The notes below the pieces were generated by a model. It saw nothing but the letters and a program-made list of their open reading frames with translations, did not search any database and was not told the origin of the DNA. Shown in pieces: positions 1-40,788 of a stretch of 40,788 nt of DNA; within the stretch, counting starts at the first letter, position 1; every line of letters starts with the position of its first letter. The stretch comes from Candidatus Kerfeldbacteria bacterium CG15_BIG_FIL_POST_REV_8_21_14_020_45_12. GTDB lineage: Bacteria > Patescibacteriota > Patescibacteriia > UBA9570 > XYC2-FULL-38-9. The position numbers were made by a program, and so were the translations under genes. Where the stretch lies: positions 1 to 40,788 of the forward strand of contig PFGC01000028.1 in assembly GCA_002781785.1 (NCBI GenBank). The letters run 5' to 3'.

Positions 1-126
1 TGAAAAATTCCTTGGATCATGAAAATTTACGACAATCTTTCCATCTTCAATAGCTCGTTTCAAAATACTCGTGCCAAAAATAGAGTCGAATAGCTCAGGA
101 AAGATTGTAACAATATCGAATTGCAT
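1..126 (-). CDS. trmD: TrmD, tRNA (guanine-37-N1)-methyltransferase, N-terminal 42 codons (cut by window edge)
   Basis: This gene is missing from the ORF track because it runs off the left edge. Translating the minus strand from the ATG at 126 gives 42 codons beginning MQFDIVTIFPELF and continuing through ILKRAIEDGKI. That matches the start of TrmD, the SAM-dependent enzyme that methylates G37 of tRNAs to prevent frameshifting. The order rpsP, khpA, (membrane protein), trmD resembles the classical rpsP-rimM-trmD operon, but no rimM lies between. A promoter-like pair puts the -10 only 8 nt before the ATG and there is no SD, so the mRNA is probably leaderless. Family assignment rests on the N-terminus only. 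Confidence 0.88.
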   Translation of the reverse strand, partial: MQFDIVTIFPELFDSIFGTSILKRAIEDGKIVVNFHDPRNFS

Positions 127-134
127 ATGCTGCG

Positions 135-163
135 ATACTAACGCGCCCTAATAAATATCGCAA
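135..163 (-). promoter_or_regulatory. Sigma70-type promoter of trmD (leaderless)
   Basis: The minus strand reads TTGCGA, 17 nt, TAGTAT, and the start codon follows after 8 nt. A start site 6-8 nt past the -10 would leave almost no leader. Confidence 0.5.
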
Positions 164-167
164 GTAA

Positions 168-193
168 CAAAAAACCCCTGCGCGAGTCAGGGG
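168..193 (-). terminator. Intrinsic terminator after the membrane-anchored protein gene
   Basis: The minus strand carries CCCCTG, a 7-nt loop and CAGGGG followed by a run of T. It separates the upstream gene from trmD. Confidence 0.8.
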
Positions 194-204
194 CTTAGCG
201 TTAT

Positions 205-966
205 TTATTCCAGGATAGCTTCGTCTATACTGGCAGCGTCATCGGCCGTTTCAGAATCAGCGCCACTATCTACTTCGTCAGTGGTACTTGTGCCATCGTC
301 GGTAAACTCGTCCCCACTTAAATCAGTTGGAAAAACAATATCTCCATTGTCATCTAGTTCGAACTCGACCTCTCCGTCATCCTCTGTGTCGAGCTCGACG
401 TCATCAAAGAGCGCGTTTAACTCTTCTTCACTTAGTTCCTGATAACGAATTCTTGAAATTTCCCAGCCTCGGAAAACATTTCCAAGAGCACTCCAGGTTG
501 AGTCACTTTTTCTTCTAAAAGTTATAATCATTGGATCATCCCACGCCTCATAATCATCAGTTGCATCAAAGTGCACGTTAGCGTAAGCCGAATATAGGTG
601 AGACCAATAACGTGGAGCGGGTCTAATTTCTTTATCACGGTCACCGTCCCTGTTTTGTAAAACATTGCCATCTGCATCTGTTTTTACTCGTTCAAACCAA
701 GCTTCGTCGCTCTCGAGCGTTACACTAGGAGTATTGTCGTATGACACCCAGTCTTCTACCCAAAATTCAATATTCTGGCGACGTGATGCTGTGATGTCAG
801 TAGCTACCAGAGCCATGGCCGCATCCATATCCTTAGCCTCAAGAGCCTTAGAAAATTTATCGTAAGTTCGCGTTGGGCTGGTAAGCCAAAGGCATACTCC
901 AAGTCCGATAGCTACTATCAGTCCGAGTACCGCCAGTATCATCAAGATTTTTTTTCTTCCTGTCAT
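205..966 (-). CDS. Membrane-anchored protein of unknown function with an acidic C-terminal tail
   Basis: I chose the ATG at 966 (MTGRKKILMIL...), giving 253 aa. The longer ORF in the track reads back through the promoter and the preceding terminator. Residues about 5-25 form one membrane segment after a basic stretch, so it is probably an N-terminally anchored exported protein. A globular part follows at about 30-175, starting with a helical TYDKFSKALEAKD region that recalls small extracytoplasmic DUF4878-type domains. The last 75 residues are almost all Asp, Glu, Ser and Thr. It has its own promoter and terminators on both sides, so it is monocistronic although it sits inside the rpsP-trmD gene order. 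Function unknown. Confidence 0.82.
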   Translation of the reverse strand: MTGRKKILMILAVLGLIVAIGLGVCLWLTSPTRTYDKFSKALEAKDMDAAMALVATDITASRRQNIEFWVEDWVSYDNTPSVTLESDEAWFERVKTDADGNVLQNRDGDRDKEIRPAPRYWSHLYSAYANVHFDATDDYEAWDDPMIITFRRKSDSTWSALGNVFRGWEISRIRYQELSEEELNALFDDVELDTEDDGEVEFELDDNGDIVFPTDLSGDEFTDDGTSTTDEVDSGADSETADDAASIDEAILE

Positions 967-994
967 GGTTTGGATTTTAGAAATTACTAACGTT

Positions 995-1023
995 AGTATA
1001 TCTGGAATCAGCCTGCATCTCAA
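995..1023 (-). promoter_or_regulatory. Promoter of the membrane-anchored protein gene, with an operator-like palindrome
   Basis: The minus strand reads TTGAGA, 17 nt, TATACT. A perfect 14-bp palindrome TACTAACGTTAGTA (985-998) overlaps the -10 and the expected start site, which is where a repressor could bind. Confidence 0.65.
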
Positions 1024-1028
1024 GTGTA

Positions 1029-1056
1029 TAAAAAGACCTCCCATCAAGGGAGGTCT
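1029..1056 (-). terminator. Intrinsic terminator of khpA
   Basis: AGACCTCCC and GGGAGGTCT form a 9-bp stem with a 5-nt loop, followed on the minus strand by five or more T. It lies just after the khpA stop codon. Confidence 0.9.
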
Positions 1057-1068
1057 AGTACGACCTAA

Positions 1069-1449
1069 TTACAGGTCTAGATTATCGATAGCGCTTGAAG
1101 TGTTAGGCGCAGGTGCCTGTTCTTCTGCAGCTGGCTGCTCACGCATCTCCTGACGTGGCTCGCGGTTATCGCGATGTTCACGTGGGGGCCTGTTGCCACC
1201 ATCTGGTTCGTAGATTTTGAGGTTTACTCTGGCTTGGTTCTTGGCACCAACTACGCGTAATAGTGTACGAATAGCTTTAGCTGTTTGGCCTTGGCGACCA
1301 ATAACTTGGCCCAAGTCATTTTGATCCACTGTCAGTGTGATCAGGACTCCCATCTCATCAACCGTTCGTTCGGTAGATACCGCATCTGGGTTGTCGACGA
1401 TGGATTTCACAACGTACTCGACAAACTCTTGGTCATGGAACTGTTCCAT
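1069..1449 (-). CDS. khpA: KhpA-like KH-domain RNA-binding protein
   Basis: The protein has 126 aa. Residues 1-78 are a single KH domain with the RNA-binding loop GRQG at 51-54, as in KhpA (YlqC), which usually lies between rpsP and rimM/trmD in Gram-positive bacteria and CPR. The roughly 48-residue tail is rich in Pro, Arg, Glu and Gln and probably disordered; typical KhpA proteins (about 75-80 aa) lack it. It is expected to bind RNA in the cytoplasm, often together with KhpB, which is not in this window. It has its own promoter and terminator, so it is not obligatorily co-transcribed with rpsP. Confidence 0.9.
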   Translation of the reverse strand: MEQFHDQEFVEYVVKSIVDNPDAVSTERTVDEMGVLITLTVDQNDLGQVIGRQGQTAKAIRTLLRVVGAKNQARVNLKIYEPDGGNRPPREHRDNREPRQEMREQPAAEEQAPAPNTSSAIDNLDL

Positions 1450-1519
1450 ACAAACTCAGTTTTGAACTTATTAATGTCCGTCTCTGCCAGTCAATTATTC
1501 GACCGACAGCACGTGTCCA

Positions 1520-1548
1520 ATGATAGGGCAACAAAACAGGGTTGTCAA
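1520..1548 (-). promoter_or_regulatory. Promoter of khpA
   Basis: The minus strand reads TTGACA, 17 nt, TATCAT, about 70 nt upstream of the ATG. It is a near-consensus sigma70-type promoter. Confidence 0.75.
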
Positions 1549-1555
1549 CAGAATC

Positions 1556-1586
1556 AAAAAACACCCGGGGATGCCGGGTGTTTTTT
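1556..1586. terminator. Bidirectional intrinsic terminator after rpsP
   Basis: CACCCGG and CCGGGTG form a GC-rich stem with T runs on both strands. On the minus strand it closes rpsP just before the khpA promoter. Confidence 0.9.
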
Positions 1587-1597
1587 GGTAAAAAGTA

Positions 1598-1996
1598 TTA
1601 CGCTGCCTTCTCCTCAGCTGGAGCTTCGGCTGGCTTCTCTTCTTTTTTCTCTTCAGTCTTTTCAGCAGCCGGCGTTTCGGTTTTAGCCTCTGCTTCAGCA
1701 CCTTCAGCCTGTGGTTTTAACTTTGGCTGTACGACGCGGACCTTCTTACCAGTGGTCACTCCAAACTCAATGAGCATGTTATGAACAGTTGGTGAAGCTT
1801 GTGCTCCTACGCTCAACCAATATTTGATACGTTCGTCTTGTAGACGAACTTGATCCTTTCGCTCCTTAGCGTGTGGATTGTAGCTACCCAAAATCTCCTT
1901 AGCAGCTGATCGCGGCGCTTGAGACTTTTCTTGAAGCACGAGCCGGAACGTTGCTTGGTTCTTACGGCCTGTGCGTTGCATTCGAATTACTAACAT
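1598..1996 (-). CDS. rpsP: Small ribosomal subunit protein bS16
   Basis: I chose the ATG at 1996 (MLVIRMQRTGRKNQATFRLVL), which matches the usual bS16 N-terminus; the ORF-track start lies inside the 5' leader. The product has 132 aa. Residues 1-80 are the S16 fold that helps assemble the 30S subunit. Residues about 80-132 form an Ala/Glu/Lys/Pro-rich tail that most bacterial S16 proteins lack. It is the first gene of the khpA-trmD neighbourhood, with its own strong promoter, a short hairpin in its leader and a terminator behind it. Confidence 0.95.
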   Translation of the reverse strand: MLVIRMQRTGRKNQATFRLVLQEKSQAPRSAAKEILGSYNPHAKERKDQVRLQDERIKYWLSVGAQASPTVHNMLIEFGVTTGKKVRVVQPKLKPQAEGAEAEAKTETPAAEKTEEKKEEKPAEAPAEEKAA

Positions 1997-2052
1997 AGTG
2001 TTGTGTGTCTTGTTCTCAATATAAATTGAGAGCATTTGCGATGACGCGGCAA

Positions 2053-2081
2053 AGAGTACCAAACCGGACTCTATGAGTCAA
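2053..2081 (-). promoter_or_regulatory. Promoter of rpsP
   Basis: The minus strand reads TTGACT, 17 nt, TACTCT, about 57 nt before the chosen ATG. The leader contains a CTCAAT...ATTGAG stem-loop. Confidence 0.7.
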
Positions 2082-2086
2082 GTTGG

Positions 2087-2115
2087 TTGTCCCTGAGGCC
2101 AACAAAGGCTATACT
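2087..2115 (+). promoter_or_regulatory. Promoter of the plus-strand membrane protein gene
   Basis: TTGTCC, 17 nt, TATACT, starting 5 bp from the divergent rpsP promoter. The ATG follows the -10 by about 28 nt. The track's start at 2087 is the -35 box itself. Confidence 0.65.
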
Positions 2116-2143
2116 CGCAGGACAAAGATTCATTTTCCCCCAT

Positions 2144-2968
2144 ATGGAACACAAATCGTTCGGACAGCTTATGGCTTCGGCTTGGAATATATATACCACC
2201 CACTTTCAGGTCTGGTTTATTTCTGCGCTACTGCTAGCTGCCCCACTTTACCTAGCCGGTGACCTGTTGTTACCCACGCCAACTCAGGAGGATTATTTAG
2301 AATATGAAGCAAAAGTTACTTTGATGGATCCACTCGAAAAGCCCTGGGAGTATCTGTCTGCTATTACCGGAACCCCAGGCTATTCGGAGAGTCAGTTGTG
2401 GATTCAGCACGCCTTGGAGGCCCTCGAGGCAATCTCAGCGCTTTTAATTACCGCTATTGTCATATCTTCAGTGGCGCTGGCACTGCAGGGACAGGAGCCA
2501 AACTTCGGCAGAATTTTTCATAAAGCACTACGCTCGTGGCCGATGCTTATTATTGCCACGCTCATTAGTTTAATGGGCCTACTACTGGGTTTTGCTGCCT
2601 TAATTATTCCAGGAATTGTGTTGTGGGTTTACTGGACATTTGTTGGTCAGGCGGTAGTTCTTGAAGAAAAATATTTCTTTTCTGCTTTGGCCTATAGCGC
2701 CAAGCTAATAAAAGGACATTTCTTTGAGGTTCTATCTCGATTACTGCTTCTATATTTAGCGATCATACTTATAACCTTTGCCATAGTTTCTTCCACCAGC
2801 AACTTAGCAGTCTACCCAGGGGTTACCGCTCTAATTGCTACAATCTCAGAGTTAGTGGGAATATTTGCCACTATCTTCATCACAGTTTATTTTAAGGATC
2901 TTCAAAAAAACTCCCAGTTGGGAGCTAGTGTCGAAGCGCTAGAGGAATCGTCAGACACCGAAGAATAA
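2144..2968 (+). CDS. Polytopic membrane protein of unknown function (DUF975/GPDPase-membrane-domain-like)
   Basis: I start at the ATG at 2144 (MEHKSFGQLMASAWNIY), because the track start lies in the promoter; this gives 274 aa. It has five or six hydrophobic segments. One long double-spanning stretch contains ALIIPGIVLWVYWTF followed by VVLE, a pattern seen in the DUF975 and glycerophosphodiester-phosphodiesterase membrane-domain families. The first 20 residues resemble the amphipathic FGxLxxxAWxxY start common in those families. The C-terminal tail is acidic. It is a single-gene unit, divergent from rpsP and convergent with smc. No substrate can be assigned. Confidence 0.8.
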   Translation: MEHKSFGQLMASAWNIYTTHFQVWFISALLLAAPLYLAGDLLLPTPTQEDYLEYEAKVTLMDPLEKPWEYLSAITGTPGYSESQLWIQHALEALEAISALLITAIVISSVALALQGQEPNFGRIFHKALRSWPMLIIATLISLMGLLLGFAALIIPGIVLWVYWTFVGQAVVLEEKYFFSALAYSAKLIKGHFFEVLSRLLLLYLAIILITFAIVSSTSNLAVYPGVTALIATISELVGIFATIFITVYFKDLQKNSQLGASVEALEESSDTEE

Positions 2969-2982
2969 TTAATGAGCAGCTG

Positions 2983-5733
2983 CTAGTTACGAGTGGCCTC
3001 GTCTGCTTCTATCATTTCCTCAGCCTCCGTTAGTTCAACGCTAAGGATGTGTGACTTACCTTCACTTCCCATAGTTACGCCATACAAAACATTGGCAGCT
3101 CTCATGGTGACGCGGTTATGCGTAATGATTACAATTTGAGTCTTGTTTGAGAGGTCCTTGATAATAGCAGCTAACTTCTCTGAGTTTTCTTCATCAAGCG
3201 CAGCTTCAACCTCGTCAAGAACCACGAATGGTGACGGATTATTGGCAATAATTGCGCAGAGTAAGGCGATAGTGACAAGTGATTTTTCTCCGCCAGATAA
3301 AGCATTGATGTTATGAACTTTTTTGCTAGGAGGCGATGCGTAAACATCAATTCCCGCCACGACCTTTTGTCGTTTTTTCTTTTTACCGATCAACTCACGC
3401 TCTTTCTCATCATGCAGGCTTTCACCTGACACATCAACAGAAACTTCAGCCCCCGCCATAGCTGCCTCAACCGCCTTTTCCGCTTCAGCCTCTTCTAACT
3501 TCTCTTCTTCAGTTTCAGTTAGCAGTTCAAGTTTAGCCTTACCACCTCCAAACAATACCTTGAAGTATTCTTGAAAGCCGTCGTTGATCTTTTTAAAGTT
3601 TTTCTGAAATTGAGTCTTGATAGTTTTATCAAGCTCGTCTATCACGCCTTCGAGTTTACCGATCGAGCTACTTAAGTCATTGATTTGTTCATCTAAAAAC
3701 TCAAATCTTTCCTTAGTCGATTCATATTCAGTAATTGTCTCAGCGTCGACATTGCCAATAGCATCAAGCTGATGCTGTAAGGAAATAATTTTCTTTTCCC
3801 AAACATCGCGATTACCCTCTAGATGCTGATTAGCCGGATCATAAGCCATGATCTCAGCGTGCAAATCCTCTGGGATGTCACGTTGTAATTCGTTTTGTAC
3901 ATCTTCCTGTCGTGTTTCAACCCGTGCCAGATTTACATCAATGGTACTAGCTTTTTGCTGGGCAGTATTTAAATGTCGCTGCACAGTACGCATTTTTGAC
4001 TGAATGCTCACTAGTTCCGTTTTCTTGTTTTCTTCCTCTTGGTTAAAGGAGTCGATGTCAGCTCGGGCAGTTACTAGCTGTTTATCTAGTCGCTCGATTT
4101 GGGCATCGAACTGTAATAATTCTTTTGAATATTCTTCTGCTTGAGCGCTCTTGGAATTGGCGTCCTTGCCTCGTTCTGTTTCATCAATGCTTGATTGAAT
4201 GTTAGACAGTTCATCCTGCATTCTAGTCAGCTGGCTGTGCAGGAAGGTGGAGCTATTTTCGGCCGAGGCAATATTTACACGCAGATCATTGATGCGGTTT
4301 TGCAAAGTCTCACGCTCTTTTGTTAGGCGTTCAAGCAACTGCTCTTTCTGCTTCATCTCCACTCGCAGTGATTCCACGGTGTCGCGCTCATCGGCGGTCA
4401 ACCTGTCCATGAGGGTAGCAAGCTTCTTTGTGATATCTTTGGCAGCAGCTTGAGTTTCTTTAAACTCATTCATCGATTGGGTCTGAAGCAGTCTCCGTAA
4501 GAACTGCTCCTGTTCCTCAAAAATGGTGGTCAGTTCACTGGTGATTTGGGGAACTGACATAGCATGAGTCTGCTGTTCAATTTGCTCACGCAGTTTGATA
4601 ATTTCAAATTCCTCGGCGCGGAACTCTCCTTTAACTGCCTCTAATTCAGTATCCTTTCTAGTCAGCTCAGTTGCGTCAGCCGTTAATTTCTGTTTTGTTG
4701 TACGCAGTTCTGCTTCTCGAGCGTGAACATCGCTCATCAATTCATCTTCCTTACGCTGCAACCAAATTAAACTAAGTTCGCCCTGACGTTCATGTTCAAC
4801 TTCCAGCTTTCCCTTTAGTACCGCCTGTTCTTTTAACAGGTGGCTCTTTTTTTCTAATAAATCATTAAAAAGCTGTTGGAGCTGTTGGTATCTCTCACCG
4901 CGTGAAGCCTCTCCAGCGAGAGCATCACTAGCGCCTTGTAGCTCAGTTAACTCAGCATCCTTTGTAGTAATTTCTTGCTGGATAGCTTTGGATTCCGCTT
5001 CAAGATTTTTGAATTCGATACCCAACTCGTTCCAAATTGAACCGTAATATCCAATCTGAAAATCACGTAATTCTATTTCAAGTTTCTCACGTTTTTCTAG
5101 ACGCTTGACCTGGCGTTCCAATGATTTTAGATGCGGTTCAATCTCTTGCAATAACGCCTCGCTTTGTACCAGGTTGTCCTCTGTCCTAATTAATTTATTG
5201 ATGGCTTGATCTCGTTTGATTTGGTATTCCTTTACTCCTGTGGCTTCATCAAAAAACAGTTTACGTTCCTGGGGTGTGGCTGAGAGAAACTGAGTAATCA
5301 TGCCCTGACCGATAACCGCGTATGATTTTTGTCCGAACTTAGCTTGAGCTAACAGCATCAAAATATCTTGAAGCCGAACTTTACTTCCGTTTATACGATA
5401 CTCTGACTCACCGTCGCCAAACATTTTACGACTGATAACAACCTCCTGGTATTCTAGTGGGAATAGACCGTCCGCGTTATCTAGATGGAGCTCAACTTGA
5501 GCCATGCCCATCTTTGCCAGGGTGTCAGAACCTCCAAAAATAAGATCCGTGGACGATTTGCCACGAAGTAACTTCATGCTCTGTTCGCCAAGAACCCAGC
5601 GAATCGCATCAGATACATTTGATTTACCAGAGCCGTTGGGACCAACGATCGCGGTAAAATTTTTGGTAAAATCGAAGCTTGTTTTGTCAGCAAACGACTT
5701 AAAGCCCTGGAGGACAAGTTTTTCTAAACGCAT
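2983..5733 (-). CDS. smc: Chromosome segregation ATPase SMC, short form without a recognisable hinge
   Basis: The protein has 916 aa; bacterial SMC is usually about 1150-1200. The N-terminal head has Walker A GPNGSGKSN (31-39). The C-terminal head has the signature LSGGEKSL (about 811) and Walker B PFVVLDEVEAALDE. Between them are long coiled coils. Around residues 390-450, where the hinge should lie, I see only a short helical break (VPQITSELTTIFEEQEQF) and no glycine-rich SMC hinge. A charged, Ala/Glu/Lys-rich insertion of about 50 residues precedes the C-terminal signature motif. It should act in chromosome condensation and segregation. ScpA and ScpB are not in the window. The -10 box lies 8 nt before the ATG, so the mRNA is probably leaderless. 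Confidence 0.93.
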   Translation of the reverse strand: MRLEKLVLQGFKSFADKTSFDFTKNFTAIVGPNGSGKSNVSDAIRWVLGEQSMKLLRGKSSTDLIFGGSDTLAKMGMAQVELHLDNADGLFPLEYQEVVISRKMFGDGESEYRINGSKVRLQDILMLLAQAKFGQKSYAVIGQGMITQFLSATPQERKLFFDEATGVKEYQIKRDQAINKLIRTEDNLVQSEALLQEIEPHLKSLERQVKRLEKREKLEIELRDFQIGYYGSIWNELGIEFKNLEAESKAIQQEITTKDAELTELQGASDALAGEASRGERYQQLQQLFNDLLEKKSHLLKEQAVLKGKLEVEHERQGELSLIWLQRKEDELMSDVHAREAELRTTKQKLTADATELTRKDTELEAVKGEFRAEEFEIIKLREQIEQQTHAMSVPQITSELTTIFEEQEQFLRRLLQTQSMNEFKETQAAAKDITKKLATLMDRLTADERDTVESLRVEMKQKEQLLERLTKERETLQNRINDLRVNIASAENSSTFLHSQLTRMQDELSNIQSSIDETERGKDANSKSAQAEEYSKELLQFDAQIERLDKQLVTARADIDSFNQEEENKKTELVSIQSKMRTVQRHLNTAQQKASTIDVNLARVETRQEDVQNELQRDIPEDLHAEIMAYDPANQHLEGNRDVWEKKIISLQHQLDAIGNVDAETITEYESTKERFEFLDEQINDLSSSIGKLEGVIDELDKTIKTQFQKNFKKINDGFQEYFKVLFGGGKAKLELLTETEEEKLEEAEAEKAVEAAMAGAEVSVDVSGESLHDEKERELIGKKKKRQKVVAGIDVYASPPSKKVHNINALSGGEKSLVTIALLCAIIANNPSPFVVLDEVEAALDEENSEKLAAIIKDLSNKTQIVIITHNRVTMRAANVLYGVTMGSEGKSHILSVELTEAEEMIEADEATRN

Positions 5734-5741
5734 ACCGGCAG

Positions 5742-5770
5742 ATTATACCAGAATGATATAGATTTCTCAA
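5742..5770 (-). promoter_or_regulatory. Promoter of smc (leaderless)
   Basis: The minus strand reads TTGAGA, 17 nt, TATAAT, then 8 nt to the ATG. There is no SD. Confidence 0.7.
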
Positions 5771-5860
5771 CATCCTATTACAAAAAAATAACTTACCCAC
5801 CCACAGGCTCGTAATTTGGTAAAACAACTCAGACGTTGCCGACAATTTTAACTTACTAGC

Positions 5861-6565
5861 CTAATCTTGAGCCAGCCATCCCTTGGCTTTAAGGGCCAGT
5901 TCAGCTGCGTTCATTTGCGCCTCTTGCTTGGACGTTCCTGTACCTAGGGCTATTTGCTCATCCTGTAGTTGCACAGCCACGACAAAAGTCTTTTGGTGGT
6001 CAGGACCACTTTCCTCCATAACTTTATAGGAAGGCGTTACCCCAACCTTCTCTTGAGCGGTTTCCTGTAAGCGACTCTTTGCGTCCATGTAAAGTTTATT
6101 CTTCAGAATAAAGGGCAATTTAGAGATGATGACTCGATGAATGAAAGTGGCGGCTGTGTCATATCCAGTATCAAGATAAATCGCACCTATGATAGCTTCA
6201 ACAGAGTTTGCTAAAATCGAGTTTCTAGCTTTACTGTTCTCTTCTTTGGCCTCGCCACGGGACAAATACAAATATGGTTCAATGCTCATCTGCTCAGCGA
6301 TCATAGCTAGCATCTGCGAATTAACTAAACTAGCTCGCCAGTTAGTTAATTCACCCTCAGGATTCGGATAGTTTTTGTACAAGTGTTCGGTGACAATTAA
6401 TTCAAGTACTGCATCACCCAAAAACTCTAGACGTTCATTATGCTCTAGCGGAAAGTCGCGATGCTCGTTCAAATATGACCTATGCACCAGCGCTTGTCTG
6501 AGTAAGTCCTTGTTCTCAAAAGTAACCTCGATGGTTTGTTCTAATCCAGAAATGTCTTTTTTCAT
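5861..6565 (-). CDS. rnc: Ribonuclease III
   Basis: The protein has 234 aa, the usual RNase III length. The catalytic signature ERLEFLGDAVLEL lies at 44-56 and the second acidic motif NSVEAIIGAIYLD near 120-132. A C-terminal dsRNA-binding domain begins near 160 (DAKSRLQETAQ) and ends at about 230 with TSKQEAQMNAAELAL. It cleaves double-stranded RNA in rRNA precursors and structured mRNAs. It lies 69 nt downstream of nusB with no terminator between, so it is probably the last gene of rpmF-nusB-rnc. The rnc-smc adjacency is common in bacteria. Confidence 0.96.
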   Translation of the reverse strand: MKKDISGLEQTIEVTFENKDLLRQALVHRSYLNEHRDFPLEHNERLEFLGDAVLELIVTEHLYKNYPNPEGELTNWRASLVNSQMLAMIAEQMSIEPYLYLSRGEAKEENSKARNSILANSVEAIIGAIYLDTGYDTAATFIHRVIISKLPFILKNKLYMDAKSRLQETAQEKVGVTPSYKVMEESGPDHQKTFVVAVQLQDEQIALGTGTSKQEAQMNAAELALKAKGWLAQD

Positions 6566-6634
6566 AGCTTCTGAATATCGCGCGTCAGGGCTCTCCTAAA
6601 ACTTGAAGCCGTCACGTCCGATATCAATAAGTAA

Positions 6635-7129
6635 TTATTCTTCGTTATTTTTCTCAGTTTTTTTTGCCCGACGCTCATCCTCACGTAACTGTTCTTCTGC
6701 CGCGTTAATTTCTCCAGAGGCTTCCATCTCTCGATAAATAGAGCCTAATACTCCGTTAACGAATCTGCCTGATGAATCTCCCCCAAACGACTTAGCTAGT
6801 TCAATCGACTCATTAATGGCGACCTTCGGCGGTATCTCAGAATCAATTTTCAATTCGTAAATACCAATTCGCAAGACATTCCTGTCGACCAGAGTGATCT
6901 GCTCGAGCGGCCAGTCCGGTGCGTATTGTCTAATCAGATCATTTAAGACCTCGATGTTAGCGATGATACCGTCGACAAGCTCTTTGGTAAAATCAATATC
7001 CTCAAATTTGTCATCAAACTCAGCCAAGTTATGCTTCAATATCTCAGCCAGCTTGGCTTCAGTACCATTAAAGTCCCACTCAAACAGTGTCTGTAGAGCG
7101 ATAGAGCGACCAAGATGGCGATTGGACAT
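6635..7129 (-). CDS. nusB: Transcription antitermination factor NusB
   Basis: The protein has 164 aa. The N-terminus [20 protein letters not shown] and the C-terminal pattern [17 protein letters not shown]...[10 protein letters not shown] are typical of the all-helical NusB fold. NusB binds boxA RNA together with S10 in rRNA antitermination. The last 20 residues are charged and extend beyond the usual end. It starts 2 nt after the rpmF stop, which shows translational linkage and an rpmF-nusB-rnc operon. Confidence 0.95.
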
Positions 7130-7131
7130 GA

Positions 7132-7395
7132 TTAACTAGATTTTTTGGCGACTGCTTTTGCAGGTTTTTTCGTGGCAACCTTTGGCTTCTTTTCTACTAC
7201 AGCGGCTGGTTTCATCATCCCCTTCAATTCTTTCCAGGTGTAAACCTTTCCATTGTGTGAATGAGAGTGGTGCGGTCTTAACATGCTGTCATCACCAGGA
7301 ATTGGTGACGGCATGACTCCAACTACCTTAGCTGAATGATGGCTTCGGCGAGCTCGCGTACGGCGGCTGCTGAGTTTCTTTTTCGGTACGGACAT
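7132..7395 (-). CDS. rpmF: Large ribosomal subunit protein bL32
   Basis: The protein has 87 aa. The start [20 protein letters not shown] is characteristic of bL32. The region that carries the four zinc-binding cysteines in C+ forms has none here ([16 protein letters not shown] instead), so this is a C- type; the His-rich HHSHSH stretch is unusual. A Lys/Ala/Pro tail of about 25 residues extends the end. It is the first gene of an operon with nusB and rnc and has a clear promoter. Confidence 0.9.
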
Positions 7396-7425
7396 AGGGT
7401 CTCAAGTGAATAAATGATCGAACAG

Positions 7426-7454
7426 ACTATAACCGAAACCGTGTTTTTTTGCAA
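7426..7454 (-). promoter_or_regulatory. Promoter of the rpmF-nusB-rnc operon
   Basis: The minus strand reads TTGCAA, 17 nt, TATAGT, about 30 nt before the rpmF ATG. Confidence 0.75.
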
Positions 7455-7518
7455 GTCCTCGGGTCGAAATAGCCAATTCTGACATGGTTATAATGTAGAT
7501 TGGGTAATTTAACCTCCT

Positions 7519-7546
7519 TTGGTCGCTGGTCCAGCTGTGTTATGAT
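7519..7546 (+). promoter_or_regulatory. Promoter of tpiA (leaderless)
   Basis: TTGGTC, 16 nt, TATGAT, then 7 nt to the ATG at 7554. A further TATAAT lies at about 7484 without a convincing -35. Confidence 0.5.
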
Positions 7547-7553
7547 GGTCCAG

Positions 7554-8279
7554 ATGAGTCAAAGAAAACCTTTATTTGCAGCTAATTGGAAGATGCATAA
7601 GACCTCAGCAGAGGCTACGTCTTTTGTTAGAGAGCTATTATCAGGGCCCATGCCTGATTCTAGTGATTACTTAATTGCAGCTTCATTTACTCTTTTATCT
7701 GGCTTGCGTCAGGTCATCGGCGAATCTCCTATTTTGTTGGCGGCCCAAAACATGTTCTTTGAGGAACAAGGCGCTTTTACTGGAGAAATTTCGCCGCTAC
7801 AGCTTAAAGATATCGGCGTAACTCACGTTATTATTGGGCACTCTGAGCGCCGACATATTTTTGGAGAATCTGATGAATTGTTAAATAAAAAGCTACTTGC
7901 CTGTCAGAATTACGGCCTAATTCCGGTTTTTTGCCTAGGTGAAACAAGCGAAGAGAGAGAATCGGGCAAGGCCGCTGAGACTATAAAAAACCAGCTTTCA
8001 TTGGGAATTAATGGTCTAAATGCCGCCACAGTTGAAAATATGATAGTAGCCTATGAGCCAGTTTGGGCTATTGGAACTGGTAAAACTGCCTCTCCCGAGC
8101 AAGTTGAGGAGATGCACCATCTTTTGCGCCAAGCCTTGCCAGATACAACACGCTTGCTTTACGGAGGTTCAGTAAAGCCTGACAACAGTGAAATTTTGCT
8201 AACCTTACCTTCAGTTGATGGATTTTTGGTGGGCGGAGCTGCTCTCGACCCCGCCACTTTTCGCCAAATATTTCAGTAA
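7554..8279 (+). CDS. tpiA: Triosephosphate isomerase
   Basis: I chose the ATG at 7554 (MSQRKPLFAANWKMHK), giving 241 aa, because the longer track ORF reads through the promoter. Catalytic residues are present: Asn11 and Lys13 in NWKMH, His96 in GHSERR and Glu168 in YEPVWAIGTGK, plus the phosphate-binding GGS and VGGAAL motifs near the C-terminus. The enzyme interconverts dihydroxyacetone phosphate and glyceraldehyde 3-phosphate in glycolysis. It stands alone, divergent from rpmF, with a probably leaderless mRNA. Confidence 0.97.
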   Translation: MSQRKPLFAANWKMHKTSAEATSFVRELLSGPMPDSSDYLIAASFTLLSGLRQVIGESPILLAAQNMFFEEQGAFTGEISPLQLKDIGVTHVIIGHSERRHIFGESDELLNKKLLACQNYGLIPVFCLGETSEERESGKAAETIKNQLSLGINGLNAATVENMIVAYEPVWAIGTGKTASPEQVEEMHHLLRQALPDTTRLLYGGSVKPDNSEILLTLPSVDGFLVGGAALDPATFRQIFQ

Positions 8280-8317
8280 TTCAGCCTAGATATCGGGCTA
8301 TTTCGATAAATTTATGA

Positions 8318-8346
8318 TTGACAGAATGGCCTCATTCTGCTATTAT
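8318..8346 (+). promoter_or_regulatory. Strong promoter of the first giant surface protein gene
   Basis: TTGACA, 17 nt, TATTAT. The spacer (with GCCTCA at the same place and TGC before the -10) closely resembles the promoter of the second giant gene at 29818. Confidence 0.85.
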
Positions 8347-8352
8347 TGTTAG

Positions 8353-8593
8353 GTATTCAAAAAAGAAGGAGTCTGATACAAAAATTCGTCAGACCCCTAG
8401 CAAAAACAAAAAACAAACACAAAATGGACCTAGAGAGAACATTTGAGTTCAGCAACGCGGTTACCGTTGAGTCAGATCGAGCCCTTCAATATCAAGAAAT
8501 AAGGAGGATGCGCGCGTCTTTTGGTTTTTGCTCTCACGGAGACCTGTGTCACCTCACTATAAATTGGACACTTGAACAGCCACCTACACATTT
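8353..8593 (+). promoter_or_regulatory. Long 5' leader of the first giant surface protein mRNA
   Basis: About 240 nt lie between the predicted transcription start and the ATG. They contain a GTCTGA...TCAGAC hairpin (about 8371-8394) and an open frame of 57 codons from the ATG at 8424. That frame's TGA overlaps the giant gene's start as ATGA, suggesting coupled translation. An AAGGAGG lies inside the frame. I do not recognise the 57-aa sequence, so whether it is translated is uncertain. Confidence 0.45.
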
Positions 8594-11500
8594 ATGATCA
8601 GACACATCCACTCTCATCATCAGGCTATTCAAAAAGGAGAATATTCCAGAGTCAAGACCGCAGTAGCTTCTTTTAAATTATTTTTTCTTTATGTTGCCTT
8701 TGGTGCGCACCGGGCGTTGCACCTACTTTTTTCACCAGCTGAAAAAAGTTACGCGCTATTTCATGACCAGTCAGCCGAGGACGCCTTTGTTGCAGAATTA
8801 GAAGCTCATCGCCGCTTTAAAAGGGGCGCCCGAGTAGCTTCAGTGACCTCACCACTGGTGATCGTGGCAGCAGCCCTTATTGTAACTGGAATTACGCAAT
8901 CAATCTTCCCAGTTAGTGATATTAAGATTGCTCATGCCGCCGATAATCTATGTACTGTTAATAACTCAAACGATGTAGGCGCTGGATCACTTCGTGATTG
9001 TATTACCGATGCCAACAGTCAAGCCGCTGGCGTTAGAACTGTCATCACTATTGATTTAGCCGGCAATCAGACTTTGACTTTAGGTAGCAAGCTTTCAAAT
9101 ATTCAGCGGCCAGTTACCATTGAGCCAGCCGGCAGTGTCATAAACTTAACGATTGACGGTAGCGGCATCGGTGCAGGCGACGCCTGTCTGTCACTCGTGG
9201 CTGGAGCTGACGATTCCATATTGACTGGCTTTAGTCTAACGGATTGTGGACGAGCCATTGTCTTAAGCGGTGTTTCTGGTGTTGAGCTTGGTCAAGGTAG
9301 CGACGAAGATGGTCGTATTACTATCGCTGGTGGTGTTACCGGCATCGAGTTGGATGATTCCGCTGACAGCAATACGATTACCAACGCTTGGATCGGCTTT
9401 GATAAAACTCAAGCCGCTCAGCCAATAACCGGAATAGCTCTTGATATTGCCGGAGACAGTAATACTTTAACTAGAATTATTGAAGGTAATGCTAACGTAG
9501 GTTTTAATATCTCTGGTGATTCAAATACAGTATCGAGAAGTTTTATCGGTACCTCACCATCTGCGGCCAACGTTGGTAATAGCGAGGAAGGCGTGTTCGT
9601 GTCAGGTGACAGTAACGTTATCGGCGGGTCAGACAATACCACGTCTAATTTTATTGGAAACAATGGTAAGTCTGGAGTTTATATCTCTAAGGCAGGGCTA
9701 ACCTCACCAACCAATAATATTTTATACCAGAATGTAATTGGAGCTGACGTGAGTGGAGATGCCGCGCCCAATCTTGAGGACGGTTTGAAAATTGACTCTG
9801 CCAGCAATACAACAATTGGCAACAGCGTTTCTGGAATGGGACCATCAATTGCGGGGAATGCTCTTAACGGTATATCGATTACCAATAGTGATACTGTTTC
9901 TATTACAAATTCTAAAATTGGCTTAGGTCAATTTGGAGCCGTGGCAGGGTCTAGTCAGGATATTGGAGTTTATGTTTCCAACTCTACTGACGTTTCGATT
10001 GAGGATAATGTAATTGGCAACAACGGTGAAAGTGGCATCACTATGGACTCTGGTTCTACCGGAGTTATTTCTGGTAACAGCCTGGGCAAGACTATTGCTG
10101 CTGCGGCTGGGAACGGCACCTACGGTATTTATTTATACGGCCCTGGTTCAGTGACGGTTGGTACAGAGAGTGCTCCAAATACCATTGTAAATAATGGCGC
10201 CGCTGGTATTTTAATTGAAAACCCAATGAGCGATGCGGATATTGTAGTACAGTACAACTATATCGGTACCAGCTCATCTCCAAATCAAGGCCCTGGCATT
10301 ACGGTCGACACAACTTCAGCTGATACTTCAGTAACCTTAGAGGCAAATGAGATAATTGGAAATGACGATGGTCAAGCTACGGCCCACGGTATTTTGTTAA
10401 ATGAAGTTTTCGGAACAACTGAAATTAACGGCAATGCCATTACCAGTAATTCTGGAAACGGATTAGAGGTTGTTGACTCAAGTTGGGTTAAAATTAGTAA
10501 TAACTTCGTCGGTAGTAATATCTATGGAGTTAGAATTTCAGGGTCAACTAGTTTAAAAGTTGCCAATAACTACATTGGTGTTTTATCAGACGGAACCACG
10601 GCGGCAGCCAATACAGCCGGTGGTGTTCTAATCACCGAATCTTCTAGCGGTGTTATCATCGGAGCCACTATCAGCGCTGGAAGAAATATTATCGTCAACA
10701 ATGCAGGCGATGGTGTTCATGTGGACGCAGAGGCTCGTTCAAGTAATCTTATTTTGAATAATTATATCGGCTTAGGCGCCGACGGTGTTCTAGCTTCGGG
10801 TAACAGTGGAGACGGAGTTTACATTGGCGCCGCGGGTCAGACCGTTTCCGATAATGTTATTAGTAATAATGCTATCAATGGTATTAATGTAGAAGCTTCA
10901 GGAGTTACAATTTCTGATAATTTAATCGGATGGGACGCCGGAAAAACCACACTTAGCCAAAGATACGGCATTAGGTTAGCAGCAGACAGCGCCACAGTCT
11001 CAAGCAATGCAATCGCTGGCAGTGTTCAAGGAATTCGTGTTGAAGAAAGTACAGATCACAACATCACGGAGAATTCCGTAAAGCTCTCCACAGGTGATGG
11101 TATTGCTCTATACGCTGTAACAAGCTCTACGTTAAATAATAATGTTGTTGCCGACAGTGTATTACAGGGTGTTAGGATTGCCGGCGGCAGTGAACTTGTC
11201 TTTACTGGAAACGCCATTACGCAAAACTTAAAAAATGGAATTTCAGTTGGAGCAGGAGCCGTTGATGTTCGCATTGGGCCAAAAATTTCTGATTCAGACA
11301 AAACCGCACGCTACAACACATTTAGTGGCAATGGAAAATATGGCGTAGTAGTAGCTGATAGTGCCAGCGCTAGAATTCAGATCACTCAGAATCTATATAG
11401 CAACAATGGTAGTGGACCAACTTATATTAATCCAAGTAGTAATTCAGGTTTAAGTTCCCCTGTCATTACTAATGTGCTCAGTAAAAAAGTTGAAGGTACC

Positions 11501-14335
11501 GGCGCCGTTAAGGGTGGTTCAGTTCAAGTTTACAGCGGAGCTGGTGTGTTCTTAGGCCAGACGACCGATACTGAGGCAGGCGGTTGGGTAGTTAAATTGC
11601 AACAGGCTATTAATTCACTAACGGCCTCACTAGCTGCTCAGATTATTGATGCTAGTGGTAACACCTCGGCCTTTTCTAATCAACAGGATTTTGATGTCAG
11701 TGATGGTGCCGTTATTGAGGCTGATGGAGACGCAAATTTTACAATCTCCGTCACTGCGTCAGCCGGTAAGAACGACGCTCTTATCGAAGCGCGTACCACT
11801 CAGAGCACTAGCGCGACAGTGAGCTATGGAAAGGACGAACATAATCTGGCAAATAGTGTCAGTGGGGATGTTATTGGAACGTATCATTCATTAGAGCTGA
11901 CCAACTTAGCTGCTTCTACGACCTACTATTTCAAAGTTGTCGCCACTGGCGACACAGGAGCGACTGCGTCATACTCTGGTTCATTTAAGACAACCGTGAT
12001 AGACGCGCAGTATCTGACAAAATACACTTCGGTTAACAACATTCCTGTATTCAATCCTAAAGAGGTCGTCTATGTAGCGCCAAATAAGCAAGTTACAGTT
12101 GCAGTTGATCAAGTTCCAGAGGAGCACGAGGTACAACTGCGCCTACAGAAGGCTGATGGTACAGGTAAGGTGAAAACTACCTTCCGCAGCGGTGGTAACG
12201 GTAAAGCGCAGGGCAAGTTTGATGTTTTAAAAAATGAAACTTATAAAGCCGAAGCTAAGGCACGTCTTGCTGCTAACACCAAGAAAAACACCGGCTTTGT
12301 AGCCATTGCAAAAATTCAACCAACCGCCAAGGCTCCAATTATTACCTCACTAAATGGTAGCTATACGGTAACAGGCGATTCCAGGAGTCTTGAGTTCGCC
12401 GGTGATGCTGGCGCGCGTTCTGGAAATTTCCGCATTATCAATTCAATTACCGGAGTACTTGTTGCCGAGGGTCAAACAGATAGTGACGGTATTTACGAAC
12501 TTCCATTTGATCTAGCAGTTGGTCAGTACACAGTCTACTTTGAAGGTGTGATGAAGGGTGGCAAAAAGACTGCGCCAGCCGTTCATCAGTTAACTGTCAT
12601 CAATCCTCGCTATACAACTACCGTTCTTAACACCGACACCAGAAGTACCGACTACTTTAATCGATTGGTGCAAGGCCAGGTAACCGTTGTGGGTGTCAGT
12701 GATCGAGCTGGCATAATCTATATTGACGGTGCTCAGGTTGGTTTAATATCGGTTGAAGATGGAATCAGTTGGAGCACTAATCTTGATCTTAATGCACTTG
12801 GCATATCTGCTGGTGACCACATGCTGGAGATTCAGTACTTGAATCAAAACGGATCAGCTTGGGGTAGTCGAGTTGAATATCCCTTCAAGCGCGCTGAGAA
12901 CTTAGTGACTCCAGTTATCACTCAATCATCAACTACTGCACTTAAGGGCTCTGTACTTTCAGCTAATATCTTAGCCGGTAACGGTTACCGATTAAATGTC
13001 TACGAAGATGGTACTTTAATAGCATCTGAATCTGTGGTCAGTTCCGACGGTGGAGTTATTGGAGGCGTGGTATTAACTCTTCCAACTGATCAGTTAGGAT
13101 CGTTTACTTGGTCAGTTGAAGCAGAAAATTCTCTAGGTACTCGTACAACCGCTCAAGATATTAGTTGGAGCGTTGTAGCGCCAAGTATCGTCTCGACTCC
13201 ATCAGACGAGACCGTTAGCGAGACGCCTGTTATAGATGATACTGCTGATATCGAAGATCCTGCCACGGAAACTCCAGTAGAACCTAATACCGATACTGAA
13301 GTTGACCCTGCAGATGGTGACGGCACTCAGCCGGAAAGGTCTATTCCCGGAGTAGTCGGAGAAGATAATAGCCTGACAGTTTTACCGGACGACGTAAATC
13401 CAGAGGATATTGATGTAGTAGCTGAAGAGCTTATCAGTGTACCGGCCGATCAGGTGGATAGCCTGACAGATGATGAGATTGAAACTATCGGCAAGATAAA
13501 TAAGGTACTAATCAATTTGCCTGATTATCTAAAACCACAGCGGAAGAGCCAAGTGGCCGCTACAACAGATATTCGAATCATAGCTATCCCGGGAGAAGAG
13601 GTTGGAGACGTTCCTGCTCAGTACCTAGAAATTGAAACTGATGAAACAGAAATCGCAGCAATTAAGAGTCGATTGGAGGAAGAAAATTTCGAGAGCCTTA
13701 ACATCGAGCTAACTGAATCTCAAACCGATCCAGTCACCGGCGAACTTATTAGCTCTGGAGTAGTTGAGCCAAATCAAGCTGGCGTGAGAGTTATGCGAAA
13801 ACAGGTCAGCATCGGTCTGCCATCTCTAAGTGAATTGTTCTCGGGCAAGGCTCCGGTGCAAGTTGAGCAGAAAGTAGAGTTAACTGGACGAGCTGAGCCA
13901 TATTCTAAAGCCAAGCTCGCTATCTTCTCTGATCCAATTGTTAAAGTAACCCGAGCCGACGATACTGGAGAATGGGTTTTGAACGTAGACGTCAACGAAT
14001 TACCAGAGGGTGAGCATACTGCTTATTTCCAAAGCGAGTCTCGTGGCGTAGCTTCAGACGAAATTGAGATCGCTCGTTTCGTAGTTGTAGAAGAGCAGCA
14101 TATCAGTAATACGACCTGGATCTTCATTATCAACATGGTTGTGGCTATGGTTCTGCTGGTTGTGGTTATCTCTATGCAGATCCGCAAGCACACCAACGGT
14201 GGGGGAACTCCGCCAGCCGCAGGTAAAAGTTATACTTCAGATTCAAGCATTGGCGGACTGGAGAGTCATACATTGCCCCTAAAAGATAATAGCAACTCGC
14301 CGCCATCTAGTGGCGGAGGAGCTCTCGGAGTTTGA
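8594..14335 (+). CDS. Giant cell-surface beta-helix protein (1913 aa) with extended signal peptide and C-terminal membrane anchor
   Basis: Residues 1-80 are a long N-region with an amphipathic patch. Residues about 81-103 are hydrophobic and end QSIFPV, and AHAA at 114-117 suggests a signal peptidase site. GSLRDCITDAN begins the mature part. Residues about 140-960 are right-handed parallel beta-helix repeats rich in Asn, Gly, Ser, Ile and Val (NxIxxN, GIxI patterns). A fibronectin-III-like domain follows at about 1050-1132, then Ig-like modules, an acidic Thr/Pro/Asp linker at about 1531-1585, and a last Ig-like domain (VELTGRAEPYSKAKL) before a membrane helix at about 1840-1865 and a short cytoplasmic tail. 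It is a paralogue of the 29944 gene. An adhesin or surface-attachment role is inferred. Confidence 0.9.
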   Translation: MIRHIHSHHQAIQKGEYSRVKTAVASFKLFFLYVAFGAHRALHLLFSPAEKSYALFHDQSAEDAFVAELEAHRRFKRGARVASVTSPLVIVAAALIVTGITQSIFPVSDIKIAHAADNLCTVNNSNDVGAGSLRDCITDANSQAAGVRTVITIDLAGNQTLTLGSKLSNIQRPVTIEPAGSVINLTIDGSGIGAGDACLSLVAGADDSILTGFSLTDCGRAIVLSGVSGVELGQGSDEDGRITIAGGVTGIELDDSADSNTITNAWIGFDKTQAAQPITGIALDIAGDSNTLTRIIEGNANVGFNISGDSNTVSRSFIGTSPSAANVGNSEEGVFVSGDSNVIGGSDNTTSNFIGNNGKSGVYISKAGLTSPTNNILYQNVIGADVSGDAAPNLEDGLKIDSASNTTIGNSVSGMGPSIAGNALNGISITNSDTVSITNSKIGLGQFGAVAGSSQDIGVYVSNSTDVSIEDNVIGNNGESGITMDSGSTGVISGNSLGKTIAAAAGNGTYGIYLYGPGSVTVGTESAPNTIVNNGAAGILIENPMSDADIVVQYNYIGTSSSPNQGPGITVDTTSADTSVTLEANEIIGNDDGQATAHGILLNEVFGTTEINGNAITSNSGNGLEVVDSSWVKISNNFVGSNIYGVRISGSTSLKVANNYIGVLSDGTTAAANTAGGVLITESSSGVIIGATISAGRNIIVNNAGDGVHVDAEARSSNLILNNYIGLGADGVLASGNSGDGVYIGAAGQTVSDNVISNNAINGINVEASGVTISDNLIGWDAGKTTLSQRYGIRLAADSATVSSNAIAGSVQGIRVEESTDHNITENSVKLSTGDGIALYAVTSSTLNNNVVADSVLQGVRIAGGSELVFTGNAITQNLKNGISVGAGAVDVRIGPKISDSDKTARYNTFSGNGKYGVVVADSASARIQITQNLYSNNGSGPTYINPSSNSGLSSPVITNVLSKKVEGTGAVKGGSVQVYSGAGVFLGQTTDTEAGGWVVKLQQAINSLTASLAAQIIDASGNTSAFSNQQDFDVSDGAVIEADGDANFTISVTASAGKNDALIEARTTQSTSATVSYGKDEHNLANSVSGDVIGTYHSLELTNLAASTTYYFKVVATGDTGATASYSGSFKTTVIDAQYLTKYTSVNNIPVFNPKEVVYVAPNKQVTVAVDQVPEEHEVQLRLQKADGTGKVKTTFRSGGNGKAQGKFDVLKNETYKAEAKARLAANTKKNTGFVAIAKIQPTAKAPIITSLNGSYTVTGDSRSLEFAGDAGARSGNFRIINSITGVLVAEGQTDSDGIYELPFDLAVGQYTVYFEGVMKGGKKTAPAVHQLTVINPRYTTTVLNTDTRSTDYFNRLVQGQVTVVGVSDRAGIIYIDGAQVGLISVEDGISWSTNLDLNALGISAGDHMLEIQYLNQNGSAWGSRVEYPFKRAENLVTPVITQSSTTALKGSVLSANILAGNGYRLNVYEDGTLIASESVVSSDGGVIGGVVLTLPTDQLGSFTWSVEAENSLGTRTTAQDISWSVVAPSIVSTPSDETVSETPVIDDTADIEDPATETPVEPNTDTEVDPADGDGTQPERSIPGVVGEDNSLTVLPDDVNPEDIDVVAEELISVPADQVDSLTDDEIETIGKINKVLINLPDYLKPQRKSQVAATTDIRIIAIPGEEVGDVPAQYLEIETDETEIAAIKSRLEEENFESLNIELTESQTDPVTGELISSGVVEPNQAGVRVMRKQVSIGLPSLSELFSGKAPVQVEQKVELTGRAEPYSKAKLAIFSDPIVKVTRADDTGEWVLNVDVNELPEGEHTAYFQSESRGVASDEIEIARFVVVEEQHISNTTWIFIINMVVAMVLLVVVISMQIRKHTNGGGTPPAAGKSYTSDSSIGGLESHTLPLKDNSNSPPSSGGGALGV

Positions 14336-14338
14336 ACT

Positions 14339-14368
14339 TAAAAATACCCCGCTACGGCGGGGTATTTT
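14339..14368. terminator. Bidirectional terminator between the giant gene and valS
   Basis: ATACCCCGC and GCGGGGTAT form a strong stem with A and T runs on the two sides, serving both convergent genes. Confidence 0.92.
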
Positions 14369-14372
14369 GTTG

Positions 14373-16976
14373 TTAGGTCAGAGATTCAAGGGCTGACTTC
14401 AGGTGCTCCAGTTCTGCGCTGCGCTGCATTTGCAGTTGCTTAGTCTGCTCTAGCACTTCTGGTGGAGCGTTACTGACAAAACCCTCGTTGCTCAGTTTTA
14501 TTGCAACGCTACTCAGGTATTTTTCTAACCGAGCGATTTCATTTTGGATGCGAGTACGCTCTGCCTCAACATCTATTACGTCATCAAGCGGAAGGATAAT
14601 TTTATCTTCACCACTTACAGCACTAGCTGATTTTTTGTAGTCGATAGATGAAGCAAATTCGATCCTTGCCAGTCGTGACATGATCAGCTGTTCATCTTTA
14701 GAGAATCCTTCGCCCAATACCTTTAGTGTTTCTCCAGGTTTAACCTGATATTCTTTGCGCAAGCTACGCACTCCAGAAATTAGCTCCTGAATCGTTACCA
14801 TTCTTTTATCAAGTTCTTTGTCTATCGCGGCTGGATCTGCTTTTGGCCACTCAGCTACCATGAGTAATTCTGAAGTTTCGGAGAGACCAATTTTCTCGGC
14901 TAAAACCTCTGTAACAAACGGCATAAATGGGTGAAGCATCCGCAGTAGTACCTCTAAAATATCTTTTTGACCACGAGAGCCAAGCTCGCTAACTTTGCTC
15001 ATCTCAATATACCAATCAGCATACTCATGCCAAACAAAATCGTAGAGTTTTTCTGAGGCCTGACTAAACTGATAGCTATCTAAATCAGATGAGACCTCAG
15101 TAATAAGCTGAGCTACCCTGGATTCTATCCAACGGTCTGCCAGCGACGCTTCTTTGGTAGTTTGAGCTTCTTGCATGGTAACAAAGCGAGAAATATTCCA
15201 GAGTTTGTTTACAAAATTTCGCGCATCAGCCACTTTGTCCTCGTAAAATCTGGAATCGTTTCCAGGAGCAATGCCCTTTATCAAGCTCATACGCAAAGCG
15301 TCAGTACCATACTCAGCAATTACATCGAGCGGGTCAATACCATTACCGGAAGACTTACTAAATTTGCGACCATCTTTGTCACGCAAAATACCGTGGATAT
15401 AAACGTCGTGAAATGGAACATCTTCAACTGCATAAGCAGAAAACATAATCATTCGTGCCATCCACAGGCGCAGAATTTCGTGGCCCATTTGCATCCAGGC
15501 GGATGGGTGATAGGTCGCAAAGTCAGAATTGTTTGGCCAACCTAAAGTTGAAAAAGTCCACATCCCACTACTAAACCAAGTGTCTAGCGTATCAGAGTCT
15601 TGTTCCCAGTTGTCACCTTCAGGGGCAGACACACCGCAGTAGGTTTCTTCTCCTCGAGTCCAGATGGGGATACGGTGACCCCACCATATCTGACGAGATA
15701 TGCACCAGTCACGCAAGTTGTCTATCCACTGTAAATATATTTTTTCAAACCTGTCAGGAGTGATGGTAACTTTTTTTGTGGTGTCACCGTTAAGTCCCGT
15801 GGTAACCGCCTCTCGCATGAGTGCTTTCAAGCTTTTTCCACGGCCGGGGATTTCCTTAGTCACGCTTACAAACCACTGCTCCATAGGCATCGGCCAGATC
15901 TCATCTTTAAACCTATCAGACAGTGAAACGTTGTGAGTAATGTCTTCCTCGGAGATCATTAAATTATTACTCCTTAGCCACTCCACAAATTTTTCTCTAG
16001 CTTCTTTGTACGGCATACCAGCATAGTCAGCACCGGCTTCATCTGTCATCAGGCCGTCTTTACCAACTATCTGAATCAATCCAATCTGTGGATTTTTTTC
16101 GTACAATTCAAAGTCAGAGGCGCTATGTGCCGGAGTCACGCCAAGCGCACCTGTACCGTAGGCGGGGTCTACATTGTCATCGGCTATTACGTGAATTTGC
16201 AGAGGCTTCGCCGCCCCGACATTAACGGTAAAAGTCTGTCCAATATACTCTGCGTAGCGCTCGTCACTAGGATGGACCGCTACAGCCGTGTCTCCTAACT
16301 TGGTTTCTGGAAGAACCGTGGCAATTGGAATAGGAAAGTCAGCACTATATTTAAAGGTATATAATTTTGTGGTGCGCTCACTGTATTCAAGTTCGTCATC
16401 TGAGGCCGTTGACTGACCAGCAATAGACCAATTAACTACCCGATACCCTCGGTAAACTAGCCCATCGTTGTACATCTTTACAAAAACTTCGTTCACAATG
16501 CGTGAACGCTCTTCGTCAAAAGTATAAGCCAATCGAGACCAGTCAGCGCTGGTTCCCATTTTTCGAATCTGTGACAAAATTGTCGACTTTGAATCCTCGG
16601 CGTACTCTCGGATTTTTTCCAGGAGTCCTTCACGACCCAACTCCTGACGCGGATTTTCCATTCCAGCTTTGCGCAAATTATCCTCTACTCTGGCTTGAGT
16701 AGCCACGGCCGAGTGATCCGTTCCAGGCACGATCATTGCTCGCTTTCCAAGCATTCGTTGATAGCGCGCCTCAATATCCATAATTGTATTTTCCAGGGCG
16801 TGGCCTAAATGCAGAACGCCAGTTACATTTGGAGGCGGCATCATTATGGCATACGGCTCCACACGGTCTCCTGGTAAGTTGTCTGGATTAAAATAACCAC
16901 TCTCCTCCCAGCGTTGATAGGTCTTATCCTCGTGTTGTTTTGGGTCGTAAGCTTTTTCCATGTCGTGATCTGGCAT
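14373..16976 (-). CDS. valS: Valyl-tRNA synthetase
   Basis: The protein has 867 aa, within the ValRS range. The class I signature is PPPNVTGVLHLGHAL (HLGH form of HIGH) near residues 48-62 and the second signature is KFSKSSGN. An editing domain lies between them and a C-terminal coiled coil (about 800-867, VEAERTRIQNEIARLEKYL) is typical of ValRS. It charges tRNA-Val. It starts 13 nt after the HD-domain gene with no promoter or SD visible, so it is co-transcribed with that gene from the T-box-controlled promoter. An alternative start is the ATG five codons later. Confidence 0.97.
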   Translation of the reverse strand: MPDHDMEKAYDPKQHEDKTYQRWEESGYFNPDNLPGDRVEPYAIMMPPPNVTGVLHLGHALENTIMDIEARYQRMLGKRAMIVPGTDHSAVATQARVEDNLRKAGMENPRQELGREGLLEKIREYAEDSKSTILSQIRKMGTSADWSRLAYTFDEERSRIVNEVFVKMYNDGLVYRGYRVVNWSIAGQSTASDDELEYSERTTKLYTFKYSADFPIPIATVLPETKLGDTAVAVHPSDERYAEYIGQTFTVNVGAAKPLQIHVIADDNVDPAYGTGALGVTPAHSASDFELYEKNPQIGLIQIVGKDGLMTDEAGADYAGMPYKEAREKFVEWLRSNNLMISEEDITHNVSLSDRFKDEIWPMPMEQWFVSVTKEIPGRGKSLKALMREAVTTGLNGDTTKKVTITPDRFEKIYLQWIDNLRDWCISRQIWWGHRIPIWTRGEETYCGVSAPEGDNWEQDSDTLDTWFSSGMWTFSTLGWPNNSDFATYHPSAWMQMGHEILRLWMARMIMFSAYAVEDVPFHDVYIHGILRDKDGRKFSKSSGNGIDPLDVIAEYGTDALRMSLIKGIAPGNDSRFYEDKVADARNFVNKLWNISRFVTMQEAQTTKEASLADRWIESRVAQLITEVSSDLDSYQFSQASEKLYDFVWHEYADWYIEMSKVSELGSRGQKDILEVLLRMLHPFMPFVTEVLAEKIGLSETSELLMVAEWPKADPAAIDKELDKRMVTIQELISGVRSLRKEYQVKPGETLKVLGEGFSKDEQLIMSRLARIEFASSIDYKKSASAVSGEDKIILPLDDVIDVEAERTRIQNEIARLEKYLSSVAIKLSNEGFVSNAPPEVLEQTKQLQMQRSAELEHLKSALESLT

Positions 16977-16989
16977 ATGGGTAGTAAGT

Positions 16990-17973
16990 TTAGGAGATGA
17001 CTTTGACGTAGTGTCCGCGCGAGGCTTTTTCCAGGAAGCGAGCGTTACTCTCGGCTAGGGCTGGTTCTAGTTCGCTGATTCGATGTTTTTCAGTTTTACC
17101 CTCAGTATCCACCAGTACGTAGGGATCTACCACTCTAATTTTAGATAAAATATGATAATCGTAATCTTTGTCATCCTCCCTAACTTCCAAGTGCTCCATG
17201 TCATGCAAATACTTTAACACCTCAGCATTTCCAGATTTTTTCATTTTTTCATAAACCTCTTTGTCAGTCGTAAATAGGTCGTCAAAGGAGATGATAGCCT
17301 CTTCCAGAGAAACTTTCATGGCGGAGGCCAGCAGGTAGTACAAACCTGATTGCAAAGGATTGGCCCACAGTTTTTCGTTGGCCTCACGGTAGGTAATAGC
17401 AAATTTTTTGGCCAGATCACGATCCTGAAAAGCCACGTCCCCATCAAACACAATCATATCGTCCATCATCCGACGGGCTAGCAAAAGATCGAGCTGCTTG
17501 TCAGTCACACAGTCACGAAAAAAGTAATCAATTCTATCAGCGCATAGGTCAGGCAAATCTCTCTCCGCCAGCCTAAAGGATTTTTTTTCTAGCAGACGCC
17601 AAACGGACAAGCCGTGCCGTTTCATTATCTTTGGAATTTCTGACTCAAAGATAATTTTCTCATGAAACTGTTCGTGAAAGGTTTGGGAAGCGTCTCCAAA
17701 CACCACATCAGAAACATGGGAGAAGGCTGTATGCGGAGCGTCATGCAGTAATCCAGCCACTTGTTCAAGGACAGAGGCGCCCAATTTTTTTAATACATAG
17801 TAAACCCCAACGCTGTGTTCAAAGCGGGTGGTAGACAGGTGAGGAAAGCGATAAAATGACGCTCCGTACTGATTAACATTTTTCAGTCTTTGAATCGGCC
17901 GGCTCAATATAAGCTCTTCGATGACCGGTTCGTCAATCGTGAAGGTTCCAAAGATTCGATCGGTGTATTCCAT
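16990..17973 (-). CDS. HD-superfamily phosphohydrolase (dGTPase/SAMHD1-like, YdhJ type)
   Basis: I chose the ATG at 17973 (MEYTDRIFGTFTIDEP), giving 327 aa; the track ORF extends back into the T-box terminator. Metal ligands of the HD domain are visible: His53 in RFEHSVGV and the HD pair at 77-78 in AGLLHDAPHTAFSHV, with a later Asp in DRIDYFFRD (LCADRIDYF). This family hydrolyses nucleotides or other phosphate esters; the substrate cannot be read from the sequence. It sits between the T-box leader and valS, so it should be induced when the cognate charged tRNA is scarce. Confidence 0.88.
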   Translation of the reverse strand: MEYTDRIFGTFTIDEPVIEELILSRPIQRLKNVNQYGASFYRFPHLSTTRFEHSVGVYYVLKKLGASVLEQVAGLLHDAPHTAFSHVSDVVFGDASQTFHEQFHEKIIFESEIPKIMKRHGLSVWRLLEKKSFRLAERDLPDLCADRIDYFFRDCVTDKQLDLLLARRMMDDMIVFDGDVAFQDRDLAKKFAITYREANEKLWANPLQSGLYYLLASAMKVSLEEAIISFDDLFTTDKEVYEKMKKSGNAEVLKYLHDMEHLEVREDDKDYDYHILSKIRVVDPYVLVDTEGKTEKHRISELEPALAESNARFLEKASRGHYVKVIS

Positions 17974-17978
17974 ATTTG

Positions 17979-18179
17979 TAAAACAATAAAAGACCCTTAG
18001 ATCAGGGCCCTTGTTGAGGGGGCGGTACCACCTGAATTCCTGTCGGCACGACAAGCACTTTATTTGTCATTGACGGAGACTGACCCGGCGCAGTTGGTAG
18101 CTCTATGTGATTGCGAGCCATTTTCTGCGCGACTCCCGCTGGCGACACAGCCCAACGGTAAAACGCCTTTTTCCTTTGT
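17979..18179 (-). promoter_or_regulatory. T-box riboswitch leader controlling the HD-valS operon
   Basis: The minus strand contains the T-box core CAGGTGGTACCGCC (18023-18036), matching the conserved antiterminator sequence. Its UGGU bulge would pair with the ACCA end of an uncharged tRNA with discriminator A, as tRNA-Val has. Downstream, GGGCCCU and AGGGUCU form a terminator stem followed by UUUU (17988-18010). Upstream, a GCGCAG...CTGCGC stem and nested helices could be Stem I. I could not fix the specifier codon; a GUC lies in the lower stem region. The operon contains valS, so valine is the natural ligand tRNA. Confidence 0.85.
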
Positions 18180-18185
18180 AGGGCC

Positions 18186-18213
18186 AGTGTAGCGCGCTAG
18201 CATAAAATGTCAA
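18186..18213 (-). promoter_or_regulatory. Promoter of the T-box / HD / valS transcript
   Basis: The minus strand reads TTGACA, 16 nt, TACACT, starting just after the T run that ends the neighbouring GC-rich unit. Confidence 0.7.
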
Positions 18214-18215
18214 CA

Positions 18216-18354
18216 GGTAAAAAAAAGAGCCTGAATGTCGATGCGGCCGTCTTCCCCGAGGGGAGTTGGGCCGCACGCACGCAGGCGGGCTACTCTTCCG
18301 TTGTCACCGCGAGGTGACTCCTTGCAGCTTCCCGCCTACGTGGCCAGCTGAAGA
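18216..18354 (-). other. Structured GC-rich 3' region and probable terminator of the 361-aa gene
   Basis: After the stop codon on the minus strand there are nested stems. AGGCGGG...CCCGCCT encloses GTCACC-TCGC-GGTGAC. Then GCGGCC...GGCCGC encloses CCCC-TC-GGGG, and CAGCTG is repeated near the stop. The block ends in GGCTC followed by eight T. It probably terminates transcription, but it is more elaborate than any other terminator in the window. Confidence 0.55.
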
Positions 18355-19440
18355 TCAGCTGATCGGCGCGGCCTCGCCCATGGCGATGACGCCCAGCTGG
18401 TCGAGGTAGTTCGACCACCCGGGGATGTTCTCCGCCTTGAGGAGGCACTTGGTACCCGTCGTCGGGTCCACGAAGAGCAGCGCGCCGTCGACGTGGGACC
18501 AGCCCTTGAAGGCCAGGGTGGTGCCCCCGAGGACGTCGTCCACGTTGACGGCCAGGTCGTCCTCCATCTGGGAGACCTTGTCGTCGGTGGCCGACCAGTC
18601 GACCTTGAAGCCGACGAAGCGGAGCTGGCCGTCGCGGTCGAGGACCGTCGCGGTGTAGGTGCCCTTGGCGTGACCCAGGCCGATGACCTGGTCCCCGCTG
18701 TTGAGCTGCACCGCGCCGATCTTCGTGAAGGCGACGTCCGTCTCCCGCTCGGCGTAGGCCACCATGTCCTCGCAGGTCATCCCCGCGATCGTCAGGTTGC
18801 CGTCGCTGTCGACGGCGGCGGCCACCAGGTTGCCGTTGCCCCAGGCGTACTTGGCCTGGAAGTTGGCGTCCTGGTCGGCACCCAGCTCGCCCTCGTAGGC
18901 CGTGAAGGCCGGGAGGGTCTGGTAGTTGCCGGACTCGAGGGAGATGACGGTGAGGTCGAACTCGCCGTCGACGCCGTAGAGCGAGATCTTGTCGGCACCG
19001 TGGGTGGAGCCGAGGACCTCGTCCTCGTCGGTGAGGCCGTCGATGGTGTCGCAGGTCAGGGAGATGACGGTGTCATCGGCCTGGCCCTTGGGCATCTCGA
19101 GCAGCACCAGCTGGCCCTTGCGGGCGATGGCGTTGGCGGTGGTGTAGCCCGCGGGCATGCCGTTCCCCAGGTCGGTGATGGTCAGCACCGAGCCGTTGGG
19201 CTCGAGCTGACGGGTGTCCACGACGATGGCGATCCCGAGCTCGTCGAAGCCCAGCTTGCAGACGACCTTGCGGTCGAAGTCGAGCTGGTCGAGCTGCTCC
19301 AGCACCATCTTCGGCGAGCCGGAGATGACCACGTGGGTCAGCTTGTCGTCCATCTGGGCGGCGAGCTTGGTGGTGGTGGCGCGGCCGATCAGGACCGCGG
19401 GAACGCGGGTGTCCGCGAGAGAGAGAGTGGAGCGAACCAT
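18355..19440 (-). CDS. GC-rich orphan gene, 361-aa protein of unknown function
   Basis: The reading frame (MVRSTLSLADTRVPAVLIG...) is long, complete and has a balanced amino-acid composition, while the plus-strand frame opposite is low-complexity, so the minus strand is the coding one. Third codon positions are almost all G or C, unlike the neighbours. No signal peptide or membrane segment is seen. The sequence looks like a soluble beta-rich protein with many Asp, Gly, Val and Thr; I recognise no family. A weak SD-like GAGG lies 9 nt before the ATG. It has a roughly 350-nt leader, a structured 3' region, and lies between the T-box promoter and the dsbA-like gene. Likely acquired, or under special codon selection. 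Confidence 0.8.
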   Translation of the reverse strand: MVRSTLSLADTRVPAVLIGRATTTKLAAQMDDKLTHVVISGSPKMVLEQLDQLDFDRKVVCKLGFDELGIAIVVDTRQLEPNGSVLTITDLGNGMPAGYTTANAIARKGQLVLLEMPKGQADDTVISLTCDTIDGLTDEDEVLGSTHGADKISLYGVDGEFDLTVISLESGNYQTLPAFTAYEGELGADQDANFQAKYAWGNGNLVAAAVDSDGNLTIAGMTCEDMVAYAERETDVAFTKIGAVQLNSGDQVIGLGHAKGTYTATVLDRDGQLRFVGFKVDWSATDDKVSQMEDDLAVNVDDVLGGTTLAFKGWSHVDGALLFVDPTTGTKCLLKAENIPGWSNYLDQLGVIAMGEAAPIS

Positions 19441-19793
19441 GGGTGATTGCCTCGAACGATGTCTGGTCAGCGGTTTTTTTGGTGATGCCGCCAGACGGGT
19501 TAATGGGCCATGTGGCCCGGGATGGCTTTGGCAGGAAGAACCCCACCTCAGCCGCTACACGATTCTGGCTCCTGGTTACGGAGCAAAGAAGCTCATGGAG
19601 AGCAATCAGCGGATCAGCTGCCAAGTTTAGGCTTCTGACTACACTTATTGCTCTCCACAAACGAAAGAGTATAAAAACTTATCTTGACTGCCACCGTCTG
19701 CCGAAAAAAAATCAGCCAACAAGGCGGTCAGTAAAGAGTCGTAATATTTTCCAATGAACTTGGTCACAAGATTTTTGTGACACGCAATGTCTG

Positions 19794-19822
19794 ACACTAC
19801 CGGAAAGGCCAGTGTGAGTCAA
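19794..19822 (-). promoter_or_regulatory. Candidate promoter of the GC-rich 361-aa gene
   Basis: The minus strand reads TTGACT, 17 nt, TAGTGT. A second TATACT lies nearer the gene at about 19672 without a good -35. Confidence 0.45.
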
Positions 19823-19965
19823 TTAGTCGTTGTGGATAAAATATGAAAAATCCAGAAAAAACCTAAATTGCAAGTTATTATTAAATACTTGCGTATCAAT
19901 TAATAGACCAAATCATCCTGGTTTAGATTGTGCTTAATGCACGAATAACCAATGATTGACGCAGT

Positions 19966-19975
19966 GTGCTACAAT
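19966..19975 (+). promoter_or_regulatory. Extended -10 promoter of the dsbA-like gene
   Basis: TGC followed by TACAAT, without a clear -35, about 38 nt before the ATG. The same TGCTACAAT occurs in the promoter of the second giant gene. Confidence 0.5.
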
Positions 19976-20012
19976 TAGTATCCTTATCAAAGATTAATTC
20001 ATTTATATTGTT

Positions 20013-20783
20013 ATGGAAGAGCAAAAAAATTCTGAATCAATGTTCTCCTCCATGCCACCAAAGTTTGCATTTTGGGCGGGTGTTATCACTGCGACAGCGG
20101 TTTACGCTGTAGTAGGTTTTGGTATCCTGCTGCTAATGGTGGTAAAGGGAGTTGACCTCGGCACGGGAAGTACCAAGACGACTAAGTCAAACACCAATAC
20201 GGCAGCCGCAGCGGCTAATGTAAATAGTGGCACCACTATTGCTGGTAAAGTAGATATAGACTCACTGCGTAATACTCGCGGAGAAGGGTCACTAACAATC
20301 GTGGAGTACTCTGATCCTGAGTGCCCATTCTGTAAGCGTTTTCATACCACGCTTCAGCAAGTGATGACCGATTATGATGGTAAGGTAGCTTGGTCATACA
20401 AGAACTTTCCATTAACTTCACTTCATCCTAAGGCTGTGCGCGAGTCTATCGCTATGGAGTGTGCTGCCGACCAAGATAAGTTCTGGGAATATACTGACCT
20501 TATTTATGAGCGCACGCCATCCAATAATGGCTTAGAAGATGCAGAGCTCTTCACTATTGCAACTGATATTGGCTTAAACATCTCTACCTTTACAGATTGT
20601 GTAGAAAATAAAGACACTGAAAGCAGAGTCAGCGCTGACGCTGCCGAGGCCCAGGCTCTTGGCGGAACTGGAACTCCTTTCTCAGTCATTATCGATGAGG
20701 ATGGCAAGATCTTAAAGTCAATTCCAGGTGCTCTACAGTACGAAACTGTGGCTTCACAGCTTGATACATTACTAGCTAGCTAG
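20013..20783 (+). CDS. DsbA-like membrane-anchored thiol oxidoreductase
   Basis: The protein has 256 aa. Residues about 19-44 form one membrane helix, followed by a Thr/Asn/Ala-rich linker to about 75 and a thioredoxin-fold domain. The active site CPFC is at 104-107 in SDPECPFCKRF and a cis-proline motif GTGTPF lies near the C-terminus. This fits DsbA/BdbD-type proteins that make disulfide bonds in exported proteins. No VKOR or DsbB partner is visible in the window. Two extra cysteines (MECAAD, TDCVEN) lie in the helical insert. Single-gene unit ending in a strong terminator. Confidence 0.92.
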   Translation: MEEQKNSESMFSSMPPKFAFWAGVITATAVYAVVGFGILLLMVVKGVDLGTGSTKTTKSNTNTAAAAANVNSGTTIAGKVDIDSLRNTRGEGSLTIVEYSDPECPFCKRFHTTLQQVMTDYDGKVAWSYKNFPLTSLHPKAVRESIAMECAADQDKFWEYTDLIYERTPSNNGLEDAELFTIATDIGLNISTFTDCVENKDTESRVSADAAEAQALGGTGTPFSVIIDEDGKILKSIPGALQYETVASQLDTLLAS

Positions 20784-20800
20784 TTAACTCTAGACAGTTC

Positions 20801-20831
20801 AAAAAATCCCGCACCGTTGCGGGATTTTTTT
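20801..20831. terminator. Bidirectional terminator between the dsbA-like gene and tsaD
   Basis: ATCCCGCA and TGCGGGAT with a 4-nt loop, with A and T runs on the two sides. Confidence 0.92.
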
Positions 20832-20841
20832 GTTGCCTAAT

Positions 20842-21858
20842 TTAGGCCAATTTGAGTTTAGGGTTTACTTCAATCTCTCTCCAGTCATCAAAGCTTCCCG
20901 CTAGTGCGCGCGGGCCAGCTGCTACAGCAATCATCGCGCCGTTGTCAGTAAACAAACCAGGTGATGGCACGACTACATCTATGCGATTATCTCCCTGTCC
21001 TAACACACTTTGTAACCTAGCTCTAAGTTCAGCGTTGGCTGAAACTCCACCACCTAATATGATAGTTTTAGCATTATGCAGAGACACAGCTTTAGTGGCT
21101 TTGCTCACAATAACCTCGACCACACTAGCTTGAAACGAGGCAGCCACATCGGCTCTCTGTTGCTCAGTTAGCGGACCGTTGTCTCTAATGTAATAGAGCA
21201 CAGCAGTTTTTAATCCAGCAAAAGAAAAATCAAGATCAGGAGAGTCTATCATTGGCCTCGGAAAGTTAATTGCCCCAGCGTCGCCACTTTCAGCTAGTCG
21301 ACTTATCTCTGGGCCACCTGGGTAGGGCAGCTCTAGCATTTTTGCCACTTTATCAAAAGCCTCTCCCGCTGCATCGTCTCGAGTGGTCCCAATTAAGAAA
21401 TAGTCATCAGGCCCATTCATGCCAACTAGCATGGTGTGACCGCCGCTCACCAATAAAGCCACCGCTGGAAAAGTGATGTGAGGATGCTCTACAAAAGTAG
21501 AGGCGATATGGGCAGCCATGTGGTTCACACCAATAATTGGTAGACCGGTAGCAGCAGCTATGGTCTTAGCCGCTTCAACTCCCACGAGTAGACAGGGCAT
21601 CATGCCAGGTCCACGAGTTACCGCTACAACATCAATGTCGGTTATCCAGCACTCTGCCTCACTTAGGGCGCGGTCAATGGTTGGATAAATAGCCTCGGCG
21701 TGATGTCTGGCGGCAACCTCTGGCACAACACCACCAGTTTCCCTGTGGTCCTGACTGGCTATAATGTTGGCCATAACATCAAAACTGCCGTCCGCCTTAG
21801 CCTCGACTACGGCTACACCAGTGTCATCACACGAACTTTCTATGCCTAGTATTTTCAT
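20842..21858 (-). CDS. tsaD: tRNA N6-threonylcarbamoyladenosine transferase TsaD
   Basis: I chose the ATG at 21858 (MKILGIESSCDDTGVAVV), the standard TsaD start, giving 338 aa; the 12 extra residues of the track ORF lie over the promoter. The Kae1/TsaD metal motif HMAAH is at 113-117 and the nucleotide-binding region has GGVSANAELR and TDNGAMIA. With TsaB and TsaE, which are not in the window, it transfers the threonylcarbamoyl group to A37 of ANN-decoding tRNAs. The -10 box is 7 nt from the ATG, so the mRNA is probably leaderless. Its promoter is back to back with that of the GC-rich oxygenase gene. Confidence 0.96.
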   Translation of the reverse strand: MKILGIESSCDDTGVAVVEAKADGSFDVMANIIASQDHRETGGVVPEVAARHHAEAIYPTIDRALSEAECWITDIDVVAVTRGPGMMPCLLVGVEAAKTIAAATGLPIIGVNHMAAHIASTFVEHPHITFPAVALLVSGGHTMLVGMNGPDDYFLIGTTRDDAAGEAFDKVAKMLELPYPGGPEISRLAESGDAGAINFPRPMIDSPDLDFSFAGLKTAVLYYIRDNGPLTEQQRADVAASFQASVVEVIVSKATKAVSLHNAKTIILGGGVSANAELRARLQSVLGQGDNRIDVVVPSPGLFTDNGAMIAVAAGPRALAGSFDDWREIEVNPKLKLA

Positions 21859-21865
21859 ATATCCG

Positions 21866-21894
21866 ATACTACATTGCCTAGGAAGGCCTGGCAA
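21866..21894 (-). promoter_or_regulatory. Promoter of tsaD (leaderless)
   Basis: The minus strand reads TTGCCA, 17 nt, TAGTAT, then 7 nt to the ATG. Confidence 0.65.
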
Positions 21895-21897
21895 TTC

Positions 21898-21925
21898 TTG
21901 CGTGATTTTATTCCCGTGCTAAGGT
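21898..21925 (+). promoter_or_regulatory. Candidate promoter of the GC-rich oxygenase gene
   Basis: TTGCGT, 16 nt, TAAGGT with a TGC extension. A GGGCT...AGCCC hairpin (21945-21958) lies in the leader. Confidence 0.4.
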
Positions 21926-21976
21926 ATTTCAGCATCTTCAACCAGGGCTTTTTAGCCCGCTTCTGTGGAGTTTGAC

Positions 21977-23068
21977 ATGGGACAGCTCATTGATCGTCGT
22001 GTCCCCACCATCGATCTTCCGGTGGTGAACCTGGGTCCGTATCTGACGGATCCCGGAAGCTCCGCCGCTCTGGCGGAGTGTGAGAAGGCCTGGAAAGCCA
22101 TGGCCAACTTCGGAGTCTCGGTCGTGCGGGACCCGCGGGCCGAACTGCGCCACCGTGCTCGGTTCCTCCAGCTCATGCAGTGCTTCGGTGCTGCTACTCC
22201 TGAGCTGCAGGAGGACTGCCGTCGGGACCAGACCGGCATGGCCATCGGCTGGTGGCCCCCCGGCCGCGAGACCGCTCGGCACTGGCCGGAGGTGGTGGAG
22301 GGTCTCACCGAGGAGAATCGCCCCTTCACAGCCGGCTTCGACAGGCCGCCTCCGGATCGCAAGGGGCGGTGGCACCATCGTCTCTGGCTGCCTGAGTGGG
22401 AGCGCAACATGGCGGACGGCCTGCTCGCCACCCTCAAGGGGGAGCAGATCGCACCGCCGGGAGAGCAGTTCGAGGGCTGGATCGAAGCCAATGACCTCTG
22501 GGGACGCACGCTGCTGAGCGCCAACATCACCCACGCGGAGATGGTCGCTCTCGGTGCGGGTGTCGAGCGCGACTACTTCACCGCTGGCATCATCAACGGA
22601 GGAACCAGCCTGCTGGCCCCGACCATCGTCGACATGTCCAAACTCAACGAGTGGGAGCTGATCGCTGGCTTCCACTACGACTTTGACCGCTTCGCCATGC
22701 ACGGGAAGGCCAACTTTGGTGGGCTCATCGTGTGGACGCGAGACGGTCGTCGAGTGCGGATCCGCGTGCCAGGGAACTGCTTCCTCTGCCAGGCCGGAGC
22801 CGAGGCTGAGTACATGACTGGAGGAGCCATCTGGAAGGGCTTCCACGAAGTTGTGGCTCTGCCTCGCGAGATCGAGGTCGCGCGCACCATTCGCAGTGCC
22901 GGAGGCAGCCCAATCCGGGTCGGGAGCCACTGTTTCTCGCAGGGGCGCTCCGATGTGATGCAGCCGCACCCGAAGTGGCGTACCGAGCAGACACTAGCTG
23001 CCTATCCGCCCATTTTGGCCTCGGACCGGCAGGCCTACGAGATCCGGCTGATCACCGGGCAAGCCTGA
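21977..23068 (+). CDS. Isopenicillin-N-synthase-like 2-oxoglutarate/Fe(II) oxygenase, GC-rich
   Basis: The ATG at 21977 (MGQLIDRRVPTIDLPVVNLG) is 7 nt after an SD-like GGAG; a GTG four codons earlier is possible. The product has 363 aa. The N-terminus matches the DIOX_N/IPNS start (VPTIDLPVVNL...FGVSVVRDP). Candidate iron ligands are His233-x-Asp235 (FHYDF) and His290 (GFHEVV), with Arg residues 8-17 positions later that could bind 2-oxoglutarate; the 57-residue His-His spacing fits the family. Third positions are nearly all G or C, unlike tsaD beside it. It is a single-gene unit with a long terminator. Substrate unknown; acquisition by transfer is likely. Confidence 0.78.
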   Translation: MGQLIDRRVPTIDLPVVNLGPYLTDPGSSAALAECEKAWKAMANFGVSVVRDPRAELRHRARFLQLMQCFGAATPELQEDCRRDQTGMAIGWWPPGRETARHWPEVVEGLTEENRPFTAGFDRPPPDRKGRWHHRLWLPEWERNMADGLLATLKGEQIAPPGEQFEGWIEANDLWGRTLLSANITHAEMVALGAGVERDYFTAGIINGGTSLLAPTIVDMSKLNEWELIAGFHYDFDRFAMHGKANFGGLIVWTRDGRRVRIRVPGNCFLCQAGAEAEYMTGGAIWKGFHEVVALPREIEVARTIRSAGGSPIRVGSHCFSQGRSDVMQPHPKWRTEQTLAAYPPILASDRQAYEIRLITGQA

Positions 23069-23070
23069 CC

Positions 23071-23129
23071 AACTCTGACCTGTTTCTCGCCTTCCACAAG
23101 AAGAGAACAGTCCAGAGTTTCTTTTTTTC
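23071..23129 (+). terminator. Terminator of the oxygenase gene
   Basis: A long interrupted stem (AACTCTG/CAGAGTT, CTGTT/AACAG, CTC/GAG) is followed by TTTCTTTTTTT. The next promoter's -35 begins at the end of the T tract. Confidence 0.85.
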
Positions 23130-23158
23130 TTGACCAAATTTGACTCAGTCAGTAAGGT
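23130..23158 (+). promoter_or_regulatory. Candidate promoter of the small GC-rich frameshifted gene
   Basis: TTGACC, 17 nt, TAAGGT, using the same -10 as the oxygenase gene. Confidence 0.45.
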
Positions 23159-23219
23159 GGCCTGGCTTGATATAGCTTCAACTTCTCACTGCTCAAATCA
23201 AGAGCAAACTGGAGGACGA

Positions 23220-23524
23220 GTGTCGAAAAACGCACTGGCCGATCAGGCCTTCTTCGACGGTGACGGTAGAGCGCTGCACCTGGGGCTGCTGCCGTGCTGG
23301 CCTTCGGGCTGAGCCACCGGGCAGTTCCGCTGCTGCAGTGTGGCCCCGCCGAGGAGCAGCTGATGTGTGGCGTCGTCACCGCCATCTACGCCAACCGGTT
23401 CACGCCGGATGGTGAGCTCAGGGAGCTGGGCGTGCCGCAAGCCACCAACGTCGCCTTCCGGGCGCTGGCTGCCCTGCACCTGTCGCACCCCATCGACACC
23501 GCAACCGTGCAGCACATCCGCTGA
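23220..23524 (+). pseudogene. Small GC-rich gene with an apparent one-base frameshift (about 100 aa if repaired)
   Basis: A GTG start 3 nt after the SD-like GGAGGACGA opens a frame MSKNALADQAFFDGDGRALHLGLLP that stops at 23312. From about 23290 a second frame continues as VLAFGLSHRAVPLLQCG and runs to a TGA at 23524. Adding one G at CCGTGCTGG would join them into a smooth protein. It is therefore a broken gene, an assembly error, a programmed shift or two overlapping ORFs. No family recognised. GC-rich codon use like the oxygenase, own promoter, own terminator. Confidence 0.55.
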
Positions 23525-23530
23525 ATCGAA

Positions 23531-23569
23531 AAAGCCGCCGGAGGGAGGATCCAGCGGCATCTTTTTTTT
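23531..23569. terminator. Bidirectional terminator between the frameshifted gene and the 417-aa gene
   Basis: GCCGC(C)GG and CC(A)GCGGC pair, with eight T on the plus side and five T on the minus side. Confidence 0.82.
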
Positions 23570-23580
23570 AAAAATCCCAA

Positions 23581-24834
23581 CTATTTGCTAGCCATTTTTT
23601 CTAACTCCCTATAGTCCAGCATTTCATTCCGAGGAATATGTCCCTTGGTTTCATGCGCGCCATATGCTTGGAGGTAGTAGTCCATATTTTTTTCAGCTTC
23701 ACCTAGTGGGTGCGTTCCGTCAGGCCTCCTAATACGCTGCATGGCTCTTTGTACTAAATCTCGCCTGTGGTCATATCTCAGAAAAAATTCAGGGGTAATA
23801 GCACTGTTTCCACGCAGTCTTTGCCAGTTTACTAAAGCACTTCGGGTGTCGACGGATGGAACATCAACTATTGTAAAGGTGACAGGGACTCTCCGGCTCG
23901 GGTCTCTAGGGTCTCGTACAGTTTGATTTGGATCGGCAGCGGAGGCCTGCATTTTCTTTCTGTACACGACATCATAATTGGTGCTGGTTGTCACGTCTAA
24001 GCCGACCATGAGAGCAGACTCATCGTCTTTCCCATATCTAGCGTAGAGGTCTACACCGGTCATTAGGTCAGTACCAACTTTTGCGCTATACGTTGTTAGA
24101 GGAAGGGGTGTGAATTCACCAGCACGCGTCAGGCAGGTTTCAACCAAGCGCTCAGCCATAGTGGCTGGAGATATATAGTCGGCATAAACCCTTCGCCAGT
24201 TTATAGCCACTTCGGATTCCTGATTAGCGGCGGCCTCATCAAGTGAAGCTATTACTTCATCTATAGACTGTCCTGAATAATGACGACGAAGATCTACCAC
24301 GCGTTGTCGTTTGGCTACGTTAAATATTCTACGCACAGCCCTAAAAGCTAAGTCGTCAATCATTAAAGCTTCAGCGCGACCTTTATCACCTCGAGCAGCG
24401 CGACCTTTATCTGTTATTCCTTGAGGCAGCTCAAGTGTTGGAATCATGTCCCACTGAGCAGCTGCCGCTAGCTGAGGCTCAGTTAGTCGGAGTACAGTTG
24501 GCAGTGCCGCCTGGGTGGCTTCGTCAAATAAAAAACTGAATCGGTCTGGCTCTCGCGTAATCACTCCTCCTCTTCTGGCTATTGATACTGGAAATCGTCT
24601 CAGGTCAGGTAGTTTTTCTAGCTGTTCATAATCTCCTGCCACTTCCAATTGGCCGGCTGTAATGTCTTCCAAATGCGCACTCCGCTGTTGCTCTAACTTA
24701 CGTGCTTCAATCGAAATCTCAGCCAGCATTGGATCGCTTTTTTCCATTCGGCGGTATAAAAAAGCCTCCGTTTTATTGGCATCTCTCCCCTTAGCTCTAA
24801 TTGGAATTGCATCAAGTGCCGAATCTACTGTCAT
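23581..24834 (-). CDS. Conserved-type protein of unknown function, 417 aa
   Basis: A full-length frame starting MTVDSALDAIPIRAKGRD with codon use like the housekeeping genes. No membrane segment or signal is seen, so it is probably cytoplasmic. Residues about 20-80 are charged and helical. The region near 270-310 (VGTDLMTGVDLYARYG...LMVGLDVTTS) has acidic residues on predicted strands, which vaguely resembles a nuclease core, but the E-x-K signature of PD-(D/E)XK enzymes is not evident, so I do not assign it. It lies 81 nt downstream of the 265-aa gene on the same strand and may share its transcript; a TATAGA 5 nt before the ATG may be an own leaderless promoter. Confidence 0.8.
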   Translation of the reverse strand: MTVDSALDAIPIRAKGRDANKTEAFLYRRMEKSDPMLAEISIEARKLEQQRSAHLEDITAGQLEVAGDYEQLEKLPDLRRFPVSIARRGGVITREPDRFSFLFDEATQAALPTVLRLTEPQLAAAAQWDMIPTLELPQGITDKGRAARGDKGRAEALMIDDLAFRAVRRIFNVAKRQRVVDLRRHYSGQSIDEVIASLDEAAANQESEVAINWRRVYADYISPATMAERLVETCLTRAGEFTPLPLTTYSAKVGTDLMTGVDLYARYGKDDESALMVGLDVTTSTNYDVVYRKKMQASAADPNQTVRDPRDPSRRVPVTFTIVDVPSVDTRSALVNWQRLRGNSAITPEFFLRYDHRRDLVQRAMQRIRRPDGTHPLGEAEKNMDYYLQAYGAHETKGHIPRNEMLDYRELEKMASK

Positions 24835-24915
24835 AAGTATCTATACGGTACAGCGAGTAGCTTAAACTGTAAACAGATAAATTTTCAGCTATTAATTATG
24901 TTCACCAACCAGCAA

Positions 24916-25713
24916 TCAGCCATTGTTCTCGCCGACGCTTTTTAGCTTATCTAAAGGAAACCGAGAGGCTTCGCCAAGTATTTCAGTTAGTTCTTTGCTA
25001 GCTGCGTCAGATTGCGCAACGGTCACTTCTTGGCTTTGCAAAATACCAGTGTCTAAATTGGCTGTGTCATTTTCATCATTAGCTTCTGTTTCCGCTAATT
25101 GACTGAGCTTTTCTTCTGACTCTGCAAAAACGTCCAAGGCGTCGAGCACATCCGGTAGATCCTCATCTTTTTCGAAATAATAACCATCATTTGATCCGCC
25201 TCCGGCAATGTCATTAACTAGTAACGCGTTTCCTTCTGGGACCACAACATATCCATCGTTTTGTGGGTAGACAGACATCGAAGCGCCAGCTGAATCAGAA
25301 GAGAAGGTGACGTATGTGCTGCCATCATCATTCATCATTATCATTGGCATGAACCTTTCACCAAAGGTCTCCGTAATTAGATCAGTTAACTCACCCGCTC
25401 TTTGTTGTTGTTTAGCGATTTCAGGAGACATTCCTTCATTTACGTCTTCCGTAGAGGTGGTGTCAGTATCTCCAAAAGGCTCTGGCACTCTATCAAGAGT
25501 AGACCTCATTGCTAAATTAGTATTTATCTCAAGATTGCCACCAGCTGCAGACTCAATAGAGGTTGATTCCATGGTAGGTGCGGCAGGCGTTTCACCTGTA
25601 GCCGCACCACCCGTAAGGCTAGTGGCGGCAAAGAGGAGAGCCTCTTTTGTTCCAAATGTACCAGACTTTTTTTTGCTGTACGGTGGTCTTCGTACTGATC
25701 CAGGCTCTCCCAT
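24916..25713 (-). CDS. Low-complexity acidic protein of unknown function, 265 aa
   Basis: It begins MGEPGSVRRPPYSKKKSGTF. The basic N-terminus is followed by a weakly hydrophobic Ala/Leu/Thr stretch at about 24-45 that could be a poor signal or a membrane-associated segment. Residues about 45-100 are disordered. A compact part follows at 100-200 (MPMIMMNDDGSTYVTFSS, DGYVVVPEGNALLVND), then an acidic, Gln/Glu-rich tail. No family recognised. It is probably first in a two-gene unit with the 417-aa protein. A TATAAA lies about 45 nt upstream without a strong -35. Confidence 0.72.
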   Translation of the reverse strand: MGEPGSVRRPPYSKKKSGTFGTKEALLFAATSLTGGAATGETPAAPTMESTSIESAAGGNLEINTNLAMRSTLDRVPEPFGDTDTTSTEDVNEGMSPEIAKQQQRAGELTDLITETFGERFMPMIMMNDDGSTYVTFSSDSAGASMSVYPQNDGYVVVPEGNALLVNDIAGGGSNDGYYFEKDEDLPDVLDALDVFAESEEKLSQLAETEANDENDTANLDTGILQSQEVTVAQSDAASKELTEILGEASRFPLDKLKSVGENNG

Positions 25714-25815
25714 AGCTATGTTTTAATGATGATTAAATAAGACACATCTATTTAGATTATTTATACCATACCCGCAGTTCCTGGCTTAATGCAAGTTATC
25801 CTAAGTTAGGCAAAT

Positions 25816-25847
25816 AAAAACAGTCCAGGACAAACCGGACTGTTTTT
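25816..25847 (-). terminator. Terminator of tRNA-Glu
   Basis: CAGTCC and GGACTG form the stem with T runs on both strands, 10 nt past the tRNA 3' end. Confidence 0.85.
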
Positions 25848-25857
25848 ATAGATAGTG

Positions 25858-25929
25858 TACCCGCACGGGGAATTGAACCCCGATTGCCAGGATGAAAACC
25901 TGGTGTCCTAACCATTAGACGATGCGGGC
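25858..25929 (-). tRNA. tRNA-Glu (anticodon TTC)
   Basis: The minus strand folds as a cloverleaf of 72 nt. The acceptor is GCCCGCA/TGCGGGT with discriminator A. The anticodon stem CCAGG/CCTGG has loop TTTTCAT (anticodon TTC). The T arm is CGGGG-TTCAATT-CCCCG. The variable loop is 4 nt. CCA is not encoded; CAC follows. It has its own strong promoter and terminator. Confidence 0.96.
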
Positions 25930-25951
25930 ATGAATCAAAAACGCAAGCCGG

Positions 25952-25980
25952 AGTATATCAGTGCAGCACTGGCCAGTCAA
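25952..25980 (-). promoter_or_regulatory. Promoter of tRNA-Glu
   Basis: The minus strand reads TTGACT, 17 nt, TATACT. The last bases CTGATATACTC match the promoter of the RNA gene at 29.67 kb. The -35 abuts the T tract of the lipoprotein terminator. Confidence 0.85.
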
Positions 25981-26017
25981 GAAAAAAAAGAAGCGCACAC
26001 TGATCTGTCGTGCACGC
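25981..26017 (-). terminator. Terminator of the lipoprotein gene
   Basis: GCGTGCAC and GTGTGCGC pair on the minus strand, followed by TTCTTTTTTTT. Confidence 0.85.
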
Positions 26018-26024
26018 CATTGAT

Positions 26025-26429
26025 TCACCCGCAGTAGACCTTGTCCTCGCCCGCCGATCGAACGGCGATGACGCAGGTAGATCCCTCGTACCAGGTGAAG
26101 ACTCCACTGGAGAAGTCACGTTCTCCTGGGAAGAGAATCAGCTCGAGGCAGGTGATGACCTCCTCATCACCCTTGTCCTCGGGTTGCCAGAAGTCTTTTG
26201 TGAAGATTGGAATGTAGACAGAGTCGTCCGTCTTGACCGTCAGGGAGTCTTCCAGCAGGTGCTTGGTGTCCACCTCGCCCTCGCCACAAGTCTCTTCCGT
26301 CGGATTCACGAGGAGAACTTGGTAGAGAGAGACTTCCACATCGTAGTGGAAGCGGTTTATGACCAGCAGACTGTTTTGGTTGCAGCCTGTGATTCCCAGG
26401 ACAAGCATCAGGCACAGTAATGCGCGCAT
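26025..26429 (-). CDS. Small lipoprotein of unknown function, GC-rich codon use
   Basis: The protein has 134 aa. Residues 1-16 are a lipoprotein signal peptide ending in the lipobox ITGC (Cys16), so it should be lipid-anchored outside the membrane. The mature part is acidic with four more cysteines (ETCGEGE, ITCLEL, STCVIA, VYCG), possibly in disulfides. AAAGGAG lies about 6 nt before the ATG, one of the best SD sites in the window. Codons prefer C or G at the third position, as in the other GC-rich units. It has its own promoter and terminator and sits between tRNA-Glu and hsp20. No family recognised. Confidence 0.8.
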   Translation of the reverse strand: MRALLCLMLVLGITGCNQNSLLVINRFHYDVEVSLYQVLLVNPTEETCGEGEVDTKHLLEDSLTVKTDDSVYIPIFTKDFWQPEDKGDEEVITCLELILFPGERDFSSGVFTWYEGSTCVIAVRSAGEDKVYCG

Positions 26430-26459
26430 GACCTACTCCTTTTGATGAAGGTCAAAATA

Positions 26460-26488
26460 CTTTTACTCCAGTTCGACAAACGAGTCAA
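26460..26488 (-). promoter_or_regulatory. Candidate promoter of the lipoprotein gene
   Basis: The minus strand reads TTGACT, 17 nt, TAAAAG, a weak -10 about 30 nt before the ATG. Confidence 0.4.
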
Positions 26489-26494
26489 ATCTGC

Positions 26495-26523
26495 TTGCTT
26501 AATAGAGCCACAATAAGTATAAT
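26495..26523 (+). promoter_or_regulatory. Promoter of the hsp20 gene
   Basis: TTGCTT, 17 nt, TATAAT, 18 nt before the ATG. No heat-shock (CIRCE-type) inverted repeat is seen. Confidence 0.7.
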
Positions 26524-26541
26524 TCTATTGAATAAAAAAAC

Positions 26542-27096
26542 ATGTCAGACTCAGATTCATTCGCCAAAAAAATAAAAGAACTCAGTGGTCCTGAAGTTCA
26601 GTTTACGGACGATTTTTTTGAACAGTCTTTTGTTGAAGTAGCATCCTTGCGCTCGCTAAAACAAGGTGCTGCTGAAGGGTCAAAAAGAACCATCACCGAT
26701 GATTACAACCCTCAAGATATCGATGATGAGTGGCTAGAGCAGCCCGATGATGAATCTTATGATGGGCAGCTAGCTGTTGATGTTTATCAGACAGCCGACG
26801 CTATTATTATCACTTCAACCGTAGCCGGAGTGCGTGGCGAAGACCTAGACGTTCAGATGAATGGAGACATGGTTACAATTAAGGGGCGACGTCGTGACCC
26901 AGGTAAAAAAATCCCGGCCGATGACTATTTTTTGCAGGAGTGCTATTGGGGCGGGTTCTCCAGATCAGTAATACTTCCGGTTGATATTCAACACGAAAAG
27001 ATCGAAGCTACTCTAGAAAACGGTATCCTGACCATTAGCTTGCCTAAGTCAGCTCGCTCTCGCAATGGGAAGATTGATGTTTTGGAAGTATCGTAA
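26542..27096 (+). CDS. Hsp20/alpha-crystallin family small heat-shock protein
   Basis: The protein has 184 aa. The alpha-crystallin domain runs from about 76 to 175: LAVDVYQTADAIIITSTVAG, then the core GRRRDPGKK and the conserved strand VDIQHEKIEATLENGILTISLPK near the C-terminus. The acidic N-terminal 75 residues, with many Asp and Glu, are longer than usual and probably flexible. It should be an ATP-independent cytoplasmic holdase chaperone. No SD. The next promoter's -35 begins directly after its stop codon, so the downstream genes have their own start. Confidence 0.92.
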   Translation: MSDSDSFAKKIKELSGPEVQFTDDFFEQSFVEVASLRSLKQGAAEGSKRTITDDYNPQDIDDEWLEQPDDESYDGQLAVDVYQTADAIIITSTVAGVRGEDLDVQMNGDMVTIKGRRRDPGKKIPADDYFLQECYWGGFSRSVILPVDIQHEKIEATLENGILTISLPKSARSRNGKIDVLEVS

Positions 27097-27126
27097 TTGA
27101 CAACTCGCTTCTGGCGGTGATAACGT
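27097..27126 (+). promoter_or_regulatory. Promoter of the small-protein/vanW unit
   Basis: TTGACA, 18 nt, TAACGT, starting right after the hsp20 stop. Confidence 0.5.
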
Positions 27127-27158
27127 GAGCGGCCGCAGTATTTTAACTCCCACCGAGT

Positions 27159-27401
27159 ATGTCTATATTTCAAAAAGTCACTGTTAAATCAACCTCTCCT
27201 CAGGCCGTCACCGTCACTCTCCCAGATGGTCACGATTTTGAATGGTCAATCTCTGAAGATGATCCGACGCTAGCTGCCATTAAAGATGGAGATCAAGTTA
27301 TTCTCACACTTACCACTACCCACGCAATTTTGAACGAATTGATGAGCAGTTCCAATGAGCACGCCCCAAACACCCCACAAACAAAACCAGTCCAAGGCTA
27401 A
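27159..27401 (+). CDS. Small protein of unknown function, 80 aa
   Basis: It begins MSIFQKVTVKSTSPQAVTV; residues 1-55 look beta-rich (TVTLPDGHDFEWSI, GDQVILTL) and the tail is hydrophilic. No signal or membrane segment. It follows a promoter and overlaps the start of vanW by 47 nt in another frame, so the two are probably co-transcribed and translationally linked. No family recognised; reality is supported by position and codon use rather than by homology. Confidence 0.65.
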   Translation: MSIFQKVTVKSTSPQAVTVTLPDGHDFEWSISEDDPTLAAIKDGDQVILTLTTTHAILNELMSSSNEHAPNTPQTKPVQG

Positions 27402-29406
27402 GCCTCCCGTTAAGGATCTGCCCGCCTCATCAAAAAAAAGGCAAAGATTCCGGAGAGTTGCCGTTGTTATCTCGGTCTTAGCTAGTATTATTTTACTTAT
27501 TATTGCCATTGGGCTCGGTTTATACGACCAATTTTTGAGTCGTTTTGAGAATAAAGTATATCCAGGTGTGGCGGTGGCTGATGTTGTTGTTTCAGGTTTA
27601 ACCTATAGTGAGGCATTAGAAGCAGTCGACAGTAAGGTAGATCAGTTGTATCAGTCGGGTATACTAATTGAATTTTCTGGGGCAGGAGCAGTAACTGAAG
27701 AGACCAATTCTTCATTGGTACTGCTGCCTGAAATTGTACCGTTATCATTTAGCGGTACGGTGCAGACGCTCTATTCTACTCAAAGTGAAGCTGCTATAGA
27801 TAAAGCCTTTGCCATCGGGCGCACCGGAAGTCAACGGGAGCAGAGTTTGGCTCAGTTTAACGCTTGGCGATCTGGCAGAAATATTATGTTAGACGAAACA
27901 ATTAATCGCCAGATCATTGAGGATCTGATTGTCGAAAACTTTAGTTCTTTTGAATCGCCGTCACAAAACGCTAGTCTATTTATTACTACTGACGGTTCGG
28001 TAGAAATAGTTCCAGAGCAATCTGGAATGGAGTTTGATGTCACTTCAATAGTTGATCAAGTTGTTGAGCAGATCCAGAATTTGGATTCAACTTCCATTGT
28101 AATTTCCTTGCAGTCCATTTCCCCAGAAGTCACAGCAGCAGATGTCACTAATGACCTGGACGTTATTAACGACTTATTATCTCGAGCTCCAGTTACTATT
28201 ACTTGGGAAGATAAGACTTGGACTTATGATCGTGCAGAGGTTGGTAGTTGGTTAAATTATTCTACCCAAGGTCAATTGAGCATTGATGCTAATATTTTAG
28301 AGGACAGTCTCTCAAAGCCAGCCGCTGAGGTTGTGGTTAGTCCTCAAGAAGGCCGTTGGCAGGTTGATAAGGACGCTGGAGGAAGCGTTGTTGGCTTAAC
28401 CCAATTTAGTGAGGCTCAAGAGGGGCGTACGATTGATTACTTGGCCACAAGCGTTGCTATTATGGAGTATCTACAGGGAGTCAGTGATGATGTGGTCTTG
28501 TCCGTGGTAGTAGAAGAACCCAAGTTCTCGCAGGAAAATGCCAATGATTTAGGCATTAAAGATATTCTTGGCACTGGCCACTCCAATATGGCTGGGAGTC
28601 CATATAACCGTCGTCAAAACATCTCACGAGGGATAGAGTTACTAAACGGGTTACTAATTGCTCCTAATGAGGAATTTTCTTTGGTTGATGCTCTTCAGCC
28701 TTTTACCCTTGAGAATGGCTATGTAGCAGAATTAGTTATTAAAGGTAATGAAACAACCCCTGAGGTTGGTGGAGGTCTTTGCCAAATTGGCACTACTACT
28801 TTTCGCGGAGCTATGTTTTCTGGACTTGATATCACCGCCCGTCAAAACCATTCCTATGCCGTGTCCTACTACGCTGATGATCGCAACGGTCTACCTGGCA
28901 CTGACGCCACTATTTATGAAGGCTGGCCTGATCTTCGTTTTATAAATGACACTCCTGGATATATTTTGCTACAGACTCGCCTGGAAGGAAATGATTTATA
29001 CTTTGATTATTGGGGAACCGATGACGGTCGTATAGCTGATTTTACGCCACCAACCATCAGTGGTTGGGTTTCGCCGCCACCAACTAAGGAGGTCGAAACC
29101 ACTGAGCTAGCTCCAGGCGAGCGACGTTGCACAGAGTCAGCCCACGCAGGTACCAGCGCTGCCTTTGATTACACCATTCAATATCTTGATGGCACTTCCC
29201 ATCAAGAGACCTTTACCTCAACCTATAAACCTTGGCAGGCCGTCTGCTTGGTTGGCGTTGACCCGGCGGCTGCTTTAGAAGAAGCTGATACCGTTGATGA
29301 TCCCGTTGAGGACACCACTTCGCCAGAAACGGAGGATCCTGCAGACACCACAGGCGATGTCCAGCCTAAAAAGAAAAAGAACGCAGCTAAAACCACCGGT
29401 GAGTAG
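27355..29406 (+). CDS. VanW-family envelope protein with peptidoglycan-binding-like repeats and a G5-like domain
   Basis: The protein has 683 aa. The N-terminus is basic and cytoplasmic, with one membrane helix at about 35-57. Residues about 60-400 contain two PG_binding_4-type regions (VYPGVAVADVVVSGLTYSEAL near 68). The VanW domain spans about 414-560 with NISRGIELLNGLLIAPNEEF, VGGGLCQIGTTTFRGA and NHSYAVSYY. A G5-like beta domain follows (about 570-640), then an acidic Thr/Pro tail ending in a Lys-rich patch. Such proteins sit outside the membrane and are linked to cell-wall interaction; the exact role is unknown. It ends in a strong terminator. Confidence 0.92.
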   Translation: MSTPQTPHKQNQSKAKPPVKDLPASSKKRQRFRRVAVVISVLASIILLIIAIGLGLYDQFLSRFENKVYPGVAVADVVVSGLTYSEALEAVDSKVDQLYQSGILIEFSGAGAVTEETNSSLVLLPEIVPLSFSGTVQTLYSTQSEAAIDKAFAIGRTGSQREQSLAQFNAWRSGRNIMLDETINRQIIEDLIVENFSSFESPSQNASLFITTDGSVEIVPEQSGMEFDVTSIVDQVVEQIQNLDSTSIVISLQSISPEVTAADVTNDLDVINDLLSRAPVTITWEDKTWTYDRAEVGSWLNYSTQGQLSIDANILEDSLSKPAAEVVVSPQEGRWQVDKDAGGSVVGLTQFSEAQEGRTIDYLATSVAIMEYLQGVSDDVVLSVVVEEPKFSQENANDLGIKDILGTGHSNMAGSPYNRRQNISRGIELLNGLLIAPNEEFSLVDALQPFTLENGYVAELVIKGNETTPEVGGGLCQIGTTTFRGAMFSGLDITARQNHSYAVSYYADDRNGLPGTDATIYEGWPDLRFINDTPGYILLQTRLEGNDLYFDYWGTDDGRIADFTPPTISGWVSPPPTKEVETTELAPGERRCTESAHAGTSAAFDYTIQYLDGTSHQETFTSTYKPWQAVCLVGVDPAAALEEADTVDDPVEDTTSPETEDPADTTGDVQPKKKKNAAKTTGE

Positions 29407-29424
29407 TATACAGAGCCAGTTTAC

Positions 29425-29457
29425 AAAAACTAGCGCTTGAATGCGCTAGTTTTTTTG
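29425..29457. terminator. Terminator after vanW
   Basis: ACTAGCGC and GCGCTAGT with a 6-nt loop, then a run of T. A run of A on the left makes it usable from the other strand too. Confidence 0.92.
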
Positions 29458-29462
29458 GTAAT

Positions 29463-29669
29463 AAAAAAGTGACCATCACTATTCAGCAGGCAAGAGAATG
29501 TATATTTGGAAGATTCGAGCCGGAGCCTGAATTTTCCAAGGAACACCTTCCCATGCTTGTCGTGCCTGCTGGATAGTTGTGGCCACCCAATAAATCACTT
29601 TTTCAACAAATCTCTTATTTGTTTACCTCGTCCTTAAGACCTCTGAAGTCAGGTCATGTCGATTAGGAC
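29463..29669 (-). ncRNA. Candidate structured non-coding RNA, about 207 nt (family not recognised; possibly 6S-like)
   Basis: A consensus promoter points into it and it ends in a hairpin followed by six T. The minus-strand RNA has three parts. Hairpin 1 near the 5' end is GACCU...AGGUC inside GUCCUAA...UUAAGGAC. Hairpin 2 is AACAAAU...AUUUGUU. The third is a hairpin of about 118 nt whose outer stem pairs 24 positions with two mismatches (GUGGCCACAAC... with ...GUGAUGGUCAC), with an internal bubble, a small GGAA...UUCC stem and an apical UUGGAA...UUCCAA helix. A long hairpin with a central bubble recalls 6S RNA, but SRP, tmRNA, RNase P and T-box signatures are absent. Function is inferred only. 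Confidence 0.68.
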
Positions 29670-29674
29670 CGGAG

Positions 29675-29703
29675 AGTATATCAGCGTCCGCGCGTCCTGT
29701 CAA
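29675..29703 (-). promoter_or_regulatory. Strong promoter of the candidate ncRNA
   Basis: The minus strand reads TTGACA, 17 nt, TATACT, as good as any promoter in the window, and ends in the same CTGATATACTC as the tRNA-Glu promoter. Confidence 0.85.
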
Positions 29704-29748
29704 GGCCTGTCTACGCGACGGGCGGTGTTTTTTGCCCAACATTAGTTC

Positions 29749-29897
29749 TTTTCCACAGATTATGTGGATTAAACTGTGGACAGTTCAATGGGTGGGCGCC
29801 CTATTAGGGGGAGACAATTGACAAAATAGCCTCAAAATGCTACAATAACCTCATAAGTAAGCGCTCATCCACAGTTTATTTATAAACTGTGGAAAAA
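29749..29897. other. Cluster of five DnaA-box-like 9-mers
   Basis: TTTTCCACA (29749-29757), TAATCCACA (29763-29771, minus), CTGTCCACA (29775-29783, minus), TCATCCACA (29865-29873) and TTTTCCACA (29889-29897, minus). Each differs from TTATCCACA at one position, or two for the third. The last two form the arms of a 10-bp inverted repeat. They flank the promoter of the giant gene. This could be an origin or a DnaA-regulated promoter. Confidence 0.5.
29818..29846 (+). promoter_or_regulatory. Strong promoter of the second giant surface protein gene
   Basis: TTGACA, 17 nt, TACAAT with a TGC extension; the spacer is related to that at 8324-8340. The leader of about 90 nt contains CCACAGTTTA-TTTA-TAAACTGTGG (29869-29892) and TCGCTAA-GA-TTAGCGA (29918-29933). 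Confidence 0.9.
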
Positions 29898-29943
29898 CTT
29901 ATCTGGCGCCATCTGTTTCGCTAAGATTAGCGATAGTAGTACC

Positions 29944-32900
29944 ATGAAAAAAAATAACAAACACTACAAACAAGCATCTGCCCTTCGCATGCACAGGTAT
30001 ATAAAAATTCAGGAGCAAGCGTACAGAGACGCTAAGTCTAAATCATTCGCGGGACGTCTTGTGGCGGCAGCTGGTTTATTTTCTGGATATCTGGCTTTTG
30101 CGGCCCATAGTGCCATGCGGGTACTGCTGTCTTCGTCAGCTAGTAGTTTTGAGGCTTTACATTCTCAAAATGAGGATGGTCTGTGGTCTGCCTCTTATAC
30201 TCAGCATGTTAAGTTTAAACGCCACGTCCGACTCTATACGGTAGGATCATCAGCTGGTCTGATAGCTGGAATTGTATTGTCGATCAGTATTGCCCAATCA
30301 ATCTTTCCAGTTCAGAGAGTCCTAGCTGGCCCAACTCTAGACGTAACTTCTAGTGCAGACGCCGGTCCAGGTAGCTTAAGGAGAGCTATTGTCGACGCAA
30401 ACAACTCACCTGCCGATCAGACTCCAGAAATTATCATCAAGTTAGCTGGAACACCGACTATCACATTAGCCAGCGCGCTACCAGCCATCAATCACAGCAA
30501 TGTCAGTATTCATGTTGCTGACAACATTGATTCACTTGGGGCTATTGTTGATGGAACCGCCCTAGCGCCCGGAACAAATTGTTTGGCCCTGACTCAGGCG
30601 GCCGCTGGTAGTTCCGTTGGTGGCTTGGCCTTTGGTGGATGTCCGTTTGCTGGAGTTCATGTTCAGGGTAATGATATTAGGATTGGTAAAAATACCGCGG
30701 TAAAGGATCGTGTATTTGTATTCGGAACGACCTCAGGAATCATGGTTGACGCAACCGCTGCCCGGGCGGTCATTGAGAATGTTCGCATCGGGGTTAAGCC
30801 AGACGGTACGTCCGGCCCACTGTCTGGAAATGGCATTATTGTTAATGGAGACGACGCTACCATTGGACGCGTCGTAATAGGAAATTCCAACTTTGGATTA
30901 GAAATCAGGGGCAGTAATGCAAGTGTCACTAGTGGATTGTTTGGGGTAAAGAGTGACGGCGCTCTAATTCCAAACACACTATCCGGCCTAAATATCACTA
31001 TGGCTACGGGTACTCAAATTATTGGGACGGATGGAGATATTGTAGTCGCTGGTAATGGTGGCTCGGGTATATTTATAGATCAGTCAGAATCAACCACCGT
31101 GGCAAATGCCTATGTGGGAGTTAAGCCTGGGGCCGGTGATCTGGGCAATGGAGCCAATGGAATCATCGTTAATAGTTCTAACAATACTACCATTGGAAAG
31201 AATGTCTCTGGTGTCGCTCAACCAGTCGTCATTGGTTACAATAAAGGAAGTGGTATTACGATCAATAATGGCAGTCAAGGCACTAAAATAAGCGAGGTAA
31301 GAATTGGCACTGATCTAGCGGGAACTGCCGATCTAGGTAACAGCGGTCCTGGTATATTAGTCCAAAGCTTCTCTGGTTTAGCGATCGGCAACCAACAACA
31401 CACCACAACTGTAGCCAATAATGAAGCTAATGGGATTGATATAGGCAATCCGACTGGCGGGGTTTTAAGTGTCACAAATGTATCCTCTTACAACAACGCT
31501 GGTCACGGCATCAAGATAGTTGGCACTGCCAATGTTCATGATCCATTAGTTTCACAAAATACCATTGGCTCAAATGGAGCAAACGGTATTCACTTAGAGT
31601 CGATACATGATGGTATTACCATTCAAGATAATGTTATTAAAGGTGTCGGTACAGGAATCTTCCTCTCAGACGTGCTTGGCTGTACCGTCACGGGAAATAC
31701 GATGCAGGCTTATACCAAAGAAGGTTTAGCGATTGATGCTGGAAGCCAGAATTGCACGGTTGTTGATAATAATTTTGGTTACAATTCAATTGACCAGTCT
31801 GTGTCCGGTGGACAGTTTGGCATCAGTATTTCTGGAGCCTCATCGAATATAATTATTGGTTCAAGTGATTTGTCGGGACAAAATAGATTTGCTGGAAATT
31901 CTACCTTTCATCTTAACATCAAGGGGCAGTCACAGCGGGTTTCATTTCTAGTAAATAGCTTTATTGATGGCTTTCCAGAAAAGTTACTGCAATTAGAATC
32001 TGGATCCAATACGGGAGGGCCTGGACAGCCAGTGATAAGCTCGGTAAGTAATACTTCAGTTCAAGGCACAGGAGGTCTGCAGGATGGGGTTGTCTATTTT
32101 TATCTAAATGGAACATGGATTGCTTCAGACTCAACTATCTTAGCAGATGGACTTTGGGAAATTACGGCTGATGTAATTGGACAGGATTCATTTAATTTTA
32201 CAGTCGGCGATGAGCTTGCAGTTATTAGTAAAAGCTCTAATGGCAACTCGTCAATATTTTCAACTGCCTGGACTTATACGGAAGACGAAGAGGAAGAGGA
32301 GGTTATAGTTACTCCACCTGAGCTTCAGCTTACAGCGACGCTCGGCGAAATCACAGCCAGCACTGTAGAAATTCAAGTCACTTCAAATCGTGAATCAACG
32401 GCAACTGTTGTTTATGGTATTGATTCACAAAACCTTGCTAGCACATTACAGTCAACTGTTTTACAAAAAAGTCATAACCTAAAACTTACTGGGCTAACTC
32501 CTGGTACTGATTACTTCTATCGCGTAACAGTGGCCAGTGATAGTGATTCTGCTCAAACTCAAATTCTCTCATTTCAGACCCTGGGTGCTCTTGATTCAGA
32601 GCTAAAAGTCGCAACAGCTACTGTAAACAAACGTGTCGTATATGATGCAAAAAAGAATTTAAACTTAGAGCCAGATCAGCCGGTAGCCATTACATTAGAA
32701 GAGCTGTCGAAAGATCGTGACGTTCGTTTTAACATAAAAAAGTCCAAAGATGAGTTTGTTGTAAAAGGTGATTGGAAGACTTCAAATAATGGCGAAGTCT
32801 CGCAAGAGTTTAAAAATCTTAAGCGCTACATTCAGTACACTGCTCATGCGCAGGTCCGTAATAGTAAGAAAAATAAGGAGCAGTCTACATTTACTAAAAT

Positions 32901-34788
32901 TGCTACATTCACGAAGACTCATAAAAAGCCGACCCTGACGAGTTTAATCGGTGAATATACCGTTGCGGCCACTACAAAAAATATTCAGTTTGGTGGAATT
33001 CTGAATGGATTATCAGGAAAGGTTGAATTGCAGAATACTTTAACTGGAAAGATTACAGTTGGGTGCAAAATCCAGGTTGGAGAAGAATTTTGTTCTATGC
33101 CATTTGATCCACCGGCAGGTTCGTACCGTGTACTCTTTTCATCTTTAAAAGACGAATTCTACAGCGCTTCTGATCAGCGGCTTTTACAGCTATCTCCAGC
33201 GGTGATGATGTCAACTTTTACGACTGACGAACGCAGCCCTGATTACAACTACCGAATGACAACTAGTGAAACAGTTACTCTAGTTGGTCTTGGGCCAAAA
33301 GGATCAAAGGGTACGATCTACTTAAATGACAAGAAGCAGGGTACTGTTACCTGGATAACTGACATTGGGTGGCAGTATGAGCTGTCTTTTGATGGCGCTT
33401 GCAGCATTGGAGAAGATTGTAAGGTTGATATTTATTTTACAGACGACAGTAATTTCCCAATTCACTCGATTGAAAACTACCTAATAAAGCGCGCCCACCC
33501 AGTGGTTGATTTATTAGTCAGCGATGTTAGTGGTCAGTATTTACAAAATACCAGCAAGACGATTACGGTAACTGGCGGTGCTGATAACATTTATAGGGTG
33601 ACGGTAGACGATGTGTTAATTGTTGATTCTATTTTAGAGCCAGTAACAGGCTCCGTTCAAGGTCAGGACACCTTCTTGCTTCCAACTGACACCATTGGTA
33701 ATCATGTTCTGCGTATCCAAGCTGAAGATCCAAGGACGAATTTAAAAGGTAAAGAAGTTACAACTTCTTACGTCGTCGCGGCTTCGTATAAAGCGCCAGG
33801 TGTTGCCACAGGTGATTCACCTGAAGTTTCAGATACCACAACCGAGTCAGATGCCACCCCTTCGTCAAATCCTACCACGCCGACTGATACCAGTTCTGAC
33901 AACGTAAATGATTCTAATCCTGATTCGCCGACTGATACCAGTTCTGACAACGTAAATGATTCTAATCCTGATTCACCGGTCAATGCTAATTCGGGTGAAA
34001 CGGCCGAACCCAGCTCCGTGCCTGTCTCTGATTTAACGGATGAAGTTGTAGTCGAAAACGGTGTTGGAATCATTACAACCGAAGACACGTCTGAGATTCC
34101 AGCTCAATATCTTACAATCGAAACAGATCCAGAAAAACGATCGGTTTTGAAAACCTCCTTAGATTTGAGCCTGCGTGTGTTTGAGCTAAGCCTATCCACC
34201 ATTTCCGTCAGTGACACGGGCGAAATTCTATCATCGCCAGTAGAGGTAAACGATGCCGGTGAGAGTGTGATTAGAATTAGTTCCGAGTTTGGTCCTGGAG
34301 CTAGCTCTTCAGCGGCTAGTCATGGAGTCATCGAATTAAGTGGCACCGTGAGTCCTTATGCGCTTGTATACGTTACCTTGCGTTCAGATCCTGTAGTTCA
34401 AGTTACACGTGCTGACGCTACCGGTCAGTGGCAAATATCTGTCCCACTTGATGCCCTTCCAGAAGGGGAGCACACAGCCTTCCTGCAATCAGAGTCTCAA
34501 GGAGTCTACTCAGATGAAATTCAAATAGCTAGGTTTGTGGTAATTGAGGAGAAGCATTTGTCAGGCTCGTCATGGATCATCATTATAAATGGAGCCATCC
34601 TTGGAATTATTCTGATTATTATCACCACCGTTCAAATCCAAAAGAGGATTTATGAACACAAGCATCCTGAGATAAATCTTCCTCAACACCAGAGTCACTT
34701 AGATGGAGAGGTCATTGCCAAAACAGTTAAAAATATAGAAATAGGAGATGAGAAGCCGCCACAGCGGCGCGGTCCCTTGGATATCTAA
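29944..34788 (+). CDS. Second giant cell-surface beta-helix protein (1614 aa), paralogue of the 8594 gene
   Basis: Residues 1-100 are a long N-region with [16 protein letters not shown] and a FEALHSQ motif shared in form with the paralogue. The hydrophobic core at about 99-118 ends QSIFPV, and VLAG near 126-129 is a possible cleavage site. [12 protein letters not shown] follows. Residues about 140-690 are beta-helix repeats; a fibronectin-III-like domain lies at about 795-882, then Ig-like modules, a Ser/Asp/Thr/Pro linker at about 1282-1363 with a perfect 16-residue duplication, and a final Ig-like domain ([15 protein letters not shown]). A membrane helix lies at about 1542-1566, with a tail of about 45 residues. 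A surface adhesin or attachment role is inferred. Confidence 0.9.
33880..33975 (+). repeat. Two tandem copies of a 48-nt unit in the linker of the second giant protein
   Basis: Copies 33880-33927 and 33928-33975 encode [16 protein letters not shown] twice and are nearly identical at the DNA level, with one difference at the last base. Confidence 0.95.
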
Positions 34789-34792
34789 GCCT

Positions 34793-34822
34793 AAATCGCA
34801 ATGCCACAAGCATTGCGATTTT
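34793..34822 (+). terminator. Terminator of the second giant gene
   Basis: AAATCGCAATGC, loop CACAA, GCATTGCGATTTT. Its 3' arm overlaps the -35 of the ruvB promoter. Confidence 0.88.
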
Positions 34823-34841
34823 GTATCAGAATAGGTATAAT
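34813..34841 (+). promoter_or_regulatory. Promoter of the ruvB-queA operon
   Basis: TTGCGA, 17 nt, TATAAT, about 21 nt before the ATG. Confidence 0.7.
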
Positions 34842-34862
34842 CGAGGCAATTTCACCCCAAAA

Positions 34863-35885
34863 ATGAGTATTGAATTTGTTACTAATCCGCATCAAAAGGA
34901 GGAGGATAAGACCCTCGACCTGACTTTGCGTCCCGGAAGTTTTGGGGATTACATCGGACAGGAAACTCTAAAGCAAAATTTGCAGATTCTGATTCAAGCT
35001 GCCAAACATCGTCAGGAGTCTATTGAGCACGTGTTGTTGCATGGGAGTCCAGGCTTAGGTAAGACCACGCTAGCCCATATTATTGCTAAAGAACTTGGTG
35101 CAAATATTAGAGTTACCTCAGGACCTGCAATTGATCGAGCTGGAGACCTGGCAGCTATTTTAACAAACCTAGAGGAAGGCGATATTTTATTTATCGATGA
35201 AATACATCGCCTTAATAAAATCATTGAGGAAACACTTTACCCAGCGATGGAGGACTTTGCGCTAGATCTAGTTGCAGGTAAAGGTGCCGCTGCTCGTACC
35301 TTACGTTTAGAGCTCCCTAAATTTACTATAATTGGCGCAACCACACGGATGAGCCTTATCTCCGCGCCACTGCGTGATAGGTTTGGAGCTCACTACAAGT
35401 TACAATTTTATACTGATCAGGAAATATCCCAAGTGGTGCATAGGTCTGCCAAGATCTTGGCCATGCAGATTGATGAGGAGTCATCTTCTGAGATAGCTCG
35501 TCGTTCTCGTCGTACTCCCCGCATTGCCAATCGCCTACTTAAAAGGGTCCGTGATTATGCGCAGGTGCATAATGGTGGTAAAGTTAACCTAGAAATGAGT
35601 AAGGCAGCCTTGGAACTGTTGGCAATAGACGATTTAGGTCTTGATGAAGTTGACCGCAAGCTTCTGCTAACCATCATAGAAAAATTTGATGGTGGTCCAG
35701 TTGGTTTGCAAACTTTAGCCGCGGCCACAGCCGAGGAAGAAGATACCCTGGAAGAAATACACGAGCCGTTTCTCATGCAAATTGGTTTTCTCGCGCGCAC
35801 TCCACGCGGACGAGTTACCACTCCAAGTGCTTACAGGCATTTGGGTCTACCTATCCCCGCTAGTCAAAATTTATTAGCAATCTAG
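34863..35885 (+). CDS. ruvB: Holliday junction branch-migration helicase RuvB
   Basis: I start at the ATG at 34863 ([15 protein letters not shown]); the earlier track start lies in the promoter. The product has 340 aa. Features are [11 protein letters not shown] near 23-33, Walker A GSPGLGKT at 61-68, Walker B FIDEIHR at 110-116, sensor [18 protein letters not shown], the arginine-finger region, and a C-terminal winged helix ending [17 protein letters not shown]. With RuvA it drives branch migration of Holliday junctions; RuvA and RuvC are not in the window. The stop codon directly abuts the next ATG, so it heads an operon with three downstream genes. Confidence 0.97.
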
Positions 35886-36164
35886 ATGGAAATTCCATTT
35901 TACATTCTACTCATCATCTACCTAATCGGTATATTGATTTTTTTGGTGATAACATTTTTCAATATATACCATTTATTTAAATTCGGTTTCTTCGACTTCA
36001 CTGGAAAATTAAATGCCATGGTTTTTGTCGGATTCTCCGTAGTCATTGTTGCGGTATCAGTATTACTACTCTGGAATATTCCATGGTTTGATTCGTTCGA
36101 TCTTTTTTCCCTCTTTGAATCTATTTCCGGCGGATCACCAATTCCAACCGGATCAATTATTTAA
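35886..36164 (+). CDS. Small membrane protein, 92 aa, two transmembrane helices
   Basis: It begins MEIPFYILLIIYLIGILIFL immediately after the ruvB stop. The two hydrophobic segments are at about 4-30 and 44-65, separated by a short loop with Lys (FGFFDFTGKLNAM), and the C-terminus is Ser/Gly/Pro-rich. No family recognised. Its place between ruvB and the bPH2 protein, with 4 nt to the next gene, supports it being a real operon member, possibly a partner of the bPH2 protein at the membrane. Confidence 0.75.
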   Translation: MEIPFYILLIIYLIGILIFLVITFFNIYHLFKFGFFDFTGKLNAMVFVGFSVVIVAVSVLLLWNIPWFDSFDLFSLFESISGGSPIPTGSII

Positions 36165-36168
36165 TACT

Positions 36169-37062
36169 ATGGACGCAAACCTTAATACATCAAGTCCCAC
36201 TCCGGCACCATTCCTATCTCCTGATCCGAGATCGGGCAGCCCTTCGGCTCGACACGACCTTAAAGAGCATAGTCCATTGCATTTCCCAACTCAACGACCA
36301 AACGAAAATGTTGTTTTATTGCTTAGAAGAAACTGGACAGTATTAGCTCGAGATGTCATTCAGCTGATAACGTCATTAATTGTTCCCCCGGTGGTTCTGG
36401 CTGTATTATATTTTTACGCCGATACAACTATTGAGCCAGGGTCGGCTCTATACGCTCTTATAATTATTGTGCTCTGTTTGTACTATCTGTTTTCCTTTCT
36501 CGCATATTTCCATGACTTTGTTGACTATCATTTGGACATTTGGGTTGTTACTGATCAGCGCGTGGTTTCTATTGAACAGGAAGGATTATTTAATCGTACT
36601 ATCTCTGAGCTGAATATAGTAAAAGTCCAGGACGTTACCTCGGAGGTAAGAGGAACGGTTCAAACATTTTTAGATTATGGACAGGTTCATATTCAAACGG
36701 CCGGTCAGGAGGCCAGATTTGTTTTTGAGCAAGTACCTCACCCATCAGAAGTCGCCAAAGTTATTTTGCAGGTTCATGATCGTGCTATGAAGATGCAAGA
36801 ACTCGAGCGCGTTAGACAGTCAGAAGATTATCGTCATGAGTTAGAGGCGCAAGGAGGCCAAGGTGGTTTTATACAGCAACTAGCTCCTGTTACAGCTATC
36901 CACCCACAACAGCAAAAAATTCCAGTGGAAAGAATTCCGAGGGAAGTTCGCTCTACTCAAACAGATCAAACTCCTCAGCAGACCGGAGTGACTCCTCCAT
37001 GGGCCTCGCAACCCGGTCAGTCAGAGGTTCCGCCAATTTATACGCCTCCTACCAGGCAGTAG
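36169..37062 (+). CDS. Membrane protein with a bacterial PH (bPH2/YdbS-like) domain
   Basis: I start at the ATG at 36169 (MDANLNTSSPTPAPFL), since the longer frame overlaps the whole preceding gene; this gives 297 aa. A Pro/Ser-rich head of about 45 residues is followed by two membrane helices at about 68-120, then the PH-like domain (DYHLDIWVVTDQRVVSIEQEGLFNRTISEL, 125-200), which is the bPH2 signature, and a Gln/Pro-rich disordered tail. The molecular role of bPH2 proteins is poorly known. It is co-transcribed with ruvB and queA. Confidence 0.85.
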   Translation: MDANLNTSSPTPAPFLSPDPRSGSPSARHDLKEHSPLHFPTQRPNENVVLLLRRNWTVLARDVIQLITSLIVPPVVLAVLYFYADTTIEPGSALYALIIIVLCLYYLFSFLAYFHDFVDYHLDIWVVTDQRVVSIEQEGLFNRTISELNIVKVQDVTSEVRGTVQTFLDYGQVHIQTAGQEARFVFEQVPHPSEVAKVILQVHDRAMKMQELERVRQSEDYRHELEAQGGQGGFIQQLAPVTAIHPQQQKIPVERIPREVRSTQTDQTPQQTGVTPPWASQPGQSEVPPIYTPPTRQ

Positions 37063-37069
37063 ATTCTAT

Positions 37070-38122
37070 ATGGATCTTGCCGATTTCGCTTTTAATTTAC
37101 CAGAGGAGCTCATAGCGCAGGAGCCAGTGGTTGGTGGTCGTGATCAGTCACGGTTGATGGTGCTTGATAGAAAGTTAGGATCTATTCAGGACAGAAGTTT
37201 TTTTGAACTAACGTCGCTGCTAAAAGCCGGCGATGTATTAGTCTTTAACAACTCCAGGGTCTTACCTGCGCGCCTGAGAGGTGAAAAAGAACCCACGGGA
37301 GGAAAAGTTGAGCTATTACTTCTTCACAGACAAGACGATGAATCCGAGCGAGAGGTTTGGGAATGCATGATTCGTAGTCGTAACACTAAAGTTGATCAGT
37401 CGATTACCTTTGTAGGTGACCGTGATTTAAAGGGGCGCGTTATTGATAGAGCTTCGGGTGATACCTGGTTTGTGGAGTTTAACCAACAAGGACAAATCTT
37501 CCGTGAGAGCCTGAGGGAGCTTGGTGAAATGCCAATACCACCTTACATTAAGGCGCCCACATTATCAGAGCCAGAGTTGCGTGAACGCTACCAAACGGTA
37601 TACGCAGAGAATGAAGGCTCAGCCGCAGCGCCAACGGCCGGTCTCCATTTTACAGATCTTTTACTGGACGAACTGTCTGAAAGGGGGATTGAGCTTGTGC
37701 CAATTACCCTGCACGTTGGTCTTGGAACTTTTTCTCCTGTTCGGGTTGATGATATTTCCAACCATAAAATGCATTCCGAGTATGCAGTGATAACCGAGCA
37801 GTCCGCGCAAAGAATAAATCAAGCCAAAGCCACCGGACGCCGCATTGTAGCTGTTGGCACGACCACTGTGCGCACACTTGAATCATTCGTGAAAGACGGT
37901 CAGGTGGTTGCTGATAAGCGATGGACCGATATTTTTATTACACCAGGGTACGATTTCAAAATCGTGGATGCAATGATTACTAATTTTCATCTCCCACACT
38001 CAACTCTCCTTATGCTGGTTTCAGCTTTTGCAGGAACAGAATTTATTCAAGAGACTTATCGTCATGCCATTGACCAGCAGTATCGCTTTTATAGCTTTGG
38101 TGACGCCATGCTAATTGAATAG
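37070..38122 (+). CDS. queA: S-adenosylmethionine:tRNA ribosyltransferase-isomerase QueA
   Basis: The protein has 350 aa, the usual QueA length. Signatures are FNLPEELIAQEPV near the N-terminus, RLMVLDR, LVFNNSRVLPARL, the catalytic-core APTAGLHFTDLLLDEL near 185-200, ITLHVGLGTFSPV, and TNFHLPHSTLLMLVSAFAG near the end. It transfers ribose from SAM to preQ1 in tRNA to give epoxyqueuosine. Last gene of the ruvB operon, 7 nt after the bPH2 gene. It converges on spoIID without a visible terminator. Confidence 0.97.
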   Translation: MDLADFAFNLPEELIAQEPVVGGRDQSRLMVLDRKLGSIQDRSFFELTSLLKAGDVLVFNNSRVLPARLRGEKEPTGGKVELLLLHRQDDESEREVWECMIRSRNTKVDQSITFVGDRDLKGRVIDRASGDTWFVEFNQQGQIFRESLRELGEMPIPPYIKAPTLSEPELRERYQTVYAENEGSAAAPTAGLHFTDLLLDELSERGIELVPITLHVGLGTFSPVRVDDISNHKMHSEYAVITEQSAQRINQAKATGRRIVAVGTTTVRTLESFVKDGQVVADKRWTDIFITPGYDFKIVDAMITNFHLPHSTLLMLVSAFAGTEFIQETYRHAIDQQYRFYSFGDAMLIE

Positions 38123-38140
38123 TTCAGATTTTTTCAATCA

Positions 38141-39124
38141 TTAGTAGCCAGATTGAATTTTAACGTCTGTATAATAATATTTCAGAATTTTTTTCCATTT
38201 CCATCCACGTTGCGCAAAATAGCGAGCGCCCTCCCCAGATAATCCAACGCCGTGACCAGATCTTTCCAAGCCAAAGCAGCATGGGTCTGTTACGCTCTGC
38301 GCCCAGGGATAATTCGTTGATCCGCCAAATCCATCATCCCATGACAGGGTTTGCCCATCTGATCTAGAAAAATAAGGTGCAATAATTCCTTCACCATCAT
38401 AGGTAATAATCTTTCTCTTAGTATATTTTTGCGCTTTAACTACTCTTGGAGCGCGTTTTGAAAAGCCAGCTCCTCTATACAGTTGATCACCCTCTGTAGC
38501 AGTTAATATATAAGGCTCATCCGCATGTTTTGTGGGATTATTAATATGCCACAAGGCGTAGGTTCTAGCTGCCGTTAGTAGTGTGCGTAAATACTGAACA
38601 TGTTGACTGTTAGTGACTTCGGCAATACCTCGGACATACCTCTCAATTGGAATATGATTTACTAGCATTAGTTGAGATGAGTTGTCAGAGTAAATAACCT
38701 CAAGGCTGCCAAAGAAAATATTGTCATTTAATGCCTCATTCCAGCTCGGACGATTTTCAAAATTTAACACCTCAACTTTTTTTGGTAGATAGATTGGTGT
38801 TACGCGAAGGGGTTCGCTCGATGACACTGACTGACGACCGTGTTTGGCAGTATAGGTGCCGTCAGAGTAGGTAATTGAACTATGTTGAAACTTTCTGAGA
38901 CGCATCACCTCATTGCCACTGGCAGTTTCTATAATGTAGGGACCATTTACCGTAAAAGTATTTTTAGCTTTAGCCTCTCCAATATGGACGCTCATTACTG
39001 GATTTGATGTGCGACGCGGTTCTTTGGCAGCTTCTGTTACAGTTGGAGTTATTAAAAAAACACTCACCAAGAGTGCTGTTGCAAGCGGCTTAAGCATTGC
39101 CTTTTGTGAGCTCCTTTTTAACAT
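38141..39124 (-). CDS. Exported SpoIID/LytB-domain protein
   Basis: The protein has 327 aa. Residues about 13-32 are a signal peptide with a likely cut near TEAAKE. The SpoIID domain spans about 120-327: GSLEVIYSDNSSQLMLVNHIPIERYVRGIAEV, then ARTYALWHI, and the terminal GHGVGLSGEGARYFAQRGW...ILKYYYTDVKI. In the common form, GHGVGMSQxGA, Ser-Gln follows the Gly-Val-Gly; here it is Ser-Gly-Glu. Related SpoIID proteins are lytic transglycosylases acting on peptidoglycan. Its catalytic state here is uncertain. Monocistronic. Confidence 0.9.
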   Translation of the reverse strand: MLKRSSQKAMLKPLATALLVSVFLITPTVTEAAKEPRRTSNPVMSVHIGEAKAKNTFTVNGPYIIETASGNEVMRLRKFQHSSITYSDGTYTAKHGRQSVSSSEPLRVTPIYLPKKVEVLNFENRPSWNEALNDNIFFGSLEVIYSDNSSQLMLVNHIPIERYVRGIAEVTNSQHVQYLRTLLTAARTYALWHINNPTKHADEPYILTATEGDQLYRGAGFSKRAPRVVKAQKYTKRKIITYDGEGIIAPYFSRSDGQTLSWDDGFGGSTNYPWAQSVTDPCCFGLERSGHGVGLSGEGARYFAQRGWKWKKILKYYYTDVKIQSGY

Positions 39125-39151
39125 AGTAATTTTATGGTCACTGCTACATGC

Positions 39152-39180
39152 ATTTTAACATTTTACTAGTGAAAAATCAA
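39152..39180 (-). promoter_or_regulatory. Promoter of spoIID
   Basis: The minus strand reads TTGATT, 17 nt, TAAAAT, about 27 nt before the ATG. Confidence 0.6.
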
Positions 39181-39302
39181 TTCGTGCCATTAGTCAAACA
39201 GGTTGTTGATGACCTTCTGGCTTTGAAAAATCTCTGTCTAAATATTACAAACAAGAGCTCTGGCACAGTGTAAGTTATCGTGGTTTGGTTGCGGAACATT
39301 CG

Positions 39303-39331
39303 TTGACTTTTAGGGTCAGGATTGGTATGAT
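39303..39331 (+). promoter_or_regulatory. Promoter of the flippase gene
   Basis: TTGACT, 17 nt, TATGAT, about 36 nt before the ATG. Confidence 0.7.
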
Positions 39332-39367
39332 CTGCGTGATTTTTGTTTTTCGGTTATTCCAAATTTA

Positions 39368-40788
39368 ATGTCGCTTTCCAGAAAAATAGCTCAGAATACC
39401 GCCATTCAAATGGGCGGAAAAATTGTTGGCACCGCTCTGTCATTGATCGCTGCTGGTTTTGTTTTACGCTACCTTGGTGACGATGGTTTTGGCCGGTATA
39501 CAAAGATAGTAGCTTTTCTTCAAGTCTTTGGAATTCTCATGGACATGGGTTTATATATTGTTTTGATAAAACGATTATCCGAATTGACCGAGCACAGCAA
39601 GCGTGAGGCTAACACGATTTTCACACTACGCGTGCTCTCAGGAATTCTTGTATTAGGAGCCGCTCCTTTAGTAGCTTGGCTAATTAGTCTCAAAAATCCA
39701 TTGTATGATTCTGAAATAGTTCTCGGAATTGCTTTAACTTCTTTGTTCTTTTTCTTTATCTCACTCAATCAATTACTGTCTGCCGTTTTCCAAAAATTTC
39801 TACGCACGGATTGGATAGCTTTGGCAGAGTTAGTTGGTAAATTAGTATTACTTGGAACGACGCTGCTGGTCATTTGGCAAGGCTTGCCTTTACTTTGGGT
39901 AATGAGCACTTTGGTATTTTCTAGCGCGGCTAATTTTTTGGTTACTTTTCTAGCCTCGCGCAAGTATCTGACATTAAAATTTCAAATAGATTTGAGTATT
40001 CTAAAGAGCGTATTTACCGAGGCTTGGCCAATCGCCCTCTCCATATTTTTTGGATTGATGTACTTCAAAGGTGACACGGTTATTTTGTCATTTTTTGAAC
40101 CAGATAATGTTGTGGGTTGGTACGGCGCGCCCTACAAAATTCTGGAAGTTCTGATTACTTTTCCAGCCATGTTTGCCGGCTTAGCCCTTCCGGTGCTGAC
40201 AGCCGCCTGGAAGAATCAAGACACCGAGCGTTTTAGAAGATTATTGCAAAAATCTTTTGATGCCTTGGTAATTTTTGCCTTACCCATGGTCTTTGGTGCT
40301 ATTGCTCTAGCCCCACATATCATCGGAGTGATCGCTGGTGCCGAATACGGACCCTCCATTCCAATTCTAAAAATACTAATTGTGGCTACTGGCGCAATTT
40401 TTGTTGGCACGCTCTTTACTTACTTGGTTGTTGCTCTGAATAAGCAGCGCACCATGATATTTGGTTATGCCTTTGCCGCCTTAACCTCTCTAGCAGCATA
40501 TTTAATTGTGATACCGCGCTATTCAATCTATGGAGCTGCCTGGGTCACGGTTTATTCTGAATTTGCCATATTAGGCATTGCCCTCTTTATTGTTTTACGG
40601 ACGTCTAAGGTCAGCATTGAGTGGGGTCGCACCCTGAAGAGTCTAGCAACTTCGGCTTTGATGTATGGCTTGATTATGTTTATTACTCCAAAACTTGCAG
40701 CAGTTTTACCGAGTTGGTCACAATTAGGCACAGACTTATTTATGATGGTTGCTCTTGTTCCAATCGGAGCGGTGTTCTATTTTGTATT
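39368..40788 (+). CDS. Polysaccharide/lipid-linked oligosaccharide flippase (Wzx/MOP superfamily), 3' end outside the window
   Basis: The ORF track omits it because it has no stop in the window. Translation from the ATG at 39368 gives 473 open codons beginning MSLSRKIAQNTAIQMGGKIVG, the typical start of O-antigen flippases. About 12 hydrophobic segments follow, including YLGDDGFGRYTKI near residue 40 and WPIALSIFFGLMYFKGDTVILSFF near 220, both familiar in Wzx-type proteins. It should move undecaprenyl-linked sugars across the membrane for surface glycan or glycoprotein building, which would fit a cell displaying giant surface proteins. Own promoter; little of the protein can be missing. Confidence 0.9.
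   Translation, partial: MSLSRKIAQNTAIQMGGKIVGTALSLIAAGFVLRYLGDDGFGRYTKIVAFLQVFGILMDMGLYIVLIKRLSELTEHSKREANTIFTLRVLSGILVLGAAPLVAWLISLKNPLYDSEIVLGIALTSLFFFFISLNQLLSAVFQKFLRTDWIALAELVGKLVLLGTTLLVIWQGLPLLWVMSTLVFSSAANFLVTFLASRKYLTLKFQIDLSILKSVFTEAWPIALSIFFGLMYFKGDTVILSFFEPDNVVGWYGAPYKILEVLITFPAMFAGLALPVLTAAWKNQDTERFRRLLQKSFDALVIFALPMVFGAIALAPHIIGVIAGAEYGPSIPILKILIVATGAIFVGTLFTYLVVALNKQRTMIFGYAFAALTSLAAYLIVIPRYSIYGAAWVTVYSEFAILGIALFIVLRTSKVSIEWGRTLKSLATSALMYGLIMFITPKLAAVLPSWSQLGTDLFMMVALVPIGAVFYFV

Follow-up and report, generated by a model that had tools for sequence, protein, structure and literature searches.

A near-universal small RNA of ABY1-class Patescibacteria that probably regulates cell division by base-pairing and is unlikely to be a 6S RNA

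The window analyzed here is a stretch of 40,788 nucleotides (contig PFGC01000028.1, positions 1 to 40,788 of the forward strand; GenBank assembly GCA_002781785.1) from Candidatus Kerfeldbacteria bacterium CG15_BIG_FIL_POST_REV_8_21_14_020_45_12, which has a genome of 1.2 Mb and whose relatives are ABY1-class Patescibacteria. An Hsp20-like gene (26542..27096, plus strand; an ORF named from its sequence) is followed by a VanW-family gene (27355..29406, plus strand; an ORF with a VanW domain at 28606-29010). Convergent with the latter lies, on the minus strand, what on the evidence of its sequence is a genuine small RNA gene, not named before. A separate bidirectional terminator-like hairpin (29425..29456) can be recognized between the end of the RNA and the VanW stop codon; Rfam matches over this hairpin are at chance level only. 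Of 112 related loci, 93 have VanW next to the RNA, whose orientation relative to VanW flips between genomes, and 62 have the cluster of the Hsp20-like gene near the RNA. Here we describe computationally the gene with its promoter and conserved structure, its near-universal presence in the class and the complementarity of its seed to mraZ leaders, and we interpret its role.

The promoter is composed of a -35 box TTGACA (29698..29703, minus strand) and a -10 box TATACT (29675..29680, minus strand), with a 17-nt spacer and a TG ahead of the -10 box. Over 29703-29675 it agrees with the consensus at 11 of 12 positions, which bears out the promoter proposed in a preliminary description of this DNA. 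The predicted transcript of about 206 nt extends on the minus strand from about 29668 to 29463 and ends in a T6 run (29468-29463). It comprises a predicted 5' domain of two small hairpins (29590..29668, minus strand) and the conserved RNA proper, i.e., the main hairpin with its T6 tail (29463..29588, minus strand). In the preliminary description a terminal hairpin preceded the T6; the T6 is there, but the hairpin is not a separate element, being the main stem itself, in which 29588-29563 pairs with 29492 to about 29468, as had been claimed for the long stem. The additional 5' hairpins, previously regarded as unusual, are present as well, but they are a lineage-specific addition missing from many relatives, in which the -10 box is only 22-55 nt from the core. 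A near-perfect sigma70 promoter (at least 10 of 12 positions) was found on the RNA strand in 73 of 108 related loci and on the opposite strand in 6 of 108, and T-runs come after the 3' strand of the hairpin; judged by sequence, the RNA thus has the promoter and terminator of its own that are expected of an sRNA. An ORF noticed by eye in the hairpin was considered as a small protein and rejected in view of the short distances between promoters and core, the freely covarying stems and the changes in length. DnaA-box-like sites (TTTTCCACA / TGTGGAAAA) are located just upstream of the RNA promoter, at window positions 29749-29896; such sites occur upstream of the RNA in only 5 of 105 related loci.

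The folding energy of the transcript is -71.3 kcal/mol, as compared with a mean of -50.7 kcal/mol for shuffled sequences (z -5.1); the hairpin alone yields z -6.1, and none of 200 shuffles was equally good. What had been described as a bubble is actually a one-sided bulge, in which 10 nt of the 5' strand (29562-29553) face a single nucleotide of the 3' strand. In stem P2 the 5' strand, CAGCAGGCA (29563..29571, minus strand), pairs with 29484-29492, and 7 of the 9 pairs show compensatory changes among 50 sequences. The apical GGCUCCGGCU (29518..29527, minus strand) forms three pairs closed by a UNCG-type tetraloop. Relatives have in common a 9-bp P2, a 10-nt one-sided bulge, a stem P3 and an apical GGCUNNGGCU; the last formed part of the DNA search pattern for relatives, and its conservation extends to the copies found by BLAST and by covariance model (CM). 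P2 is often prolonged by a lineage-specific outer stem, and some relatives close with the 9-bp P2 alone.

Covariation among relatives, one of the checks proposed in the preliminary description, was examined in an alignment built by sequence and not fitted to structure. Compensatory changes (two-sided, with pairing kept) are seen at 18 of 26 pairs, and the covariation score is 0.582, versus 0.188 for shuffled and at most 0.142 for slid alignments. Stem pairs vary freely, except for two on either side of the bulge, and invariant G-U pairs adjoin it. The unpaired bulge (29553-29562, 10 nt) and the two closing pairs on each side make up one nearly invariant 14-nt block, CACGACAAGCAUGG (29551..29564, minus strand), of which variant copies exist but are rare. 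Such invariance next to covarying neighbors is what one would expect of a block that has to match something else; a conserved unpaired seed between covarying flanks is, moreover, what is looked for in an sRNA. At loci of the Magasanikbacteria type (L017, L020, L036, L041, L042, L055, L081, L082, L089) an upstream element about 40-70 nt 5' of the hairpin is complementary to the 5' strand of P2 (z as high as 4.5 relative to shuffled sequences), which would permit two alternative folds, each excluding the other; this element may be a switch, or it may reflect chance over repeated tests.

BLAST recovered the RNA in 10 of 57 relatives. The R1 CM of the hairpin core, built from 50 diverse sequences, matches the window at 29481-29575 (E 9.5e-24, the window being a member of the training set) and finds the RNA in 131 of 144 ABY1 genomes (118 of 126 among good genomes), usually in single copy. 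In a sample of the phylum the CM matched 21 ABY1 genomes and, weakly, four other Patescibacteria. When named species genomes were scanned with a DNA pattern, the matches listed were almost exclusively from Kerfeld-, Magasanik-, Uhr-, Falkow-, Komeili-, Buchanan- and Jacksonbacteria; the few records carrying other names are either chance matches (e.g., L011) or probably mislabelled bins (e.g., L032). The latter, Lysobacteraceae bacterium OTbin.42, has the full ABY1 RNA and matches a place in class genome G420, and its name is probably wrong. The RNA is present twice, with a few hundred bases between the copies, in genomes G041, G355, G382, G405 and G418 and at loci L015, L058, L121 and L124. 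At gathering level no Rfam family matches the RNA, and the matches around it at E<=10 are at chance level only. The covariance search with 6S, SRP and other Rfam models recommended in the preliminary description was thereby carried out; neither Rfam nor ARAGORN gave a match, in line with the signatures of SRP, tmRNA, RNase P and T-box having been reported as missing. The promoter, the Rfam result, the class-wide CM matches and the covariation uphold the earlier view of a strongly promoted, structured RNA gene of no recognized family.

Complements of the seed were sought in 38 genomes of the class. Besides the RNA itself, the 11-nt seed complement hits mostly coding coincidences and the mraZ leaders of G041, G018 and G035; it also occurs between rsmH and ftsL in G039 (gene names read from sequence). 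Other 11-mer complements in the 38 genomes were considered as targets and rejected, being mostly in-frame Met-Leu-Val codons. The link to mraZ arose from viewing all 11-mer matches, and in the later tests leaders were picked regardless of a match. Among 99 such mraZ leaders, seven (families f12, f29 and f35) contain an exact seed complement of 12-16 nt, compared with a mean of 0.002 for shuffled seeds. Ten contain a complement of at least 9 nt (9-16), versus none on the opposite strand and a mean of 0.23 (maximum 3) for shuffled seeds; not one of 1000 shuffled seeds reached ten leaders. The distribution is bimodal, matches being long or absent: 87 of the 99 leaders, including that of the window's own genome, have no 8-nt match, and the best matches to the seed come from a minority of families. 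Because most mraZ leaders lack a match, mraZ alone cannot explain the class-wide invariance of the seed. Complementarity to unlinked mRNA leaders beyond chance, a further property expected of an sRNA, was found for mraZ leaders and not in the window's own genome. Targets in that species were checked on the mraZ contig and with one 11-mer pattern; a site is missing from its mraZ leader, and the single 8-nt match along the mraZ contig falls inside mraZ.

Unselected word counts in the same leaders, with words resembling MraZ boxes and promoters filtered out, gave CCATGCTTGTCG and ATGCTTGTCGTG, 12-mers already encountered as seed complements, among the commonest 12-mers; DnaA-box words (TTATCCACA) are the other common class in ABY1 mraZ leaders. 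In a pattern search of 381 genomes, 15 of the 29 that belong to families f50 and f51 had TGCTTGTC at most 33 nt behind a MraZ box, and the reversed-pattern control was positive in 7 of the 381. Families f50 and f51 are taken as Magasanikbacteria because their RNAs match named Magasanikbacteria loci. An mraZ start was recognized downstream of 16 of 30 fetched sites (families f35, f50, f51 and f173); 14 of these sites are 17-48 nt upstream of the start and the others 107 and 194 nt upstream. Two more sites, those of G215 and G182, resemble these, the script having failed to recognize an mraZ start there. Seed sites are near the mraZ start codon in Magasanikbacteria-like genomes and 80-230 nt upstream of mraZ in some other lineages, where stable hairpins often follow. 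The predicted energies of the seed-leader duplexes range from -14 to -28 kcal/mol. The surroundings of the RNA genes, 1.75 Mb of strand in all, contained no non-self, non-tandem 12-nt seed match; apparent extra targets near the RNA (L015, L058, L068, L121, L124) were rejected as tandem second copies, the match running on into stem sequence. Pairing of the seed with rRNA was likewise rejected, with no run of at least 9 nt in E. coli 16S, 23S or 5S rRNA and duplex energies no better than those of shuffled seeds.

Taken on sequence grounds, the RNA probably regulates cell division by base-pairing, as opposed to being a 6S RNA. The reading that we favor, and hold with reasonable though far from complete confidence, is a trans-acting antisense sRNA whose bulge-presented seed pairs with mRNA leaders, mraZ being one target in several ABY1 lineages. 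The locus would produce, constitutively and strongly, a small RNA of about 200 nt that acts in trans; its rigid hairpin would present the invariant seed in an exposed one-sided bulge, and the seed would pair with mRNA 5' leaders and thereby alter translation, stability or attenuation. In several lineages one such leader would be that of mraZ, the first gene of the division/cell-wall (dcw) cluster. We infer that the pairing takes place in cells and has a regulatory effect. Repression would be its most likely form because many sites are 17-48 nt upstream of the start codon; the far-upstream sites with hairpins in some lineages and the sites near the start in Magasanikbacteria-like genomes point to attenuation or a block of translation. 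The data are best read as mraZ being a recurrent target across lineages, with no such site in the leader of the window's own species; other targets presumably exist, in that species as well.

The preliminary description had suggested a 6S-like RNA polymerase regulator, in which the hairpin would mimic an open promoter. The size of the RNA, its strong housekeeping promoter and its single copy fit this suggestion, as does the fact that no 6S RNA is otherwise found in these genomes. The 6S model RF00013 is silent in the window (E<=10 over 29300-29900) and in 28 relatives (E<=1), although it is an insensitive model, positive in only 5 of 14 control genomes. A 6S RNA should have a large central bubble open on both strands, whereas the RNA described here has 10 nt facing 1 nt with covarying pairs on both sides, is closed in some relatives merely by the 9-bp P2, and keeps a bulge sequence that is invariant, which is not a 6S requirement, and complementary to mraZ leaders of several families. 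The suggestion is therefore unsupported, and we consider it improbable. A somewhat better case, though still an unlikely one, can be made for a housekeeping ribonucleoprotein RNA whose bulge binds a conserved protein, the mraZ matches being secondary or lineage-specific. It would accommodate the near-universal single-copy presence and a seed that is invariant even where mraZ has no match, and the invariant G-U pairs by the bulge could form a compact protein site; it would not explain why the mraZ leaders of several families repeatedly contain the complement, and only on the sense strand.

That the structure acts only in cis, as terminator or 3' end structure for the VanW gene convergent with it, is very improbable. 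VanW does adjoin the RNA in most loci and also in another class, but the RNA strand has strong promoters of its own, the relative orientation is not constant, the bulge sequence is conserved and the window has a separate terminator-like hairpin. A highly diverged SRP RNA was considered after the SRP model RF00169 had found nothing in the phylum sample (0 of 116 Patescibacteria genomes, nor in the window or its relatives). It was dropped and is effectively refuted: the Ffh M domain (PF02978), which binds SRP RNA, is missing in 19 of 19 ABY1 relatives and present in 14 of 14 controls, and no SRP loop motif is apparent. SRP thus appears to be missing in ABY1, and relatives of the window genome are hereby documented as being without recognizable SRP RNA or Ffh M domain.

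To our knowledge, gene and division regulation in Patescibacteria is largely unknown, and a literature search found no paper dealing with ABY1 structured RNAs or with how Patescibacteria regulate mraZ. The phylum gains a previously unnamed, probably regulatory RNA, near-universal in ABY1, with a predicted target in the leader of the division cluster; a small-RNA network may thus have been retained throughout an entire class with reduced genomes. In Rhodobacter sphaeroides, the dcw leader and UpsM are both bound by the sRNA StsR, which influences expression of dcw (PMC8307010, PMC5089854). As described, StsR resembles the proposed regulator in acting in trans on a dcw leader (mraZ first) and affecting cell division, and in some ABY1 leaders the site is accompanied by a stable hairpin ahead of mraZ; no homology is apparent. 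StsR is stress-induced and Hfq-bound, whereas the ABY1 RNA occurs throughout the class, is preceded by a strong promoter of the sigma70 type and carries its seed in the bulge of one long hairpin. With EcpR1 of Sinorhizobium and base-pairing sRNAs generally (PMC4414408) the ABY1 RNA shares a short conserved seed, turnover of target sites between lineages and a link to the cell cycle, but its seed is conserved far more deeply (through the entire class) and lies in an asymmetric bulge, not in a tail or loop. 6S RNA (RF00013) is similar in its strong promoter, its length of about 200 nt and a long hairpin broken by an unpaired region, and differs in that the ABY1 RNA has a one-sided bulge, no match to the model and complementarity to mRNA.

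More speculatively, the RNA might be a class-defining master riboregulator of ABY1, one invariant seed controlling entry into division via mraZ/dcw leaders, a view that we regard as possible but doubtful. If it were true, distant homologs by VanW or ruvB in other Patescibacteria classes would represent an ancient riboregulator of the radiation. Weak CM matches outside ABY1 keep the promoter and the hairpin, but not the seed. Those at L147, L180/L208 and L197 are convergent to VanW and that at L149 is beside ruvB; when the regions behind VanW genes of other classes were inspected for the RNA, only L197 and L208 were clear cases. The few sequences available suggest that the RNA predates the ABY1 class, with a different bulge elsewhere. 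Probable homologs in other Patescibacteria classes, all with a differing bulge, are L147, L180, L208, L197, L149 and L150, and in L197 an insert of 50 nt folds into an additional arm. Short hairpins with the same CACGACAAGCAU motif and without the upper stem occur at L152 and L148, the latter bordering a masked stretch.
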